Notes under the pieces: model-generated
Seen by the model: only the letters and a program-made list of their open reading frames with translations
Databases searched by the model: none
Told to the model about the DNA's origin: nothing
Source: Halorhabdus utahensis DSM 12940
Lineage (GTDB): Archaea; Halobacteriota; Halobacteria; Halobacteriales; Haloarculaceae
Length of the DNA stretch: 64,000 nt
Direction of reading: 5' to 3'
NCBI RefSeq assembly: GCF_000023945.1
Contig: NC_013158.1
Span: forward strand, 992,001-1,056,000
Shown: piece after piece, positions 1 to 64,000 of the stretch
Layout: each line of letters opens with the position of its first letter
Numbering within the stretch: position 1 is the first letter of the stretch
Position numbers and translations under genes: made by a program

Positions 1-1429
1 GCAGGGAGAACTTGTCGGCGATCTCGAGGGTTGTCTCCCCCGTCGTCACCGCGTCCCAGCACTGCCCGACGAGGTCCGCGATGGCGACCGCTTCGGTCTC
101 GCCGACGGTCTCGCCTTGCCGGGCGAGCATGAGCGTGTCCTCGATGATCGACTCCATGCGATCCAATGCGTTGACGACAGGGGCGATGTGCTCGTGGTCG
201 TCGCCACACTCCTCAGCCGCCAGCGTGATTCGGCTCTGGGCGACGTTCAGCGGATTTCGGAGGTCATGAGAGATGACGCCGGCGAACTCCGCGAGTCGGT
301 CAACCTCCAGTTCGAGCTGTCGTTCCCGCTCCTTCCGAGCAGTGATGTCCCTGGCGACGCTCAAGACGGCCTCCTCGCCGAAGTACGACACCAGACTCGA
401 CGTGATCTCGACCGGGATTTGCTCGCCGGACGTCGTGAGGTGGACGGTCTCGAATGTCAACTCACCCTCGTCCCGGATCGTCTCGACCGCTTCACTGATC
501 TGGCCCGTCAGCTGGCCGGCAGTGATATCATGGGGAGTCATACCGAGCAGTTCACCCTCGTCGTATCCGAGCCGCTCACGGGCTGTCTCGTTGACGGCGA
601 GAAACTGACCGTCGAAATCGTGAACGAAAACGGCGTCGTTGATCCCGTGGAACAGGCCTTCGAAGGTGTCTCTGGTTTCCCGACGCTCGCGCTCGCGTGC
701 CCGCTGTTCGGTGACCTCCCGCAACGCGGCGACGGCACCCTCCACCGTGTCGTCGTCAGCCACGAGCGGGAAGTACCGGACGTCGAACGTGCGATCGTCG
801 CCGTCCGGGCCGGGACGCGTGATCTCGTAGGCCAGCGATTCGCCGGCCAGCGCCCGGTCGACAGCGGGCTTGATCGCTTCGAAGGTTTCGGTCCCGTAGA
901 CGTCCGCGATCGTCAGTTCAGCCGGGATCTCCTCGCCCAGGCCGTGGAATCGCCGGTAGTTTCGGTTGGCCAACTCGTAGGTGTACTCCCGGTCGACGAC
1001 TGCGAGTTGATTGGTCGAACTCTCGACGGTCTGTTCGTACCGGCGGAGGCGTCGCTCGGTTTCGGCCCGCTCGGTGACGTCCGACCCGGAGACGAGCAGG
1101 TGCGTGACCTCGCCGGCGTCGTCGCGAAGCCCGGTGACGTGCCACTTGATGCGTCGGATCTCGCCGTCCACGGTCCGGACCGTGTTCTCGTGGACGTCGA
1201 ACTCGTCGTCGTCTCTGAGGCCGTCGAGAACCGCCGGCAGACCCACGTCACTCTCCTCGGGGACGACGGTCTCGAACCAGTCCGAACCGAGCAGTTCGTC
1301 GCGATCGTACCCGAGGACCGCACACCCGCGGTCGTTGATGCGCTGGATCGTTCCCTCGATGTCCAGCACGAGCATGATCGTGGCTGCCTTCTCGAAGGCT
1401 TTCCGGGCAACTTCGTCGTCAGACGCCAT
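1..1429 (-). CDS. PAS-domain sensor histidine kinase (C-terminus beyond the left edge)
   Basis: The frame opens at ATG 1427-1429 and stays open to the left edge, so 476 codons are visible. The translation shows three consecutive PAS-like modules (about residues 8-120, 130-235 and 245-360); the first contains the typical GYDRDELLG segment and each ends in a V/A-x-D/E-I/V-T-E/A-R linker. A HisKA phosphoacceptor box follows, FAGVISHDLRNPLN, with the presumed phosphorylated histidine at about residue 388 (codon 266-268). The HATPase domain should follow but lies mostly outside the window. No membrane segment is visible, so this is probably a soluble haloarchaeal sensor kinase. The ligand is unknown and no response regulator is adjacent inside the window. 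Confidence 0.9.
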   Translation of the reverse strand, partial: MASDDEVARKAFEKAATIMLVLDIEGTIQRINDRGCAVLGYDRDELLGSDWFETVVPEESDVGLPAVLDGLRDDDEFDVHENTVRTVDGEIRRIKWHVTGLRDDAGEVTHLLVSGSDVTERAETERRLRRYEQTVESSTNQLAVVDREYTYELANRNYRRFHGLGEEIPAELTIADVYGTETFEAIKPAVDRALAGESLAYEITRPGPDGDDRTFDVRYFPLVADDDTVEGAVAALREVTEQRARERERRETRDTFEGLFHGINDAVFVHDFDGQFLAVNETARERLGYDEGELLGMTPHDITAGQLTGQISEAVETIRDEGELTFETVHLTTSGEQIPVEITSSLVSYFGEEAVLSVARDITARKERERQLELEVDRLAEFAGVISHDLRNPLNVAQSRITLAAEECGDDHEHIAPVVNALDRMESIIEDTLMLARQGETVGETEAVAIADLVGQCWDAVTTGETTLEIADKFSL

Positions 1430-1531
1430 TGGTCACGGTACGCGTCAGAACTCCTTTAAATATCGCTTCGGCCGAAAACTTGCTTCACCAGCAACTGGCG
1501 ACCCACCCCGTTCGCTGGCCACTCTCACCGG

Positions 1532-2560
1532 TCAACACGGGGCGATCCCGACGCCCTCGGCCAGCAGTTCGTGCGAGCGTAGCGCGTCGTCGTGGTCGGC
1601 GACGACCTGCTGGATCATCATCTCATCGACGCCGACCCTGTCGGCGAGTTGCTCGAGCAGTCCCGCGAGCGTCTCGGGACTCCCCGAGATGGTCCGCGGC
1701 CACTCCCCCGCCTCGAGCGTGGCCGGCGTCGGGTCGGGCACACCGTCGAGTTCGTCGATCGCTTCCTCAATTGAGGGCGTCGAGCCGACGACGCCGCGTG
1801 CCATCCGCTGGAAGGACGCCTCGGCCACCGCCCGCTTGCGCGCCGCTTCCGCGTCGGTCTCGGCGGCGATGGCGTTGACGGCGACCATCCCTTCCGGTTC
1901 GTCGATGCCGCCGTCGCTGTCGGCGGGCTCGAAATGCTCGCGGTAGGTCTCGAAGGCCTGGGTCACGAACCCGGGGCGGATGAACGCCGCGAAACAGTAG
2001 CGCAAGCCGAGTTGCCCGGCGACTTTCGCACTGGACGGGCTCGATCCGAGCACCCACGGGACCGGCGGCTCCTCGCCGGAGCGAGGGATCGCCAGGTCGC
2101 TGTAGGCGTGGTCGTCGGGAAAAGCGTCGTAGAGGTGGGCGACGACGGACTCGATCTTCTCGCGGTGCTCGGCGTCGGGGTTCTCGACACGACGCTCGGT
2201 CCCGAGGGCGCGATCGGCAGCCGGCGAGCCGTTCGCTCGGCCCAGTCCGGCGTCGATGCGGCCCGGCGCGAGTCCATCGAGCGTGCCGAAAACCTCGGCG
2301 ACCTTGTAGGGGCTGTAGTGGTTGAGCAGGACGGCTCCCGAGCCGAGCCGGATCGAGTCGGTTTCTGCCGCGAGATGGCCAAGCAGCACCTCTGGCGTCG
2401 TTCCGGCGAGGGTGTCGCCCATTGCGTGGTGTTCGGCCACCCAGACCCGCGAGTAGCCGAGTTCCTCGGCCTGTTTCGCGGCGGTGACGGTGTTCGCGTA
2501 GGCATCGGTCGCGGTGCCGCCCTCGGGGACCGGAGAGAGATCGACGATCGAGAGGTCCAT
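1532..2560 (-). CDS. LLM-class flavin-dependent oxidoreductase (luciferase-like)
   Basis: A 342-residue protein with the features of the MsnO8/luciferase-like subgroup: an N-terminal beta strand followed by ELGYSRVWVAEHHAM, then the SGAVLLNHYSPYKVAE stretch and the GRIDAGLGRA segment that lines the flavin pocket. Members are TIM-barrel monooxygenases or dehydrogenases using FMNH2 or F420. Haloarchaea make F420, so either cofactor is possible and the substrate is unknown. The ATG at 2560 gives the family's usual N-terminus (MDLSIVDLSPV). It is downstream of a long non-coding hairpin region and transcribed in the same direction as the kinase gene on its left. Confidence 0.88.
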   Translation of the reverse strand: MDLSIVDLSPVPEGGTATDAYANTVTAAKQAEELGYSRVWVAEHHAMGDTLAGTTPEVLLGHLAAETDSIRLGSGAVLLNHYSPYKVAEVFGTLDGLAPGRIDAGLGRANGSPAADRALGTERRVENPDAEHREKIESVVAHLYDAFPDDHAYSDLAIPRSGEEPPVPWVLGSSPSSAKVAGQLGLRYCFAAFIRPGFVTQAFETYREHFEPADSDGGIDEPEGMVAVNAIAAETDAEAARKRAVAEASFQRMARGVVGSTPSIEEAIDELDGVPDPTPATLEAGEWPRTISGSPETLAGLLEQLADRVGVDEMMIQQVVADHDDALRSHELLAEGVGIAPC

Positions 2561-2872
2561 AGTGGAAGGCGGGGACGGCGCGGGGTAATCGTTCGGCTCC
2601 CGGCAGTTTCGTGGCCGGAGGCTGTCCCGTCGCCCCGCCCTGGGTAGTGTGTCGTGTAGTAGGGGTCGCTGGCAACAGCCAGAAAGTCCCCCCGCTCTCA
2701 GCTGCCGCGACTCTCACGGCTCACTCCGTTCGCCGTTCGAGCGGACTGAGACGCTCACTCTGTTCGCGTCTCGCGCTCGCTGCGCTCCGGTGGGTGCTTA
2801 CGTCACCGGGAGAGCTTCGCTCTCCCGAGCCACGCGGCAGAGCCGCGGACGCCGGGGGTCGCTGCGAGCGCG

Positions 2873-2933
2873 GCCCCTTTCAGTCCCGCCCGATGCCGGT
2901 TGATCAGCCGGCCTGGGCGGGACTGAAAGGGGC
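2873..2933. repeat. Long inverted repeat with nested palindrome
   Basis: Left arm 2873-2891 (GCCCCTTTCAGTCCCGCCC) is the exact reverse complement of 2915-2933, giving a 19-bp stem. The interval contains a second stem, GCCGG 2895-2899 with CCGGC 2908-2912, and a TGATCA palindrome at its centre. This looks like a dispersed palindromic (REP-type) element rather than a terminator. Confidence 0.85.
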
Positions 2934-3025
2934 GAGTGGCTCCGGGAAGACGGCCGACGCTAGGCGCGAGGCGGCAGAGCCGCCTCGGCACGCGCGAACG
3001 GGCCCACGGCCCGTGAGCGGACACC

Positions 3026-3156
3026 GTGGTTCGAAAGAGCGAAGCTCTTTCGTCATCCCGGAAATCTCTGATTTCCGGAGACAACGCAGTGAGGAGCGTG
3101 GTTCGAGACGGACGAAGTCCGTCTCGTCATCCCGGAAATCTTCGATTTCCGGAGAC
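3026..3156. repeat. Two tandem double-hairpin units with compensatory arm changes
   Basis: Unit 1 (3026-3082) and unit 2 (3098-3156) share the frame gtggttcga - hairpin - tcatc - hairpin - agac. The second hairpin is nearly identical in both (CCGGAAATC arms; loop TCT or TTC). The first hairpin differs in sequence but keeps perfect pairing: CGAAAGAGC/GCTCTTTCG in unit 1 and CGAGACGGAC/GTCCGTCTCG in unit 2, both around a GAA loop. Retained pairing despite arm divergence points to a conserved structure. Confidence 0.85.
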
Positions 3157-3279
3157 AGCGAGGGCCTCGACCGGAGCCACTCGGGGCTTTCTGGCTGTTT
3201 CCAACCGCGCTCGCTCAACTAAACACCACCCCGCCGCGGGACAACGGGCTTTTGCGCGTCCATTCCGTACCGCGGCGTA

Positions 3280-4110
3280 ATGGAATCCACCCAGCGGTCC
3301 GTCGAGGACAAACTCGCGGCGGCCCGCGCCGATCTGGCCGAGCGCGACGGCGTCCTCGTGGCATTTTCGGGCGGGGTCGATTCGAGCGTCGTCGCCGCGA
3401 TCGCCGAAGACGCACTGGGCGCGGACGCGGTCGCCTGTACGGCCAGAAGCGAGACGCTCCCCGAGGCCGAACTGCAGGAGGCCAAGCGTGTCGCCGAGGA
3501 GATCGGCATCCGCCACGATATCGTCGAGTTCTCCGAACTCGAAAGCGAGGCGTTCATCGAAAACGACGGCGATCGGTGCTATCACTGCCGGTCGATGCGC
3601 CTCTCCGCGATGTACGACCGGGCGAAGGAACTCGACATCGAGACGGTCTGTGACGGGACGAACGCCGCCGACCCCGGCGAGGGACACCGCCCCGGATTGC
3701 AGGCCGTCGAGGAACTCGACGCGACCTCACCGCTGCTCGAACACGATATCACGAAGGAAGAAGTCCGGGAGATCGCCGACCACTACGACCTCTCGGTCGC
3801 CGAGAAGCCGTCGATGGCGTGTCTCTCCTCGCGGATCCCGACCGGGCTGGAAGTCACCGAGGAGAAACTCACGCGGATCGAACAGGCCGAACGTGTCCTC
3901 CGGACCTGGGGCTTCGAGCAGTTCCGCGTCCGCGATCACGACGGCATCGCCCGGATCGAGGTCGGCGAGGAGGAACTCGAGGCGGCGCTCGATCCGGAGT
4001 TCGTCGCCGCGGCGCGCGAACACATCGGCGATCTGGGATTCGAGCACGTCACGCTCGACCTGGAGGGGTATCGGACGGGAAGTGTGAGCCCGGCGAGCGA
4101 AGACGACTGA
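3280..4110 (+). CDS. larE: LarE-type ATP-dependent sacrificial sulfur transferase
   Basis: A 276-residue adenine-nucleotide alpha-hydrolase with the PP-loop AFSGGVDSSVV near residue 30, the LarE-typical RCYHCR motif and the MACLSSRIPTG motif near residue 180. In characterised LarE the cysteine of the latter motif donates its sulfur to the pyridinium dithiocarboxylate precursor of the nickel-pincer nucleotide used by lactate racemase-type enzymes. ATG 3280 gives the expected length. No larB, larC or larA lies in the window, so its client enzyme is encoded elsewhere. Some LarE-like proteins have other sulfur-transfer roles, so the exact product is inferred from family. Confidence 0.9.
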   Translation: MESTQRSVEDKLAAARADLAERDGVLVAFSGGVDSSVVAAIAEDALGADAVACTARSETLPEAELQEAKRVAEEIGIRHDIVEFSELESEAFIENDGDRCYHCRSMRLSAMYDRAKELDIETVCDGTNAADPGEGHRPGLQAVEELDATSPLLEHDITKEEVREIADHYDLSVAEKPSMACLSSRIPTGLEVTEEKLTRIEQAERVLRTWGFEQFRVRDHDGIARIEVGEEELEAALDPEFVAAAREHIGDLGFEHVTLDLEGYRTGSVSPASEDD

Positions 4111-4276
4111 TCGGTCGCTACGTGTGGATTTCGAGCGAGTGGTCTACTGCTGACGATCAGTTGTTGGACGGCAGTCACGAGATGCCGTCTGGCGCGTGGG
4201 ATATCTTCGGTCTAAGTTGGACGGAAAATCCGAATCGACCAGTAGAATCAAGTACCAGTCTCAAGAGCATACGAGT

Positions 4277-5482
4277 ATGATATCGCGCCGTCACGTCCTG
4301 ATTTCGCTCGGCGCTTCTGTCACAGGGGCCGTCGCTGGTTGTTCGAGTAGCGGCGACGACGAACCAGCAAACACCGACACAGCAATCGGCACGCCGGTCC
4401 ACACCTACACCGAGCACCAGCCGAACGAAACAGAAGTTGAAGTCGAAACACCGAACGGAACAACCACAGTCAGGAACGAAACCACACCAGAAAACACAAC
4501 CACTCCAGACAACACGACAACTCCGGAAAACACTACAACCCCTGACAATACAACCACTCCAGAAAATACTACAACACCAGACAATACTACAACTCCGGAG
4601 GAAACAGTCCCTGTCCACGACTACGAACCATCACAAATCAACGCCGGAGACATCCACGCACAGAGACTGGAAGAATCCAAACCAGAAAGCACGAGCTCAA
4701 CAATCAGACGAATCGACTTGGAAGAAATCCAGTCATACGACACCAGAACAGAACAACTCACAGAACTCGCCGTCCAAGTCTCAAAAATAACAGGAGACAG
4801 AGACGCCGCCGCAGACGCAATCAACTACATCGCACTAACAGAACTCGACTGGACCAACGAAGACAACTTCCGCGGCAACCACACCCGATTCTACAACGGC
4901 GGCCCCGGCGACTGGACACAACTCCTCTACCAAACACAAGAAGACGAACAAAAACAATTCGACGCATTCAGCCCCCAAGCCAACGTCACCGACAAAAACA
5001 ACATGATCCAAAACGTACCCGAAGACAGCTACTTCGATGACAGCGGAACTGCTACAAGATCATACTTTGATAAGAGTGCTTTCGATACAGATCATCCGGA
5101 ATGGGGCTCAAAAGATTGGGAAGGCTGGCATGAAAACCTGCATCAGGTGATTTACGGAGATACAATAGACCTCATCAACCACGACGACTTTATTGCATCT
5201 GAAAACTTTGAAATAGGATTCACTGATGCAGGCTTTGAACTCCTCGAAAGAGAGTTTGAAGAGTTTGACGGTTGGGAGTTCCTCGACCACATCAACGAGG
5301 AGTATGAGAAAGCCAGACAGGGCGTCCAGGAATATGAACACGCTCTTGAAGATGATGAGTACCTGAGAGTCGGTGCCAACATTGAGCAAGTTGACGACAT
5401 AGAAGAAGCCGAATTCCTGTACGACGTCGGCGATTTGGAGGAGTGGGAGACGGGAGCCGGAATGGCTCCTTCACCCTCCTAA
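4277..5482 (+). CDS. Putative secreted lipoprotein with Thr-Pro-Glu/Asp-Asn repeat linker
   Basis: Starting at ATG 4277 the protein begins MISRRHVLISLGASVTGAVAGC: a twin-arginine signal with a lipobox (A-G-C), as in haloarchaeal Tat lipoproteins. An in-frame upstream GTG at 4196 would bury the signal and is rejected. Residues about 70-110 are seven hexapeptide repeats of the type TTPENT/TTPDNT, presumably an extended, possibly glycosylated stalk. The remaining roughly 290 residues are acidic and of no fold I recognise. Codon use is strikingly A-rich from about 4480 to 5040 (AAC, ACA, GAA, AGA codons), unlike larE upstream, which suggests acquisition from elsewhere. Function unknown; it should be anchored outside the membrane. 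Confidence 0.8.
   Translation: MISRRHVLISLGASVTGAVAGCSSSGDDEPANTDTAIGTPVHTYTEHQPNETEVEVETPNGTTTVRNETTPENTTTPDNTTTPENTTTPDNTTTPENTTTPDNTTTPEETVPVHDYEPSQINAGDIHAQRLEESKPESTSSTIRRIDLEEIQSYDTRTEQLTELAVQVSKITGDRDAAADAINYIALTELDWTNEDNFRGNHTRFYNGGPGDWTQLLYQTQEDEQKQFDAFSPQANVTDKNNMIQNVPEDSYFDDSGTATRSYFDKSAFDTDHPEWGSKDWEGWHENLHQVIYGDTIDLINHDDFIASENFEIGFTDAGFELLEREFEEFDGWEFLDHINEEYEKARQGVQEYEHALEDDEYLRVGANIEQVDDIEEAEFLYDVGDLEEWETGAGMAPSPS
4481..4602 (+). repeat. 18-bp-period coding tandem repeat
   Basis: Seven degenerate copies of an 18-bp unit encode alternating TTPENT and TTPDNT hexapeptides within the lipoprotein gene. Third positions vary between copies while the peptide is kept, so the array is old or under selection at the protein level. 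Confidence 0.85.
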
Positions 5483-5491
5483 TCTTCCTCC

Positions 5492-6133
5492 TTAACAGCT
5501 ATCAGTAAACGTTTTACAGAATACTCTTGGATTTCTCCTTATTGGATTCAACCCTCCTGTTTCGGCGGGGAAGTCGGTGAAGATGTCGGTGTTGGTGCTG
5601 GAGGTGTATTGGTCAAGTTCGTTTTCTTCCGTGTTGAGCGGTGTGCCCGGATTGAAGTTGATTAGTCCGCCGTAGTCTGTTGGTGATTCGGCGGGGATTC
5701 CTTCGATGATTGTTCCTTGAAGCGGTACGTCGTCACTCCATCCTGCAGCGTTGGTGCCACGCCAGGAGTTGTGAACCGGTAAAAGATCAATACCCGTGTT
5801 CTGAGCGAATCCGTACAGGCATTTGAACCTTGACTTGTTTTCTCGGGACAGTCCGTTCCGTTCCGGGATCTCGGTGACGACCCGGGTTGGTTCGCCGTCA
5901 CCGAGTTCGACCGTTGCCGTCGTGTTCGATACTATTTCCGCGTCTTGCCTGTTGGGAATGTCTGTGCCTTGGAAGCATTGCGCGACGACTTTGACACTGT
6001 TTTCGACATCCGGGTGCTGGTCGGCGTCGGCGGGGATGCCACGGGCTTGCTCCCAGTTCCGCATCTCCGAGTCGTTGATCTGGAAGCCGACCGGTTGACC
6101 GGAAAGCGTCTCCCGCAGGCCGCTAGGATGCAA
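5492..6133 (-). CDS. Uncharacterised protein following an HTH gene; start codon unclear
   Basis: About 213 residues, acidic, no signal peptide, no membrane segment and no motif I recognise. It lies 24 nt downstream of the HTH gene and in the same reading frame, separated by the TAG at 6158-6160. No ATG or GTG exists between that stop and the body of the protein. The possible starts are TTG 6131-6133 (with GGAG only two bases away) or ATG 6062-6064. This suggests either a TTG start with translational coupling or decay of an upstream part. The orientation is convergent with the lipoprotein gene, whose stop is 10 nt away. Confidence 0.55.
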   Translation of the reverse strand: MHPSGLRETLSGQPVGFQINDSEMRNWEQARGIPADADQHPDVENSVKVVAQCFQGTDIPNRQDAEIVSNTTATVELGDGEPTRVVTEIPERNGLSRENKSRFKCLYGFAQNTGIDLLPVHNSWRGTNAAGWSDDVPLQGTIIEGIPAESPTDYGGLINFNPGTPLNTEENELDQYTSSTNTDIFTDFPAETGGLNPIRRNPRVFCKTFTDSC

Positions 6134-6157
6134 CTCTCCTGCGGGCCGATACTCGTT

Positions 6158-6571
6158 CTATTCATCGTGATCGCCGATCTCGTCTTCCAACGCCGCAAGT
6201 TCGGCATCGGTTTTCTCGTCAGTACGATCTGCAGCGATCTGTTTCTCGGGCGCTTCCGGCGTGGCGTCCGCATCGCGGTGGTGACCGAACAGTCGATGTG
6301 CCTGCTCAAGGCTAGAGACATACCGTCGAATGTCATCTCGTTCGCCCAGGGCGTGGTAGTAGCCGTCGTCGGTTTTCCCGACGTAATCGTCGTCGTACAG
6401 CCGTTTGAGTGTCGTCGTGGCGGTCCCTCGCGGGATGTCGAGGGCTTCCGTGATGTCCTTCGGCGAATATCCCCACTCGGGGTTTCGATAGAGGTACGCG
6501 ACGATATCCGACTTCGTGGTCCCTGGCCGAAGGGTAAGGTCGGAATCGTGATCGTTGAGGAGGACCGGCAT
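6158..6571 (-). CDS. MarR-type winged-helix regulator, orphan antitoxin-like
   Basis: A winged HTH spans roughly residues 20-75: TKSDIVAYLYRNPEWGY, SPKDITEALDIPRGTATTTL, then LYDDDYVGKTDDGYYHAL as the wing. The C-terminus is an acidic helical tail. From memory, haloarchaeal homologues of this layout often precede a PemK/MazF-family toxin gene; here the next gene is not recognisable as a toxin. The start is ambiguous: TTG 6590-6592 would add TTFDYN, but a TATA-like element at 6597-6604 is 29 nt from ATG 6569-6571, which suits a leaderless transcript starting there. Confidence 0.72.
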   Translation of the reverse strand: MPVLLNDHDSDLTLRPGTTKSDIVAYLYRNPEWGYSPKDITEALDIPRGTATTTLKRLYDDDYVGKTDDGYYHALGERDDIRRYVSSLEQAHRLFGHHRDADATPEAPEKQIAADRTDEKTDAELAALEDEIGDHDE

Positions 6572-6596
6572 ATTGTAATCAAATGTAGTCAATTGT

Positions 6597-6604
6597 AGTA
6601 TAAG
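6597..6604 (-). promoter_or_regulatory. TATA box and operator-like repeats of the HTH gene
   Basis: On the minus strand CTTATACT lies 29 nt before ATG 6571. Immediately downstream are the related words CTACAATTGA, CTACATTTGA and TTACAATATG, spaced about 10 nt apart over 6570-6596. Repeats placed between TATA box and start would suit autorepression by the encoded winged-helix protein. Confidence 0.5.
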
Positions 6605-6709
6605 AGTATTTCGGTCAGTTCACACGGTAACTGGCCTGACCGGGACGCGGAAACATCGCTCGCAATCGTCTGACAGTTGCGTGACGGTTGGCCAACCGAC
6701 TGCAATCGA

Positions 6710-8395
6710 TCATCGATCGAGGGGCAATCGCTGGCCTTGTTCCGGCCGAACATACCGCCAGATAGCAAGCGTCACTTCGAAAGCGACGATCAGCCCGCCG
6801 GCCAGTGCTGCGGCCTCGACCGGCGCGAGCGCGATCTCGTTCGCGCGATCCAGCAGGAACGGCTCCGGGCTCGCGAAGTATCCGATCGTCAGCGAGAGAA
6901 TCCAGACCGGCGCGCGGAGTCGGAACAGCGACACACGGCCCGTGAACAGCACCTGCTTGAGCCGCCCCATCGACAGCAGCCGGATCGCCAGAAACACCAG
7001 CAGTTCGTAGGTCGCGATGAGCGCGCCGCCGACGACGACCGGCGTCATGCCGAGCAGGCCGTTGCTCTCGATGAAGCCACTGACCACGCCGGGCAGTTGC
7101 TCGTAATACCCCGCCGGAAGCGGGGCGTCGCTGGCGAGATAGCCGGTGACGAGAGCGAGGAGCCAGGCGTAGGGCCGGCGAGCCGCGATGCTTTCGGGGG
7201 AAGGGAGGATTCCATCGGACCCAGTCCAGGACAGCAGGAGGAGTGTCCCCTCGAACAGCGCGATCATCGTGGCGGCGACGATGAACGGGGCCATCCCGGT
7301 CGGATCGGGGTTGAAAATGAACGCGATCCCGCCGAAGGCCGCCCAGAACAGGAGTCGACGGTCAGCCAGCCACTGCCTCGAAGTCACGCCCATCATGATC
7401 GCGAGCATGATGAACAGCGGAATCTGGAAGATGGCCGCGAAAAAGCCCATCATCAGGACCATCAGATCGAACGTCTCGGTGAGGGCGAAGGCGATGTCCG
7501 CCGCGCTCTCGGAGTAGTACAGGAAGTACGTGAAGATCGCGGGGAGGACCAGGATGTACGAAAAGGCCAGTCCAACCGTGGCGAGTATAAGACTCGTCGG
7601 CACGGCGGCGAGATAGTATCGGCGCTCGCGGGGGAACAGCCCGGGGCGCATGAACAGGTACGTCTCGTAGACGAAGGCAGGGAGCGCGACGACGAACCCG
7701 GCAAGCGTCGCGACCTTGAACCGCGCCAGGATCGTCGCGACCGGATTGTAGACGCGTGGACAGGCCGGCTTGATCGTCACGCCCGCGGGTGTCACGACCG
7801 TCCCCGTCGTCGGGCATTGCTCGAAGGTTCCCGGCAAGAAGGAATACCAGATTGTGTTGATGATCTGCTCGCCGAAAGGAAAGACGACGGCACTCACACC
7901 GGCCATCAACACCAGCACGACGCCGAGACGACGCACCATCTCCTCGATGTGATCGGCCAGCGGCATCTCCTCGTCATCCGGTGCCTTGTTGTCATCGACC
8001 GGTTCGGTCGGATCGGACTCGAAGGTGGGGCGTGGCGGCTCCTGATCAGGTGGTTCGTCCGCCGTCCGAACCGGCTCCATCGAGTTGATCGTGCCGTTGC
8101 CGTCCGCTGACTCCGCACCCGTACCGTCACCGTCCTCGTCGTCTGCCCCTGAATCGTCCTCCGTGGCGTCGTCCGTCTCGGGGTCGGCATCCGTCTCGTC
8201 GTCTGTCCCACCGGAACGATCTTCGACCCCGGCTTCGTCATCGGGTTCGGCTGACTCGTCCCGATCGAGAGTCGAATCATCGGATCCGTCGGCCGTCCCG
8301 GGAGAATCGACGGCGTCGTCCCTCGCCGAGTCGGGGCTGTCGCGTCCGTTCTCGGATGGATCCTCGGAGTCGTCGGGACCGTCGCCGTCGGTCAT
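6710..8395 (-). CDS. tatCo: Sec-independent translocase TatC with long acidic N-terminus
   Basis: Using ATG 8393-8395 (MTDGDG) the protein has 561 residues. The first roughly 150 are almost entirely Asp, Glu, Ser and Thr and presumably lie in the cytoplasm. The TatC domain follows: DHIEEMVRRLGVVLVL opens the first membrane segment, and FMRPGLFPRERRYY carries the conserved TatC loop glutamate. Six TatC helices are followed by about four further predicted helices at the C-terminus. Haloarchaea export most secreted proteins through Tat, and TatCo is the conventional TatC of that system. It is divergent from the tatCt gene across a 129-bp promoter region. No tatA gene is in the window. Confidence 0.92.
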   Translation of the reverse strand: MTDGDGPDDSEDPSENGRDSPDSARDDAVDSPGTADGSDDSTLDRDESAEPDDEAGVEDRSGGTDDETDADPETDDATEDDSGADDEDGDGTGAESADGNGTINSMEPVRTADEPPDQEPPRPTFESDPTEPVDDNKAPDDEEMPLADHIEEMVRRLGVVLVLMAGVSAVVFPFGEQIINTIWYSFLPGTFEQCPTTGTVVTPAGVTIKPACPRVYNPVATILARFKVATLAGFVVALPAFVYETYLFMRPGLFPRERRYYLAAVPTSLILATVGLAFSYILVLPAIFTYFLYYSESAADIAFALTETFDLMVLMMGFFAAIFQIPLFIMLAIMMGVTSRQWLADRRLLFWAAFGGIAFIFNPDPTGMAPFIVAATMIALFEGTLLLLSWTGSDGILPSPESIAARRPYAWLLALVTGYLASDAPLPAGYYEQLPGVVSGFIESNGLLGMTPVVVGGALIATYELLVFLAIRLLSMGRLKQVLFTGRVSLFRLRAPVWILSLTIGYFASPEPFLLDRANEIALAPVEAAALAGGLIVAFEVTLAIWRYVRPEQGQRLPLDR

Positions 8396-8524
8396 CGTTT
8401 CGTCGGGTTTGCACCCTCTTGTTGTAAGCCTTCTTTTCGCGTCCGGGTAGCCCCTCCCCACGGGCAAGCCGATACGTCGATGAATAAATTGATAACGGCG
8501 AGTTCGTTACTCCTCCGAACGAAG

Positions 8525-10702
8525 ATGTCCGGAGCGCTCGACGACGGCACACGTCGCACACTCGCGAGTGGTCGAGAGACGCTGGGAGCGATGCTTCGGT
8601 CTGCACAGCAGGATCTCCAGAAGGTGTTTATCGCGTTCGTTCTCGGCCTCGTGGGGACGATCTGGATACTGCAGTCGTTCGTCTGGGATCGGCTCAAGAC
8701 CGATATGTTTGCGGGCATGAGCGAAGAGGTTCGGGAGGGAACCAACGTCGTTACCGTCTCGCCGTTCGACGTCATTCTCTTGCAGGTGAAGATCGGACTT
8801 ATCGTCGGTGCGATCCTATCGGTCCCGCTGTTTCTGTATTTCTCGCGTGACGCACTCAGACGACGCAACTGGTTGCCACAGGCTCCGATCGCCCGCTGGA
8901 AGATGGTGTTTTTGGTCGTCGCTATGCTCGCGCTGTTCGTCGGCGGCATCGCCTACGCCTATTCCGTCTTCTTCCCGATCATGTTCCGCTTCCTGGCGTC
9001 AAACGCGATCAACGCCGGGTTCGTCCCGACGTATCACATCGTCAAGTGGGTCGAGTTCATCCTGTTGCTCTCGCTGTCGTTCGGGATCGCATCCCAGTTG
9101 CCGCTCGTCATGAGTACGCTCGCGTACGCCGACATCGTGCCATACGAGACGTTCCGTGACAAATGGAAGCACGCCATCTTCGGCCTGTATGCGGGGGGTG
9201 CGGTGTTCACCCCGCCGGACCCGATCACGCAGCTGATGTGGGCGACGCCGCTTGTCGGCCTCTACGCCGTCAGTCTACAGATTACGAAACTCGTCGTCGG
9301 TGCAAAGCGTTCACGCGGGCAAGTCGACGTGAGTGAAACGCTCCGTGCACGGTGGAACGTCCTCGCCGGGACAGCGATCACAGCTTTCGCCGTCGTCTAC
9401 GGCTTCTTCAGTGCCGGCGGCGTGGGAGCGATCAACGAGGGACTCTCGATGGCTCCCGGCGATCTTGGACCAGTACCGACCATCGGGGCGGCCCTGGGGC
9501 TACCCGAGTCCCAGGCGGCAGCACTGGTTGCCGGTGTCGTCGCCGTGATGGCAGTCGCTATCGTCGGGTTTCGCTTGGTCGCCAGTCAGGTACAACAGGA
9601 AGCAGGTCTGGCGATGGCGACGATGGGCGATCCGTCCGCGATCGACATCGGGAACCTCGATAAGGCCGGTATCGAAGCCGCACCGCCGGAGGCGTTCGAA
9701 GCACTCGAAGAACACGAAGCGATGGCCCACGTCAACGAGGCGATCGGGAACGGGAACACGGACAAAGCGGAACTCATCCTCGACCGGTACGACGAGGCGA
9801 ACGAGCGGGCTCAAAACCGACAAGACGCGACAGCCGAGGGGGGCGAAGAAGGCGATTCGGGCGTCGTCTCGGAGACGGCGACCGGTGTCGTCGACGCCTT
9901 CACCGAGGAGGAAACGACCGAAGACGACATCGGCGGCTACATGTATGACCTGCGGTTCATCCTCGAATCGCTCACGTCGAAGGCGTTCAGACTCGTCGCG
10001 GTCTTCATGGCCGTGCTCGCGGGATCGTTCATGTACCTCTACTCGGGCGGGATCGGTGACATCCGACGCGACTTCCTGCGCCGACTGCCGGCTGACAAGA
10101 TCGATCAGGGGGATATCGCCGTCCTCCACCCCGTCGAGCATCTCGTGTTCGAGATCAAGGTGAGCGCGTTGCTCGCCGTCGTCGCCGTGCTTCCGCTGGT
10201 GCTGTATTACGTCTGGCCGGCCCTGAAAGAGCGCGGGTGGGCCGCCGGTGACCGACGGACGTTGCTCGTCTGGGGCGGATCGCTCGTGGTCGGCATCAGC
10301 GTGGGGAGTTACATCGGATACAGCTTCGTCGCGCCAGCCGTCATGTCGTGGCTGGCTTCGGACGCGATCAACGCCCACATGGTCGTCCGGTATCGGGTCA
10401 ATACCTTCGGGTGGCTGCTGGTGTTCACCACTGTCGGGATCGGCCTGCTCGCCGAAATCCCCATCACAATGCTGTTGTTCTACCGTGGTGGCCTCGTCTC
10501 CTACGAGCGCATGCGCTCCGGGTGGCGCGTGGTCGTGTTGGCGTTTTTCGCCCTGGCAGCAGTCGTGACGCCCGGCGGGATGTTCTCGCTTTTGATGGTC
10601 GCCATTCCGGCCGCACTGGCGTACCTCCTTGGCCTTGGCATCCTCTGGCTGTATACGCTCGGCGGCAGACGGAAGGGGCCGCTGACGCCGGCGACGACCT
10701 AG
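8525..10702 (+). CDS. tatCt: Double-length Sec-independent translocase TatC (TatCt)
   Basis: A 725-residue membrane protein (start MSGALDD at ATG 8525; the ATG at 8480 would add an unlikely prefix). It contains two TatC domains in tandem, at about residues 30-260 and 490-710. The halves share LQKVFIAFVLGLVGTIW- and SKAFRLVAVFMAVLAGSF-like first helices, and both have the TatC pattern of a long periplasmic loop then LLLSLSFGIASQLPL / LLVFTTVGIGLLAEIPI. An acidic cytoplasmic linker separates them. This fused architecture is specific to haloarchaea, where TatCt is known to be essential in Haloferax volcanii. It probably shares a bidirectional promoter with tatCo. Confidence 0.93.
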   Translation: MSGALDDGTRRTLASGRETLGAMLRSAQQDLQKVFIAFVLGLVGTIWILQSFVWDRLKTDMFAGMSEEVREGTNVVTVSPFDVILLQVKIGLIVGAILSVPLFLYFSRDALRRRNWLPQAPIARWKMVFLVVAMLALFVGGIAYAYSVFFPIMFRFLASNAINAGFVPTYHIVKWVEFILLLSLSFGIASQLPLVMSTLAYADIVPYETFRDKWKHAIFGLYAGGAVFTPPDPITQLMWATPLVGLYAVSLQITKLVVGAKRSRGQVDVSETLRARWNVLAGTAITAFAVVYGFFSAGGVGAINEGLSMAPGDLGPVPTIGAALGLPESQAAALVAGVVAVMAVAIVGFRLVASQVQQEAGLAMATMGDPSAIDIGNLDKAGIEAAPPEAFEALEEHEAMAHVNEAIGNGNTDKAELILDRYDEANERAQNRQDATAEGGEEGDSGVVSETATGVVDAFTEEETTEDDIGGYMYDLRFILESLTSKAFRLVAVFMAVLAGSFMYLYSGGIGDIRRDFLRRLPADKIDQGDIAVLHPVEHLVFEIKVSALLAVVAVLPLVLYYVWPALKERGWAAGDRRTLLVWGGSLVVGISVGSYIGYSFVAPAVMSWLASDAINAHMVVRYRVNTFGWLLVFTTVGIGLLAEIPITMLLFYRGGLVSYERMRSGWRVVVLAFFALAAVVTPGGMFSLLMVAIPAALAYLLGLGILWLYTLGGRRKGPLTPATT

Positions 10703-10793
10703 CCGGCGGGCGAGCCCGAACCGCTCCGATCGAGCGGTCCATGGCAGCGGGACGAATCACGCCGACTGCTGACAACGTACAAACGGGGAGCAC

Positions 10794-12002
10794 TCAGACG
10801 ACGAACAGTAATTCAAAGGTCGCAAACGACGCGATAGTGGCGAGCATGGGGACGAGGTTCTGCATGAGGAGGACACGAGCAGTCGTCGACGGGTCGAAGA
10901 GGTTCGACTGGGCGGGCGGTTCCTGAGCGGGTTCGTCGCCGATCGGCTCCGGGTCGTGTTCGTCCTCGATCAGTTCCGGTTTCCCCACCGTCGGGGCATC
11001 GTCGTCCGCAGCCAGCGCCCCGACAGACACCGGTGGGGTTTCGTCGCCGACGACGGCGTCCTCGATCTTGACGACTCGGGTCGCCCGCCCCCATCCGAGG
11101 CCCACGATGTTCACCGTCGCGATCACGACGAAACTCGCCGGGACGCCGGCGGCCGATAGCGCGATCACGATCGTCGAGCTGACGACAGCGACGACGATCG
11201 CCGCGGTCAGCGGCAGATCGGTGATGTCGTTGCCGAGCGTCTCCATGGTCCGGCGAGCGATCGTAAAGGCCCCGACGGCGACGGCCGCACAGCCGAGAAG
11301 GATAGCGGGGTTCATCTTGAGTTCGTTCGAACCCACCAGCGGCGCGATCGCGTTGGCGATGTTGCTCGTCCCGGAACTGAAGGCCATCAGACACCCGATC
11401 GCGACGAGAACGACAGTCCCGACGATCTCACGACGGGACGTGTTCGGGCCGGGAGCGGGTCGGGGGAGCCCACCCTCACGGTCGAGCGTCAACAGTGGTC
11501 CCTCGGACTGGTCGATCGCGATGAGTCGCCGCAGGTGCGTATAGAAGTATCGGCCGATGACCGCGGAGATCCAGAAGCCGATTACCGGTGAGACGATCCA
11601 CCAGGAGACGATCTCACCCACGACGGTGAGATCGAGCGTCCCGGAGGCGATGCCGAGCCCCGCGATCGCGCCGACGGCAGTCATCGACGTCGAGGCGGGC
11701 GCACCCGAGAGGTTGCCGATCAACAGCGCCCCGCCGATGAAAAACAGGACAGCGATACTGACCGGCAGGCTGAAGATCGTCGGATCGGTGACGAGTTCCG
11801 TCCCGAGCGTGTCGACGACCTCCCGGCCGATCGTCCACGCGCCGACGAAGAAACTGACGGACATCAGCGCGGCCGCGCCGACCTTGCCGATCGCCCCCGC
11901 GCCGACTGCCGGCCCGAAGGCTGGACCGGTCGTCGCGCCGCCGATGTTGTACGCGACGAACGCGGTGATGACGATCCCGACGACGAGGAGTGGTTCGACC
12001 AT
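10794..12002 (-). CDS. Inorganic phosphate transporter, PiT family
   Basis: 402 residues with about ten membrane helices. The two PiT/PHO-4 signature regions are recognisable: AYNIGGATTGPAFGPAVGAG near the N-terminus and SSGTSNIANAIAPLVGS in the second half, plus SGAPASTSMTAVGAIAGLG. The first signature is GANDxANxxG in most PiT proteins and is altered here to YNIGGATTGP, so the ion or substrate preference may differ. The C-terminal tail (about residues 320-370) is an acidic cytosolic stretch followed by one more helix. It converges with tatCt with 91 bp between them. Confidence 0.85.
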   Translation of the reverse strand: MVEPLLVVGIVITAFVAYNIGGATTGPAFGPAVGAGAIGKVGAAALMSVSFFVGAWTIGREVVDTLGTELVTDPTIFSLPVSIAVLFFIGGALLIGNLSGAPASTSMTAVGAIAGLGIASGTLDLTVVGEIVSWWIVSPVIGFWISAVIGRYFYTHLRRLIAIDQSEGPLLTLDREGGLPRPAPGPNTSRREIVGTVVLVAIGCLMAFSSGTSNIANAIAPLVGSNELKMNPAILLGCAAVAVGAFTIARRTMETLGNDITDLPLTAAIVVAVVSSTIVIALSAAGVPASFVVIATVNIVGLGWGRATRVVKIEDAVVGDETPPVSVGALAADDDAPTVGKPELIEDEHDPEPIGDEPAQEPPAQSNLFDPSTTARVLLMQNLVPMLATIASFATFELLFVV

Positions 12003-12097
12003 CTGTCTACCTGAAACGTGGCCGCTCTGTCAGTAGATACTGTCGGTTCTCGTATCAAACTCACGGTCGCCAACACCCCCGGTTCGCGGGCGACCGC

Positions 12098-12664
12098 TCA
12101 CTCGGTCCGCGGCGGGGCTTCGCCGAGGCGTCCCTCCACGAACGCAGCGAAGTCCTCGGCGAAGGCCTCAACCTCGTCCCAGTCAGTGTACTCGTAGTCC
12201 CGCGAGGTGTCCGTATCCCCCGTTGCCCGCTTTGCGATCTGCTTCATCAACAACCGCTTGAGGAACCCGTACTTCGAGTACCGCAATGCGCCGCCGAACA
12301 GGCCGACGCGGTCCGGATGAAACGCCGTCGAGTCCTCGAAGTCCTCAACGTAGCCCGCGGCCTCGGCACGCCGGTCCGGGTCGTCGGTGGCGGATGATAG
12401 CGACACCTGGAAGAACCCCGTCGGACGACCGGCGAGCGCCTCGCGGTTTTCGCGGACGAACCCCTCGATGCTTGACTGGTGACTCCCCATGTGGATCGAC
12501 GACCCGATCACGACGGCATCGTAGCCGGTCGGGTCGAGGTCGTTCTCGGCCACGTTCCGGACCGGGGCGCGGTGGCCACGTTCGGTGAGCCGGTCGCCGA
12601 TCCGTTCGGCGATCGTCTCGGTCTGGCCCTCGCTGGTGCCGTAACACACGAGAATCGTTGCCAT
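12098..12664 (-). CDS. Flavodoxin-domain protein, HemG-like
   Basis: 188 residues from ATG 12662-12664. The N-terminus MATILVCYGTSEGQTETIAERI is a flavodoxin phosphate-binding loop (T/S-x-T/E-G-x-T). IGSSIHMGSHQSSIEGFV and FGGALRYSKYGFLKRLLMKQI match the menaquinone-dependent protoporphyrinogen IX dehydrogenase (HemG) subgroup, with the characteristic long C-terminal insertion after the FMN site. Assignment to haem synthesis is inferred from family; an alternative is a general flavin electron carrier. The longer open frame upstream to 12817 overlaps the promoter of the CopG-like gene and is not used. Confidence 0.8.
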   Translation of the reverse strand: MATILVCYGTSEGQTETIAERIGDRLTERGHRAPVRNVAENDLDPTGYDAVVIGSSIHMGSHQSSIEGFVRENREALAGRPTGFFQVSLSSATDDPDRRAEAAGYVEDFEDSTAFHPDRVGLFGGALRYSKYGFLKRLLMKQIAKRATGDTDTSRDYEYTDWDEVEAFAEDFAAFVEGRLGEAPPRTE

Positions 12665-12760
12665 AGGAGACCTACGACTGCGGCGGGTAAATAGATATCT
12701 GAGTGACGAGTGTCGCGAGCGAACCGCGAGGCTAAAGTATTCTTGAGAGAAGTCCCCAGT

Positions 12761-12937
12761 ATGCCCAAGATAAGCGTCGAAGTGCCCCAGGAACTCCTGG
12801 CGGATCTCGACGATCACGTCGGCGAGGAGGGGAAGTTCGTCAACCGGTCGGAGGCGATCCGGGCCTCGATCCGGAAGACGCTGGATCTACTCGACGAGAT
12901 CGACGAGCGCCAGGGGAGGCAGACCGATGAGCGCTGA
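12761..12937 (+). CDS. Ribbon-helix-helix (CopG-type) regulator
   Basis: A 58-residue protein. MPKISVEVPQELLADLDDHV gives the N-terminal DNA-contacting strand, and FVNRSEAIRASIRKTLDLL the two helices of a RHH dimer. It overlaps the start of the transporter gene by 11 bp, so the two are co-transcribed and probably translationally coupled. A TATA-like AAAGTATTC at 12734-12742 suits leaderless transcription from ATG 12761. The obvious hypothesis is that it controls its own operon. Confidence 0.82.
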   Translation: MPKISVEVPQELLADLDDHVGEEGKFVNRSEAIRASIRKTLDLLDEIDERQGRQTDER

Positions 12938-13631
12938 ACGGTCTGCGACGCCGTTGCCGCTGGCTCGCCTCGGGCTGATCGCGGTCTTCGTGACGGCGCT
13001 GATCACCTCACAGGTGACCGCGAGCAAACTCGTCGGCATCGATATCCCGTTCTCGCTCCCGCTGGCCGGGTCAACGCTGATCGTCCCGGCGGCCGCCTTC
13101 GCCTACGCGGTGACCTTTTTCGCCTCGGACTGTTATGCCGAACTCTACGGCCGCAGCGAGGCGACCAAGCTGGTCAACGTCGCCTTCGCGATGAACTTCG
13201 TCCTGCTTGGGCTGGTATGGCTCGCGATCGAAGCACCCATCTTTGTCGGCTCGCCCGTCGACCAGTCACCGTTCGCCAGCGTGCTGGGATCGAGTACGGG
13301 CGTCGTCGCCGGGAGCATGCTCGCCTACCTCGTCAGCCAGAACCTCGACGTCTTCACGTTCCACTGGCTTCGGGACCGCACCGACGGCCGACTCCTGTGG
13401 CTGCGCAACGTCGGGTCGACGGCGACGAGCCAGTTCGTCGACACGGTCATCTTCATCACCGTCGCCTTCATCCTCTTCAAGGGGATACCACTGGGTGACG
13501 CCGCCGGGTTGATCGTCGGCCAGTACCTCGTCAAGATCGGCGTCGCGGTGTTCGACACGCCGTTCGTCTACGCGGTCGTCCATTTCGTCCGGGACCGCGA
13601 GGTGGGCGCGAACGTCGTCCCGAGCGACTGA
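12927..13631 (+). CDS. Queuosine/archaeosine precursor transporter (YhhQ/VUT family)
   Basis: 234 residues, about six or seven membrane helices. Family hallmarks are the N-terminal ITSQVTASKLVGI, the FASDCYAELYGRSEATKLV motif and the second-half segment FVDTVIFITVAFI. YhhQ-family proteins import preQ0/preQ1 in bacteria; in an archaeon the salvaged base would feed archaeosine in tRNA. Coupling to an overlapping RHH regulator suggests that uptake is controlled by supply. Confidence 0.87.
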   Translation: MSAERSATPLPLARLGLIAVFVTALITSQVTASKLVGIDIPFSLPLAGSTLIVPAAAFAYAVTFFASDCYAELYGRSEATKLVNVAFAMNFVLLGLVWLAIEAPIFVGSPVDQSPFASVLGSSTGVVAGSMLAYLVSQNLDVFTFHWLRDRTDGRLLWLRNVGSTATSQFVDTVIFITVAFILFKGIPLGDAAGLIVGQYLVKIGVAVFDTPFVYAVVHFVRDREVGANVVPSD

Positions 13632-13655
13632 GAACAGAAGGCAGTCGACTGCTAC

Positions 13656-14255
13656 TTACTCGTTGACGATCGCCGTCTCGTAGTCGCCCGCCGACCCGGA
13701 GACGCCGGCCGCACACACAGCGTGTTCGAACTCGTGATCGTAGAGTTCTCGCGCCGCGCCCGCGGCGTCATTCGCGCCGAGGTCGAACGGGACCGGGTCG
13801 TCGCGCTCGTAGGTCGCCACGAGCGTCGGCTCCTCGACGGCCTCAACCACCAGCGCGTCACGACGGACGATCCCGATGGCTGCGCCGGCCTCGCCGGCAG
13901 TTGGATCGTCCTCGCTAACGCCGACGATGCCGGCGATCCGGGGCGTGTCGTAGTCGTCCTTCTCGAAGTCCAGCGCTTTCAGGGGCTCGGCCAGCGCGTC
14001 CCGGGCCGGCGTGCCGAGCGCGAGTTTCTCGGCGATGGGATCGACGTGGCTGCCGTTGCCGATCACCGCACCGCGGTCGGTCAGCCGGACCGCGTTGTAG
14101 GAGATGTAGGGGTTGTCCGTCTCGGGGGCGTCTGCCGTCGGCGCGACGGTGATCGTCCCGTCGCGATCGACGGCCTTGCGGTTGGGAAACGAGCGGGAGG
14201 AGACGCGATACGCGCCGACCTCCGGGGCTACGACGACGAATCGTCCAACGTACAT
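13656..14255 (-). CDS. purO: IMP cyclohydrolase (archaeal PurO)
   Basis: 199 residues, the normal PurO length, from ATG 14253-14255. Diagnostic stretches are MYVGRFVV at the N-terminus, [43 protein letters not shown] and [15 protein letters not shown]. PurO closes FAICAR to IMP, the last step of purine synthesis, and replaces the bacterial PurH cyclohydrolase domain. It is single-copy housekeeping in haloarchaea and does not look part of an operon here; the transporter gene is convergent. Confidence 0.93.
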
Positions 14256-14355
14256 GTTCCCTCCTGAGACGCAGACCGGAAAGTAGGTGTCGGTTCCGCG
14301 ATCGACAGCATCGGACTCGGTGGCGTTATCCGCTCTGAGTTCCTCTCCAGTGGCA

Positions 14356-15123
14356 ATGACGACTGGCCTGGACAGCGAGATCGGCGGGACCGAGGCCGCC
14401 GCCGAGCGCCGCGACGAGGTGGTCGCCGAAGTCACCGAACACGCCGGCCGGATCGCCCGCGAACTCGCCCGGCTGCAGGGCGGCGACTACGGCCAGGCGG
14501 ACTTCGAGACGGAGGCGGGGACCTGGACACTCAAATACGAGGCCGGCGACGTCCAGTACCTCCGCTTCGACGGTCGGGGGGCGGACGTCTACGTCGTCTC
14601 GACCCAGCAACCGCCCGATCCGGACGCCCTCGCAACGGCGATGGCGGATTACGACGCGTTCGTGGCGGCGTTCAACGAGCACGTTCGCTCGCTCGCGGGC
14701 GTGCTCGACGACGTGAACAGCGACTTCCCCGCCATCGAACCGGTCGATAGCGTGGTCGCGGAACGCGAACGGATCCTCGGCCAGATGCGCGAGGCGACCG
14801 ACGCTATGGCGCGCCAGCTCCAGCGCTACGAGGGCGGCGACTACGGGACGTTTTCGGCACGCGTGACAGACAACGGTGGCTCCGGTGGATCGAGACGCGG
14901 TAGTTCCGGCTCCGGGGGCTCGCGGTGGGAACTCAAGTGGGAGGACGGCCGGACCAGTTACCTGCGGGTCGGCGGCGAAGGCGGGATCTATCTCCTCTCA
15001 CAGTATCAACCCCCCTCGGCGCATGACCTGCGCGCTCACGCCCCGAACTTCCCCGGTTTCGTCGCGGCGTTCAACGAGGAGATCGCCGCCGAATCCGAAT
15101 CACTCGAAGACGTCTCGTTATAG
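14356..15123 (+). CDS. Uncharacterised protein with an internally duplicated domain
   Basis: 255 residues from ATG 14356. Two homologous halves are visible. The first has [31 protein letters not shown] and [11 protein letters not shown] (about residues 25-110). The second has [31 protein letters not shown] and [11 protein letters not shown] (about residues 140-245). A Gly/Ser-rich insert interrupts the second copy. Acidic and soluble, no signal peptide; probably a haloarchaeal-specific cytoplasmic protein of unknown role. Its last six bases overlap a small convergent gene. Confidence 0.8.
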
Positions 15124-15261
15124 CTCGTTCGCGCTGAACCCGATCGTCTCGAGGTCGCTTTCCGCGTAGACGAGTCGCCGACCGGCGATGTCGACAGTCA
15201 ACCGAAGGTCGGTGGGTTCGTGTCGGCCGTCGCCAGTGTCGACAGGTGCATTCCGTTTCAT
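15118..15261 (-). CDS. Small haloarchaeal-type protein, 47 residues
   Basis: An open frame from ATG 15259-15261 to TAA 15118-15120 encodes MKRNAPVDTGDGRHEP followed by TDLRLTVDIAGRRLVYAE and [13 protein letters not shown]. Third positions are strongly G/C and the composition is acidic, as for real genes here. Its stop overlaps the convergent neighbour by six bases. No known domain; existence is supported by codon pattern only. Confidence 0.5.
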   Translation of the reverse strand: MKRNAPVDTGDGRHEPTDLRLTVDIAGRRLVYAESDLETIGFSANEL

Positions 15262-15357
15262 GCCGAAAGATGGTAGGAGACACCACCTGATACCGACTCC
15301 GTCGAACTGCTCCAGACTTTATAAGCAACATAAGGCAGTCCGCAGGGCTGTCGGCAC

Positions 15358-16038
15358 TCACTCGGTTTCCGCGGAGTCGGAAGGCACGTCGGCGACAAGA
15401 CTCCCGACGACGTGACCGAGCGCCCGCCGGAGTCGGACCGACATCGTCGATTCGGAGACGTCGAAGTGCTCGGCGAGGTCGGCAAGGGAGGTTGCCCGGG
15501 GGACTTCGAAGTAGCCCGCCTCGAAGGCCGTGGCCAGAAGCTCGAAAGCGTCGCGTTCGACGGGCATCGCGATTTCGCCGACCGGATCGCTCGCTTCGAA
15601 GACCCGAGCGAGTCGGCAGTCAATGTCCTGCTCGGCACAGAACGCCAGAAATTCGCGGATCGAGGCGCGGTCGGTCGTCCGAATGCGGACGCGCCAGCCG
15701 TCCGCGGTCGAACGGAGGTCAAGCAGTTCGTCGCCGAAGCTGGCGACGTGTTCGGTCATCACGGGGACGTCGGGGGCGATCGTGAGCCGGTACGTCCGCC
15801 GGTCGCCGTACGCCGCGAACACCTCGCTGTCGGCGACAGTCGGGTCCGCGGCGAGCGCGTCCTCGAACGCGTCGAAGTCGGCAGCCAGGACTGTCACCTG
15901 AAACCAGGTCGTCCCCTCGTGAGAGACCGGCAATCGTTCCGCGTAGACGGTGACGTCGAGGTCGCTCGCGAGCGTTGGGCCGAGCACGACCTGCGGCGAG
16001 GTGACGTCGAGTTCCACGATGATGGTCTCCTGATCCAC
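15358..16038 (-). CDS. HTH_10 (bacterio-opsin-activator-like) transcriptional regulator
   Basis: From GTG 16036-16038 the protein has 226 residues; the same frame is open to 16119 and ATG 16069-16071 is the main alternative start. The N-terminal roughly 150 residues form the sensor-like domain typical of Bat-family regulators (VELDVTSPQVVLGPTLA and DLLDLRSTADGWRVRIRT). The C-terminal HTH_10 is clear: RDAFELLATAFEAGYFEVPR, SLADLAEHFDVSESTMSVRL, RRALGHVV. These are single-component archaeal regulators; the regulon is unknown. Confidence 0.85.
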   Translation of the reverse strand: MDQETIIVELDVTSPQVVLGPTLASDLDVTVYAERLPVSHEGTTWFQVTVLAADFDAFEDALAADPTVADSEVFAAYGDRRTYRLTIAPDVPVMTEHVASFGDELLDLRSTADGWRVRIRTTDRASIREFLAFCAEQDIDCRLARVFEASDPVGEIAMPVERDAFELLATAFEAGYFEVPRATSLADLAEHFDVSESTMSVRLRRALGHVVGSLVADVPSDSAETE

Positions 16039-16125
16039 ATTGTTTCGTAGGAGGGGGCGTAACAAGCCCATTTCGGCTTTGCACACCGAAATCGTCAGTG
16101 GCTCAATCGAGTGTTCCACCCTGCG

Positions 16126-16557
16126 TCAGTGAAGAAGCCGAGTCGCTTCCGCGTGCATGAATCCGTCATGGAGTTCCGGCCGATGCTCACAGCTGTCACG
16201 AATCTCGCGTGCGGACACGGCGGAGAAAATCGTCCCCCAGTCAGCAGGCATGTCCTCGTCCGTCAGAGCGTAGACGACGCCCTCGATACGGGCCCAGCAA
16301 CACGCAGCCGTACACATCGGACACGGTTCGTGGGTCGAGTACAGCCAGCAGCCGTCCAGCCGTTCGGAGTCGAGTCGTTGGCACGCCTCACGGATCACTT
16401 CGATCTCCGAGTGAGCGGTCGCGTCGGGCCGTTCGAAGATCGCGCCGGTACCGCTGGCGACGATATCGCCGTTCTTGACGAGCAGCGCACCGACGGCCTC
16501 TGGATCGGTACCGAGCGAGATTGCCGTCCGCATCAGTTCTTCGTTCGGATGGTCCAT
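16126..16557 (-). CDS. Nucleoside deaminase (cytidine/guanine deaminase superfamily)
   Basis: 143 residues from ATG 16555-16557. The zinc-site motifs are intact: TAHSEIEVI supplies the histidine ligand and catalytic glutamate, and PCPMCTAACCWA the two cysteine ligands. The C-terminal segment with DEDMPADWGT resembles guanine-deaminase and tRNA-adenosine-deaminase relatives. The exact base deaminated cannot be decided from sequence. It is divergent from the HNH gene. Confidence 0.85.
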   Translation of the reverse strand: MDHPNEELMRTAISLGTDPEAVGALLVKNGDIVASGTGAIFERPDATAHSEIEVIREACQRLDSERLDGCWLYSTHEPCPMCTAACCWARIEGVVYALTDEDMPADWGTIFSAVSAREIRDSCEHRPELHDGFMHAEATRLLH

Positions 16558-16671
16558 GGTGATCCAGTATTTGACAATCACGGCATAAATCATTCACCCG
16601 ACCGAGGGCGTGAGCGGACCCGATCATCGGCCACGTGAGATCGGGTTCCGTCGAATCGGGTCGTCAGTACC

Positions 16672-16680
16672 TTTACATAT
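16672..16680 (+). promoter_or_regulatory. TATA box of the double-HNH gene
   Basis: TTTACATAT centred 27 nt before GTG 16703. The spacing indicates a leaderless mRNA and decides the start codon against upstream in-frame GTG codons. Confidence 0.65.
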
Positions 16681-16702
16681 CGGGACGGAGCCAGCGGTTG
16701 GC

Positions 16703-17542
16703 GTGACGACCGAAGAAGAGTGCCTCGACGCTCTGCAGGACGCCGCGGAGGAACTCGACGCCTCGCCGACGAAAGTCGAGTACGAGACGCTCGGACTGAC
16801 GCCGTCGGCGTCGACGATCCTTCGGGTCGTCGGTGGGTGGAACGAGGCGAAACGACGTGCTGGACTCGAAACGAACCCGTCTACAGGGTCGAGAGTCGCG
16901 CCGAAACCCGAGGACGTCGACCTTCCGGACGGCACGGGCTGGGAAGCACTGACGCAGGACCAGCGCTGGCACTACAGGCACGCCGATCACAACACTGAAC
17001 GGACGCTCGAACGACGGCAGCGGCTCCGGGCGTGGGTGAACGATCGAAAGGCGGAACGGGGCTGCTCGGAGTGTGGGGAATCAGACCCGGCGTGCCTGGA
17101 TTTCCATCACCCGAACGACGACAAGGAGATGGCGATCACCGACATGGTCACGCATGGGTATTCGACCGATCGGTTGGAAACGGAGATCGACGGCTGTGAA
17201 GTGCTCTGTGCGAACTGTCATAAGAAACGACACAATCGACAGGCGGCCGTCGTCCGTGAGGAGACGGCCCCGCCACGGACCAAACGCGAACGACTGCAAC
17301 AATGGACCGTCGAGTACCGTCGTCGCACGGGCTGTCAACGATGTTCAGAGGGTGATCCGGTCTGTCTGCAGTTCCACCACTCCGATCCCGAGGGCAAGAC
17401 GGCTTCGGTCGGTAAACTGATCTCGGATTCGGCCCCCGAAGCGGAGATCCGCGAGGAAGTGTCGAGATGTATCGTTCTCTGTGCAAACTGCCATCGAAAA
17501 GAACACGTCGAAGTGCCGGACATGTCGGCCGCCGGGACGTGA
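16703..17542 (+). CDS. Protein with two HNH nuclease-like zinc modules
   Basis: 279 residues from the leaderless GTG 16703. Residues about 3-60 (CLDALQDAAEEL ... ILRVVGGWNEAKRRAGLE) look like the helical HNH-associated repeat that binds DNA in homing-endonuclease relatives. Two copies of an HNH-type domain follow. The first is CSECGESDPACLDFHHP (about 120) to LCANCHKKRH (about 170), and the second CQRCSEGDPVCLQFHHS (about 210) to LCANCHRKEH (about 260). Each copy keeps the four-cysteine zinc knuckles and the H-H pair. It may be a nicking or restriction-type nuclease or a domesticated homing endonuclease; there is no methylase or intron nearby. Confidence 0.8.
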   Translation: MTTEEECLDALQDAAEELDASPTKVEYETLGLTPSASTILRVVGGWNEAKRRAGLETNPSTGSRVAPKPEDVDLPDGTGWEALTQDQRWHYRHADHNTERTLERRQRLRAWVNDRKAERGCSECGESDPACLDFHHPNDDKEMAITDMVTHGYSTDRLETEIDGCEVLCANCHKKRHNRQAAVVREETAPPRTKRERLQQWTVEYRRRTGCQRCSEGDPVCLQFHHSDPEGKTASVGKLISDSAPEAEIREEVSRCIVLCANCHRKEHVEVPDMSAAGT

Positions 17543-17613
17543 TGTGTTCCGGACTGTCGGGGGGAGACACGGTTCGCAAAACTCAAGTACGACAACCGGA
17601 TATACTCGGATGA

Positions 17614-17686
17614 AGTCCTGTGGTGTAGTGGCCAATCATGTAGCCTTCTGGGGGCTACGACGGAGGTTCGAATCCTCCCAGGACTA
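17614..17686 (+). tRNA. tRNA-Gln (CTG anticodon)
   Basis: The cloverleaf is complete: acceptor AGTCCTG 17614-17620 pairs with CAGGACT 17679-17685, discriminator A 17686, anticodon stem GTAGCC/GGCTAC, loop TTCTGGG with T33 followed by anticodon CTG, and T-arm GGAGGTTCGAATCCTCC. CCA is not encoded. No intron is seen. Confidence 0.93.
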
Positions 17687-17788
17687 CTTTCTCGCGAACA
17701 AACTCGTGAGCGAGACGTATCTACGATGATTCGAATCAGGGAAAGCGAGCGGAGCGAGCTTTCAGACGGTTCGAATCCCGCGAATCCC

Positions 17789-18286
17789 TCACTCCGGCGT
17801 GACGTACTCGACGCCCGTGGGTTCGCTTTCGCCACGCTCGATCACGATCGTCCGCGAGAGCTTGTTGAACACGCGGACGTACTCGCCGCCCATCGCGAGC
17901 CAGCCGATCAGGACGTCGAGTGGGAGGAGGAACGCTTTTCCGAAGGCCTGGATGGCCGCTGTCACGTAGTCGATGTCCTCACCGCGCTCGTCAGTCACGG
18001 CGATGTTCATGACAAGTTTCCCGGCGGATTGCCCGCCGTAGCCTTCCAGGACGGTCCAGTAGAGCCAGAAGCCGAGGCCGTTGACGCTCAGGAGAGGGAG
18101 TGTCATCGAGACGTCACCGACGGAGAGGGAGTAGACGCCGGCGATGTCGCCGAGCGTCGAGATCACGGCCCCGACGAGAAGGATGTCGATCAGCCACGCG
18201 AAAAACCGGTCACCCCAGGACGCGAGGTGAATCCGCGTGTCGTCTCCCCGCCGCACCCCGTCAACATCGCCTATTTCAGCAGTCAT
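17789..18286 (-). CDS. RDD-family membrane protein
   Basis: 165 residues from ATG 18284-18286. The RDD signature is present: WGDRFFAWLIDILLVGAVIS (Arg, Asp and Asp around the first helix), then YWTVLEGYGGQSAGKLVMNI after the second helix and a third helix AFLLPLDVLIGWLAM. RDD proteins are small integral membrane proteins of mostly unknown function, some implicated in Na+/H+ exchange in halophiles. It is convergent with the tRNA gene. Confidence 0.85.
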   Translation of the reverse strand: MTAEIGDVDGVRRGDDTRIHLASWGDRFFAWLIDILLVGAVISTLGDIAGVYSLSVGDVSMTLPLLSVNGLGFWLYWTVLEGYGGQSAGKLVMNIAVTDERGEDIDYVTAAIQAFGKAFLLPLDVLIGWLAMGGEYVRVFNKLSRTIVIERGESEPTGVEYVTPE

Positions 18287-18428
18287 CTCTCCATGATAGC
18301 TCTCGGGGATGGATAATAACTTACGCGTCCGGCAAACGAGCAATCTCGGGCACATGTCAATATCGAATATAAAATCCCAAAATATAGGGGCATGGTGTCA
18401 ATGAACACGTCAGAGCAACTCGACTGTG

Positions 18429-18710
18429 ATGTACCTCAATATCGAACGGGCCCTCGAGGACATCTCGTATCCGACAGACTGTGCGGACGTCGTCGAGACC
18501 TGTGGCGACCGCGTGATCACGTTCCAGGTCGGCGAGGAGACGGTCGCGGAGGCGATCGGGCGGTGTAACGCCGGGGAACTCCGGACCCGAGAGGAGGCAC
18601 GCCAGACGGTCCTCTCGTCGGTAAGCGAGGGCGCGATCGGTCGGAAGTACTACAGCGACCGCGATCCGCCGATCCCGGACGCCGAGTGGCACGATCCAGT
18701 CTCGCTGTAG
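18429..18710 (+). CDS. Small haloarchaeal protein, DUF5789/DUF2795-like
   Basis: 93 residues from ATG 18429. The pattern MYLNIERALEDISYPTDCAD, then CGDRVITF and TREEARQTVLSSVSEGAIGRK, resembles the small haloarchaeal family in which a short alpha/beta domain has a conserved 'leucine-x-YP' motif near the N-terminus. Soluble and acidic, role unknown. Flanked by an RDD gene and an MFS gene with no obvious operon. Confidence 0.65.
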   Translation: MYLNIERALEDISYPTDCADVVETCGDRVITFQVGEETVAEAIGRCNAGELRTREEARQTVLSSVSEGAIGRKYYSDRDPPIPDAEWHDPVSL

Positions 18711-18917
18711 CGAAACATCGACGTCCGTCGTCCGGATCGGGACAGTGGCGACTGAGCCGGTGGTGAGCAGTAGCCGGAACCGGGCCGATCATTGAAGGCT
18801 ATCGGGCCCGTCGATGCGGGTAATGCGGTCGTTGGTCGAGCGGACCGAAACGATGGTCGGAGACAGATTCTCACAGGTGTGCGAGCGGCGATTGGGGATG
18901 GACACGTGTCCGGACCC

Positions 18918-20114
18918 ATGACCGAGCGGACGCGGCTCGCGGTGGTCGTCTGGGCAGTGCTGGTCTCGCAGGTACTGCTCTACCCTGGCCTCGAAGACAC
19001 CGTGATCGCACTGGGTGGCGGCGACCACCTCCTCGCCGGAACCTGGTTTCTCGTTGCGGAGTTCGGAGCCTTCGTCGGGATGGCCGTCCTCTGGGGATTG
19101 CTCAGTGACGCACTCGGTCGACGGACGCCACTGGTCGTCGCCGGGGCGGCCGGTGGAGCGGTGAGTTACCTCGCCGTCGCGGCGGTACCAGGTCTCGGCG
19201 GTAGCTTCGACGTGGTGCTCGTGCTACGGGTGATCGGCGGCGGGTTCACGATCGGGGCGTTCTCGTTGTCGATCACGAAGCTGATGGATCTCGCCGGAGG
19301 GCACGGCAGAAACATGGGAGCAGCGGGGACGGCGATCGGCTTCGGCGCGGCGCTTGGCTCGATCGTCGGCGGGGGACTCGCGACGCTGGATCCGCTCGCC
19401 CCACTCTACGCCGGGGCAGTTGTCCTCGCAGGGGCGGCACTGCTGGCAGCGACGGTCCCGGACCGGGGCGTCGGCGGTGGGCTAGCCCTCGAGACCGTCT
19501 TCGCTCGCATCCGTACCCGTCCAGCACTGCTCGTCCCCTACGCGTTCGGGTACATCGACCGCCTGACAGCCGGCTTCTTCGCGCTGGCCGGCGTAGCGTA
19601 CTTCCGTGACGCCTTCGACGTTGGGCCCGCACTGGCCGGGGTGACACTCGCGCTGTTTTTCCTCCCGTTCGCCGCGCTCCAGTACCCGATGGGGAACCTC
19701 TCGGATCGGATCGGCCGGTTCGTGCCCGTCGTCGCCGGATCGCTCTGTTACGGAGTGGCGATTATCGCTGTCGGGCTCGCCCCGGTGTACGCACTCGCCG
19801 CGCTCCTCATGGTCGTCGTCGGCATCTGTGGCGCGGCGGTCTCACCGGCAACGATGGCGCTCGTGACTGACCTCGTTCCGGCGAGCGAACGCGGCGCGGC
19901 CATGGGCGGGTTCAACGTCTTTGGCAGTCTAGGCATGCTGACCGGCTTCCTCCTCGGTGGCGTCGTTTCCGGCGTCTTTGGCTATCTCCCGGCGTTCGTC
20001 GCGGTCGGCGGCCTCGAAATTGCGATCGCCCTGCTCGCGGCACGGGCCGTCTTTCGAATGACGGCCGGCCAGCCGGGCGCTGAATGGTTTCGACATGCGA
20101 TTCGGGATGGATGA
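18918..20114 (+). CDS. Major facilitator superfamily transporter
   Basis: 398 residues from ATG 18918 (MTERTRLAVVV); the frame open upstream to 18792 has no signal or helix and is not used. Twelve hydrophobic segments are apparent. The loop-2 MFS motif reads GLLSDALGRRTPL, and its second-half counterpart GNLSDRIGRFVP. This is the drug/sugar-efflux type of MFS protein; the substrate is unknown. It lies directly upstream of the GH3 beta-glucosidase gene on the same strand, so a role with sugars is possible but unproven. Confidence 0.88.
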   Translation: MTERTRLAVVVWAVLVSQVLLYPGLEDTVIALGGGDHLLAGTWFLVAEFGAFVGMAVLWGLLSDALGRRTPLVVAGAAGGAVSYLAVAAVPGLGGSFDVVLVLRVIGGGFTIGAFSLSITKLMDLAGGHGRNMGAAGTAIGFGAALGSIVGGGLATLDPLAPLYAGAVVLAGAALLAATVPDRGVGGGLALETVFARIRTRPALLVPYAFGYIDRLTAGFFALAGVAYFRDAFDVGPALAGVTLALFFLPFAALQYPMGNLSDRIGRFVPVVAGSLCYGVAIIAVGLAPVYALAALLMVVVGICGAAVSPATMALVTDLVPASERGAAMGGFNVFGSLGMLTGFLLGGVVSGVFGYLPAFVAVGGLEIAIALLAARAVFRMTAGQPGAEWFRHAIRDG

Positions 20115-20161
20115 AATTGTTCTACAAAGATTGAAATAGCTCGGTCGAGTGCGTTCGAACA

Positions 20162-22363
20162 ATGACAGGAGTCAGCAACACGGCGCTCACCGAATACGTG
20201 GACGAGCAGCGACGCGAGGCTATTGCCGAGCGAGTCGAGGAACTGCTCGCAGCGATGACCATCGAGGAAAAAGTCGGGCAGCTAAACCAGCGGTCGGTCA
20301 GTTTTGTCACGGGGTCGGAAGACGACACCGACGATCTCGAAACGGCGATCGCCGATGGGGAGGTCGGATCCGTACTCAATGCACAGGGACTCGATGCAAA
20401 GCGGCACCTCCAGGAGATCGCCGTCGAGGAATCCAGACTCGGCATCCCGCTGGTGATGGCTTTCGACGTCATCCATGGCTACCGGACGGTGTTCCCGACG
20501 CCGCTGGGCCAGGCAGCCAGTTGGGAACCGGACCTCGCCGAGCGAGCGGAACGCGTCGCCGCGACGGAAGCCAGCGCCGACGGCCACCACTGGACGTTCG
20601 CCCCGATGGTCGACGTCTCCCGGGACCCACGGTGGGGCCGGGTCATGGAAGGGTCGGGCGAGTCCCCCGTCCTCGGGAGTGCGTTCGCCCGGGCGCGCGT
20701 CCGGGGATTCCAGGGCGATGATCTCGCTGATACCGACACAATGCTCGCCTGCGCGAAGCACTTCGCCGGGTACGGCGCGAGCGAGGCCGGGCGGGACTAC
20801 AACACCGTCAACGTCTCCGAGACGGCGCTCCGAGACAGGCATCTCCCGCCGTTCGAAGCCGCGGTCGAGACGGGCGTCGCGACGGTCATGAACGCGTTCA
20901 ATACCATCGAGCGAATCCCTGCGAGCGGTAACGAGAGTCTGGTCTCGGGCGTCCTCAAGGGCGAGTGGGGATTCGAGGGCGCAATGGTGTCCGATTGGGA
21001 CTCCTTCGGTGAGCAAATGCCACACGGTGTCGCGGCGGACGAACGCGAGGCCGCCAAACGCGCCATGCTGGCCGGGTCGGACGTCGACATGGTGAGTGAA
21101 GTCCTGCTCGAGGAGCTGCCCGAGCTCGTCCGCGACGGCGAGGTGCCCGAGTCGCGACTCGACGACGCCGTCGCGCGCGTCCTCTGGATGAAAGGCCTCC
21201 TCGGTCTCTTCGAGGACCCGTATCAGTACTTCGACGAGGATCGGCGTGAAGCCGTCACTCGCACGGACGAACAACGCGAGACTGCCCGGGAGGTCGCCGA
21301 ACGATCGTTCGTCCTGCTGAAAAACGAGGGCGTCCTCCCGCTCGAGGACGACGCTGAGGTCGGAGTCGTCGGTGCACTGGCCGACAGCGACGAGGACACC
21401 CTCGGCGCGTGGGCGTGGGGCGGCGATCCCGAGGACGTGACCACGATCCGCGCGGGACTGGACGATCACTTCGACGGCGTTCCCTACGCGGCTGGCTACG
21501 ACCTGCCGGGCGAGGTGACCGACGAAACGCTGGCTGACGCCCGCGAAGTCGCCGAGGCGTCGGACGTGGTCGTGTGCGTCGTCGGCGAGCCAGCAGACAT
21601 GACCGGCGAGGCTGCGAGTCGGGCGCACGTCGATCTGCCCGACGAGCAGCGTCGGCTGCTGGAAGCCCTCCACGACACCGGAACGCCGGTGGTCGCGCTG
21701 CTGATGAACGGCCGCCCGCTGGCGGTCGAGTGGCTCGACGAGCACCTCCCGGTCATTCTGGACATCTGGCATCCGGGCACCGAAGCAGGCCCGGCGGTCG
21801 CCCGAGTGCTCGCCGGCGACACCTCCCCCGGTGGTCACCTGCCGATGAGTGTCCCCTACACCGAGGGCCAGATCCCGGTCGCTCACGACCGACTGCCGAC
21901 GGGCCGACCGGCGGACCAGGCCGAACGCGAGGAGGAGTACGTCTCGGCATATCTCGACGTGCCCAACGAACCGCTGTACGCCTTCGGCCACGGCGAGAGC
22001 TACACCGACTTTGCCTATAGCGACCTCTCGCTGTCGACGGACACCCTCGTGCCCGGTGCGACGCTCGAAGCGAGCGTCACCGTCGAGAACACCGGCGATG
22101 TCGCGGGGCGTGACGTTGTCCAGTGGTACGTCCATGACCTCGTCGGCAGTCGGTCACGGCCGGAGAAAGAACTGATCGCCTTCGAGACAGTGGATCTCGA
22201 ACCGGGCGAATCAGCGACCGTCACGGTCGAGATCGAGGAGAGCGACCTGGCGTTCTGGACTGCCGAGGAAGCGTGGGCCGCCGAACCCGGCGAATTCGAT
22301 CTCATGGTCGGCCATGCGGCCGATGACATCGTCGATACCGAGCGCTTCGCGTTCGAAGCGTAG
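20162..22363 (+). CDS. Beta-glucosidase, glycoside hydrolase family 3
   Basis: 733 residues with the full GH3 layout: N-terminal TIM-barrel domain (about 1-320), C-terminal alpha/beta sandwich (about 380-600) and a fibronectin-III-like domain (about 640-730). FDVIHGYRTVFPTPL, APMVDVSRDPRWGRVMEG and CAKHFAGYG are classic BglX motifs; the nucleophile is Asp278 in MVSDWDSFGE. There is no signal peptide, so it should cleave imported beta-linked oligosaccharides in the cytoplasm. It is 47 nt downstream of the MFS gene. Confidence 0.93.
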   Translation: MTGVSNTALTEYVDEQRREAIAERVEELLAAMTIEEKVGQLNQRSVSFVTGSEDDTDDLETAIADGEVGSVLNAQGLDAKRHLQEIAVEESRLGIPLVMAFDVIHGYRTVFPTPLGQAASWEPDLAERAERVAATEASADGHHWTFAPMVDVSRDPRWGRVMEGSGESPVLGSAFARARVRGFQGDDLADTDTMLACAKHFAGYGASEAGRDYNTVNVSETALRDRHLPPFEAAVETGVATVMNAFNTIERIPASGNESLVSGVLKGEWGFEGAMVSDWDSFGEQMPHGVAADEREAAKRAMLAGSDVDMVSEVLLEELPELVRDGEVPESRLDDAVARVLWMKGLLGLFEDPYQYFDEDRREAVTRTDEQRETAREVAERSFVLLKNEGVLPLEDDAEVGVVGALADSDEDTLGAWAWGGDPEDVTTIRAGLDDHFDGVPYAAGYDLPGEVTDETLADAREVAEASDVVVCVVGEPADMTGEAASRAHVDLPDEQRRLLEALHDTGTPVVALLMNGRPLAVEWLDEHLPVILDIWHPGTEAGPAVARVLAGDTSPGGHLPMSVPYTEGQIPVAHDRLPTGRPADQAEREEEYVSAYLDVPNEPLYAFGHGESYTDFAYSDLSLSTDTLVPGATLEASVTVENTGDVAGRDVVQWYVHDLVGSRSRPEKELIAFETVDLEPGESATVTVEIEESDLAFWTAEEAWAAEPGEFDLMVGHAADDIVDTERFAFEA

Positions 22364-22435
22364 GCCGGACTCGACACGCGAACAAACGTTGCGGTCACCG
22401 GCACACAGAAGTAGGTTGATATTGTGTGTCACGAT

Positions 22436-23443
22436 ATGGACGCTGTTGTACTGGCTGGTGGGTTCGCGACGCGACTGTGGCCGATCACCCGCAATCGGCC
22501 GAAGATGTTCCTCCCGATCGGTGACACGACAGTCATCGATCGCATCTTCCGCGAACTCGAAGCCGACGACCGGATCGAGGACGTCTACGTCTCGACCAAC
22601 GAGGAGTTCGCCGACGAGTTCCGCAACCACCTGGCCGACTCGCCCTTCGAGAAGCCACGCGTCTCGGTCGAGGAGGCCCGGGCGGAGGACGAGAAGTTCG
22701 GCGTCGTCGGCGCGCTGGGCGAACTCGTCGAGCGCGAGGGGATCGACAGCGATACGCTGGTGATCGCGGGCGACAACCTGATCAGCTTCGACATCTCGGC
22801 GTTCATCGACGCCTTCGAGGCCAACAACGGCCCGACGATCGCCGCCTACGATGTCGGCGACCTGGAGAGTGCAACGCAGTACGGCGTGATCGATGTCGAC
22901 GACGACCGGGTTGTCGAGTTCCAGGAGAAACCCGACGATCCGGCGAGCACGCTCGTCTCCATCGCGTGCTATGCCTTCCCCGCGGAGACGATCGGGCTCT
23001 TCGATACGTACCTCACCGGCGAGAACAACCCTGACGAACCCGGCTGGTTCATCCAGTGGCTCATCGACCGCGAACCGGTGTACGCCTTCCCCTTCGAGGG
23101 AGCCTGGTTCGACATCGGGACCCCCGACGGGTACCTCGATGCCGTCTCGTGGTACCTCGACGGCGGGACGCTCGTCCATCCCGACGCGACGGTCGAGGGA
23201 TCGGACCTCGGCGAGAACGTCCACGTCATGGACGGCGCGACGGTGGTCGACTCGAAGCTCGAACGGTCGGTCGTCTTCCCGGACGCGACACTCGATCGGT
23301 GCCGGATCGTCTCCTCGCTCATCGACCAGGAGACCGAACTCGAAGACGTCAACCTCTCGAACGCCCAGATCGGGGCCCACACCTCACTCACGCAGACGCC
23401 ACCGGACCCCTGGGTGTGGGAACAACATCGCGACTCCGAGTGA
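22436..23443 (+). CDS. Sugar-phosphate nucleotidyltransferase with left-handed beta-helix tail
   Basis: 335 residues from ATG 22436. The Rossmann-like N-terminus has the nucleotide-binding signature VVLAGGFATRLWPITRNRPK, and AWFDIGTPDGYLDAVSWYL marks the end of the catalytic domain. Hexapeptide repeats of a left-handed beta-helix follow (VHPDATVEG ... VVFPDATLDR). The family makes NDP-sugars such as dTDP-glucose or GDP-mannose; the base and sugar cannot be told apart here. Beside glucan enzymes it could supply an NDP-glucose donor to the GT4 enzyme encoded at 25096. Confidence 0.85.
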   Translation: MDAVVLAGGFATRLWPITRNRPKMFLPIGDTTVIDRIFRELEADDRIEDVYVSTNEEFADEFRNHLADSPFEKPRVSVEEARAEDEKFGVVGALGELVEREGIDSDTLVIAGDNLISFDISAFIDAFEANNGPTIAAYDVGDLESATQYGVIDVDDDRVVEFQEKPDDPASTLVSIACYAFPAETIGLFDTYLTGENNPDEPGWFIQWLIDREPVYAFPFEGAWFDIGTPDGYLDAVSWYLDGGTLVHPDATVEGSDLGENVHVMDGATVVDSKLERSVVFPDATLDRCRIVSSLIDQETELEDVNLSNAQIGAHTSLTQTPPDPWVWEQHRDSE

Positions 23444-23468
23444 TCGCGCGACGGAAATCGATCGGGGG

Positions 23469-24956
23469 CTACCGGAGGGACGCGCGCGTGACTGCTGCCA
23501 GCCGATCAGCGGTGTCCGCGTCGAGTTCGTCGGCAGTCACCCGCCAGGTCCAATTGCCCTCGCCGGTACCCGGCTGGTTCAGTCGGGCATCGCTCCCGCG
23601 TTCGAGCAGATCCGGCACTGTCGTCATCGCCAGGGCCGCGTCGGAGTGCCAGACGGCCTCGATCAGATCCCAGGCGATCGAATCCCCGTCGGTCGCCAGC
23701 GCGTATTCGAGGCAATCGCGTTGCTCGGCCGAGAGCTTCTCGTAGAATCCCACCGCAGTGTCCGTGTCGTGCGTCGACGTGTAGCCGACGCAGTGGTCCG
23801 GATAGACCGTCGGTTTGTAGCGGTGGCCCTCCCGACACCAGTCGGCGTACTGCGGGACGCGCATCCCCGGAAACTCGAAGCGATCCCGGAGTGCAACCAT
23901 GCTCTCGTCGAGAAAGCCCAGATCCTCGACGACGAACGGCAACTCCCCGAGTTCGGCCCGGATCGTCTCGAAGAAGTCCGCGCCGGGTCCGGGTCGCCAC
24001 TCGCCGGCGGCAGGGTCGTCGGCGTCGGCCGGGATGGCCCAGTACTCGTCGAAGGCCTTGAAGTGGTCGATGCGGGCGATATCAACCAGCGAGAGCAGTC
24101 GGTCCAGCCGGTCGCGCCACCAGCCATAGTCCTCGGCCCGGAGCGTCTCCCAGTCGTAGACCGGGTTGCCCCAGCGCTGACCATCGTCGCCGGGATTCGG
24201 CGGGACACCCGCGACCGCGGTCGGCCCCCCCTCGTCGTCGAGTTCGAAGGCCTCGGGGTTCGCCCAGACGTCCGCCGAGTCCCAGGCGACGTAGATCGGG
24301 AGGTCGCCGACGAGTGAGATACCACGCTCGTCGGCCGCCGCCCGCAGCGCGCGCCACTGCTCGTCGAAGAGCCACTGGACGAACGCGTGATACCGGATCG
24401 CCTCGGCATGGGTCTCCCGCGCGGCCTCGAGTGCCGGAGGGTCGCGTCCGGCGAGGTCGGCCGGCCACTCGGGCCAGGGCACCCCGTCGTAGGCCGCTTT
24501 CAGCGCGGTGAACAGGGTATAGTCCCTGAGCCACGTGGCTTCGCGCTCACGGAACGCCTCGAAGGCCGCCCGGTCGTCCGCCTCGGCGCTCGCCTCGAAC
24601 CCGTCGAAGGCCGCGCTGAGACGTTCACGCTTGAAATCAGTCACAGTGTCGTACTGGACTGTACGTGGGTCGCCCGGCGGGTTCTCGAGTGTTTCCTCGT
24701 CGAGCCATCCCCGTTCGACGAGGGCGGTCAGGTCGACGAGGAGCGGGTTGCCGGCGAACGCCGAGGGAGAGGCGTACGGCGAGTGGCCGTGGACGCCACG
24801 GGTCGGCGTGACGGGACAGAACTGCCACAGCGATTGCTCGGCACGCTCCAGGAAGTCCAAAAACGTCCGCGCGCCGTCACCGAGGTCGCCGATCCCGTGC
24901 GGGCTGGGCAGCGAGGTGAGATGCAGGAAAACGCCGCTTTGCCGGTCGAAGGACAT
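23469..24956 (-). CDS. malQ: 4-alpha-glucanotransferase (amylomaltase, GH77)
   Basis: 495 residues, normal for GH77. The start MSFDRQSGVFLHLTSLPSPHGIGDLG and CPVTPTRGVHGHSPYASPSAFAGNPLLV are diagnostic. VDIARIDHFKAFDEYWAIP contains the nucleophile aspartate, FVVEDLGFL the acid/base glutamate and STHDTDTAVGF the third carboxylate. It transfers malto-oligosaccharide segments in starch or glycogen breakdown. Soluble. It sits opposite to its neighbours within the glucan block. Confidence 0.94.
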   Translation of the reverse strand: MSFDRQSGVFLHLTSLPSPHGIGDLGDGARTFLDFLERAEQSLWQFCPVTPTRGVHGHSPYASPSAFAGNPLLVDLTALVERGWLDEETLENPPGDPRTVQYDTVTDFKRERLSAAFDGFEASAEADDRAAFEAFREREATWLRDYTLFTALKAAYDGVPWPEWPADLAGRDPPALEAARETHAEAIRYHAFVQWLFDEQWRALRAAADERGISLVGDLPIYVAWDSADVWANPEAFELDDEGGPTAVAGVPPNPGDDGQRWGNPVYDWETLRAEDYGWWRDRLDRLLSLVDIARIDHFKAFDEYWAIPADADDPAAGEWRPGPGADFFETIRAELGELPFVVEDLGFLDESMVALRDRFEFPGMRVPQYADWCREGHRYKPTVYPDHCVGYTSTHDTDTAVGFYEKLSAEQRDCLEYALATDGDSIAWDLIEAVWHSDAALAMTTVPDLLERGSDARLNQPGTGEGNWTWRVTADELDADTADRLAAVTRASLR

Positions 24957-25095
24957 GCGGGACTCTTTTCACGGGTGGGATAAGTTCCTTGCGCGGGAAG
25001 AGACAGTGCGTTTGCCGCCAACGGGCAACATTGTCTGACACTCTCGGGAGAACGGAGCCAACAGGTAAGTAAATCCATTCACAAGAACGCACCAG

Positions 25096-26145
25096 ATGGT
25101 ACCGAAGGTGCTGATGCTCGGCTGGGGATTCCCGCCGAACGTGAGTGGCGGTCTCGATACAGCTGTCGGGGAACTGTTCGAGCAGTTCGAACCCCGCGAC
25201 GACATCGAGATCGAACTGGTATTGCCAGCCGAATACGCACCGGATCGCGACGGGATCTACGGCGTGCCGACGGGCGAGGGTGACGTCGCGGACCGCATCA
25301 ACCGGCTCGCGGGCGAGTTCGCCGACCGGGCAGCCGACGCCGACATCGTTCACACCCACGACTGGTTCGGCTACGGGCCGGGGTCGCGCGCCTGTCGGAG
25401 CCACGACTGTACGTGGGTGACGACGTTTCACTCGCTGACGAGCGATCGCAACCGGAACCCACCCGATCGCGAACGCCAGACCGAGCAACGCATCGTCGAG
25501 GGGGCTGACCACCTCATCGCCGTGAGTGAACTCGTCCGCCAGTCAGTTCGCGAGCAGTACAACGGCGATTCGCGGGTGATCTACAACGGCTTCTCCGCGG
25601 TCGAGACGACCGGCCGGGATGTCAAAGCCGAACTCGACATTGATGGAGCCATGCTGTTTTTCGTCGGCCGGCACACTCACCAGAAGGGAATCGAACACCT
25701 CGTCTACGCCATGGATCGGTTCGAGCCAGGAGAGGTGACGCTCGTCGTCGGCGGCACCGGCCACCTGACCGACCGCTTGCGGCGGTTCGTCGATATTCTG
25801 GGCGTCGAGGAGATGGTCAAGTTCGTCGGATACGTGCCCGAGAGCGAACTCGGCGATTACTACGAGAGCGCGGATCTGTTCGTCTCGCCGTCGCTCTCGG
25901 AGCCCTTTGGCATCACGATCGTCGAGTCACTGTCGGTCGGAACCCGCGTCGTCGCCTGCGAGTCGGGGGCGGCCGAGGTCCTGCCCGAGGGGTGTATCGT
26001 CGAGGTTGAACCGGACTCGAAATCGATCGCGAACGGTATCAGGCAAGCGCTCGACGCCGGCCCGCTCCCAGATTACGAGGAACGAACGTGGGACACGGTC
26101 GCCGACGAGCACGTCGCGTTCTACCACGAGCTCCTTGCGGAGTGA
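25096..26145 (+). CDS. Glycosyltransferase family 4, possible glucan synthase
   Basis: 349 residues. GT4/GT-B features: MLGWGFPPNVSGGLDTAVGEL at the N-terminus, IVHTHDWFGYG, and the donor-binding FVSPSLSEPFGITIVESLS with the EX7E motif. The GGLD/HTHDW pattern resembles the GT4/GT5 alpha-glucan synthases, and the neighbouring amylomaltase, amylase and glucoamylase genes support a role in storage-glucan synthesis, though this is inference. A TATA-like GTAAGTAAAT at 25066-25075 precedes a likely leaderless ATG. Confidence 0.85.
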   Translation: MVPKVLMLGWGFPPNVSGGLDTAVGELFEQFEPRDDIEIELVLPAEYAPDRDGIYGVPTGEGDVADRINRLAGEFADRAADADIVHTHDWFGYGPGSRACRSHDCTWVTTFHSLTSDRNRNPPDRERQTEQRIVEGADHLIAVSELVRQSVREQYNGDSRVIYNGFSAVETTGRDVKAELDIDGAMLFFVGRHTHQKGIEHLVYAMDRFEPGEVTLVVGGTGHLTDRLRRFVDILGVEEMVKFVGYVPESELGDYYESADLFVSPSLSEPFGITIVESLSVGTRVVACESGAAEVLPEGCIVEVEPDSKSIANGIRQALDAGPLPDYEERTWDTVADEHVAFYHELLAE

Positions 26146-26163
26146 GGACGCGTCTCGAGGCTT

Positions 26164-26535
26164 CTATCGCAGAATCCGAACGTCATCGGCGGGTTCGGGG
26201 TGGACCACCCGAAACCCGTCGGCCGTCGGGTTGACTCCGAGTGCGACGTCAGGCTGGCGGCGTGATCCGTATGGACTGTCGTCCTGAATCCCTTCGTAGG
26301 GGCTGTCGCCGCTGCTCCCCGCGGTCGCACTGTCGCTGTCCCCGGTTGGCCGATACGGGCTGGGCTCGCCGTCGTGTTCGCCCTCCTCGGGGGGCAGATA
26401 GACGCGTTCGCCCGACACGGAATTGACGACGACTGCCACGTTCCGGTTCCCGGTGACCGTGACCACCGTTCGGCCGTCCTCGAACTCGGTGGTGACGTTG
26501 ATCGGCGGCCCACCGCCGCGAGCACCCTGAGACAT
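26164..26535 (-). CDS. Small acidic protein of the glucan cluster, unknown function
   Basis: 123 residues from ATG 26533-26535. The first roughly 50 residues form beta-strand-like segments (PPINVTTEFEDGRTVVTVTG, NVAVVVNSVSGERVYLP). The rest is a low-complexity Ser/Gly/Asp/Pro region ending in GFRVVHPEPADDVRILR. No signal peptide or known domain. It is convergent with the GT4 gene (18 bp gap) and divergent from the amylase gene. Confidence 0.65.
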   Translation of the reverse strand: MSQGARGGGPPINVTTEFEDGRTVVTVTGNRNVAVVVNSVSGERVYLPPEEGEHDGEPSPYRPTGDSDSATAGSSGDSPYEGIQDDSPYGSRRQPDVALGVNPTADGFRVVHPEPADDVRILR

Positions 26536-26642
26536 ACCCACAGGTCCGGCGAGTTCGGCCTTAAGCGTTCTGACGAGGGGGCGCGGAAAATATGTCAACA
26601 CCACAAGGACAAAGGCACCGGTCACCGACGCTCTAGATACGA

Positions 26643-28667
26643 ATGCATCACCCCGGCCCACCCCACTTCGTCGCCGTCGGCGAAGCAATCGAACTCGCCC
26701 CCCGCGATCCGGACCCGGAAGCGACCTACGCGTGGGACGTGACCGCCCGACCGGACGGATCGACAGCGACCGTCGGCGACGACCCCGTCGAGCATCTCGA
26801 ACCCGACGTCGCGGGAACCTACGTCGTTCACCTCGCGGCCCCCGACGGCGGCCACGACCTCACCGTTCGCGCGTTCGCGTCGGAACTGACCCCCTCGACG
26901 GGCGGCGTCTCCGGGGCATCGGGCGTTTCGGCGGGCGAGAGTGGATTCGAGAGCGGGGGATCCGGATCGGGCGGTCGATCGGGCAGTGCTCGCGCCGACG
27001 CCGTAACCGGTGACGGGGGCCGACCCCGGCTCACCCTCGAACCCGCGATCGAGGGGGACGAAGCCGTCGTCCGGGCCGATCCGCTCCCGCATCCCGACGG
27101 ACCGGAGACGTCGGCCGACCTGGCCGTCGAATTTCTGCTCGACGACCGGGACAATGTCGACCGCGAGGCGGTGACCATCGATGAGACCGAGCTCCGGGTT
27201 CCGCTCTCGGCGATCGACGACAGACTACGGGTGCACGCCGTCTCGGTCGGGGATCGAGGCTACAGCGTCCCGGACGCCGTCGAGTTCGCGCGGGAGGACC
27301 CGACCGGGTCGGCAGTCACGGATGGGAGCGTGACTGCCAGTCACATCTACGAGCCACCCGCGTGGGCCGAGGACACGATCATCTACGAGATCTACGTCCG
27401 GACCTTCGCGGGCCAGGCAGGTGATCAGCGGAGCGGTGGCGATGGAGCGGCTGCGGGCGAGGGGGAAACCGAGCGCTCGGCCTTCGACGCGATCGTCGAC
27501 CGGCTGGACTACATCGAGTCCCTCGGAGTGGATACCCTCTGGCTGACGCCGGTCCTGGAGAACGACCACGCGCCCCACGGGTACAACATCACGGACTTCT
27601 TCTCGATCGCCGAGGATCTTGGGTCACGGGCCGATTACGAGCGCCTCATCGCGGCCGCCCACGACCGCGGGATGAACGTCCTGTTCGACCTCGTGTGCAA
27701 TCACTCCGCGCGAACCCATCCGCACTTCCAGGCGGCCGTCGCCGATCCGGACAGCGAGTACCACGAGTGGTACGAGTGGCGCGGCCCCGGCGAGCCCGAG
27801 ACGTACTTCGAGTGGGAGCACATCGCGAACTTCGACTTCACGCACCTGCCGGTCCGGCGACACCTCCTCGACGCGATCGATCAGTGGGCCCCACTGGTCG
27901 ACGGCTTCCGGATCGACATGGCGTGGGCCGTGCCGAACAACTTCTGGCGGGAGGTCCACGACCGGGCGAAAGCCATCGACAGCGAGTTCCTGCTACTCGA
28001 CGAGACGATCCCGTACATTCCGGACTTCCAGGGCGGGTGTTTCGACATGCACTTCGACTCGACCACGTACGCGGCGCTGCGTCGGGTGGGCAACGGCGCG
28101 CCGGCCGCGGAAGTGCTCGATGCTGTCGACGAACGCGCAGCGATCGGCTTTCCGCCACATGCCGGGTTCATGCTGTACGCGGAGAACCACGACGAGACGC
28201 GCTATCTTGTCGAATGTGGTCGTGCGGCCGCCCGTGCCGCCACGGGCGCGCTGTTCACGCTGCCGGGGTCCCCACTGGTGTACGCCGGCCAGGAGTTCGG
28301 CCAGCGCGGCAAGCGCGACGACCTCGCGTGGGAACACGCCGACGAGGACCTCCAGGCGCACGTCCGACAGCTCGCGGCGGCGCGTCGCGACGTGACGGCG
28401 CTGGAATCGGCCGCGACACTCCATCGCATCGAGTGGACCGTTCAGTCGGGTGCGGCCGACCGTGTCGTCGCGTTCGGACGCGTTCGTGGCGACGATGCCG
28501 TCGTCGTCGTCCTGAACTTCGGGCCGGAGACGGCGACAGTCGAACTACCGATAGCGACCGGGACGACCGACGCAGTGTCCGGGAAGGCTGTCGGAACTGG
28601 CGAGGGGGGACTGCGGGTCGACAACGTTCTCGTCGTGCCGGCCGAGTCGGAGACGATCAAGGGGTAG
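26643..28667 (+). CDS. Alpha-amylase family protein (GH13), cytoplasmic
   Basis: 674 residues. The N-terminal roughly 230 residues are beta-rich, carbohydrate-binding-like domains with a Ser/Gly linker. The GH13 barrel starts at YEIYVRTFAG. Catalytic residues are visible: nucleophile Asp425 in DGFRIDMAW, acid/base Glu454 in LLLDETIP, and Asp517 in AENHDETR; LVCNHSARTHPHF is conserved region I. A beta-sandwich C-domain closes the protein. There is no signal peptide, so it should act on intracellular glucan or imported maltodextrin. The next gene, GH15, is on the same strand 115 nt downstream. Confidence 0.92.
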   Translation: MHHPGPPHFVAVGEAIELAPRDPDPEATYAWDVTARPDGSTATVGDDPVEHLEPDVAGTYVVHLAAPDGGHDLTVRAFASELTPSTGGVSGASGVSAGESGFESGGSGSGGRSGSARADAVTGDGGRPRLTLEPAIEGDEAVVRADPLPHPDGPETSADLAVEFLLDDRDNVDREAVTIDETELRVPLSAIDDRLRVHAVSVGDRGYSVPDAVEFAREDPTGSAVTDGSVTASHIYEPPAWAEDTIIYEIYVRTFAGQAGDQRSGGDGAAAGEGETERSAFDAIVDRLDYIESLGVDTLWLTPVLENDHAPHGYNITDFFSIAEDLGSRADYERLIAAAHDRGMNVLFDLVCNHSARTHPHFQAAVADPDSEYHEWYEWRGPGEPETYFEWEHIANFDFTHLPVRRHLLDAIDQWAPLVDGFRIDMAWAVPNNFWREVHDRAKAIDSEFLLLDETIPYIPDFQGGCFDMHFDSTTYAALRRVGNGAPAAEVLDAVDERAAIGFPPHAGFMLYAENHDETRYLVECGRAAARAATGALFTLPGSPLVYAGQEFGQRGKRDDLAWEHADEDLQAHVRQLAAARRDVTALESAATLHRIEWTVQSGAADRVVAFGRVRGDDAVVVVLNFGPETATVELPIATGTTDAVSGKAVGTGEGGLRVDNVLVVPAESETIKG

Positions 28668-28782
28668 CTCCCTCGCGGTGGATCCACCGGCCAGTAGCCA
28701 CACGCGATGGGTTCACCAGTGAATCGACGCGATCTTTTCGGCAGGGAATGGGTTTATCCGCTCACACCCGTTTGGGGAAGGC

Positions 28783-31700
28783 ATGCGGCTGACGACAGCG
28801 CTCAACGAGTTCAAGCGGTCTCGTGACGAGCGCTTTCCTGAAGAGAGTAGAACGGCCAGGGGGGCGTTCTCGGGGTACGAAGACCGTCTGGTCCACGTCC
28901 GGCCGGACGGTTCGGTGCGGGATTACTCGTCGCCACTGTCGGGGCTGTACGGCGTCGACCGGTCGCGCCTCGGGATCGAAACGCCCGACGGGATCACGTG
29001 GTTTGCCGACCTCGAGACGATCCGCCAGCACTACTATCGTGATACGCGCCTCGTCGAGACGGAGTACGACGCCGGGTCCTACACCATCCACCAGTACGAC
29101 CTGACGCTGGGGCGCGCCCACGTCACGCACGTCGAACTGCGGGGCTCGATCCCCGCCCAGGCCCGGCTGGTGGCGTTCATCACGCTGGCCCCCGAGGGCA
29201 AGGAAGGCGGTGTCGGCGCGCTGATTCACAACGACGGCGGGCCCGACGGCACCCAGGCCTTGGAAGTGTACCACCGCCGGGAGCACGACTACCTAGCGGC
29301 CTCGACCGGGCTGGACTCGGTGCGCGGCCAGCGTCCCGAACAATTCGAGGAGATCGTCGACGACGCGCCCGTCGAGTTCCCCCGCGGGTCGGTCACGCGG
29401 GCCTACGACCAGACGCGACTCAGTGGCGACTTCCTGGTGAGCGCGCCCCTGGAGGAGGTCGGACGGGGATCCCGGACGACGCTGGTGAGTCAGTTGTCCG
29501 ACCACGACGAGATCGATCGCGGAACGGCACTCGCTGACTTGCGGACCTGTGCGCTGGAACACGACAGTGCGGACAGCTTGCGAGCGGCGGCGCGGGACCG
29601 AACCGTCGTGACCGTCCCGCAGTCGGTCCCCCGGTCGGATCTCGTCCGGACGGATATGCGCGTGCTGGACCTGCTCGAGGCACGATCCGGTGGCCACATC
29701 GCCGCGCCCGAGTTCGACCCCTTCTTCGCCAATTCCGGCGGGTACGGCTACGTCTGGTTCCGCGACGACGCCGAGATCGCGACCCACCTGCTGGCGGCGG
29801 GCGACCGGCTCGGCCTCGACGTGACCGGGGCCGTCGAGCGCAGCGCCGCCTTTCACTGTCGCCAGCAGTTGCCCGACGGCACCTGGCCCCACCGCGTGTG
29901 GGCGGTCGACGGCTCGCTCGCGCCGGGATGGGCCAACGCGAACGTCGAGCACAACGACGACTCCCTGGAGTATCAGGCCGACCAGACGGCGTCGGTCACG
30001 GCGTTCCTGGCGACGTTGCTCCGGGAGCGCCACGGCGAACTCGACGACGAGTTGACCGTCGAGGTCCGGGAGACAGTCGTCGATGCGGTCGATGCGCTCA
30101 CCCGGAATATCGACGACGGCCTCCCGGCACCCTGCCAGAACGTCTGGGAGGACGCTGTCGGTCAGTTCACCCACACCGCAGCCAGGTACATCGAGGCGTT
30201 GTCGGCGGTCGCACGAGCCCCACTCCGAAAGCCGATCCGCGAGCGGGCTCGTGAGGCGGCCGAGACGGTGTTCGGCGGGCTCGACCAGCTGTGGGACGAG
30301 GAGACGGAAAGTTACGTGATGCGACTGGACGAAAACTACGCCGACCGCCGGACTGACGCGGCCTCGCTGGCACTGGTCGACGCCGTCCGGGAGTACGATC
30401 ACATCGAGGGAGCGGCGATCGACGACGACTGTCTCGATCGCCTCGTCTCCCACGTCGAGACCGTGCTCGAAACGCTGCATCGCGATCCGGACGGTGACGT
30501 GGCGGGGCTGATCCGCTACGAGGGCGACCGGTGGCGGTGTGGCGACCAACACGAGGAGAAGATCTGGTCGGTGACGACGGTCTGGGGCGCGCTGGCGGCG
30601 GCGCAACTGGCCACGCTCCTGGAGTCTCACGGTCGCGACGGCGAGTCGTTCCTGGAGCGGGCCGGCGAGCTCTACGATCTGTTCAGCGCGGACGGCCCGT
30701 TGACGACTCCGGCTGGCTACCTCACCGAGCAGGTGTTCGACGACGGGAGCCACGACAGCGCGGCCCCGCTCGGCTGGTCACACGCGCTCCGGCTGCACGT
30801 GACCGCGTTGCTCGATGAAGCCGACGCGCTTCCGACGACGGCCGAGATCGAGGGACCAACCGAGCGGCCGACCTGGACGACCGGCGAGAAGTTCGGGCTG
30901 TTGACCGCGGCGGATCACTACGAGGACGACCCCTCCCGGATCTGGTGTACGCTGACCAGGGGCGCAGTCACCGAGGTGCGGTTCCCGCGAGTCGACCTGA
31001 TGAACCTCCGGACGCTGGACTTCCTGATCCGGTCGAGTGACGGCGAGTACACCGTCCGGACCCATCGGGAAACCCGCCGGGCCGACGATTCGGTCGAGCG
31101 CCGGGTGGAACCACTCGACGACGAGTCCTTGCGCTTCCGGCACGTCTTCGTCGAGACGGGCGACGGCCGCGGCCACGAGTGGGAACTCACCGTCGAGTAC
31201 GCCGTCGATCCCGCCCACGACGCGCTGTTGGCCGACGTGGACTTCGAGGCAGCCGATGGCGAGGACTACGATCTCTTCGCGGTCGCCGATACGTCGCTGA
31301 CCAACACCGGGACGGCCGAACGCGGCCTGCGACTGGGCGAGCCGGGCGCACATCACCTCGTCGCCCGGGACCCGACGGCCTACACCGGCGAGACGGACGA
31401 CCCGCTGCTGGTCGACGAGGAGGGAGAGGCTTACTCCGTCGCGATGGCGATGACCGCCACGACGCGGTTCGACTGGGCGACGGTGGCCGCCGCCGGCAGC
31501 GACCACCTCAAGGACCTGTTTGCCGACGGCGAACTCCCGCCGCCCAAAGACGACGTCGACAACGAGAACATCGTCCTCCTGGGTCGGATCGGGAGCGGCG
31601 AACGGACCGTCGAGACGCTGGCGCTCGGGTTCGCTCGCTACGCCGACACGGCGGCAGCACTCGGCGAGGCGACCGGGGCCCTCGATCGCGGCTACGGGAT

Positions 31701-33300
31701 GGCGGAGGCCGCCTACGACGACACCTGGGCGGCGTTCCTGGCCGACAAGCCCGTCCCTGCAGCGATCGCAGACGACGAGGACCTGGCCGCCCAGTACCGG
31801 ACTGCGCTGATGAGTCTGCTCGCGGTCGAGGACAAGACCTATCACGGCGCGTCGATCGCCTCGCCGTCGGTGCCGTGGGGGGTCGCAGTCGACGCCGACG
31901 AGCCCAAGGGCTACGGCTACAACTTCGTGTGGTCACGTGACCTCTATCAGGTCTTTACGGTCTTCGAGACGGTCGACGAACTCGCGATCGCGACCAGCCA
32001 ACTCGAGTACATCTACGCGTTCCAGCAGGACGAGACGGGGTTCATCCCACAGAACACCTACGTCAACGGCCGGACGCGGTGGGGCGGCGAGCAGATGGAC
32101 AACATCTCGTTCCCGCAGGTGATGGCCGCCCAGCTCTACGAGCGCGGCGTGGGCTTCGAGGAGGCTGACTACGACTACGTAAACGTGGCACGGTCGGCCG
32201 ACTACGTCGCCCGCAACGGCCCCGACACCGCCCAGGAGCGCTGGGAGGAGGAATCGGGCTACTCACCCTCGTCGATCGCGACGGAGATCGCCGGGCTGAC
32301 GGCCGCGAGTTACCTCGCGAGCGAGACCGGTCACGACGCCGACGCACTCGTCTGGCAGGCAGTCGCCGACGAGTGGGCCGCGTCGGTCGAGAGCTGGACC
32401 GCGACGACGACTGGGACCGACCGGCACACGACGACACCGTACTACGTCAGGGTCGCCCGCGACGGGGATCCCGACGCCGGCTATCTCCGGACGCTGGCCA
32501 ACGACGGGCCGACGCTGGACGAGCGCAACGTCATCGACGCCGGCTTCCTCGAACTCGTCCGGTTGGGTATCACGCCCGCCGACGATCCCGTGATCGAGAA
32601 CTCGCTCGTGGAAGTCGACGACACGATCCGCGTCGACGTGGGCGACGCCGCCGGGTTCTACCGGTACAACGGCGACGGCTACGGCGAGCGCGAGGTTGGC
32701 GATAAGGGTGCGCCCTGGTCAGTCGAGCATTCGGGGAAAGGGCGGCTGTGGCCGCTGCTGACGGGCGAACGCGGCGAGTACGAACTCCTCGCCGAGACGG
32801 AGATGACGGCAATGGAGTGTCTGGAGTCGATGGCCCAGTTCGGAAACGAGGGACGGATGATCGCCGAGCAGGTCTGGGATCGCGACGTCGAGACCGACTA
32901 CGGGTGGGAGTTCGGCGGCGGGACCGGCGCGGCGACCCCACTCGCCTGGGCGATGGCCCAGTACGTCCGGTTGGCTCACGGCCTCGATACCGGCGAACCC
33001 GTCGAGACGCCCGCGATCGTCGCCGATCGGTTCCGCGAGCGGGGCCTGCACGACGCCGAGCGTCCCGACCTCCGGGTCGAGACGACGTTCCGGGGCAACG
33101 CCATCGAAGTCTTCGGCGAGACGACAGCGAACGTCGTGGCCGTCAAGAGTCCCGTCGACTCGACGGTCATCCCGGTCGAGGACGGGACCTTCCAGGGGAC
33201 ACTCGAGGTCGAACACGGCGAGGGACAACTGCTGGTCGCTGCTGGAAGCGATACCGAACTCGAAGACGCCACGACGGCGATCCGTCGACTCCGAATCTGA
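28783..33300 (+). CDS. Tandem fusion of two GH15 glucoamylase-type modules
   Basis: 1505 residues, about twice a normal archaeal glucoamylase. Module 1 (about 1-690): a beta-sandwich N-domain, then an alpha/alpha barrel with YGYVWFRDDAE (about 321), QNVWEDAVGQFTH (about 452) and HEEKIWSVTTVWG (about 590). Module 2 (about 695-1505): a second beta-sandwich (TTGEKFGLLTAADHYED), a barrel with GYNFVWSRDLYQV, the acid-glutamate motif ERWEEESGYSPSSIA (Glu1155/1156) and the base motif GRMIAEQVWD (Glu1362), plus a beta-rich C-terminal domain. Both modules appear catalytically competent. No signal peptide: probably releases glucose from intracellular alpha-glucan. Confidence 0.9.
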   Translation: MRLTTALNEFKRSRDERFPEESRTARGAFSGYEDRLVHVRPDGSVRDYSSPLSGLYGVDRSRLGIETPDGITWFADLETIRQHYYRDTRLVETEYDAGSYTIHQYDLTLGRAHVTHVELRGSIPAQARLVAFITLAPEGKEGGVGALIHNDGGPDGTQALEVYHRREHDYLAASTGLDSVRGQRPEQFEEIVDDAPVEFPRGSVTRAYDQTRLSGDFLVSAPLEEVGRGSRTTLVSQLSDHDEIDRGTALADLRTCALEHDSADSLRAAARDRTVVTVPQSVPRSDLVRTDMRVLDLLEARSGGHIAAPEFDPFFANSGGYGYVWFRDDAEIATHLLAAGDRLGLDVTGAVERSAAFHCRQQLPDGTWPHRVWAVDGSLAPGWANANVEHNDDSLEYQADQTASVTAFLATLLRERHGELDDELTVEVRETVVDAVDALTRNIDDGLPAPCQNVWEDAVGQFTHTAARYIEALSAVARAPLRKPIRERAREAAETVFGGLDQLWDEETESYVMRLDENYADRRTDAASLALVDAVREYDHIEGAAIDDDCLDRLVSHVETVLETLHRDPDGDVAGLIRYEGDRWRCGDQHEEKIWSVTTVWGALAAAQLATLLESHGRDGESFLERAGELYDLFSADGPLTTPAGYLTEQVFDDGSHDSAAPLGWSHALRLHVTALLDEADALPTTAEIEGPTERPTWTTGEKFGLLTAADHYEDDPSRIWCTLTRGAVTEVRFPRVDLMNLRTLDFLIRSSDGEYTVRTHRETRRADDSVERRVEPLDDESLRFRHVFVETGDGRGHEWELTVEYAVDPAHDALLADVDFEAADGEDYDLFAVADTSLTNTGTAERGLRLGEPGAHHLVARDPTAYTGETDDPLLVDEEGEAYSVAMAMTATTRFDWATVAAAGSDHLKDLFADGELPPPKDDVDNENIVLLGRIGSGERTVETLALGFARYADTAAALGEATGALDRGYGMAEAAYDDTWAAFLADKPVPAAIADDEDLAAQYRTALMSLLAVEDKTYHGASIASPSVPWGVAVDADEPKGYGYNFVWSRDLYQVFTVFETVDELAIATSQLEYIYAFQQDETGFIPQNTYVNGRTRWGGEQMDNISFPQVMAAQLYERGVGFEEADYDYVNVARSADYVARNGPDTAQERWEEESGYSPSSIATEIAGLTAASYLASETGHDADALVWQAVADEWAASVESWTATTTGTDRHTTTPYYVRVARDGDPDAGYLRTLANDGPTLDERNVIDAGFLELVRLGITPADDPVIENSLVEVDDTIRVDVGDAAGFYRYNGDGYGEREVGDKGAPWSVEHSGKGRLWPLLTGERGEYELLAETEMTAMECLESMAQFGNEGRMIAEQVWDRDVETDYGWEFGGGTGAATPLAWAMAQYVRLAHGLDTGEPVETPAIVADRFRERGLHDAERPDLRVETTFRGNAIEVFGETTANVVAVKSPVDSTVIPVEDGTFQGTLEVEHGEGQLLVAAGSDTELEDATTAIRRLRI

Positions 33301-33386
33301 ACGGGTGCCCCTCGTCGCCACCCGATCGAGCGAACCCGGATCACGCGACGTCTCTGGCCGGCAGGATAGTCACGCCGCACGGCAGG

Positions 33387-33393
33387 TATATAT
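33387..33393 (+). promoter_or_regulatory. TATA box of the small membrane-protein gene
   Basis: TATATAT centred 26 nt before ATG 33416, a near-ideal archaeal TATA position for leaderless transcription. Confidence 0.7.
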
Positions 33394-33415
33394 CCGACCC
33401 GGGTGAACTGTGGGT

Positions 33416-33703
33416 ATGGTCCTAGAAAACCTAACACTGTTCGAGGTACACCTCGATAACGCGCGAATCGGCCCGTCGATCGACGATGAAGACAACCCGG
33501 AGACCGATGCGCCCACCGCGGACGAGACCACCGACGGCGACGGGTGTGCCAGCTCAGTCGGTCGCCTCGTCGTCGCGAGCGTGGTCGTCTCGATCGTCGT
33601 CTCACTGATCGCCAGGAAACTGGCCGGCGACGACACAGAACCCGACGTCGCCATCGACGCACCCGAGGAGAGCGACGCCGTCGACGTGGCGACCGAGGAC
33701 TGA
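33416..33703 (+). CDS. Small single-pass membrane protein
   Basis: 95 residues from ATG 33416. An acidic N-terminal half (ADETTDGDG) precedes one hydrophobic helix (VGRLVVASVVVSIVVSLIA, about residues 48-67), a short basic K/R segment and an acidic tail. The charge pattern suggests that the tail faces the cytoplasm. Function unknown; a strong TATA box upstream argues for real expression. Confidence 0.65.
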   Translation: MVLENLTLFEVHLDNARIGPSIDDEDNPETDAPTADETTDGDGCASSVGRLVVASVVVSIVVSLIARKLAGDDTEPDVAIDAPEESDAVDVATED

Positions 33704-33765
33704 GGCAGGACAGTCGAAGACTAAAGCTGGGAAGATGAGGCAGGACAGTCGAAGACTAAAGCTGG
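33701..33765. repeat. Direct repeat, 30-bp copies at 35-bp period
   Basis: 33701-33730 and 33736-33765 are identical over 30 bases (TGAGGCAGGACAGTCG and onward), with a third partial word ACAGTCGAGG just after. The first copy contains the TGA stop of the preceding gene. It lies between convergent genes, next to the 3' end of an orc1/cdc6 gene. Confidence 0.9.
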
Positions 33766-33791
33766 ACAGTCGAGGATCGAGACGGGCCGCC

Positions 33792-34919
33792 CTATAGCCG
33801 GTCCGTGATGGCTTCGGGCTCGTACTGCAAGGAGAGTTCCCGCGAACGCCCCCGGCCGTCGACGCTGGTGTAACTGGTCTCGATGAGGCCGAGTTGGTCG
33901 AGTTTCTTGATGATCTCCGAGTACCGGGTGTACCCGAGGTCGGTCTCCTCGGCGAACGTCTCGTAGACGTCGCCCGCGAGTTCGCCCTCGTGGTCGGCGA
34001 TCACCGCCAAAAGCGTCTGTTCGCTGTCGGAGAGTCCCTTGAGATGCCGAGAGAGGTGGACGTGTTTGGACTTCTCGAAAGCCGCCTCGACGTCCTCGCG
34101 CTCGATCTGTTTGCTGGCACGCATCTCGGCGTTCAGCCCCGCCCGGCGCAACAGGTCGATGCCGACCCGGAGGTCCCCGCCCTGGTCGGCGGTGAGTTCG
34201 GCGACGCGGTCCAAAATCGGCGCGTCGACGACGCCTTCGTGGAACCCACGCTCGACACGCTCGTCGAGGATGTCGACGATCTCGGGTTCGTCGTACTTCG
34301 GGAAGTAGACTTCCTCCGGGCGGAAAACGCTCTGGACGCGACCGTCGAGTTCCTCGATGACGTCTAAGTCCAGATCCGAGGAGACGACGACCACGCCGAT
34401 CTTCGCCCCGGAGTGGGCCTCGTGGGCGCGAAGGAGCGAGTAGAGGGTGTCGGAGGCCTCACCTTCGTAGAAGAGATAGTTGATATCGTCCAGGGCGACG
34501 GCCAGGACCTCCTCCTCGTCGACGAGTTTCTCGGTGATCTGGCCGAAGAGTTTCTTGAAGGAGATGCCGCTGGCCGGCGGTTCGTACTCGAAAACGCTCT
34601 CGAACAGCCGCGAAAACACTGCATATCGCGTCGAATCGACCTGACAGTTGACGCGGGCGACCCGGACGTCCGTCTGGGAGCCGAGTTCGCCGTAGAGTTT
34701 CTGGACCGCCGTCGTCTTGCCCGTCCCCGGCGGCCCGCGGGCGATGACGTTGAGTGGCCGGGATCCGCGGACGGCCGGCCGGAGGGCGTACTTCAGGCTC
34801 TCCATCTGGCTCTCGCGGTGGCGGAACGTCTCGGGGACGTAGTCGATCTCGAAGACGTGCTCGTCCCGGAAGACGGATTCGTCCCAGGAGAGCATCCCCT
34901 CCTCGGGGTCGTCGGTCAT
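33792..34919 (-). CDS. Orc1/Cdc6-type replication initiator, single-origin-link not evident
   Basis: 375 residues from ATG 34917-34919 (MTDDPEEGMLSWDESVFRD). AAA+ motifs: Walker A ARGPPGTGKTTAVQ, Walker B VLAVALDDINYLF, sensor-1 VVVSSDLDL and an arginine-finger region RVQSVFRPEEVYFP. A C-terminal winged helix ends with TDLGYTRYSEIIKKLDQLGL. No ORB-like repeats were found around this gene, unlike the orc gene at 61027, so it may be a non-origin-linked paralogue. The longer frame upstream to 34988 is not needed. Confidence 0.9.
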   Translation of the reverse strand: MTDDPEEGMLSWDESVFRDEHVFEIDYVPETFRHRESQMESLKYALRPAVRGSRPLNVIARGPPGTGKTTAVQKLYGELGSQTDVRVARVNCQVDSTRYAVFSRLFESVFEYEPPASGISFKKLFGQITEKLVDEEEVLAVALDDINYLFYEGEASDTLYSLLRAHEAHSGAKIGVVVVSSDLDLDVIEELDGRVQSVFRPEEVYFPKYDEPEIVDILDERVERGFHEGVVDAPILDRVAELTADQGGDLRVGIDLLRRAGLNAEMRASKQIEREDVEAAFEKSKHVHLSRHLKGLSDSEQTLLAVIADHEGELAGDVYETFAEETDLGYTRYSEIIKKLDQLGLIETSYTSVDGRGRSRELSLQYEPEAITDRL

Positions 34920-35014
34920 CGTTTGCAGAACGCTCGGGACGCTACTTAACTGTTGGCGGGTGACTTCCGGAAACGGTGTATTCGGCACGGGGACGGTGCT
35001 TCAAAAGCGAAGGG

Positions 35015-37996
35015 TCAGGAACCGCGCGCCCGCTCTTTCAGCGCCTCGAGATGGCCACGCTTCTCGGCGAGGACGACCGCGACGAGCACGACGCCGACGA
35101 TTGCAAGCACGACCGATTGCATTGTCAGCGCACCGAACAGGCTCTCGATGATGCTTCGGATCGCCTCGCCGACGCCGGTTCCGGACAGCTCGTCTTCGGA
35201 CGATTCGAGGGCGGTATCGACGATATCGAGGACTGGAACGCGCGCGATGAGTCCGACTGCAGCGCCGACGATTCCGGCGACGAGCAACGAGTAGCCCGTC
35301 GTCGCGACCGTGCGGTGGATCGACCGGGTGATGGCGTAGACGACGCCGATCAGTGCCAGGAAGACGAGCGGGAGGACCAGCGTGAGCGTCCCGAGCAACC
35401 CGACACCGGTCCGGGCGGTGTTCAGGGCGTCAGCCAGCTCGCCGGTGACGTTCCCGAGTTCGATCCGATCGTCGACCCGGTCGTCGATCCGCTGGCGGAG
35501 TTCCGTAGCGAGTGAATCCGCCAGGGCAGCCTCGGCGTCGTCACGCTGGCTCGCGTACCCGTCATAGGAGAGATCGGGGTGGGTCAGCCCATCGATGACC
35601 GTGTTCTGAAGCGCGACGACGTCATCGAGGGTGTCTTCGGAAACCCGATCGCCGAACTCGTTTCGAATCCGCTCGGCAGCGTCCGCTTTGACGTCCGTGC
35701 CGGCCTCGCTGAGTTTGGTGGTGAGTTCACGATCGAAGGAGTCTTCGAGTGCGGCTTCGGCGTCGTCACGCTGGCTCGCGTAGTCGCTGTACTCGTCGAG
35801 ATCAGGATGGGTCAGCCCGTCGATGACCGTGTTCTGGAGCCCGACGATGTCATCGAGGGTCTCGTTCGACACGGCGTCACCGTACTCCGAACGAACTTGC
35901 TCGGCAGCCTCGGCTTTGATCTCTTCGTTGGCCTCGCGGAGTCGATCCTCGAGCTCGGCGGTGAGAGAGCGTTCCAGGGCGACCTCGTTTTGGTCACGCT
36001 GGCTCGCGTATTCGTCGAAGTCGGTGAGGTCGGGATGAGTCAGCCCGTCGATGACCGTGTTCTGGAGCCCGACGATGTCATCGAGGGTCTCGTTCGACAC
36101 GGAGTCGCCGTACCGGTCGCGGGCCTGCTCGGCAGCGTCTGCCTTGATCTCCTTGTTCGCCTCGAGGAGTCCGTCGTCGAGTTCGCGGTCGAAGGAGTCT
36201 CCCAGGGCAGCTTCGTCGGCGTCACGCTGGCTGGCGTACTCATCGAAGTCGGTGAGGTCGGGATGAGTCAGCCCGTCGATGACCGTGTTCTGGAGCGCGA
36301 TGATGTTGTTGACTGTCTGGTTGTCGACCTCGTCGCCGTACTCGGTGCGGATCTGGTCGGCGGCGGTGGCTTTCATCTCCTCGTTGGCCTCCCGCAGTCC
36401 GTCGTCGAGTTCGCGACCGAACGAGTCCGCAAGCGCCGACTCGTCGGAGTCTCGGCGGGTCGCATACGTGTCGTAGTCCTCGAGATCGGGGTCGGTCAGC
36501 CCGTCGATGGTCGTGTTTTGCAGTGCGGCGATGTCATCGAACGTGTCTTCGGAGACGTTCTCGCCGTAGTTGTCCCGCGCCTGCGCAGTCGCGTTCGCTT
36601 TCAGTTCGGCGTTGATCTCCTCCAGAGCCGTATCGACCTGGGAAGCGGTCGCAAACGACGGTAAATCCTCCCGGACCTGATCGCGGATTTCCTCCCGAAC
36701 CGCCGCGTAGCCGTCGGAATCCTCGTTCAGCCGCTCGATCATGTCGTCGGTGACGTCGATCCGCTGCGTGGCGGATGCGAAGTCGAGTTCCTGGACGATG
36801 TCGACTGTATCGACGACGACCGCGCCGTTCTCATCGACGTCGACCGGGAACTCCTCGACGGCCTGTCTGCGAACGTCGACGCGCACGGCGTCGTACCCCG
36901 ACTGGTTTGCGTTCAGCCGGGCGATCATCCCGTCGTCGACTGTGAAGTCCTGTTCGGCCGTGACGTTCTGTTCCTGGGCGATATCGACCGTGTCGACCAC
37001 GACCTCGCCGTTCTCGTCGAGCGTCACTGGGAACTCCTCGACGGCCTGTCTGCGAACGTCGACGCGCACGGCATCGTACCCTGACTGGTTTGCGTTCAGC
37101 CGGGCGATCATCGCGTCGTCAATCGAGACATCCTGGCTATCAGACGAGAAGTTGGCCTCACGCGCGATATCGACCGTATCGACCTCGACACTCCCGTCCT
37201 CGGCGATATCGAGCGGGATATCCTCCTGGGCGAGTCCTTGGGCACGAATGTCAGCCCGGGCGTCCGCGTACCCGGACTCGTTCGCGTTCATCCGGACCAG
37301 CATCGCGGTGTCGACCGTGACGCCGTTGCGTTCGGCCTCGAACTCCGTGTTTCGGAGGAACGTCTCCGTGTCGACGACGACGGAGCCGTTCGCGTCGATC
37401 GAAACCGGAACGTCCGCCCCCTCGACGGCCTGTGAGCGAAGCTGGATCCTGGTTTGCTCGTAGCCCTCCTGGTTTTCGTTCAGCCGGACGAGCATCTCGC
37501 TGTCGACCGTGACGCCGGCCGTCGTCACGTTGACGCCGCGTTCGTTCGCTAGAGCGACCGTATCAACGGCGATGGTGTCGTTCGCGACGTACTCGCCCAG
37601 CGAGTCCTTGACGGGCACGAGGTCGACCGCCAGGGCGAGTTCCTCGGCGTCACCGTTCAGATAGGCAAGCAATTGCTCGACGTTGGCCGAAACCTCCTCG
37701 TCGACGTACGCCTCCGTCAACGCTGTCTCGGCCGCGGCCCGACTGTCGAAATCCAGCGTGATCCCCGCCGGAATCTCGTCAGCCCGCTCGTCGAGCGTCG
37801 TGTTGAGTTGGTCGCTGATCCGGTCCTGCCCCTCCGTCGCCACGGACGCGTAAACGCCCTCCTCCTCGAACGTATCAGTGAGATGGTCGCTGTCGAGGAC
37901 GGTCCCGTTGACCGCGAACGCGGCACTGGCCCCGGCGATCGAGAGGACCATTATGATCGCCACGACCACGACACCGATGCGTTTGAGCAGACTCAT
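35015..37996 (-). CDS. Giant repeat-built membrane protein, 993 residues
   Basis: From ATG 37994-37996 (MSLLKRIGVVVVAIIMVLSI) an N-terminal helix acts as signal or anchor. A roughly 115-residue non-repeated domain follows. Repeat family A covers residues about 144-446 in five units of about 62 residues, each with VDTVDIA, a D-x-MIARLNANQSGYD core and a VDVRRQAVEEFPV end. Repeat family B covers about 457-833 in five units of about 76 residues, each with EIKADAAEQ, ETLDDIVGLQNTVIDGLTHP and YASQRD. The C-terminus has three predicted helices (about 866-889, 898-920 and 958-977) and a basic tail. The repeat domain is probably outside the cell, with a coiled-coil-like family B. Function unknown. 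Confidence 0.85.
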   Translation of the reverse strand: MSLLKRIGVVVVAIIMVLSIAGASAAFAVNGTVLDSDHLTDTFEEEGVYASVATEGQDRISDQLNTTLDERADEIPAGITLDFDSRAAAETALTEAYVDEEVSANVEQLLAYLNGDAEELALAVDLVPVKDSLGEYVANDTIAVDTVALANERGVNVTTAGVTVDSEMLVRLNENQEGYEQTRIQLRSQAVEGADVPVSIDANGSVVVDTETFLRNTEFEAERNGVTVDTAMLVRMNANESGYADARADIRAQGLAQEDIPLDIAEDGSVEVDTVDIAREANFSSDSQDVSIDDAMIARLNANQSGYDAVRVDVRRQAVEEFPVTLDENGEVVVDTVDIAQEQNVTAEQDFTVDDGMIARLNANQSGYDAVRVDVRRQAVEEFPVDVDENGAVVVDTVDIVQELDFASATQRIDVTDDMIERLNEDSDGYAAVREEIRDQVREDLPSFATASQVDTALEEINAELKANATAQARDNYGENVSEDTFDDIAALQNTTIDGLTDPDLEDYDTYATRRDSDESALADSFGRELDDGLREANEEMKATAADQIRTEYGDEVDNQTVNNIIALQNTVIDGLTHPDLTDFDEYASQRDADEAALGDSFDRELDDGLLEANKEIKADAAEQARDRYGDSVSNETLDDIVGLQNTVIDGLTHPDLTDFDEYASQRDQNEVALERSLTAELEDRLREANEEIKAEAAEQVRSEYGDAVSNETLDDIVGLQNTVIDGLTHPDLDEYSDYASQRDDAEAALEDSFDRELTTKLSEAGTDVKADAAERIRNEFGDRVSEDTLDDVVALQNTVIDGLTHPDLSYDGYASQRDDAEAALADSLATELRQRIDDRVDDRIELGNVTGELADALNTARTGVGLLGTLTLVLPLVFLALIGVVYAITRSIHRTVATTGYSLLVAGIVGAAVGLIARVPVLDIVDTALESSEDELSGTGVGEAIRSIIESLFGALTMQSVVLAIVGVVLVAVVLAEKRGHLEALKERARGS
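35498..36628 (-). repeat. Repeat family B, five coding units of about 228 bp
   Basis: Five tandem units encode residues about 457-833 of the giant membrane protein. The segment for QNTVIDGLTHPDL is nearly identical at DNA level in four units, for example around 35580, 35815, 36045 and 36270, implying recent expansion or gene conversion. Confidence 0.85.
36659..37567 (-). repeat. Repeat family A, five coding units of about 186 bp
   Basis: Five tandem units encode residues about 144-446. The third and fourth (about 36860-37190) are the most alike and share the core MIARLNANQSGYDAVRVDVR, while the outer units have diverged. Confidence 0.82.
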
Positions 37997-38255
37997 GATC
38001 GACACCTCTTGGCTGGCCACAGCGCGACAGGGAATGGATTGATCATCTTGTTCTCGGTACTGATTACCACGCTTGCAGGCTACAAAGACGTTGGGTGTCC
38101 GGGGCCGGTAGTGTTCAGAGAAGGATCTAACCAGAGTGAGACTGCCCTGAAAGCCCTCGCCAGTTTCGGTCCACCAGGATTCGGCAGATTTGGAAGCAGA
38201 AACAGACTCTTTGGTCACTGCGTATCTGAACACCACGCCGGGGCCAGTGGCAAAC

Positions 38256-38263
38256 GTTTATTG
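38256..38263 (+). promoter_or_regulatory. TATA box of the HTH-PIN pair
   Basis: GTTTATTG lies about 30 nt before ATG 38290, and the sequence between is AT-rich. The context fits a leaderless two-gene transcript. Confidence 0.55.
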
Positions 38264-38289
38264 TTTCGAGTTTCGTAATAGTATACAAG

Positions 38290-38913
38290 ATGAGTTACGA
38301 TACCGAGCATGTACGAAACGCAGCGGATCCGCCAGGGATAATCACTGGTATTCCAACGTTTGCCGAATTACTCGATAATGCCGCACTAGCTGGTCTCTAC
38401 ACTACAATAAGACAGTCTTCGACCGCAACTGGTCCTGAACTCGTCAAAACTTCGGACGTCTCGAAGAAGACAGTATACGACTATCTACACAAATTGGAGC
38501 GAGCCGGCTTGATACGGAAGACCGGCGATGATGGGGGCACTGCCAGATACGTCGCTGAAGGGTTCGAACTGACAGTGACAGTCCGTGAAACAGCAGTGAC
38601 AATCACACCGGAACTTATCGAGGTCATCGCCCACAGGAACGACTACCCGCCTATCGAGCGTGTGCTCAACGAGCGCGGAATCACCACGTTCGCTCTCGTT
38701 TACGATCTCGTCAAAGCACATAGTGAGGGCGACGTCACAATTCGGCAAATCGCCGATCTCACGGACCTCGCTCCGGGAACGACATATGATCTCGTTGACG
38801 CGCTCTATTCGGTTCTCTCGCTTGGTGACGATGAATCGAGTCCGACGACATATACGCCAGCTGATTTCGATGCGGAAGGAAACGATTTGCTTGTGGAAAT
38901 GGACGACGAGTGA
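38290..38913 (+). CDS. HTH regulator, probable antitoxin of a PIN toxin
   Basis: 207 residues. A winged HTH is clear: TSDVSKKTVYDYLHKLERAG followed by LIRKTGDDGGTARYVAEGFE as the wing. The C-terminal half is an all-alpha domain with a second DNA-binding-like stretch (IRQIADLTDLAPGTTYDLVD). The TVYDYLxxLExAxLI pattern recurs in the HTH gene at 62944, which is also followed by a PIN gene. It lies 15 nt upstream of its PIN partner, and the two are surely co-transcribed. Confidence 0.8.
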   Translation: MSYDTEHVRNAADPPGIITGIPTFAELLDNAALAGLYTTIRQSSTATGPELVKTSDVSKKTVYDYLHKLERAGLIRKTGDDGGTARYVAEGFELTVTVRETAVTITPELIEVIAHRNDYPPIERVLNERGITTFALVYDLVKAHSEGDVTIRQIADLTDLAPGTTYDLVDALYSVLSLGDDESSPTTYTPADFDAEGNDLLVEMDDE

Positions 38914-38928
38914 ATCTCGTAGTGATCG

Positions 38929-39489
38929 ATGTATACTGCAAATATCGCCGACACAGTGATCTTCCGGAGTTTGGGAAAGCATCCCAATTCGCGACTAAAA
39001 GCGCTTGCGTCAGCCCTCGAAGAAGCGGGGACAGCGATCTGGGTTCCCCCAGCAGTGTACCACGAACTGACGGATCCAGCGAGTACTGACTCGCCGAGGA
39101 ATCCATACCTGGATCCAGCGATCGAAGCGGGGTGGGTCCGGGTAGCGACACCACTTCCAGGGGATCGAAACGCTGGGTTCGATAGTCACGGCGACCCAGT
39201 CAAAAACGCACGCGTTGTCGCTGACGAGTTTCTCAATCAGCAGAGCAAGTATCCGGAAACGAACAACTGGCAGGACGCCGCGATCGTTGCCTTGGCAGTC
39301 CGCCTCTTTGAGGAGAACACACGAATCCGCGTGATAACCCACACGGCGGACCAGAATCTCGCACGAGCATGCGCCCGGATCCCGCCGGAGTTCGGCTACT
39401 ACGATATCGAGTCCCGATATTACAACCCGCCACAGACAGCGAAGACCGAGTTTCCCACTGTCGATCAGCTCACGTGGCGTGGTCGATGA
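38929..39489 (+). CDS. PIN-domain ribonuclease, probable VapC-like toxin
   Basis: 186 residues from ATG 38929. The PIN acidic residues are in place: IADTVIFRSLGKHP (first Asp), VPPAVYHELTDP (Glu), NWQDAAIVALAVRL (Asp) and VITHTADQNLARAC (final Asp). A 50-residue insertion between the first two motifs and the last pair (PYLDPAIEAGWVRVATPLPG) is typical of the haloarchaeal subgroup. Presumed Mg2+-dependent RNase controlled by the preceding HTH protein; toxin activity is inferred from the layout, not shown. Confidence 0.82.
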   Translation: MYTANIADTVIFRSLGKHPNSRLKALASALEEAGTAIWVPPAVYHELTDPASTDSPRNPYLDPAIEAGWVRVATPLPGDRNAGFDSHGDPVKNARVVADEFLNQQSKYPETNNWQDAAIVALAVRLFEENTRIRVITHTADQNLARACARIPPEFGYYDIESRYYNPPQTAKTEFPTVDQLTWRGR

Positions 39490-39597
39490 TGCCGCCGGGA
39501 TTCGGGTACGGATCAGCAGAACCGAAACCACTTCTCGAACTACTCGAACCGCCACCAGGGCCGGTATCTTGATTGTCCAGTCAGCCGAATGTGGCGT

Positions 39598-39885
39598 ATG
39601 AGCAGGCTCCGCCGTCTCGGCTACAGTGCCGCCGTCGGGATCACCGTGTTCGCCTTGCTGTCGATCCCTGTCCTGGGCCAACTGTACGGCCCTGTCGTCT
39701 ACCTGCCCGTCTACGCCCTCGTGGCGATCGTTGCCGGTGGTCTCACCTGGGCACTGCTTCGTCGCATCTCGACGGCGGACGAACGGGTGCAGGAAGCGAT
39801 CGAGATAGAGCAGGGTCGGAGTCGGGACAATGCCGAGGAAGTGGACGTCGACGCCGAGATCGACCAGCTGAAAGACGAGGAGTGA
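39598..39885 (+). CDS. Small two-helix membrane protein
   Basis: 95 residues from ATG 39598 (an ATG nine bases upstream is equally possible). Two hydrophobic helices, GYSAAVGITVFALLSIPVLG and VVYLPVYALVAIVAGGLTWA, are followed by an acidic amphipathic tail with EEVDVDAEIDQLKDEE. No known family. Confidence 0.68.
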   Translation: MSRLRRLGYSAAVGITVFALLSIPVLGQLYGPVVYLPVYALVAIVAGGLTWALLRRISTADERVQEAIEIEQGRSRDNAEEVDVDAEIDQLKDEE

Positions 39886-40013
39886 GACGCACACGAAGCG
39901 TCCTGCACGACCGGATTGTCGGCGAATCACGGATGCTACCCTGTGACACCGCCAGATGAAGATGCGGTGAATCTAGTCGCGGCTTCACGTGAACAACGCG
40001 TAAACCCGCATGC

Positions 40014-41111
40014 TCATCCTGCCCCGTCGCTTGCGACGTCAACCCAGAGCGCGAGCCACCGGTAGGCCGACTCCGTCGAGGGATCGGCCGGTGGGTCACC
40101 GCGATACACCTGGTAGGTGAGTCGAAGATCGTCGCCGGCGAAGGGCGGCGCAACCGTGTGCTCCTGCAGCCAGGTCTCGTTGTGGGCCAGCGAGGTGCGG
40201 AAGCGATCGAGTTCGACGGCCCGATCGACGCGGATCGACATGTTGGTCGCCCGCGTCGCGTTCTGTGCAGTCCGATTGACCCGGGTCGAGCCATTTTCGA
40301 GCAACGTCACCTCCTGGAGTTCGACTACGATGGTGTAGTTGGTCGGCTCGTGCTCGTGGTTGGACACGCCGACGAGCAGTGACTGGGGTTCGCCGACGGT
40401 GAAGTTCGTCGGATAGTTGTCCGCAACGAGGTCGCCATCGTCGGATTCCGTCAGCAGGTACGCTTCAGTGAACGCTTCGCCCTGTTTCGGGACGGCGACG
40501 GCGTAGGCCACACTCGCTGTCGCGAGCAGAATACTAATGACGAGCAAGACATTCAACGCAGCGTCCGTCCGGCTGTTCGGTTCGAACAGTTCTTCGCCCG
40601 CACTGTCGATCCACTGGCGGTATGGAACTCGAAAGCGTTCTTCCGGCGGCAGTTCCTGGCGTCGGTAGGCTGCGATTGCCCCGGTCACGATAGTGAATAT
40701 GCTCACCGTCACCATGATCGGGACGAGCCGGATTCCGAACGGCGTGAAATTGAGGACCAGTCCGAGCAGGGGAACGATGGCGATACTCAACCCGAACGAA
40801 AGGGCGACACGTTCGATGCCGTCGATTCCACCCTCGGCCGTGGACGGAGCGGCGTGTGATTCATCGGCCGTGTCCTCGGTGTCGACAGCCCGTTGTCCAC
40901 GTTCCGGGAACAGTGCCGCGATGAATGCGTACCCAGGAATGAACAGCACGAACGGAAGGCCGAACACGACACGAAGAGGGGTGTCCTGGACGAACGGAAG
41001 AAACACGGAGAGGTTGACGGCGCCGACGAACGCGAACACGAACGCGAGATCGAACGGCAAGCGCCGAACGTTCTCGGGTAACAGTAATCGCCAGTCTGAC
41101 CCGTGTGCCAT
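40014..41111 (-). CDS. DUF1616 membrane protein
   Basis: 365 residues. The N-terminal half has five hydrophobic helices with LRVVFGLPFVLFIPGYAFIA and GIERVALSFGLSIAIVPLLG, both strong DUF1616 signatures. The C-terminal roughly 150 residues form a beta-rich extracytoplasmic domain with several N-x-S/T sequons (NYTIVV, NGST, NRTA, NMSI, NETW). DUF1616 genes often accompany N-glycosylation and S-layer loci in haloarchaea, and this one borders the surface-glycan island. Confidence 0.82.
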   Translation of the reverse strand: MAHGSDWRLLLPENVRRLPFDLAFVFAFVGAVNLSVFLPFVQDTPLRVVFGLPFVLFIPGYAFIAALFPERGQRAVDTEDTADESHAAPSTAEGGIDGIERVALSFGLSIAIVPLLGLVLNFTPFGIRLVPIMVTVSIFTIVTGAIAAYRRQELPPEERFRVPYRQWIDSAGEELFEPNSRTDAALNVLLVISILLATASVAYAVAVPKQGEAFTEAYLLTESDDGDLVADNYPTNFTVGEPQSLLVGVSNHEHEPTNYTIVVELQEVTLLENGSTRVNRTAQNATRATNMSIRVDRAVELDRFRTSLAHNETWLQEHTVAPPFAGDDLRLTYQVYRGDPPADPSTESAYRWLALWVDVASDGAG

Positions 41112-41598
41112 TATGAGAGGTCAGTGATTCCGGCCCAATAAGACAGTCGATTGTTCGATTGTCGGCTGGAGGGAATCGAGTGACAATCTCGGCTGTATCT
41201 TTTGCACAACTGTGTCCAGGGAGGCAGACATCAATGATGAACCTGCAAGCAGGCCAGAGAGACCTGGCGATAGTCTCTATCCTCGCAAACTCTCAAGAGA
41301 AGTAGATATAGTATTAAAATTTCCCACATATAACATATTGTATATAGAGTTGTTCCAACGGGAACTACTATATGAGCGGGGCTGAAAACAGTCATTGAGT
41401 GAGGGTAATGACCTATTATATCTCTATCTCCGACAGGATCCATGCGGTAAGCGATCACTGTAATGTACATCGAGCCCTCAAGCGGTTCTGGATGTCCGTC
41501 GATCGTTCAAACAACCCGCTACCGACGGACCGGCAGAGAAACCAGTCGTTGTCACGACAGAACATCAGCGGAACGACACCACAAACGTTGCAGCTATC
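41112..41598. other. AT-rich leader of the glycan operon, no gene seen
   Basis: 487 bases without a convincing frame. The segment 41296-41375 is markedly AT-rich (ATATAGTATTAAAATTT, CATATAACATATTGTATAT) and contains a small GTTCC/GGAAC hairpin at about 41353-41367. It marks the composition change between the DUF1616 gene and the glycan island and probably holds the operon promoter. Confidence 0.6.
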
Positions 41599-42945
41599 AT
41601 GACCACGGGATCAAAACATCGGAAGAGTGAAACGATCCGGGTAGATGGAAAAATCGAGGGCAGGGGATCAGCGACAGACGATGCGCTGGTCGGGATCCGC
41701 GTCCTCCCGGGTGTTGACGAGGATCATCTCGCAGGTTCGATACTCCGGGCACGGAAAGCCGGTCACGACGTCGTAGTCTGTGCGTGTGGCGATGTCGGAG
41801 AAGCGGTGCTGACGTTCGCGGACGAGCTCAGTGTCCCGGTATTGTACACTGACTCCAACAGGCTGGACGCGGCAGATGCACTCGTTCCTCACGCACGGGA
41901 GGCTGGCTATCCAGGCGTCCTCTGGCAAGCCGATCCCGCCTCGCGAGTCGACTTCAAAGCGAGCGTAGATGCGCTGCAAGCAAGTAATCGATACGCAACC
42001 GAGGTCACGTCTGTGTGCTCGGAACCATCTGGCGGTGTGGACAGCACTTCCCAGGAGGGGATTGTCGTCGGCATCCCCGCCTACAACGAGGAGGTGGGCA
42101 TCGGCAGCGTCGTCGTCGAGGCCAATCAGTATGCCGACGAGGTCGTCGTCGTCGACGACGGAAGTTCCGATCGGACCGTCCAGGTAGCGGACCGTTCCGG
42201 CGCGACCGTGATCGAACACGCGGAAAACCGTGGGAAAGGCGCGGCGTTGCGGACGCTCTTCGAGGGAGTTGAGCTCGACGGCGGTGACGTGCTCGTGACG
42301 ATCGACGGCGACGGCCAACACGTCCCCGCGGAGATCGAGGACGTCGCCGAGCCCGTCCAGGAGGGCGACGCCGATATAGTGATCGGGAGTCGGTATCTCG
42401 ACGGCGACGACGAGACCCCGCTGTATCGGCGCTTCGGGCAGACTGTGCTGGACACGGTGACTCCAGGAGGGGCCAATGGAGACCTCTCGGACACACAGAG
42501 CGGGTTCCGGGCCTTCTCGCCGACAGCAGTGGAGAAGATGGCGATCAGGACGGACGGGATGGGCGTCGAATCGGAGATGATCTCGGAAGCGAGTTCGAAC
42601 GGGTTGGACATTACGGAGGTTCCGATCGACGTGCGATACGACGGGATCGACGGACAGACACACAACCCGCTCCGTCACGGGCTCGAGGTGCTGAACTTCC
42701 TCATCAAGCTGATCCGCGATCGCCATCCTCTGTTGTTCTTTGCACTGCCGGGAGTGGTTCTGTCACTGATCGGGAGTATAGTGGGATTCGACGCCGTCAT
42801 CATCTATCAGAACCAAGGTGTGTTCTACCCGACGAAAGTCATGGTGGCCGGCTTCGCAACGATCCTGGGTATCTTGAGTATCTTTACGGGACTTACGCTG
42901 AACCAGTTCCAGAACATGATGCATTCGATGGCTGAGGGAGAGTGA
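41599..42945 (+). CDS. AglJ-like family 2 glycosyltransferase with extra N-terminal domain
   Basis: 448 residues. Residues about 25-140 form a Rossmann-like extra domain (VGIRVLPGVDEDHLAGSILR, DALVPHAREAGYPGVLW). The GT2 domain follows: VVGIPAYNEEVGIGSVV, VVVVDDGSSDRT, LVTIDGDGQH (DxD-type) and SGFRAFS. Two helices near the C-terminus (LLFFALPGVVLSLIGSIVGF and MVAGFATILGILSIFTG) anchor it. Haloferax AglJ-type enzymes load the first sugar onto dolichol phosphate for N-glycosylation. First gene of a tightly spaced operon. Confidence 0.88.
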   Translation: MTTGSKHRKSETIRVDGKIEGRGSATDDALVGIRVLPGVDEDHLAGSILRARKAGHDVVVCACGDVGEAVLTFADELSVPVLYTDSNRLDAADALVPHAREAGYPGVLWQADPASRVDFKASVDALQASNRYATEVTSVCSEPSGGVDSTSQEGIVVGIPAYNEEVGIGSVVVEANQYADEVVVVDDGSSDRTVQVADRSGATVIEHAENRGKGAALRTLFEGVELDGGDVLVTIDGDGQHVPAEIEDVAEPVQEGDADIVIGSRYLDGDDETPLYRRFGQTVLDTVTPGGANGDLSDTQSGFRAFSPTAVEKMAIRTDGMGVESEMISEASSNGLDITEVPIDVRYDGIDGQTHNPLRHGLEVLNFLIKLIRDRHPLLFFALPGVVLSLIGSIVGFDAVIIYQNQGVFYPTKVMVAGFATILGILSIFTGLTLNQFQNMMHSMAEGE

Positions 42946-42951
42946 TTGACG

Positions 42952-44058
42952 GTGACTGAAGCGACAGTGGCTATTGCGCTTGGAACCCGTCCGGAAATCA
43001 TCAAGCTCTCTCCCGTGATTCGGGAGTGTGAACGGCGGGACATCAACTACGAATTGATTCACACCGGCCAACACTACTCAGACAATCTGGATCAAGTGTT
43101 TTTCGACCAACTAGAGTTGCCCGATCCGGATCACCACCTGCAGGTGGGTTCGAAGTCCCACGGAAAACAAACTGGGGAGATGATCGCCGGCATCGAGGAT
43201 ATCCTGCTGGATGTCGAACCGGAGGTTCTGTTGGTGCAGGGTGATACGAATTCGGTCCTGGCAGGCGCGATCGCGGCAAGCAAACTCGATGTCGCACTCG
43301 GCCACGTCGAAGCCGGCCTTCGTAGTTTCGACCGTGAGATGCCCGAGGAGACCAATCGAGTCCTCACGGATCACGTTGGGGACTATCTGTTCGCTCCGAC
43401 CGAGACGTCCGCGGACTATCTTCGTGATGAGGGGATCGACGACAAGCGAATCCATGTCACCGGAAACACGGTCGTTGACGCGGTTGGACGCCATCGCGAA
43501 TTGGCTGCCGAGAAGAGTTCCGTCCTTGATGATCTTGGGGTTGCAGTCGGTGAGTTTGCACTGTTGACGGCCCACCGTGCGGAGAACGTGGACGAACGCG
43601 ATCGGTTTGCGGAGTTGCTGACCGGCGTTGCGCGTGCGGCGTCGAGTCTCGATCTCGATGTCGTGTACCCGATCCATCCACGAGCAGAGAGTCGTCTCAA
43701 TGAATTCGATCTGGACGTTCCGGATCGCATTCACCTGGTGGAGCCCCAGGAGTACCTCGACTTTCTCGAGCTAGAGCGAACGGCGCGGCTGATTTTCACG
43801 GATTCGGGGGGCGTGCAGGAAGAAGCCTGTATCCTGGGCGTTCCCTGTGTAACATTACGTGAGAATACGGAGCGCCCAGAAACGGTTGACGTGGGGGCGA
43901 ACCGACTGGTCGGGACTGATCCGCAAACGATCCACGACGGAGCGTTAGCAATGACGAATTCAACAACAGACTGGGAAAATCCGTTTGGCGATGGGACTGC
44001 ATCGGAACAAATAATGGCTACCCTGCGGCAGACACATTCAGTGAGGACTATACAATGA
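42952..44058 (+). CDS. wecB: UDP-N-acetylglucosamine 2-epimerase (non-hydrolysing)
   Basis: 368 residues from GTG 42952, six bases after the preceding stop, with GAGGGAG as ribosome-binding site; TTG 42946 is also in frame. Motifs: ALGTRPEIIKLSPVI, LVQGDTNSVLAGAIAA, GHVEAGLRSFDREMPEETNR, TDSGGVQEEACILGVPCVTLR. It converts UDP-GlcNAc to UDP-ManNAc. Its stop overlaps the wecC start (ATGA), so the pathway is encoded in order. Confidence 0.95.
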   Translation: MTEATVAIALGTRPEIIKLSPVIRECERRDINYELIHTGQHYSDNLDQVFFDQLELPDPDHHLQVGSKSHGKQTGEMIAGIEDILLDVEPEVLLVQGDTNSVLAGAIAASKLDVALGHVEAGLRSFDREMPEETNRVLTDHVGDYLFAPTETSADYLRDEGIDDKRIHVTGNTVVDAVGRHRELAAEKSSVLDDLGVAVGEFALLTAHRAENVDERDRFAELLTGVARAASSLDLDVVYPIHPRAESRLNEFDLDVPDRIHLVEPQEYLDFLELERTARLIFTDSGGVQEEACILGVPCVTLRENTERPETVDVGANRLVGTDPQTIHDGALAMTNSTTDWENPFGDGTASEQIMATLRQTHSVRTIQ

Positions 44059-45356
44059 GTACGATTTGCGTCCACGGACTGGGGTACATCGGATTACCGA
44101 CGGCGGCGATGCTTGCGAACCATGGACATCAGGTAACAGGATACGATTCGGACGAAACAGTTGTGCAAAGCCTGGCAAACGGAGATATCCATATAGACGA
44201 GCCGGGACTTCGAGCTTTTGTCACACAAGCTCTGGAATCCGGTCATCTCACCGTGAGTACTGAGGTCGAGGCCGCAAAATATCAGATCGTCGCAGTACCA
44301 ACCCCGTTCGATGACGAAACCAAGGAAGCCACACTCGATTATGTTAAAGAAGCCGGCGAAGCGATCGCACCACATCTACGGGAAGGTGACACGGTCGTGC
44401 TTGAATCGACCGTGCCACCGGGGACGACAGTTGAGGTCCTCCAGCCGACACTGGAGAAGTCAGGGTTGACAGCAGGGACTGACTTCGCGCTCGTACACTG
44501 CCCAGAGACGGTACTCCCCGGAGACATTATTACGGAACTCAGGCAGAACGATCGCGTTTTGGGTGGCGTCAACGGTGTCTCGACACAAGCAGCGGTTCGC
44601 CTGTACGAGTCGTTTGTCGAAGGAGACATCTATACTGCCGAGAATGCGACTACAGCTGAGTTCGTCAAACTCATCCAGAACACGTTCCGAGACGTCAACA
44701 TCGCGCTGGCCAACGAAATCGCTCTCGTCGGTGAGGATTACGGGGTGGACTCGCGGGAAGCCATCGAGATGGCGAACACGCACCCACGGGTCAACATCCA
44801 CCAACCTGGTCCCGGCGTCGGAGGACATTGTCTCCCAATTGACCCGTGGTTCCTCGGATACGACTCCGAACAGCTCGATCTGATCAGCACTGCGCGAAAT
44901 ATTAATGACAGCATGCCCGGGCACGTTATCGAGATGCTTCGGGAGGAACTGGGTTCACTCGAAGGGAAACGTATCGCGCTGCTTGGCGTCGCGTACAAGG
45001 GCAACGTGGGCGATACCCGGCAGAGTCCGACGCTTGATCTAGCCGCTGAATTACAGGAAGCTGTTGCTGACGAGCAGAAGGCAGCAGCTGATGGCGGTAG
45101 ATCCCAGTCAGCTGGGGGTATCGACATTCGATTGCACGATCCATACGTCGAGGATCAGACGTTGGACCTCATTGGACTCGAAGAGTCGGTTTCCGATGCC
45201 GATGCGGTCGTGATTGCAACGGATCACGACGAGTACGAGGAATTACCCATCGATAGATTTGAAGAACAGATGGCAGGCTCGCTTCTCGTTGATACGAAGG
45301 CTGTCCTCGATGTAGATGTCTGGACCAAGGAAGGCTTCACGGTAGAGCGAATCTAA
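44055..45356 (+). CDS. wecC: UDP-N-acetyl-D-mannosamine dehydrogenase
   Basis: 433 residues. The NAD-binding N-terminus is VHGLGYIGLPTAAMLANHGH. ESTVPPGTT, HCPETVLPG and the catalytic cysteine motif PGPGVGGHCLPIDPWFL follow; the C-terminal domain has GVAYKGNVGDTRQSP. It oxidises UDP-ManNAc to UDP-ManNAcA with two NAD+. Coupled by four overlapping bases to wecB. A Ser/Ala/Gly-rich insertion around residue 345 is unusual for the family and probably a loop. Confidence 0.94.
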   Translation: MSTICVHGLGYIGLPTAAMLANHGHQVTGYDSDETVVQSLANGDIHIDEPGLRAFVTQALESGHLTVSTEVEAAKYQIVAVPTPFDDETKEATLDYVKEAGEAIAPHLREGDTVVLESTVPPGTTVEVLQPTLEKSGLTAGTDFALVHCPETVLPGDIITELRQNDRVLGGVNGVSTQAAVRLYESFVEGDIYTAENATTAEFVKLIQNTFRDVNIALANEIALVGEDYGVDSREAIEMANTHPRVNIHQPGPGVGGHCLPIDPWFLGYDSEQLDLISTARNINDSMPGHVIEMLREELGSLEGKRIALLGVAYKGNVGDTRQSPTLDLAAELQEAVADEQKAAADGGRSQSAGGIDIRLHDPYVEDQTLDLIGLEESVSDADAVVIATDHDEYEELPIDRFEEQMAGSLLVDTKAVLDVDVWTKEGFTVERI

Positions 45357-45363
45357 CACCGGT

Positions 45364-46425
45364 ATGTCTGATACGAATACAGCGTGGGTGGACCTGGTGA
45401 GTCCATCCCACCCATTCTTTTTCAAGTCACTACTGGATGAGCTCCCGGAACTGAATCGGAACGTGACTGTCCGACAGAAAACAGAAACCGTTGGATTGGC
45501 CGATTCTGCCGGATTTGATTACGACATTTTGGGTCGAGACTTCGATAATACATTCCTGCGAAAAGTTGGAATTCCACTTCGAACAATACAAGCGACACTT
45601 CAGGCCCCGGATGCCGACATCTCGCTGTCCTCCCGAAATGCGATGTGTGTCCTCGCTTCGAAGGCTCGTGGAATCCCCTCTATCCATTTCACTGATAACG
45701 ATATTACGGCTCATGTGGATGGATTACACATTGAAAAACTGTACAATCGATTCGAAGCTCAAGCAACTCATAACGTCGTCCCAGCTGCATTTGATACCAA
45801 TGAATTGACTCGCTGGGGAGCTACTTCTGAGCAAATCCACACGTACGACGGGTACAAGGAAGACATCTATATCGCCAACTTTGAACCAGATACAACGTTC
45901 CAAGACCAACTTCCGTTCAATGACTACATTGTGATCCGTCCCGAAGCACTAGGTGCCGCATACGTCGATACCGATCAATCGATCATCCCAGAATTACTTG
46001 AAAGAGCAACGGATGAAGGACTTAACGTAGTTTACCTCCCTCGCGGACGAGATGATGAAGAATATGCAGAGCCATTCTCATCTTCTGGTGTATATATTCC
46101 CTCGGAAACTTTGGACGGACTTCAACTCGCATGGTACTCGGATGGGGTTCTTACTGGTTCTGGAACGATGGCTCGAGAGGCAGCGTGTATGGGGATACCA
46201 GCTGTTTCCTTTTTCCCTGAGACTCCTCTTTCCGTAGATCAGGAGATGATTAACGATGGCATGATTTTCCATTCTCGTGACTCCCAGGCAATTGTTGAAT
46301 TCATTGACTCACAATCTACACGAGATCGGGAAGCAGATATTTCTCGATCCGAAGACGTCCTTAGTGATGTTGTTGCTACGGTCAACTCAATAATCAACTC
46401 CGAAACCACCAAAAACGAACTATGA
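45364..46425 (+). CDS. DUF354-family glycosyltransferase-like protein
   Basis: 353 residues. The N-terminus AWVDLVSPSHPFFFKSLLDEL, then IPSIHFTDNDITAHVDGLHI, PRGRDDEEYAEPFSS and GVLTGSGTMAREAACMGIPA fit DUF354 (GT-B fold, UDP-glycosyltransferase/epimerase-like). GTMAREAA is the family's donor-binding motif. Probably adds a sugar to the glycan made by this operon. Seven bases after wecC and overlapping the next gene by four. GC content is clearly lower from here on. Confidence 0.83.
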   Translation: MSDTNTAWVDLVSPSHPFFFKSLLDELPELNRNVTVRQKTETVGLADSAGFDYDILGRDFDNTFLRKVGIPLRTIQATLQAPDADISLSSRNAMCVLASKARGIPSIHFTDNDITAHVDGLHIEKLYNRFEAQATHNVVPAAFDTNELTRWGATSEQIHTYDGYKEDIYIANFEPDTTFQDQLPFNDYIVIRPEALGAAYVDTDQSIIPELLERATDEGLNVVYLPRGRDDEEYAEPFSSSGVYIPSETLDGLQLAWYSDGVLTGSGTMAREAACMGIPAVSFFPETPLSVDQEMINDGMIFHSRDSQAIVEFIDSQSTRDREADISRSEDVLSDVVATVNSIINSETTKNEL

Positions 46426-47357
46426 AAGTACTCAATCTGATCAATGCACGGAAGCCGTTTCTAATGGACCAGATTAATGCGTTGGAAGAAGCGGGTATAG
46501 AGAGTGACACGATCTGTGTTCCTGGTGATTTCAATGCTGACGGATCAGAATTCACAAGTCGTTCTATATTGGATTATGCTAAGTTTTATCCGAAAATACT
46601 ATCCAAAATTTCAAATAAATATGACATTATCCATGCTCACTATGGATTAACCGCTCCATTTGCTCTGGCACAGCCATACCGACCAGTCGTTCTGTCGTTG
46701 TGGGGTCGAGATCTATTTGGTCCAGCCGCTCCGTTGAGTAAGGTTTGTGCTAGATTCAGCGATGAAGTCATTGTTCGAAGTGAGGAGATGCGTGAAGAGT
46801 TAAGCCAGCCTGCTCATATTGTCGAGCGTGGCGTTGATCTAGAGAAATTTGAGCCGATGGACCAAAAACAGGCACGAACAAAAGTCAACTGGTCAAAAGA
46901 TGGGAAGCATATTTTATTCCCATACTCACCTCAACGAGAAAAGAAGAACTACCCACTTGCAGAAGAAGTTGTTGGAAAAGTAAACTCAATGTTAGACGAA
47001 AATGTAATTCTACATGCAATTTTTAATGAACCCCATGAGAAGATCCCCATCTATATGAACGCAGCAGACCTCCTCCTCATGACATCTCGCCCAAAAAGCG
47101 AGGGGTCACCAAACACTGTGAAAGAGGCTCTCGCTTGTAATACTCCAGTTGTTTCTACAGATGTGGGAAATGTGTCTGATCTTATTGGATATCTTCCGAA
47201 TTATCATGTTTGCTATAGTACATCCCAGCTCGTTAGTAAAACGATTGCTGTTCTGAATGCAGAGACTAATGGAACTGGGCGTGAACGGGCCAAAGAGCTC
47301 TCTTGGTCGAACACCACGGATTCTCTACTCTCTGTGTATAGTTTGGCCAAAAGTTAG
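46422..47357 (+). CDS. GT4-family glycosyltransferase
   Basis: 311 residues, compact GT-B. DIIHAHYGLTAPFALAQPYR in the N-domain, VVLSLWGRDLFGP, IVERGVDLEKFEPM, LLMTSRPKSEGSPNTVKEAL and NTPVVSTDVGNVSDLI are GT4 hallmarks. Last gene of the left glycan arm; ATGA overlap with the DUF354 gene. A decayed paralogue lies on the opposite strand at 57803-59560, which helps define the family's full length. AT-rich codon use suggests lateral origin. Confidence 0.86.
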   Translation: MKVLNLINARKPFLMDQINALEEAGIESDTICVPGDFNADGSEFTSRSILDYAKFYPKILSKISNKYDIIHAHYGLTAPFALAQPYRPVVLSLWGRDLFGPAAPLSKVCARFSDEVIVRSEEMREELSQPAHIVERGVDLEKFEPMDQKQARTKVNWSKDGKHILFPYSPQREKKNYPLAEEVVGKVNSMLDENVILHAIFNEPHEKIPIYMNAADLLLMTSRPKSEGSPNTVKEALACNTPVVSTDVGNVSDLIGYLPNYHVCYSTSQLVSKTIAVLNAETNGTGRERAKELSWSNTTDSLLSVYSLAKS

Positions 47358-47374
47358 GTGAAAATATAAAGGAA

Positions 47375-47610
47375 TTAAAAGTTCATTCTCAGTTAGATAC
47401 GGCCAGATGTTTGGTTCGTCAATCGAGTTCAGTCCTCATGGAAGGTAGCTTTTCAGCGTCGAAAAATCTGGCATAAGACGGTACTTGAACCACTCTTGGA
47501 GCGGGTCCCAGCATCTTTCGATGGCGGACAATTCAGGGTGTTTTGGTGGGAAGTAACACACTTCGAGATCGTCCCCGCCTACGCGCGAGACCGAATTATC
47601 TCCGATAGTT
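47375..47610 (-). mobile_element. IS630-type transposase remnant (3' end)
   Basis: The minus strand encodes LEVCYFPPKHPELSAIERCW and then DPLQEWFKYRLMPDFSTLKS YLP, the C-terminal DDE region of IS630/DDE_3 transposases (the catalytic E is in AIERCW). A TGA at about 47438 replaces the expected arginine codon; in the same frame GLNSIDEPNIWPYLTE continues beyond it. Everything upstream of about residue VGGDD is missing, so this is a dead fragment. Confidence 0.75.
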
Positions 47611-47632
47611 TTTGATCAAGTGACACAGCGAG

Positions 47633-47815
47633 TTAGCTACGCCAAGAAGTGGTGCAAGCAGCTCCCTTACTTTCAGAAGATATCTTGAGTGATATTGCTA
47701 CAGCCTGCTCCTCGTGACGGGCTTGGAACTCATCAGAGAGGAACTCGGAGGGAAACAGTGTAGTAAGCCGACGCATGATTCTCAACGAGGAGGCGTCAGT
47801 GTGCACAGCGGACAC
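47633..47815 (-). mobile_element. Internally deleted IS4/ISH-type transposase remnant
   Basis: The frame reads LRIMRRLTTLFPSEFL followed directly by SDEFQARHEEQA. From memory these two segments are far apart in full-length haloarchaeal IS4-type transposases. The junction falls at a shared EFL word, suggesting deletion by short homology. Flanking sequence to 48040 has no gene and includes probable IS end sequence around 47878-47930. Family assignment is tentative. Confidence 0.55.
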
Positions 47816-48089
47816 CTCTTCATTCCTCTCGAAATGTAGCCTCGATAAGCCGCTGCTGTCACGTGGTTCGTCTCTTAGCTAAAATCGGATCGGGGACCCC
47901 CTTGCACACGGTCATGAAAAACGGCGGTGACTTTACGAGCCCTTCTCGGACGATTGGTTTCGCTAGGCGATAGGTAAGGGGCGATTGGGTTGTTTGATAC
48001 GTATCTGTTGATGTCTGGCATCGCCGTCACGGTTCGTTGACTAACTATAACCCAATGGTTATCTAAAAGCGGGTCATTTCCGTACGCAA

Positions 48090-49760
48090 ATGCGAGCCAG
48101 GCGAGTTGCAATACTTTTCTCCATTTTGACTGTCTGGGTTGTGACGGCCTTGGTTATCGGTCTTAAGCTCTCTCCTATCGACGGGTATAAACTTTCACCC
48201 TACTCCTTCTGGTTACTCCCTCTCTTGGGGTTCGGACTTATCGCGTCATCCATTGCCACAATCTTCGCTCCAAAATCACCAGCACGATGGCTGTTACCAG
48301 CGTTCCCTCTCGTGATCGTCGCACTCCCAATCCTCCGAGGGTACTTCTACTTTGGTGAAGGCGACCCCCTATACCACCTCGGAGCTGTGCGACAATTGGT
48401 CGAAGGGAGCCTGCCCGCAGAGGCCGAATTCTACCCAGCCCTGCATTATTTAGCAACGATTACATTAGAGGTGACTGGACTCGAGGCGAGGCAATCACTC
48501 CTGTTGGTGATGGTCGTCGCGTTTGCTCTTTGGATACTCGCCGTCCCACTGTTGGCGAGGGCGGTGACCGGCACAAAACTCTACCTCGGAGTCATCGCTG
48601 CAGCCGCGCTACTGCCAATTACACCGATTTCGACGTTCCCGAGACCTCATCCAGCCACGGCCGCAATCTTTCTCACTCCCGTGATCTTACTCCCTGCATT
48701 TTTGCCGAAAATCTCCCGAAAGCAACGTTCGGTAGTTTATGTAACTCTATTCTTGGCCGCGATCCTCTATCACCCATTCGTTGCGCTCGTCACCGTGGGA
48801 ATGATGTTCGTCTGGACAAACTGGGGAATCGGGGACTCACCGAGCGCACTCCGTCCAGCACTACTCGTTGGCTCTATCATCGCCGTCTTGGCTTGGTTAC
48901 TACACTTTTCACAGTTCCAAGGGGCATTGGTCAGTTCGATTATCGGGATACTCCAAGGGAGTGTCGGAGCGGATACTGCAAGCAGAGTAGGATCGTTACA
49001 GATCCTCGGCCTGTCACTCGTAGAGTACGTGGCGCGAGTGGGCGGAAAATACCTCATTTTCGGAACTCTGAGCATCATCGCGGTCATCGCTTCGCTCCGA
49101 CGTAGAAATTGGAAACTAGTCATCTTCACACTCGGGTCGGTGCCGGCGATACTCGGGGTCATCTTGTTCTTTTCAACGGGCAGTATCGGTCTCTGGACGC
49201 GCATTTTCGGCTTATTCATGCTCATTGGGACGATTCTCGCAGCGGTTGGGGCCTCCGAAGTGGGTGAGTTATTCGGTTCAGAAAATTCGAGAATTCGCCA
49301 TACAGTATCAGCTTTGGTCCTGGTACTCGCCGTCGGGCTGGCTCTTCCCACAATCCTTCCTGCCCCCTATACACTCCAGGCCAACGACCAGGTCATGGAA
49401 AGCACCTACAGCGGGTATCACACGAGCTTCGAGTATGGAGACGATTCGACTCCATGGTACGAAATTCGATCGCCAGTTCGGCGTTATCACTCAGCGATCT
49501 ACGGGCCTGATCAGACAACAGGTATGGAACTTGCATCCGGTCAAGGAAGGTACTCCCGAGTGCCAGACCATTTCAACAATCGGTCATTGGACGAAATCGA
49601 GGCGGGCTATCTAGCTACAACGTCCGCCGACTATGAACGAGATGTCAATCTGTTCGATGGGTTCAGGTATAACGAGACCGACTTCGAATATTTGTCATCT
49701 AGCCCCTGTGTGAATAAACTAATTGACACCGGCGGATTCTCTTTATACAGGATATGCTAA
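48090..49760 (+). CDS. Polytopic membrane protein of the glycan island, GT-C-like
   Basis: 556 residues with about eleven hydrophobic helices and a roughly 120-residue extracytoplasmic C-terminus (SYSGYHTSFEYGDDS, NNRSLDEIEAGYLATTSADY). Between the third and fourth helices is YFYFGEGDPLYHLGAVRQL, an acidic-plus-histidine loop of the type that marks the active site of GT-C enzymes, which use lipid-linked sugars. Together with the context this suggests a dolichol-phosphate-sugar transferase or polymerase, but homology is not certain. It starts at ATG 48090, right after the IS graveyard. Confidence 0.72.
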   Translation: MRARRVAILFSILTVWVVTALVIGLKLSPIDGYKLSPYSFWLLPLLGFGLIASSIATIFAPKSPARWLLPAFPLVIVALPILRGYFYFGEGDPLYHLGAVRQLVEGSLPAEAEFYPALHYLATITLEVTGLEARQSLLLVMVVAFALWILAVPLLARAVTGTKLYLGVIAAAALLPITPISTFPRPHPATAAIFLTPVILLPAFLPKISRKQRSVVYVTLFLAAILYHPFVALVTVGMMFVWTNWGIGDSPSALRPALLVGSIIAVLAWLLHFSQFQGALVSSIIGILQGSVGADTASRVGSLQILGLSLVEYVARVGGKYLIFGTLSIIAVIASLRRRNWKLVIFTLGSVPAILGVILFFSTGSIGLWTRIFGLFMLIGTILAAVGASEVGELFGSENSRIRHTVSALVLVLAVGLALPTILPAPYTLQANDQVMESTYSGYHTSFEYGDDSTPWYEIRSPVRRYHSAIYGPDQTTGMELASGQGRYSRVPDHFNNRSLDEIEAGYLATTSADYERDVNLFDGFRYNETDFEYLSSSPCVNKLIDTGGFSLYRIC

Positions 49761-49773
49761 AGCGTGAACTCGA

Positions 49774-50037
49774 TTGGTGGGCCCCAGAAGGTTCTACTAC
49801 ATGGGCAACGCCAACGACAAGCGGCTCGGAAATTTCGTTGACGGTCGGGAGACCAACAATTGCGATCCATCCATTACGGGCGACAGGAACGGCTCAGCTG
49901 TCTACATCGGAAAAGGATTGGACGATACACATGCCGTCAATGATAGTTTCTACAAAGCCGTCGCTGGCGCATGGACAGATCGGTTATCGATCACTGCTGA
50001 GGACTCGCAGACTAAGAGCCAAATTCGTGAGAGATAG
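49774..50037 (+). CDS. Possible 87-residue fragment, no recognised family
   Basis: The frame beginning at 49774 (GTG) gives a plausible globular stretch, for example FYYMGNANDKRLGNFVDGRE and SAVYIGKGLDDTHAVNDSFY, rich in Asn/Asp/Gly. It overlaps a longer alternative frame and its codon pattern is ambiguous. It may be the end of a lost extracellular protein gene between the GT-C-like and GT61 genes. Confidence 0.3.
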   Translation: MVGPRRFYYMGNANDKRLGNFVDGRETNNCDPSITGDRNGSAVYIGKGLDDTHAVNDSFYKAVAGAWTDRLSITAEDSQTKSQIRER

Positions 50038-50072
50038 TAACTTACATTAGCCCCATCTTATATTGCTGATGT

Positions 50073-51197
50073 ATGATTGGGAGAAAGTACCTTAGTCAGG
50101 TTCTCAACCTTTCGTCTACCCTTCTATCTACGGTTGGGAAGCCGGTGGTGATGCAGCGTCCCGAACTGAAACAGTATGCACGGGAACGGGGTCAGTTATT
50201 CCACTTTGGTTCATCTGAGACCTATTCTTTCGGCCCGCCCCAATATCCCGACGAAGTGCTGTACTCCCTGCAACGCAGATTTGGCGAATATCAAACTCCG
50301 AAGCCGTTCGTAGCCGAAGTGCGCGACGTTTCACTAATCGGTCTCTATCCAATTCCGTTCAAGAGGGGAAATGCCCTTGTAGAACCTGTCGTCAGCGAAC
50401 GGAACTTAATCCTCAATCTCTTCTATTCGGTTGTTGACTCACGCCTGCAACACCGCAGCCTGACGTCGAAGGATTTCGATTGCGCCTGCCTCCTATTCAA
50501 CTCCCAGAGCCGGGGGGTGTTTCATTGGATGGTAGAGGACGCCTTGAGAGCCGAAGGCGTCCTGAGATACGAAGAGAAAACGGGTCGCCGTCCGACTCTT
50601 ATTATACCCCCAAACCCGAAATCGTGGCAGACCGAGACACTGGAACTGCTTGGATTCGAGTCGGAAGACTGGGTCGAATGGGACGCTTTTAGAGGGAAGG
50701 TGGACCGATTGGTCGTCCCCTCCGTCCGGCGGATATACGATGATGGAGTGGTCTCCCCGGCACAAACGGAGTGGTTCAGTGAGCGGATGGTGGGCGGTGC
50801 AGAAGGCCAAGTGGAGGCTTCCAAAACCTCCTCACGGGTGTATATCTCCCGTGACGATGCCGGGAGACGTCGGTTGACGAACGAAGACGATCTTATGGAT
50901 CAACTCGGTGATCTCGGGTTCGAACGCCACTATCTTGAGCGCATGTCCACCGCCCAGATCGTGAGCCTGTTCAATAACGCCAACATAATAGTCGCTCCTC
51001 ACGGAGCAGGCTTGACCAACATCATGTTCGCAACGGATGCCAGCGTCATCGAACTGCGCCCCAACGACTCCTATTCCTGGGTATATTACGTATTGAGCGA
51101 GCAAAATGGACTCGACTACTGCTACGTGATGGGTGACGACGATAAGGAAGGAACGGACTTCCGGGTAGAGCCTGCGAAGGTCATTGATGCTCTGTAA
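50073..51197 (+). CDS. Family 61 glycosyltransferase (DUF563)
   Basis: 374 residues. SRGVFHWMVEDALRAEGVL, RVYISRDDAGRRRLTNEDDL and MSTAQIVSLFNNANIIVAPHGAGLTNIMFA are diagnostic of GT61/DUF563, the last being the conserved 'PHGAGL' sugar-nucleotide site. Members transfer pentoses or hexoses to glycans; no membrane helix is seen. Probably modifies the surface polysaccharide. It stands alone on the + strand, facing the beta-helix gene. Confidence 0.87.
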   Translation: MIGRKYLSQVLNLSSTLLSTVGKPVVMQRPELKQYARERGQLFHFGSSETYSFGPPQYPDEVLYSLQRRFGEYQTPKPFVAEVRDVSLIGLYPIPFKRGNALVEPVVSERNLILNLFYSVVDSRLQHRSLTSKDFDCACLLFNSQSRGVFHWMVEDALRAEGVLRYEEKTGRRPTLIIPPNPKSWQTETLELLGFESEDWVEWDAFRGKVDRLVVPSVRRIYDDGVVSPAQTEWFSERMVGGAEGQVEASKTSSRVYISRDDAGRRRLTNEDDLMDQLGDLGFERHYLERMSTAQIVSLFNNANIIVAPHGAGLTNIMFATDASVIELRPNDSYSWVYYVLSEQNGLDYCYVMGDDDKEGTDFRVEPAKVIDAL

Positions 51198-51303
51198 TGG
51201 AGGGCGAATGAGTTCTTGTTTTCCCCACTATGGACTGAAAAATAAATCCACTAAAGGATGCGAAAGTCCCGACTCTGGAGTAAGGTATAGTCCAGCGCTG
51301 TGA

Positions 51304-52788
51304 TCAGCGGTAGGTCCCTTCCTCGCGAGTCTCCCGGACGGTTTGGATGTGGAGGTCCGCGTCCATTGAATAGTACCTGATGTCCCGCAAGTCAGGTTGG
51401 GGTACGAACGTATCCGTGGCCGTCCCTTGACTAGTCCCGTCGACGATCAATTCAACGCCTATGTTCCCGTTGCCGTCAATGTCTTTCGACCTCACGAACT
51501 TGATGGTATGAGACGCGGTATCAACGCTCCACGAGCCGGAGACGACCGTGCTGACACTCCCGGAATCAGCTTTCTCTAGGTTTACAGTCCCATCCGCAAA
51601 CACCTTGATGCGCCAGAGGTTATCATTGTCGTCCACAATTGGCCGGACGGCGAAATAACTCGACGACGGCGTTACCTGGAACTGGTAGTCCCATCGCCAG
51701 GTGCCAGTCATCATCCGCGATATTCGGAAGGTAGTGATACTGCCGTCGGCTTGACGGACGCCCGGTGAGACGATATGCTTGCTACCGCTGGGGAACACCA
51801 ACGCGCCGGATGTTGCCGACGGCGAGCCGACAATCGTCTTCCACTCGGGGTAAAAGCCGGCTCGTGACTCGTGCAGGGCGCGGTCGGTGAGTTGGCCATC
51901 TGCGAAGTCATCCGAGAGAGCGACCTTATTGTGCGCGTAGGTCCCGTCACGGTGGCGCAACGCGCCGCCGTTACCCGGGCTGATGTATCCAAGTTCTCCG
52001 TAGACCCCGTTATTGGTGTCGACCAATGTCGCCCCTCGGTTTACCTCGGCGACGTACTTCGAGAGGACGCCCGTGCAGCTATTGAGTTCGAGCTGGCACC
52101 CTTTCGAGATTAGCGCACCGGTACCGTAGTTGTTCGCCCCGAAGTCACAGTTGTTCAGTTCGACCCGGCAATCGGCGTGGGCGTTGAACGCGATGTCGCC
52201 GGTACCGTCTGGCATCGATAGCGGCGACCCAGAGGCGTCGAACACGCAGTTCTTGTAGGTTACATTCCCGACTTTCTGGAGGACGGTGCCGCCGATGGTG
52301 ATGTCGCTGACGGTGGCTTGATCTGGTTCGCCGTCGATGACCGAAACCTGTAGCGTCTTGCTGATGGTGATGTCTGAGGGCCCCAATCCACTATCCGGAC
52401 GGATTTTAAACGACTTGTCGTTATTGGGTTTGGCCGTCGATATTATTGGTGGGAATTTTCCCGTGCCATAAGTCCCACTACGAAGGGTGATAACAACGTC
52501 ATGATTTTGGAAATAAGGGACCCGATTGGCGGCCTCTTGCAGCGTTTGCAGCGGGTTAGTTGAAGACCCGTCGTTGCTGTCGTCGCCGTTGACTGGGTCG
52601 ACGAATAGCTCGATGTCCTCCGTTGTCACCAACGAACGCTTGCCTTCGTCCCATTGATTCTCTTGAATTGGTGTGTTGATTATGCGCTCTGCTCCCAGCT
52701 CTTGAAATTTGACTGGGACCTTTTCACCCGTTTCGGTATTATATCCGACGATCTTGCCGTTTTCATTCCGAAGTTCGATGTCAGTCAT
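51304..52788 (-). CDS. Right-handed beta-helix surface or fibre-like protein
   Basis: 494 residues without a signal peptide. The N-terminal MTDIELRNENGKIVGYNTET and ELGAERIINTPIQENQWDEG resemble small attachment modules. IELFVDPVNGDDSNDGSSTN and PLQTLQEAANRVPYF start a pectate-lyase-like beta-helix with NCVFDASGSP and NNCDFGANNYGTGALISKGC ladder turns. The C-terminal roughly 200 residues form a LamG/concanavalin-like beta-sandwich (WRWDYQFQVTPSSSYFAVRP, GVELIVDGTSQGTATDTFV). The start overlaps the stop of the lipoprotein gene (ATGA), so both are co-translated. The build resembles tail-fibre or adhesin proteins; whether viral or cellular is open. Confidence 0.75.
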   Translation of the reverse strand: MTDIELRNENGKIVGYNTETGEKVPVKFQELGAERIINTPIQENQWDEGKRSLVTTEDIELFVDPVNGDDSNDGSSTNPLQTLQEAANRVPYFQNHDVVITLRSGTYGTGKFPPIISTAKPNNDKSFKIRPDSGLGPSDITISKTLQVSVIDGEPDQATVSDITIGGTVLQKVGNVTYKNCVFDASGSPLSMPDGTGDIAFNAHADCRVELNNCDFGANNYGTGALISKGCQLELNSCTGVLSKYVAEVNRGATLVDTNNGVYGELGYISPGNGGALRHRDGTYAHNKVALSDDFADGQLTDRALHESRAGFYPEWKTIVGSPSATSGALVFPSGSKHIVSPGVRQADGSITTFRISRMMTGTWRWDYQFQVTPSSSYFAVRPIVDDNDNLWRIKVFADGTVNLEKADSGSVSTVVSGSWSVDTASHTIKFVRSKDIDGNGNIGVELIVDGTSQGTATDTFVPQPDLRDIRYYSMDADLHIQTVRETREEGTYR

Positions 52789-53261
52789 GAATCCCCCTCC
52801 AAGAGTCCGAGTCCGCCGCCTTGCTCAATGACGAGACGCCCAGTATTGTACCACTCGACCGCTTCGTAGGAGACGGCTGCCGATACCGTCTCGGTGTCAC
52901 CGCTTGGAATGATAAGCCGCTGGAGCGGCGTCGGAGTTGCTGTAGGCGTCGAGGTCGGTGTCGGTGACGCCGTTTTCGTCGGGGTCGTTGTTGGATCGGT
53001 CGTTTTCATCGGCGTTTCTATCGCCGTACGTGTGCTTGTCGGCGCTGGTTCTGGTGGCGATGTTGCTGTTGGGGTGACTGTGGCAGTCCCATCTTCTGGA
53101 ACAACGAGCGTCTCGGCCGCCGTTGGCTCTGGCGTCGTAGTTTCGTCGTCTTCATTGGTACTGAGGAACCCACATCCAGCAAGTGCCGTCGTAGAACCAG
53201 CGAGCGTGCTTGCAAGAACTGCTCTTCGTGTGACTAGACGCTGTTTTTTACCATCCACCAT
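52785..53261 (-). CDS. Tat-lipoprotein with Thr/Pro-rich stalk
   Basis: 158 residues. LVTRRAVLASTLAGSTTALAGC is a Tat signal with lipobox. Residues about 35-120 are almost pure Thr, Pro, Ala and Glu in PTP/TPTPTST-type repeats, like the stalks of glycosylated haloarchaeal surface proteins. The end (ETVSAAVSYEAVEWYNTGRL, VIEQGGGLGLLEGDS) may be a small beta domain. Overlaps the beta-helix gene by four bases. It may anchor the beta-helix protein at the cell surface. Confidence 0.8.
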   Translation of the reverse strand: MVDGKKQRLVTRRAVLASTLAGSTTALAGCGFLSTNEDDETTTPEPTAAETLVVPEDGTATVTPTATSPPEPAPTSTRTAIETPMKTTDPTTTPTKTASPTPTSTPTATPTPLQRLIIPSGDTETVSAAVSYEAVEWYNTGRLVIEQGGGLGLLEGDS

Positions 53262-53826
53262 GATTATATGTAATAGGGTCAGGTGGTGTGAAAACTCTTA
53301 CCATCGTCCCAATCCTCCTCCGAGGTGTCTTTGAGCTATACCCTCTGAATCTCATCGATTGTATTCCCTCCGCCGTTGCAGAAGTCTTGGGGATATCACT
53401 CAACTACGGGGAAGTCTATTGGTGGGCATGATCGGCTATTACCTAAGATTCGTCGACGGTGGCTCCGGGATAGATTTGGGTGAGAGTGTACCGACGGCGT
53501 TTTGGATGGACGAGAAACCCGCAAACTCGACGTTAGAATCAAAAATCAATTCATATAGAAACCGTGAGTGACTCTCATGGTTTCGCCTGTTCGACAACCT
53601 GCACTATGTCCTGTTCAAGAATCGGTCTTAAATCCATAGCCTATTGCTCTATCCTCACTCCACCACGACCGGCTCGCATTGCTCAACTACACTTCACTTC
53701 GTCCGTGGCACGAGCAATCAGTAGACCCATCCAGCATCTATATTCTCAAAAAATAGCGGGACCGCGACCGTCAGGAGCGCTCGTTGCTTCTTCCACTGTG
53801 GCGACGGCTGAATCGGTTCGTTCTCG
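53262..53826. other. Intergenic region, possible gene scraps only
   Basis: 565 bases with no convincing complete gene. The minus strand around 53578-53640 encodes MDLRPILEQDIVQVVEQAKP and stops, which looks like the first residues of a GNAT-type acetyltransferase but is too short to assign. A TATA-like stretch at about 53266-53277 (minus) lies close to the lipoprotein start. Confidence 0.4.
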
Positions 53827-55218
53827 TCACTCTTGGAGATATCCCAGTCCTCGAAGTTGTTTTTTCATTTGTTCGTCGAACTCGGCTTTTCGGACGTCTC
53901 CGACCGGTTCTCCGACATCTGTCTTCCACTCTTCGTACCGCTCCCTAAACTCGGCTACCAGGTCGGCATACTCGTCGCTTACATCGTTCGATTCATCGGG
54001 GAGATCGTAGAGGCGGGCACTTTCCTCAGAAACTTCGAATCGGTACGTCGGAGTGATCATCGACGTCACTGTAGCCTTCGGATAGTGAGAATCAGAGAAG
54101 TCGCTGTTGTGTTGTTTTATTTGCTCAAGCTTTTGCTCCGCCCTGTCCTGTCCACGTTGCACGAATGCGTACTCCCGAGGTGTATCACGAATATCTACAC
54201 CAGCTGGCACTGAGTGGTCGACCCCTACATCCTCGAGGATCGTCTTCATGACGTCGCTGTGTTGAACTAATCCGGTGTCCTCGAGGCCCCGAATTCCTTC
54301 GACGGCCAAAGGCACGTTCGATACTTGCGTACTGGGTTCGAGCATGTGGGCGAGCAACCCTCGATAGCCGAAGAATTCTCCGTGATCGCCGGTCACGACA
54401 ATGATGGGGTCTTGTAACTGTTCCCGAGCAGTTGAGATAATCTCCCCGGTCAAGTGATCCACGTACTCGACCAAGGCGTCGTACAAAACCCTCAGTACCT
54501 CCCATTCCGTCTCCGAATACGGATCATCGTCGGCGATCCGTTCGTGCAGGTTGTTGCTCATGTCTCGAGCGATTTCCTCGGCTCGTTCCACCGAGATAGA
54601 GAGATCCTCCGAAACCGCACTTTCCCACATTCCTGGCGGAATGTATGGGTGGTGGGAATCATTCAGGTGGGTATAGAGGAAGAGCGGGTGGTCCGCTCCC
54701 TGGGAATTCGAAATGTGGCGTTTAGCGATTTGTGTCGAGAGGTAACCGACACAATGCTCGTTAGCCGCCGTCGAGAGACCAATCGAATGGCTTCGAATTT
54801 TGGTTAACCACTTTATGACTGAGCGCAGTCCGGCTTCCTGGACGACGGTGTCCCTGTTAATGAAGTGGAATGCATCGAAGCCTCGACCCAGCCCAGTACT
54901 TTGACTGATTTGTCCATTGGACGTAACACAGGCCGTTCGGTAGCCTTGCTCGCTGAGGGATTCAGGGATTGTCGTAATCTGTTCTGGAAGCTTTGCCGAA
55001 TTGGACCAGGTCCTGTGTGCTGATGGTGGATGTCCGGTCAATATGGAGGCAGTGGAAGACCGGGTCCAGATATCGTGTGAATGGCACTCCCCGAAAGCGG
55101 TTCCTATCTCGCCTACGGATTCGAGATGTGGCGTTTTGGCCCGGTCTGACTGAGAGAGGGAGGTGTGGTCTGCCCGTACGCTATCAAGCGTAACCCAGAT
55201 TATATCAGAGTGTTTCAT
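53827..55218 (-). CDS. Sulfatase-fold (alkaline phosphatase superfamily) enzyme
   Basis: 463 residues, cytosolic-looking. Metal-site motifs are in place: IIWVTLDSVRADHTS (Asp), TGDHGEFFGYRGLLAH (Asp-His) and DSHHPYIPP. The nucleophile region reads IWTRSSTASILTGHPPSAHR instead of the C/S-x-P-x-R of true sulfatases, so formylglycine cannot form; a Thr or Ser nucleophile as in phosphoglycerol or phosphoethanolamine transferases is more likely. The end QLRGLGYLQE is a common sulfatase-like C-terminus. Role in adding or removing a charged group on glycan is inferred from location. Confidence 0.85.
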   Translation of the reverse strand: MKHSDIIWVTLDSVRADHTSLSQSDRAKTPHLESVGEIGTAFGECHSHDIWTRSSTASILTGHPPSAHRTWSNSAKLPEQITTIPESLSEQGYRTACVTSNGQISQSTGLGRGFDAFHFINRDTVVQEAGLRSVIKWLTKIRSHSIGLSTAANEHCVGYLSTQIAKRHISNSQGADHPLFLYTHLNDSHHPYIPPGMWESAVSEDLSISVERAEEIARDMSNNLHERIADDDPYSETEWEVLRVLYDALVEYVDHLTGEIISTAREQLQDPIIVVTGDHGEFFGYRGLLAHMLEPSTQVSNVPLAVEGIRGLEDTGLVQHSDVMKTILEDVGVDHSVPAGVDIRDTPREYAFVQRGQDRAEQKLEQIKQHNSDFSDSHYPKATVTSMITPTYRFEVSEESARLYDLPDESNDVSDEYADLVAEFRERYEEWKTDVGEPVGDVRKAEFDEQMKKQLRGLGYLQE

Positions 55219-55311
55219 TTCGAGTCGCTTTCCCTACAGCGTATTTCTACACTGGATCTCTCACGTATTCAATGTACTGAAACCGTCGTGTAACGGTGCT
55301 ACATAGACCGA

Positions 55312-56781
55312 CTAAAATTGCAAACTGCTCTGGAGTTTCTCTCTCACCAGTTTGATGTCTTCACTTGAGAACTCTCCGATGAGGAACAACACCGCGAAAT
55401 AGGAGAGTCCCCCAACTCCTATGTCGAGAAGCATCTCCGATGCTGGAGAGTTTCCTAAATCGAGTAGCATCAGGATGACTGCCATCACTACCGTTGCTAC
55501 AGAACAGCGGACCAAGGTGATCCACGGAATCTCGAATCTGACTTCTTGGAACGAGACGTACAGGATCATAAAGAATAGAACTCCCTGTGCTGATAACGTT
55601 GCGATTGCCGCTCCTGACAGTCCCATCGTCGGTATCAACGTGAGATTCAGGATCACATTTACGAGCAGCGATAAGGTGACTGCAATCCCAATAGTTCGTG
55701 TTCGTTCGACGGAGGTCAGAATGTACCTCAATGGGTTGTCATATCCTTTGAGGAAGTAACCAAGAATGAAGATCGGCACAAGTGGGACGGCCTGTCGAGC
55801 TATTTCGGTGGTGGATATTATATTCAACAATGGCTCGGCGACGAGGACCAATCCTACCGCACCTGGAAATGCTAAAATGGTATAATACCGGAAAATGTAC
55901 TCGTACGCTTTCTCTATCACTTCGTAATCTCCCTGGTCCCAGGCGCTTGCGATCGTGGGATACAGTGTGGAGTTGAAGATCCCAGTCAGGTTCACGATCG
56001 GTTTGCAGACTCTTTCAGCGACACTGTATATCCCAACAGGTGCTGGGCCGAGTAAGAACAGGAGAAAGTATTTGTCGATGTCAGCCAGCAGGGAGGATGA
56101 CAGAGCCGCCGGTACCATGGGGACGCCGTACCGGATGTACTTTCCAACGTTGTGGACTTCCGGGCGGGGCAAGCCGCTATGTATGTATACGTAACTGAAT
56201 ATCCCCGCGTTCAAAAATACGGACACACCAACGATACCCCAGATCCCAGCCAGGATATTTCCTCCCAGCAGAAATATAATTGCGAGGGCTGTGACTTCCA
56301 TTACGTTACGCAGGATCCGGACTCCCTCATATTGCTTGACAAAGCCCTTCGCTCGAGGGTGATTCAAGTTTACTTTCAACGGAATGCGGACTGCGATGAG
56401 GGTGCTCGTGGCGAATACCAGGTCGTGGGGAGTATCGAACCCGAATACAGTAGGAGAATACAGTGAGAAAATTACGCTTCCAATTGCTCCGATACCGAAC
56501 GTCACCAACCCAATTAGTGTCGCGAGAGATAGCACGTCGCTGTAAGTTTGGTTGTTTGAGGGGTCTGATGAGGTGTATCTGATCAACGCACCATGTAAAT
56601 GAACGCTGGCCGTCATGCTGACCATGGAAACTGCCGCGATGATGGTCACCCAAATCCCGTAACTATCTGGACCCAGCAAATTGACGATCAGGAAGAGGAC
56701 GACGAATCCCCTCAGTATATTGATAATCGACAACAAAGCAGTAAAGGCAGAATCGGATAGAATCTTCCTTAGTACACTCAT
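55312..56781 (-). CDS. Oligosaccharide flippase (Wzx / MATE-like)
   Basis: 489 residues, about fourteen hydrophobic helices. The start ILSDSAFTALLSIINILRGFVVL and LLGPDSYGIWVTIIAAVSM are typical of polysaccharide biosynthesis proteins; DIDKYFLLFLLGPAPVGIYSVAERV is the central conserved segment. It should move lipid-linked glycan across the membrane (compare AglR in Haloferax). It lies between the two alkaline-phosphatase-fold genes in one minus-strand block, though gaps of 48-93 nt leave room for internal promoters. Confidence 0.9.
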   Translation of the reverse strand: MSVLRKILSDSAFTALLSIINILRGFVVLFLIVNLLGPDSYGIWVTIIAAVSMVSMTASVHLHGALIRYTSSDPSNNQTYSDVLSLATLIGLVTFGIGAIGSVIFSLYSPTVFGFDTPHDLVFATSTLIAVRIPLKVNLNHPRAKGFVKQYEGVRILRNVMEVTALAIIFLLGGNILAGIWGIVGVSVFLNAGIFSYVYIHSGLPRPEVHNVGKYIRYGVPMVPAALSSSLLADIDKYFLLFLLGPAPVGIYSVAERVCKPIVNLTGIFNSTLYPTIASAWDQGDYEVIEKAYEYIFRYYTILAFPGAVGLVLVAEPLLNIISTTEIARQAVPLVPIFILGYFLKGYDNPLRYILTSVERTRTIGIAVTLSLLVNVILNLTLIPTMGLSGAAIATLSAQGVLFFMILYVSFQEVRFEIPWITLVRCSVATVVMAVILMLLDLGNSPASEMLLDIGVGGLSYFAVLFLIGEFSSEDIKLVREKLQSSLQF

Positions 56782-56829
56782 TTTTGAGAGCAGTCAACTC
56801 CGTTGTTCACTCAACTCAGTATCTGCCAT

Positions 56830-57762
56830 CTATAAATAGCCGAGCGATTCGAGTCGGTCTTCGACCTGGTCTCCGTCGCTCGCTTCGGACTCCGACGTTT
56901 CGACTTCTTCGATCTCTCTGCTGCCACAGCCTTCGACTTCGAGCCAGGGGATGGCTACGAGCTCATCCGTGTAAATTCGTGAGGGGTGGCCCCATTCACG
57001 TATCGGAACTGGACGAGCCCGCTCACCGAGCATGTTCCCGTGGTCGGAGGTGACGACAACCCGCCCGAGATCCATCTCAAGTAGTTCCTCTATCGAATCA
57101 AGTACGAGTTCGAAGTTCTTCTCGTACGACTCGTGGATTGACTCGATATCGGCGTCTAATTTCCCCCGGAAAATACTGTTCCAGAGGTTGTAGCCCTCGG
57201 CGTGATCCTCACCGATCCCCCTCGTGGAATCGCCGATCTCGGACACTAAGAAGGGATAGTGCGGTTGGATGTAGTGGAAGATGTGGCGTTTCTTCGGATA
57301 CTCGCTGAACGACTCGATACAGGCCTCTGTCATCCTATCCGGGGGAACTGTCCCGTCGTCTTCGTCCCAATAGGAACTGTCCCAGGCGTTGTTCACGTCA
57401 CAAAACGTCACGTCGATCTCGTCCCGACGTGAACGGAGTTGGGGGGACGCCGTCGTATAGACCGTGTCCAACAGTTCTCTGCCGTTGAAGTTCCCGTAGA
57501 GGAACTGTGAAGTGTGTGACCCACGGGAGGTCCGTTGGTCGAGGTCACCTGCAATGGTATTTTGCTCTTCGAATAAGTCGTAGCGACAGGCGTCCAAGAT
57601 GATCAGCGTATCCCACTCCGCGTCCATGATGTCCATCCCGTATTTGTTGTACTGCTTCCCGGACCGGAGGCCGTGGTAGTTCTTGTTCAGTTCCCGGAAT
57701 AGGACGTTGGGACTCTCTTTAGTTTGCTTGAGTCCACGGATGAGTTGATCAAGGGAGTACAT
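56830..57762 (-). CDS. Second alkaline-phosphatase-superfamily (sulfatase-like) protein
   Basis: 310 residues. EWDTLIILDACRYDLFEEQN carries the first metal Asp and a Cys in DACRYD, a pattern common to a subgroup in haloarchaeal exopolysaccharide loci. HIFHYIQPHYPFL and VVVTSDHGNMLGERARPVPI supply other ligands. The C-terminus EDRLESLGYL resembles that of the enzyme at 53827, so the two are distant paralogues. Substrate unknown. Confidence 0.82.
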   Translation of the reverse strand: MYSLDQLIRGLKQTKESPNVLFRELNKNYHGLRSGKQYNKYGMDIMDAEWDTLIILDACRYDLFEEQNTIAGDLDQRTSRGSHTSQFLYGNFNGRELLDTVYTTASPQLRSRRDEIDVTFCDVNNAWDSSYWDEDDGTVPPDRMTEACIESFSEYPKKRHIFHYIQPHYPFLVSEIGDSTRGIGEDHAEGYNLWNSIFRGKLDADIESIHESYEKNFELVLDSIEELLEMDLGRVVVTSDHGNMLGERARPVPIREWGHPSRIYTDELVAIPWLEVEGCGSREIEEVETSESEASDGDQVEDRLESLGYL

Positions 57763-57802
57763 CTATTGAAGTTGAATTGTCAGGCGGTATTTCCTCTCAC
57801 TC

Positions 57803-58500
57803 TCAGACGGAGTCATAAATCTCAAGTGTCCTTTGTGCTGGTGAATTCCACGTTAGGTCTTGGATAGACTGTCGGCCACCTTCATCGGTTCCATCGCTTG
57901 TGAAGACGTCCTTCACGGCGTTTACCAATGCTTCTTCTGAACAGACGGTGGACGCCTGCGAGCCAGTGATCAATTCGGCAACACCCCCGACATCTGTCGC
58001 CACGACTGGTGAATCACATTTCATATATTATTTGACAGTATTGAATGAACCTCTCTCTTGGAGGTCATGAGCAAAACGTCTGCTGCATTCCTGCAGAATG
58101 GGATTATCTCGTGGGGTTCGTTGCATTCGCTGTGGAGTTCGATTTCACGCTTTAATTCAATATTTGCGGATTCCACGACCTGCTGTGCAAGTGGATAGTT
58201 CTTCTTCGAGAGAGAAGGTGCGTAGGGGAAGAGAACGTGAGACTTTGTGGGATCCCAGCCAATCATATTCTGAACCTTCTGCTCCATCGGGTAAAACTTG
58301 TCGTGATTCAAACCCCGCTCTACAACGTATAATTCACCGTCGGTTTGATTAGCCATTTCTTGGTTTCGAACGATAACGGCATCAGCCAAGAAGGCACACT
58401 TCAGACTAACGAATCCGTATTGTCCATTCAAGTCAATTTCCTATAAGAACATAACGACAGGTCATCGGGGCTGGGCCAGCGCAAAAGGGGCTGTTAGTCC
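57803..58500 (-). pseudogene. GT4 glycosyltransferase pseudogene, 3' part
   Basis: Fragments align in order with the intact GT4 at 46422: LTAPFALAQP (58470-58500), ADAVIVRNQEM, YVVERGLNHDKFYPM, HVLFPYAPSLSKKNYPLAQQ, PHEIIPFCRNAADVLLMTS, KCDSPVVATDVGGVAELI and a C-terminal tail. Damage includes TGA and TAG codons after LAQP, a one-base loss near 58057 and a TAA/TGA near 58025-58030. Two separate open pieces (58021-58431 and 57803-58024) result. The 5' part is on the far side of the IS. Confidence 0.82.
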
Positions 58501-58508
58501 AAAATGAG
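58501..58508. repeat. Left target-site duplication of the IS
   Basis: AAAATGAG immediately outside the left inverted repeat; its identical partner is 59435-59442. Confidence 0.9.
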
Positions 58509-59434
58509 GGCTCTGTAGTTTCGGTACACGGCGGTTGATTTCACGGATATCTCACGCTTCGGCGAAGGTTGTAGACGGTCGCTTTCAACAGCATTTCACG
58601 GAATTCCAGCCACCAGCTGCGCGCACGCACGGCAGCGCCGAGCGTGCGCTTGATCGAGGAGAAGACGGTTTCTGACATGGAGCGCTGATGATACCGATCA
58701 CCGTCCATGCGGGCGTTATGCGCGTGATCGAGCGGGTTCATGATCCTGTGCTTGATCAGCGGTCTGATACCGTTCTCACGGAGTTCGTCGCGGAAGGTTT
58801 TCGCGTCATAGCCTCGGTCAGCAGCGAGGCTCCGCAGGTCGCCGGCGTTGCGCCGGGCGACCTGCGGGCCGATCTTCGCATCGTGTTTCTTCGAGGTCGT
58901 CGAGTGGATGTCGGTGATGTACAGCGTTTCGACATCCACGAGAGCAGTGACTTTCAGCGCTCGAACGCGGTAGTTCGTGCGGTTGGCGTAGTGACGGCTC
59001 GGCTGATCGCGGTCGAAGCCAGTCGAATCGATAGCAGCGTGGCCAGTGCGTTTCTCGGCTGACGCGCCGAGAAACGCACGCCACGTTGTAGTCGGAATCC
59101 GGGCAAACCACGTGCGGAGAACCGTGTAGTGAGGCAGTCGCGTGAGGCCGATTTCTTCGAGGACGCCTGGCATCTCGCTGAGCAAATCCACCGCGGCGCG
59201 GTAGGATTTGCCCAGCTCGATGCGGAGTGCATGCAGCGTGAGCATCGCCCACTCGGCGAACCCGCCACCCCCTTCGGGGTCGGCGGGTTCGTCCGGGTTA
59301 GCGACAACTGATTTAGCCTTAGCGACCGTAACACGGGTGAAGAGACGGAATTCCGAAGTCACAATACTCCGTCTCTTCGCTTTCTACGGCAATAACGCAG
59401 TCGCTGCTGTCGCGTCTAGCGAAACTACAGAGCC
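58509..59434 (-). mobile_element. Complete IS5-type insertion sequence (926 bp)
   Basis: Perfect 15-bp terminal inverted repeats GGCTCTGTAGTTTCG at 58509-58523 and its complement at 59420-59434; pairing continues imperfectly to about 22 bp. Flanked by identical 8-bp duplications AAAATGAG. It carries one transposase gene. The intact ends and duplication show a recent, probably still active, insertion into a GT4 glycosyltransferase gene or pseudogene. Confidence 0.92.
58541..59362 (-). CDS. IS5-family DDE transposase
   Basis: 273 residues from GTG 59360-59362, intact. DDE residues: AAIDSTGFDRDQPSRHY (first Asp), SLAADRGYDAKTFRDELREN (second Asp) and RYHQRSMSETVFSSIKRTLG (Glu). The N-terminal EWAMLTLHALRIELGKSYRA is the helical DNA-binding part. 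Matches the IS5-like transposases common in haloarchaea (ISH-type). Lies wholly inside the inverted repeats. Confidence 0.92.
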   Translation of the reverse strand: MTSEFRLFTRVTVAKAKSVVANPDEPADPEGGGGFAEWAMLTLHALRIELGKSYRAAVDLLSEMPGVLEEIGLTRLPHYTVLRTWFARIPTTTWRAFLGASAEKRTGHAAIDSTGFDRDQPSRHYANRTNYRVRALKVTALVDVETLYITDIHSTTSKKHDAKIGPQVARRNAGDLRSLAADRGYDAKTFRDELRENGIRPLIKHRIMNPLDHAHNARMDGDRYHQRSMSETVFSSIKRTLGAAVRARSWWLEFREMLLKATVYNLRRSVRYP

Positions 59435-59442
59435 AAAATGAG
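59435..59442. repeat. Right target-site duplication of the IS
   Basis: AAAATGAG directly outside the right inverted repeat, identical to 58501-58508. Confidence 0.9.
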
Positions 59443-59560
59443 AGTAATTATGTCGTATGAATGGATTGGTTCCCGGAGGACTGTGTTCCTTGCGCTCTGC
59501 CTACGACTCGTCGTTGCAATCACCAACTACGGGCGAGGAAGCGAACCGGGCTGTGAGAGG
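59443..59560 (-). pseudogene. GT4 pseudogene, 5' part beyond the IS
   Basis: Minus-strand reading gives VVGDCNDE and then NTVLREPIHSYDII, matching VPGDFNADGS and the KYDII segment of the intact GT4 at 46422. A base is missing after DII, after which SHFGLTAPF runs through the IS insertion site. N-terminal sequence further upstream is too degraded to follow. The AT-rich stretch at 59588-59625 may be its old promoter. Confidence 0.65.
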
Positions 59561-59639
59561 CTATGAGATGGATTCTATGACTGGCGTAACAAATATACAA
59601 ATATTAATATAGCGACAAAATGTCTGGTGGTCTTATCCC

Positions 59640-60623
59640 TCATTTACGAACCAGCGATTCGTACCAGCCACGATTATCCTGATACCACCCAACGAACTCC
59701 TCGACACCCTCACGGATGGTGTGACTGGGCTCGTATCCGAGCAGTTCCCGAGCACGTGTAATATCCGAATGTGTATGCTCGGCATCGGCGTCGTGACGCT
59801 CCTCATACACTAGTTCCCGCTCTGGCGCGAGTTGATCCCGAATTTCCTCCGCAAGCGTCCGGATCTCGATGTTATCCGTCGATCCGATGTTCAGCACTTG
59901 ACCGTCTGCAGCGTCGGTATCCAACAGCGAAATATTCGCGTCAACAACATCGTCGATATAGGTGAAATCACGGGTCTGAGTACCGTCGCCGTAGACGATC
60001 GGCGGTTCGCCGTTCATACACCGGGAAACGAAATTCGAGATAGCCATGTTCGGGCGCATCCGCGGCCCGTAAACTGTGAAGTACCGTAGCGCAACGGCCG
60101 ACAGATCATACACCTGGCTATAGGCCATCGCGTAGCGCTCGGCAGCCAGTTTCGAAGCCCCATAGGGTGAAACTGGCGTCGTCGGATGGGTCTCTTCGTA
60201 CGGCAGCGACCGCGGGATGCCGTAGACTGACGACGAGGAGGCCATAACGAACCGTTCGATGCCAGTGTCCCGACAGGCATCGAGCAGATTCAGCGTTCCA
60301 TCAACGTTGACCTCGTCGTATTTCCGCGGATCTTCCACACTCGGTCGGACGCCAGCCTGGGCAGCCTGATGGTAGACGTAGTCGGCGTCGGTGACAAGCT
60401 CCGTCACGAGGTCGGCGTCCCTGACATCGCCTTCGATAAACTCGTAACTGCCGTCTCCAGCCTCCGCAGCTTCGCGAGCGATATCGATGTTGTGGCGCTT
60501 GATGTCCAGATCGTAAAAGGGATCGAGGTTGTCCAGAACGACGACATCGTGGCCATCAGTGACGAACTGTTCGGCGAGATGCCCGCCGATAAAGCCCGCG
60601 CCGCCGGTGACAAGAATATGCAT
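59640..60623 (-). CDS. NAD-dependent nucleotide-sugar epimerase/dehydratase
   Basis: 327 residues of the extended SDR family. [20 protein letters not shown] is the NAD site, [15 protein letters not shown] resembles UDP-glucuronate 4-epimerases, and the catalytic Ser and Y-x3-K are in ASSSSVYG and [33 protein letters not shown] closes the substrate site. Supplies a 4-epimerised UDP-sugar for the glycan; UDP-glucose and UDP-GlcNAc are alternatives. First gene of the minus-strand arm, next to a dehydrogenase relic. Confidence 0.9.
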
Positions 60624-60710
60624 GTCCGGAGATGTTACAGGAACGAACTAAAAGGCGTCGTATCGAAGGGCACCTCTCGATCGAGAATGATCACGTTAAC
60701 ATTGTGGGCA

Positions 60711-60854
60711 AGCGCGGCGCTGGTAGTCACCGATTGGGAGGACATCACCGCCCTCGACGAGGAGTTCGACGCGATGGCGACGCCGGTCGTCATCGACGGC
60801 CGCCATGCGATCGATCGTCGCAATGGCATCGTCTACGAAGGCCTGACTTGGTAG
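60711..60854 (+). pseudogene. C-terminal relic of a UDP-glucose 6-dehydrogenase gene
   Basis: The plus strand encodes [20 protein letters not shown] and [25 protein letters not shown] followed by TAG. This matches the last residues of haloarchaeal UDP-glucose/GDP-mannose dehydrogenases (AglM-like). The sequence before about 60711 does not continue the protein, so everything upstream was deleted. Confidence 0.72.
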
Positions 60855-60937
60855 TCCCACGTCCCGCCACAAGACGAAACAATCGACGAATACCTCGTGG
60901 ACTCGAACCGAAAGTCGAAGGAAAATCAACCGGGGAG

Positions 60938-60957
60938 ACACACCCGACAACGAGTGA
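60938..60957 (+). repeat. ORB-like element A (degenerate)
   Basis: ACACACCCGACAACGAGTGA shares the ACACACC block and ACGAGTGA core with elements B-E but has CAA for CAC in the centre. Confidence 0.6.
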
Positions 60958-60983
60958 CGTTCGGACCATCGAGGCCCCAGACG

Positions 60984-61009
60984 CACACACCCCGCACCGA
61001 GTGAAAACA
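60984..61009 (+). repeat. ORB-like element B
   Basis: CACACACC, then CCGCACCGAGTGAAAACA; ends 17 bases before the orc1 stop. Best match to the shared core CACCGAGTGAAA. Confidence 0.75.
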
Positions 61010-61026
61010 ACACAATGCTGAACTCC

Positions 61027-62232
61027 TCAGTCACCCGCAGAATCGTCGAGCGCCTGGATCACGATTTCGGGCGCTCGTAGCAGTCGGTGTTCGAGATAGC
61101 TTCCTCCACCTTGACCGCCACCGGTATGGTTCGATTCGGTGATCCCCAGAAACGACTGCTCTTTCAGGAGCCGATAGACACGATCTTCGGATAGCGGATC
61201 GTTGCCGTCACGTTCGACGAGTTTCGTATAGAGCGTGTATATTCGGTGCGTTCGGAACCCTTCCTGTTCGGGGTTGTCTGTGGTGAGCAGGGCAAGCGCG
61301 TGTAGAATGTATTTTACGTGGGGCGTCGTTCCGCTGACCAGTTTCTCGAAGCGGTTGACCTCAGCTTGCCGAACAGCGTCATCGACGTGCTCGACTGAGA
61401 CAGTCCGGGTCCCCTCTTTCTCCGCGAGTCGTCCCGCTTCGTACAGCGTATCGATCGCTTTTCGGGCGTCTCCGTGCTCTTTGGCGGCAAGTGCAGCAAC
61501 CTTTGGAATGACGCCCTGTTCTAATACCCCATCTTCGAAGGCGTCCGTTCGATGCTCCAGAATCTCTTTGAGCTGTCCGGCGTCGTACGGGTCGAACACC
61601 AACTCGTTGTCCTGTAAGCTAGAGTCGATGCGCTCGTTGAGGCGTTCGCGGAACTCGATCTTGTTGCTAATACACATCGCGCCGATATGCGAATCGGACT
61701 TGCCGCTCTCACGAGCCCGTGAGAGGCTCCGAAGGAGTTCATCGTCGTCCAGTTTGTCGATCTCATCGAGGATGACGACGAAGGAGTCAACATCATACTC
61801 CGCAAGTAACTCCCAGGCGATGTCGCGATAATCAGATGCAGCGATGCCAACCCGCGGAATATCGTGACCAGCGCCGAGATTCGACGCAAGCTCGGTAGCC
61901 ATCTCCCTGCTGGCTTTGGCAGCAGTCTGGTAATCCGAACAGTCAACGTAGGCGTGCTGAAACGACACGTTGTGTTTCCGTGCTTCGTCGTGAGCCCGCC
62001 GGGAGACACACCGCGTAACGAGTGACTTCCCCGTCCCCGTTTTTCCGTAGACGATCGTTGTTTCGGGTGGCCCACCGGCGGTCGCGGGCCCGAGTGCTCG
62101 TCCGATCGCCGCGACTTCATCGTCCCGGCCAACGACTCGTTCAAGCTGTGGTACGTGACCAACCCGCACGAGTTCTCGGTTCGCAAAGATATCCCCTGTC
62201 TCGAAGATATTTGTTGCGTCTTCTTCAGTCAT
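61027..62232 (-). CDS. Orc1/Cdc6-type replication initiator next to ORB repeats
   Basis: 401 residues from ATG 62230-62232 (MTEEDATNIFETGDIFANRE). Walker A YGKTGTGKSLVTR, Walker B FVVILDEIDKLDDDELLRSL, sensor-1 IGAMCISNKIEFRERL, and arginine-rich VFDPYDAGQLKEILEHR. The C-terminal winged helix (about 310-400) ends GGSYLEHRLLRAPEIVIQAL. A TATA box at 62255-62265 fits leaderless expression. Flanked on both sides by ORB-like repeats, so it is probably the cognate initiator of the adjacent origin. Confidence 0.93.
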   Translation of the reverse strand: MTEEDATNIFETGDIFANRELVRVGHVPQLERVVGRDDEVAAIGRALGPATAGGPPETTIVYGKTGTGKSLVTRCVSRRAHDEARKHNVSFQHAYVDCSDYQTAAKASREMATELASNLGAGHDIPRVGIAASDYRDIAWELLAEYDVDSFVVILDEIDKLDDDELLRSLSRARESGKSDSHIGAMCISNKIEFRERLNERIDSSLQDNELVFDPYDAGQLKEILEHRTDAFEDGVLEQGVIPKVAALAAKEHGDARKAIDTLYEAGRLAEKEGTRTVSVEHVDDAVRQAEVNRFEKLVSGTTPHVKYILHALALLTTDNPEQEGFRTHRIYTLYTKLVERDGNDPLSEDRVYRLLKEQSFLGITESNHTGGGQGGGSYLEHRLLRAPEIVIQALDDSAGD

Positions 62233-62254
62233 CAATATTGGACAATACAAAGTC

Positions 62255-62265
62255 ATTATATTTTA
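62255..62265 (-). promoter_or_regulatory. TATA box of the origin-linked orc1/cdc6 gene
   Basis: TAAAATATAAT on the minus strand, centred 28 nt before ATG 62232. Confidence 0.65.
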
Positions 62266-62360
62266 ATCTATCGACCTCGTACCGAGTGTATACACAGATA
62301 AGACGAATACTCCATAAATCAAAGAGCATCAAATCCATTTATATTCAATATTTGTTGGTA

Positions 62361-62386
62361 CACACACCAAGTAACGAGTGAAAGCA
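62361..62386 (+). repeat. ORB-like element C
   Basis: CACACACC, then AAGTAACGAGTGAAAGCA; conserves both outer blocks, diverges in the centre. Confidence 0.7.
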
Positions 62387-62459
62387 CAGGAAAACTCACT
62401 CAGAGACAGAGTAAAATATCGCTGCCGACGCCACCGACGCTGGACCGGTTCGAGACACA

Positions 62460-62484
62460 GTGCTTCACTCGGTGCGAGGTGTGG
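62460..62484 (-). repeat. ORB-like element D
   Basis: The reverse complement reads CCACACCTCGCACCGAGTGA and then AGCAC: full core, one A shorter than the others, inverted relative to A-C. Confidence 0.78.
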
Positions 62485-62515
62485 GAGTACCGCTCCAGCC
62501 ATACCGACGCTGCAG

Positions 62516-62540
62516 GCTTTCACTCGGTGTGAGGTGTGTC
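62516..62540 (-). repeat. ORB-like element E
   Basis: The reverse complement reads GACACACCTCACACCGAGTG followed by AAAGC: full core, inverted, 56 bases from element D. Confidence 0.78.
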
Positions 62541-62706
62541 TCACCGCGCCGGCTCTTCCTCAATCATCACGGGAGTTCGACGACTGGCTTCCCGACCCTT
62601 CGCGTAATGTCCACTGGTCACACGAAGGTAATCTCAGGGCCTTCCTCAGTAACTCGACCGAGGATGTCGTTGCAGTATTTGGCTTCTCGCCGAGAGAGTG
62701 ATTTAC

Positions 62707-62937
62707 TCAGTCTGTAACTTGGATCTGTTCGTCCGAATTTCCATGTGTTGATATTTGTATCATCGTGACTTGTGCTGGATCACCAGTCACCTCGGCATAC
62801 TCTTGTGGCGAGATCCGGAAGACAGTATCTCGCTGACGGGCTTCACGAGCGAGGGCCTGGAACCGTGCACCGCCTCGCCGGCCGCAACTGATAAGAACTG
62901 ACGAATCAATGAATACGACGTCTCGATTGGGGGCCAT
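62707..62937 (-). pseudogene. Truncated PIN-domain toxin gene
   Basis: 76 residues. RDVVFIDSSVLISCGRRGGA supplies the first PIN aspartate and FRISPQEYAEVTGDPAQ the glutamate, but the frame ends soon after, in ISTHGNSDEQIQVTD. The C-terminal half with the remaining acidic residues is absent (compare the 186-residue PIN protein at 38929). It begins 7 bases after the HTH stop. Probably inactive as a nuclease. Confidence 0.72.
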
Positions 62938-62943
62938 TCCGAT

Positions 62944-63459
62944 TCAATCCTCGATGATCGGGCGGAGTGCGTCAAGAATGACGCCTGCTTCCAGTGGAGA
63001 GAGTGCTTGTTCACGAGCCATGATGTGATGCGTCACAGCGCCGTCGGCGTACTCGTGAGCGTATTCGAGTGCGACGGCGAGTCCATCAAGTCCATGTCGA
63101 TCGATGTACGTATCGATGTCGTCGTCCCGTATCCGACGGGCAACCGCCTCGACTAACGCCACTGTGATTCGTTGTTCGGCATCGCCTGCAACCAATTGGA
63201 GGTCGATCTCGTGAGCTGTATATTCCGCCGGTCGTCCGTCGTTGGACTGCTCGAGTAAGTCCGCGGCTTCGAGGTCGTCGATATAGTCGTAGACAGTACG
63301 CTGTGGGAGCTCAAGCGTTTCGACGATCTCCTGGACCGTCGTCGCCGAGTGATGGTGAACATAGGTGTAGATCCATGCCTTGCGAGGGCTTCTGAGAAGC
63401 TCGAACGCCTCGCCACCCATATCAAGTGGCGCATCCCAGTCTGCATCGCTTGTCGCCAT
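62944..63459 (-). CDS. HTH regulator partnered with a truncated PIN gene
   Basis: 171 residues. Winged HTH TTVQEIVETLELPQRTVYDY followed by IDDLEAADLLEQSNDGRPAE; then an alpha-helical domain (VALVEAVARRIRDDDIDTYI, ALSPLEAGVILDALRPIIED). Shares the TVYDY-x2-LE-x-A-x-L recognition-helix pattern with the HTH protein at 38290, and the same gene order with a PIN gene downstream. CTTATTG at 63487-63493 (minus) lies about 31 nt upstream. Probably an antitoxin whose toxin has been lost. Confidence 0.78.
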   Translation of the reverse strand: MATSDADWDAPLDMGGEAFELLRSPRKAWIYTYVHHHSATTVQEIVETLELPQRTVYDYIDDLEAADLLEQSNDGRPAEYTAHEIDLQLVAGDAEQRITVALVEAVARRIRDDDIDTYIDRHGLDGLAVALEYAHEYADGAVTHHIMAREQALSPLEAGVILDALRPIIED

Positions 63460-63794
63460 CTATAGTAGCGAATTGCATACAAACTGCAATAAGTCTTGTT
63501 GAGCTGGAGTTGTCACGGACTCGTTCCCGCTGCCGGCAGCGTGAACGCTTTCACCCCGGGCTCGGCCAGCACTAGGCGGTGGCATTGTCGATCAGGTCCG
63601 ACTGGACGCCCAGCCGACCCGTCAGGCGACACTCCGCGGTGCCGAGCGTCGGCGTCGCGATCCCCGCGGGCACACAGTCGAAACAGTAACTCCGGCAAAA
63701 AGACTTACATGTGGTGTCCAATAGATTCAACACTCTCTGGTCCCAGCACCTGTGTATAGCAAGCCGACAAACGCGTTCAGAATCTGACGAAAAC
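63460..63794. other. Intergenic region with possible gene relic
   Basis: 335 bases. The minus strand around 63572-63690 reads CFDCVPAGIATPTLGTAECR and LTGRLGVQSDLIDNATA before a stop, in high-GC codons, suggesting the end of an unidentified protein whose upstream part is gone. Otherwise only the divergent promoters of the two HTH genes are expected here. Confidence 0.4.
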
Positions 63795-64000
63795 ATGACG
63801 GATCTCCGTGATGAGTATCCAAGCGGCTGGCGTATCTTGACTCAACATAGCAGCGTCGGCTACATGATCGATGCCCTGATGGACGCCCCTGAGTATCACT
63901 TCAGCAAGTCCGAACTCGCGGACCTGGCTGGGGTGAGTAGACAGTCCGTTCATACCCATCTCCCATTGCTTCGCCGGCTCGACATCGTGCGGGTCGTCGA
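63795..64000 (+). CDS. HTH-domain protein cut by the right edge
   Basis: ATG 63795 opens a frame of 68 visible codons: MTDLRDEYPSGWRILTQHSS, then MDAPEYHFSKSELADLAGVS and RQSVHTHLPLLRRLDIVRVV. The FSKSELADLAGVSRQSVHTH segment is a winged HTH with recognition helix, like small haloarchaeal regulators of the ArsR/MarR type. The rest is outside the window. Confidence 0.72.
   Translation, partial: MTDLRDEYPSGWRILTQHSSVGYMIDALMDAPEYHFSKSELADLAGVSRQSVHTHLPLLRRLDIVRVV

Follow-up and report, generated by a model that had tools for sequence, protein, structure and literature searches.

A 993-residue membrane protein with two repeat arrays

The window, by which we mean the whole stretch of 64,000 nucleotides analysed here, comes from the salt-loving archaeon Halorhabdus utahensis and carries on its minus strand a gene (35015..37996) for a putative four-helix surface protein of 993 aa; the original prediction had given no strand for this open reading frame. 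The likely start codon is the ATG at 37996, because close homologues share an MS(L/V)LK start at the same place. Hydropathy places TM1 (residues 9-27, 37916..37972) ahead of the repeats and TM2 (residues 871-889, 35330..35386), TM3 (residues 904-922, 35231..35287) and TM4 (residues 959-977, 35066..35122) behind them, which bears out the proposed layout of one N-terminal and three C-terminal helices. The N-terminus, the TM2-TM3 loop and the C-terminus each carry a charge of +2, the TM3-TM4 loop one of -6. With basic termini predicted inside, a basic TM2-TM3 loop and an acidic TM3-TM4 loop, the repeats should face the cell exterior, and this outside topology is supported by the sequence signals. 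Directly after TM1 follows a membrane-proximal N-domain (residues 30-140, 37577..37909) that is conserved throughout the protein family described below, as judged from the match to positions 1-184 of the family HMM and from the alignment.

Between the N-domain and TM2 lie two blocks of repeats. The spacing of the A motif (64, 64, 61 and 62 residues) gives five A units of about 62 residues, that of the B motif (76 residues, four times) five B units. Independently of motif spacing, Tandem Repeats Finder returned an array of 228-bp units (4.0 copies; score 914) as well as one of 183-bp units (1.8 copies, 91% matches; score 575), the latter corresponding to A3/A4. Module HMMs built from other proteins recovered all ten units, five A followed by five B, at 18-51 bits, and hence the repeats exceed chance. 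The unit numbers and lengths that had been read from the sequence earlier are confirmed. A1 (residues 141-196, 37409..37576) and A2 (residues 205-260, 37217..37384) are defined by the module HMM, whereas A3 (residues 269-324, 37025..37192) and A4 (residues 330-385, 36842..37009), a recent duplicate pair, are also seen by Tandem Repeats Finder. A4 further lies within a confident fragment model, as do A5 (residues 392-447, 36656..36823) and B1 (residues 458-533, 36398..36625), the two units at the proposed tip, and B2 (residues 534-609, 36170..36397). B2 to B5 were also compared codon by codon; B3 (residues 610-685, 35942..36169) and B4 (residues 686-761, 35714..35941) contain helices of the whole-protein model, and B5 (residues 762-837, 35486..35713) is the membrane-proximal unit.

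Ongoing recombination between units had been suggested from a peak of DNA identity around the segment coding LQNTVIDGLTHPDL, and the codons agree with this. Among the B units of the window protein DNA identity indeed peaks over this stretch, third codon positions included, which are alike in 103 of 139 amino-acid-identical pairs; in the relative L064 the corresponding figure for this stretch is 31 of 76. This likeness supports a homogenisation between units. B2, B3 and B4 have runs of identical codons in common, and B2-B5 share the variant THPDL where most units of relatives read TDPDL or otherwise. Both observations indicate gene conversion or recent unequal crossing-over.

An undescribed haloarchaeal family

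We retrieved 37 further haloarchaeal proteins, mostly of 400-660 aa with four predicted membrane helices, and most of them contain one A and one B module. Judged by profile matches, the window protein is a member of this undescribed membrane-protein family, and its A and B repeats are expansions of two adjacent modules that are single-copy in most members. The window protein scores 144.6 bits over positions 1-184 and 160.8 bits over positions 194-416 of an HMM built from twelve single-copy proteins. Along the protein the matches are ordered N-domain plus A, three times A, A plus B, three times B, and finally B plus the C-terminal domain. Halovenus carboxidivorans (L034) and the rest of the family match over their full length and have the module order of the window protein (N-domain, A, B, membrane domain), although most members have one A and one B instead of five and five.

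The distribution of the family in haloarchaea is patchy, with members in 33 of the 146 genomes that represent the taxonomic family and in 36 of 293 in a sample of the order. A narrower profile search of genome contigs gave H. carboxidivorans as the sole match. Among other species of the window's genus, three genomes (G001-G003) contain only the single-copy form and one (G005) no convincing member. In L043 and L045 of the Halovenus group (genomes G133 and G138) module A, or both modules, went undetected with the module HMMs, while the membrane parts do match. Plasmid-borne relatives of one single-copy member were not found. In some relatives a long low-complexity tail rich in Q, G and P extends from the C-terminus (L005, L007, L009) or the N-terminus (L010, L011), in either case on what is predicted to be the cytoplasmic side; the window protein is without such a tail.

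When 38 members were scanned, no described Pfam or NCBIfam family exceeded its curated cut-off, with lone sub-threshold matches. Weak matches were all that Pfam, NCBIfam and PHROGs yielded for the repeats, and a sequence profile search of the PDB yielded nothing convincing for the family. A match to PRK08699 (1.4e-5, cut-off 481 bits, 41 residues in a B helix) was taken as compositional. A literature search found no paper on this haloarchaeal 4-TM family. The original prediction, which recognised no known family, is thus right as to described families, but an undescribed one exists. The two repeats had also been called unrelated. This is true of A versus B as far as can be seen, but each has a related single-copy module in other family members.

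Equal numbers of A and B units

For counting, module HMMs were built solely from single-copy members, and marginal extra matches of 3-4 bits were ignored. The A/B count is 5/5 in the window protein. Two species of its genus have 4/4 each, the Halovenus group includes one relative with 3/3 and one with 2/2 (H. carboxidivorans), and 29 other family proteins have 1/1. Two proteins from another family of haloarchaea (L076 and L048, genomes G046 and G171) have three B units and, counted by eye and with cross-checked lineage-specific HMMs, about three units of an A-like kind, the third being weak. Their units are shorter, about 39 aa for A-like and about 70 aa for B. In a core-region tree the window clade groups with the Halovenus group and these two proteins are far away; therefore, the second expansion looks separate.

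All A units precede all B units, and in this order ordinary tandem duplication alters just one of the two numbers. Since it cannot produce equal counts in such an arrangement, the copy numbers of A and B appear coupled. Multi-copy proteins occur in just two lineages, and hence the equal counts amount to few independent observations. A comparison of the 5/5 with the 4/4 species identifies orthologues for A1, A2, B1 and the final unit of each array; the additional copies are internal, one A belonging to the A3/A4 pair and one B to the B2/B3 zone. Nested hairpin pairing would put A3/A4 opposite B3/B2, and the positions of the extra copies thus agree with such pairing. A single event, in which an A and a B were inserted together at the tip, was ruled out, because A5 and B1 are orthologous to the tip units of the 4/4 species and the extra copies are internal. 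The DNA of the A3/A4 pair is more alike than that of any B pair, and therefore the A and B duplications probably took place at different times. For a time in the past the A and B counts were probably unequal.

Predicted structure

The AF2 models rest on two aligned sequences. For the whole protein the model is poor (pLDDT 55.8, pTM 0.42), with the TMs and the N-domain below 50, but much of the B region reaches a pLDDT of 70-90. Here long helices (581-629, 660-705 and 736-781) take turns with 19-residue helices and are predicted to span the unit borders as in spectrin-type rods, and the B units are thus modelled as a spectrin-like rod. From 46 minus 19 residues, at 1.5 Å each, we estimate that every B unit contributes a rise of about 4 nm. 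The fragment A4-A5-B1-B2 was predicted with a pLDDT of 86.9 and a pTM of 0.78. For its 306 residues (d0 about 6.4 Å) arithmetic gives an expected pTM of about 0.55 if B were placed and A unplaced; the model therefore treats A and B as one body and predicts that they form one fold. Structure prediction, which had been suggested as a check, hence delivered the helical B rod and a confident A-B fragment, but not the whole protein. Foldseek gave no significant match (best E 0.1 for the whole model, and 0.72 in the PDB and 0.34 in the viral set for the fragment), a result that excludes nothing. A similarity to 14-3-3 proteins (VIA-align Z 5.7 over about 100 residues) was set aside, as it lies within the stated background for helical models.

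A proposed membrane-anchored hairpin rod

We propose that the window protein is a membrane-anchored surface hairpin rod of nested A/B storeys that serves as a spacer between the cytoplasmic membrane and the S-layer, and we see the balance tipping slightly towards this reading. The chain would leave the membrane after TM1, pass through the conserved membrane-proximal domain and climb the A units, turn at the A5-B1 junction and descend via the B units to the three-helix membrane domain. Each storey would join one A to one B, nested from A1 with B5 to A5 with B1, and a longer rod would therefore need both an added A and an added B. In the B rod a helix of about 46 residues would cross each unit border and alternate with the 19-residue helix. 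We infer this pairing order and, as an estimate, a rod height of about 20 nm in the window protein compared to about 4 nm in one-storey relatives. Height would be altered by unequal recombination and gene conversion between similar units, and the conserved membrane domain might act as the working base of the strut.

The haloarchaeal S-layer encloses a pseudo-periplasmic space (PMC8640222), in which such a rod could stand. N-x-S/T sequons are enriched in 29 single-copy ectodomains (65 versus 24.6 expected; reversed motif 31). The window protein has 16 versus 5 expected, a count inflated by repetition. In the window, the other three longest ORFs show no such enrichment. The surface rod of the original prediction is supported by the membrane anchors, the sequon-enriched ectodomain and the well-predicted helical rod.

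The A and B arrays might also be independent, consecutive and separately folded segments of an elongated surface protein, with equal counts owing to coincidence or to a general proneness to recombination. We regard this as unlikely. In its favour, few independent lineages have multiple copies, the A and B duplications seem unequal in age, and the A-B contacts of the hairpin are predicted from model confidence. Against it, the counts are equal at five levels and in a second lineage, and the A-B fragment has a pTM of 0.78. Pairing of A and B between two molecules, or in a register other than the nested one, would likewise yield equal counts and A-B packing, and membrane proteins with stalks are often dimeric. 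However, the monomer fragment alone is confidently predicted as one body, and a dimer or another register seems rather improbable to us. The same low probability is given to a role as receptor, adhesin or envelope sensor, with ligand binding by the variable ectodomain and signalling through the membrane domain or a cytoplasmic tail: outside topology, sequons and the long low-complexity tails on the cytoplasmic side of several relatives are compatible with it, but the Pfam and NCBIfam scans recognised no signalling domain, there is no conserved partner gene, and the tip is without a head domain, a mild argument against an adhesin.

A stand-alone strut fits better than a headed adhesin, since the tip is a mere A5-B1 turn and the N-domain and membrane domain are conserved, while the neighbourhood is not. 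We therefore infer that the protein most likely keeps cytoplasmic membrane and S-layer apart as a spacer or strut, and is less likely a sensor or adhesin. If the hairpin rod is correct, a protein lacking one A should fail, and one lacking one A and one B should be shorter yet intact.

Tandem-repeat surface proteins normally lengthen via one array. In the window protein two different arrays have apparently been co-selected for equal number, which would make it a natural experiment on whether and how a unit of structure built from two distant segments of a chain can be multiplied. Tentatively, and with a confidence that stays a little short of even, we suggest a new repeat-protein architecture, in which two dissimilar, block-ordered arrays have their copy numbers locked by A-B pairing and the rod grows via coupled duplications.

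Probable kinship and analogies

The haloarchaeal family is likely a distant relative of an unannotated actinobacterial family. A consensus sequence served as the starting point from which real proteins of the latter were retrieved. Profile comparisons with the actinobacterial alignment gave probabilities of 65-90% (E 6e-5 to 1.8e-6), compared to 0.2-27% in controls, where the 27% stems from one reversed control with a repeat-bearing alignment. With 31 single-copy haloarchaeal proteins the probability was 90% (E 1.8e-6; reversed control 0.9%). The alignment is firmest over the C-terminal membrane domain, and the B region aligned loosely and in the widest comparison only. The actinobacterial proteins (Streptomyces WP_331757048.1 and WP_331728010.1; Embleya) share with the haloarchaeal family an N-terminal membrane helix, an ectodomain and C-terminal membrane helices, but unlike the window protein they are about 449 aa long and no repeat expansion was seen. 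Four of them (L035-L038), from Streptomyces and Embleya plasmid records, are unannotated membrane proteins without a Pfam model. The case defines a family of membrane proteins, probably with a branch in bacteria, that is absent from all databases searched; its place would be the poorly known gap that separates the haloarchaeal membrane from the S-layer.

Two known systems offer analogies. Spectrin-type repeats resemble the B units in the predicted long border-crossing helix that alternates with a shorter one. However, a spectrin repeat has about 106 residues and a B unit 76, the window protein additionally has the A array, and no Pfam spectrin model was among its matches up to E 1. In the antiparallel arms of SMC/Rad50-type proteins the ascending and descending stretches of one chain match in length around a turn, as the up and down parts of the rod would by analogy. 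These arms consist of single helices, whereas the window protein is anchored in the membrane and built from repeat domains of two kinds.

Gene neighbourhood

No operon partner is conserved, and the neighbours vary between lineages. The family gene has orc1/cdc6 beside it only in the window and in G004 and G006; in some others its neighbour is a gene whose sequence, judged by eye, looks like that of a deoxyhypusine synthase. In the close relative G004 the gene directly upstream (L063, 7801-9054) resembles by eye an IS200/IS605-type TnpB. In the window, 38290-39489 encodes a winged-helix regulator (TrmB/IclR-like) and, directly after it, a small protein whose PIN-like score is weak (E 0.14); the two might form a toxin-antitoxin-like pair. 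An apparent glycan or protein-glycosylation cluster lies at 40014-51197 and comprises a DUF1616 protein, glycosyltransferases, a UDP-GlcNAc 2-epimerase, a UDP-glucose/GDP-mannose dehydrogenase, a DUF354 protein and a glycosyltransferase 61.

Follow-up and report, generated by a model that had tools for sequence, protein, structure and literature searches.

A candidate secondary replication origin of Halorhabdus utahensis with an ORB inside the coding sequence of its own orc1/cdc6 gene

Introduction

Among the described systems closest to the locus studied here is oriC3-cdc6D of H. hispanica. In Wu et al. 2012 (PMC3528665) this origin is called deficient, with no ARS activity, and a 2014 paper by Wu et al. 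(PMC4441112) attributes its inactivity to a transposase insertion. Both papers tie this origin in Haloarcula to a polysaccharide-rich variable region, and Wu et al. 2012 (PMC3528665) describe the ORB core as specific to the origin family. A second system is H. hispanica oriC2, whose downstream ORBs (oriC2D) exert negative control, likely by titration (PMC3936714). In bacteria, initiator sites are known within the initiator coding sequence, namely the DnaA boxes inside dnaA of Campylobacter jejuni (PMC6052347) and Bdellovibrio (PMC5124646). The main haloarchaeal origin survey looked for ORBs in intergenic regions only (PMC3528665); because of this scope, an initiator site inside an initiator gene would be missed.

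The genome of Halorhabdus utahensis DSM 12940 is a single 3,116,795-bp contig (NC_013158.1). The window, which is the whole 64,000-nt stretch that was analysed, covers its positions 992001-1056000, and feature coordinates below are those of the window. An earlier note, made from the sequence alone, had proposed that one end of the window holds a probable replication origin with an orc1/cdc6 gene and five ORB-like repeats.

Results and discussion

The initiator gene and its start

The orc ORF matches TIGR02928 at 356 bits (cut-off 181), together with the domain profiles Cdc6_lid, Cdc6_C and AAA, in agreement with the orc1/cdc6 identity given earlier. The encoded Orc1/Cdc6 is full-length and has both the AAA+ and the winged-helix domains, and the closest solved structures are the archaeal Cdc6 entries 2v1u and 2qby. 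Counted from the Walker A Lys, orthologs keep their start near -207/-198, which supports a start at 62232.

61027..62256, minus strand: orc1/cdc6 initiator gene, longest ORF of 409 aa; likely start 62232, giving 401 aa
62256..62266, minus strand: TATA-like box of orc, TTAAAATATAA, read from the sequence, some 29 nt ahead of the probable start
62234..62353, no strand: AT-rich stretch, 71% AT, candidate unwinding element and promoter region

TTTATA-like boxes occur at the equivalent place in the orc orthologs. The AT-rich stretch of about 120 bp beside the initiator start had been pointed out before, and it stands out in the genome: of the genome windows sampled, 0.05% are at least as AT-rich as the 120 bp starting at 62234. 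On the map below, the stretch falls to the orc side of ORB 5, and the 75 bp between the inverted pair are only 45% AT. A second Orc1/Cdc6 gene lies 27 kb off, at 33807-34877, with no obvious ORB-like repeats around it.

The ORB array

Seven elements were found at the orc locus. Scores are those of a position weight matrix (PWM).

60937..60961, plus strand: ORB 1, downstream of the orc stop, 28.2 bits
60984..61008, plus strand: ORB 2, downstream of the orc stop, 36.8 bits
62005..62029, plus strand: ORB 3, intragenic, in orc codons 78-84 (SLVTRCV) just past the Walker A Lys, 30.6 bits
62269..62293, plus strand: ORB 4, promoter mini-ORB without the ACACACC/G-string end, abutting the orc TATA box on its upstream side, 19.2 bits
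62361..62385, plus strand: ORB 5, right arm, 31.6 bits
62461..62485, minus strand: ORB 6, left arm in orc orientation, inverted, 31.5 bits
62516..62540, minus strand: ORB 7, left arm in orc orientation, inverted, 37.4 bits

All five elements reported earlier (60938+, 60985+, 62362+, 62465- and 62520-) are present, and the final two run opposite to the other three, as had been stated. The count was incomplete: the full ORB inside orc (ORB 3) and the truncated ORB at the promoter (ORB 4) had been missed.

A search of the whole 3.12-Mb genome for the core, which the earlier note had named as a check, bore out its expectation. ACACACC-N5-ACGAGTGAMA gave 12 matches at three or fewer mismatches, and all 5 with at most one mismatch are at the orc locus. 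The remaining 7 carry three mismatches, and the reported element at 62465 is among them. The PWM gave no site of at least 16 bits in 0.81 Mb of sequence sampled elsewhere. The clustering of ORB elements at the orc locus is not chance.

The array has the layout of a haloarchaeal origin, as had been claimed. The inverted repeats adjoin the orc gene and their sequence is specific to the Orc family; the G-string ends point outward on both arms of the seven-site map, as in oriC1 of the same genome, and the AT-rich stretch lies beside the arms. By sequence inspection, the oriC1 arms and the elements at the orc locus also share a register of C-rich block, spacer and CGAGTG core. The elements at the orc locus differ from haloarchaeal oriC1 in having ACACACC in place of the long C/G run, and the ORB end reads GGTGTGT at the same place where the halophile G-string has a long run of G.

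Relation to known origins

The canonical oriC1 of this genome consists of two perfect inverted ORBs at genome positions 1,595,720-1,596,335, which is 0.54 Mb from the orc locus. Its ORB (GTTCCACTNGAAACGAAGGGG) was found in the genome only there, at 1,595,720 and 1,596,315 (1.596 Mb), and the earlier remark that the core here is unlike that of oriC1 ORBs holds. The TTCCACT-type ORB with a long G-string next to the gene, which characterizes canonical oriC1, was not found at the orc locus. Because canonical oriC1 lies elsewhere, the orc locus is a candidate secondary chromosomal replication origin, one of the two readings that had been offered.

The other reading, an integrated plasmid or replicon junction, was not demonstrated. 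Orthologs (about 60-84% identity) are spread over many haloarchaeal genera, and most of their contigs are chromosome-sized. On these grounds, and as no sign of a boundary had appeared, the plasmid-junction reading was set aside. One ortholog is on plasmid NC_013747.1 of Haloterrigena turkmenica. No relatives of the Orc protein were found in viral contigs.

One genome of our set (G066) has six chromosomal orc genes with 11 ORBs downstream beside the fifth, as published for cdc6E/oriC2D (PMC3936714). We infer that this genome is H. hispanica. Its fourth orc would then be cdc6D, because of the gene order, the identity of the 11-ORB fifth gene with cdc6E and the orthology of the fourth gene to the orc studied here. 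This ortholog (locus L127) is 78% identical and shares the ORB type, the promoter site and the intragenic site. It also shares the setting, a variable region with polysaccharide genes (PMC3528665, PMC4441112). With its orthologous initiator and identical ORB type, the orc locus is assigned by sequence to the oriC3-cdc6D origin family. The two copies differ in that an insertion parts the left ORBs from the gene in H. hispanica, whereas the array is continuous here. L127 is about 99% identical to L126 (genome G211) except for this 2.0-kb insertion between the left ORBs and the gene. The insertion (L127:722-2726) is IS605-like with tnpA- and tnpB-like ORFs, and it reproduces the published disruption (PMC4441112).

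Compared with H. hispanica oriC2-cdc6E and its oriC2D, the locus likewise has ORBs on either side of the initiator gene, but the ORB sequence is another one and there are 2 downstream ORBs rather than 11. No intragenic ORB was seen in H. hispanica cdc6E.

Alternatively, the locus could be dormant or in decay, an origin that came along with the glycan island next to it and no longer works as one. This would fit the reported lack of ARS activity of the homologous oriC3-cdc6D (PMC3528665), and the glycan island is low in GC and adjoins an IS5 element. GC skew, taken from 10-kb samples spaced about 39 kb apart across the genome, also goes in this direction, with no clear turn at the orc locus; the skew change that the earlier note had named as a test did not appear, and the signal at oriC1 was itself only a shallow minimum. 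Nevertheless, the orc ORF, both arms, the promoter and the AT-rich stretch are all intact here, and the 2.0-kb IS605-like insertion between the H. hispanica arms (PMC4441112) is absent from this copy. We consider dormancy unlikely.

Selection on the intragenic ORB

The PWM was built only from 174 elements outside orc genes and was then used to score the genes. The ortholog set comprised 36 genes of the clade with Cys83, of which 25 have Thr or Ala at position 81 and 11 have Ser81. The sister clade has His at the Cys83 position and external ORBs of different sequence.

Codons 78-84 are the best site within the gene in 23 of the 25 Thr/Ala81 orthologs, with 26-33 bits, on par with the external ORBs. 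When synonymous codons were resampled for these proteins, no more than 0.6% of the trials came up to such a score, and the score of ORB 3 in Halorhabdus utahensis was reached by 0 of 1000 resamples; since the orthologs share ancestry and are not independent, within-gene ranks and the sister clade serve as controls and exact probabilities are not to be read from these values. Over the 36 orthologs, codons 78-84 ranked first of 290 seven-codon windows for synonymous conservation and first of 218 by parsimony. The equivalent codons of the sister clade showed ordinary synonymous conservation (rank 85 of 230; by parsimony 53 of 125), and a search of sister-clade genes for an internal ORB of their own type found none. 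A different segment, codons 194-200 (MCISNKI), is also under strong synonymous constraint, in both the Cys and the His clades.

The Arg82 codon of the Thr/Ala81 genes is AGG in 15 and CGG in 10 of the 25, with no others, and AGG makes up 2% of the Arg codons elsewhere in these orc genes. Either codon leaves the ORB's conserved CC in place, and only the free ORB position changes between them. Ser81 introduces a disfavoured base and breaks the ORB; the key codons are intact in 24 of the 25 Thr/Ala81 genes vs. 1 of the 11 Ser81 genes. On the tree, the residue class changed about 6 times. Because of the codon rank, the AGG/CGG use, the Ser81 contrast and the sister-clade contrast, there is strong evidence from codon choice that the intragenic ORB is kept by selection on DNA and not on protein alone.

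The segment follows the Walker A motif, a conserved protein region, and the pattern might in principle come from translation, mRNA structure or amino-acid constraint, with an incidental ORB match. This appears very unlikely to us. No such bias exists at the equivalent sister-clade codons, and the bias is gone when Ser81 breaks the ORB. Moreover, the preference for the rare AGG falls at the very place where the ORB requires CC, A and C alternate at the free position, and the match to the external-ORB matrix spans the full 25 nt.

The evidence for selection does not tell what the intragenic site does. Since about a third of the orthologs (11 of 36) have no intact copy and keep their external ORBs, the intragenic ORB is probably auxiliary, helpful rather than essential. 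The same genes bear on a role as a working origin arm, in which Orc bound there and at ORB 5 would bracket AT-rich DNA and the origin would overlap the gene start. Such an arm would account for the orientation of the intragenic ORB, which in every gene that has one matches that of the remaining right-arm ORBs, for its nearly fixed distance to ORB 5 (343-368 bp in most orthologs) and for the AT-rich peak between these two sites. It also has a parallel in the two DnaA boxes inside dnaA that sustain a minichromosome in Campylobacter jejuni (PMC6052347). Yet those 11 orthologs have kept external ORBs, and the inverted arms are present even without the intragenic ORB. We regard an arm function as possible but improbable.

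The promoter mini-ORB and control of initiator supply

The sequence TCACTCGKTRYNNGGTC, an ORB without the GTGTGT end, lies immediately upstream of the TATA-like box of the orthologs. Within two mismatches it was found in 30 of 36 genes vs. 1 of 7200 shuffled segments, and it looks like an autoregulatory operator. From its position, Orc bound there would compete with TBP/TFB. Several sister-clade genes also carry a promoter mini-ORB. The distance from the promoter site to the intragenic site is 249-273 bp across orthologs and helical phase is not kept. A strict fixed-phase DNA loop from promoter to intragenic ORB was rejected, as the two spacings seen most often, 253 and 268 bp, are about 1.4 helical turns apart.

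The promoter and intragenic sites exist and match the external ORBs. On balance we favour, with some confidence, a secondary origin of the oriC3-cdc6D family that has its own Orc1/Cdc6 and whose ORBs in and around that gene would limit initiator supply. The inverted ORBs at 62461 and 62516 face the oppositely oriented ORBs on the orc side, a layout suggestive of origin function, and DNA would open at the AT-rich stretch beside the arms. Orc may bind the promoter and intragenic ORBs in its own gene, and newly made or excess Orc would then repress its own gene or be titrated there. The promoter site would act as an operator and the intragenic site as an operator or roadblock, while the downstream ORBs could form a sink, as in H. 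hispanica oriC2D, the nearest parallel that has been tested (PMC3936714). The initiator level and origin firing would thereby be held down. This model is weakened because the H. hispanica family member is inactive (though disrupted) and GC skew is unsupportive.

The chances seem to us about even for a further proposal, that the codons of the ATP-binding loop of orc double as an ORB for the encoded protein and form, with the promoter mini-ORB, a built-in autoregulatory and titration circuit. The DNA site would have constrained codon choice, and perhaps the residues Cys83 and Thr/Ala81, across many genera. Should Orc bind the intragenic ORB, the making of the initiator in archaea would be tied by direct feedback to how far the origin is occupied, much as with the DnaA boxes in dnaA and its surroundings, and a dual-coding sequence would lie next to a protein motif that ranks among the most conserved. 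The bacterial cases differ in that the initiator is DnaA, not Orc1/Cdc6, and the Bdellovibrio boxes are at the 3' end of the gene; the site here is in P-loop codons, where codon selection is demonstrated. It can be removed by synonymous changes that leave the protein unaltered, which makes a clean test possible. In the open-licence literature we found no relevant earlier report of ORBs inside orc genes, which may still be drawn in figures or supplements. The intragenic ORB is the new part; the IS605-like disruption of H. hispanica oriC3 had already been published (PMC4441112).

Genomic surroundings

Glycan-type genes were found within 10 kb of the orthologous origin at 14 of 20 loci vs. 2 of 20 control positions, which were taken 300 kb away in a nearly identical genome set. 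The earlier note had read the glycan island as bounded by a replicon junction. Its recurrence fits, and extends, the published association with a variable-region hotspot rather than a junction, and no plasmid junction was shown.

A sugar epimerase or other glycan genes lie beside the origin at 59640-60623 of the window and at loci L233, L236, L242, L245, L249 and L250. GC content is low at genome positions 1046001-1102000, around the glycan island and the origin (samples of 0.54 and 0.47 vs. about 0.64 elsewhere). By reading of the sequence, 60690-60854, between the epimerase and the downstream ORBs, contains a short fragment like the C-terminal end of a nucleotide-sugar dehydrogenase. On the other side, where the ORBs are followed by the gene of a DUF7437 regulator, an intervening PIN-domain-like sequence with an internal stop (62595-62939) was likewise read as possibly part of a broken toxin-antitoxin-like pair.
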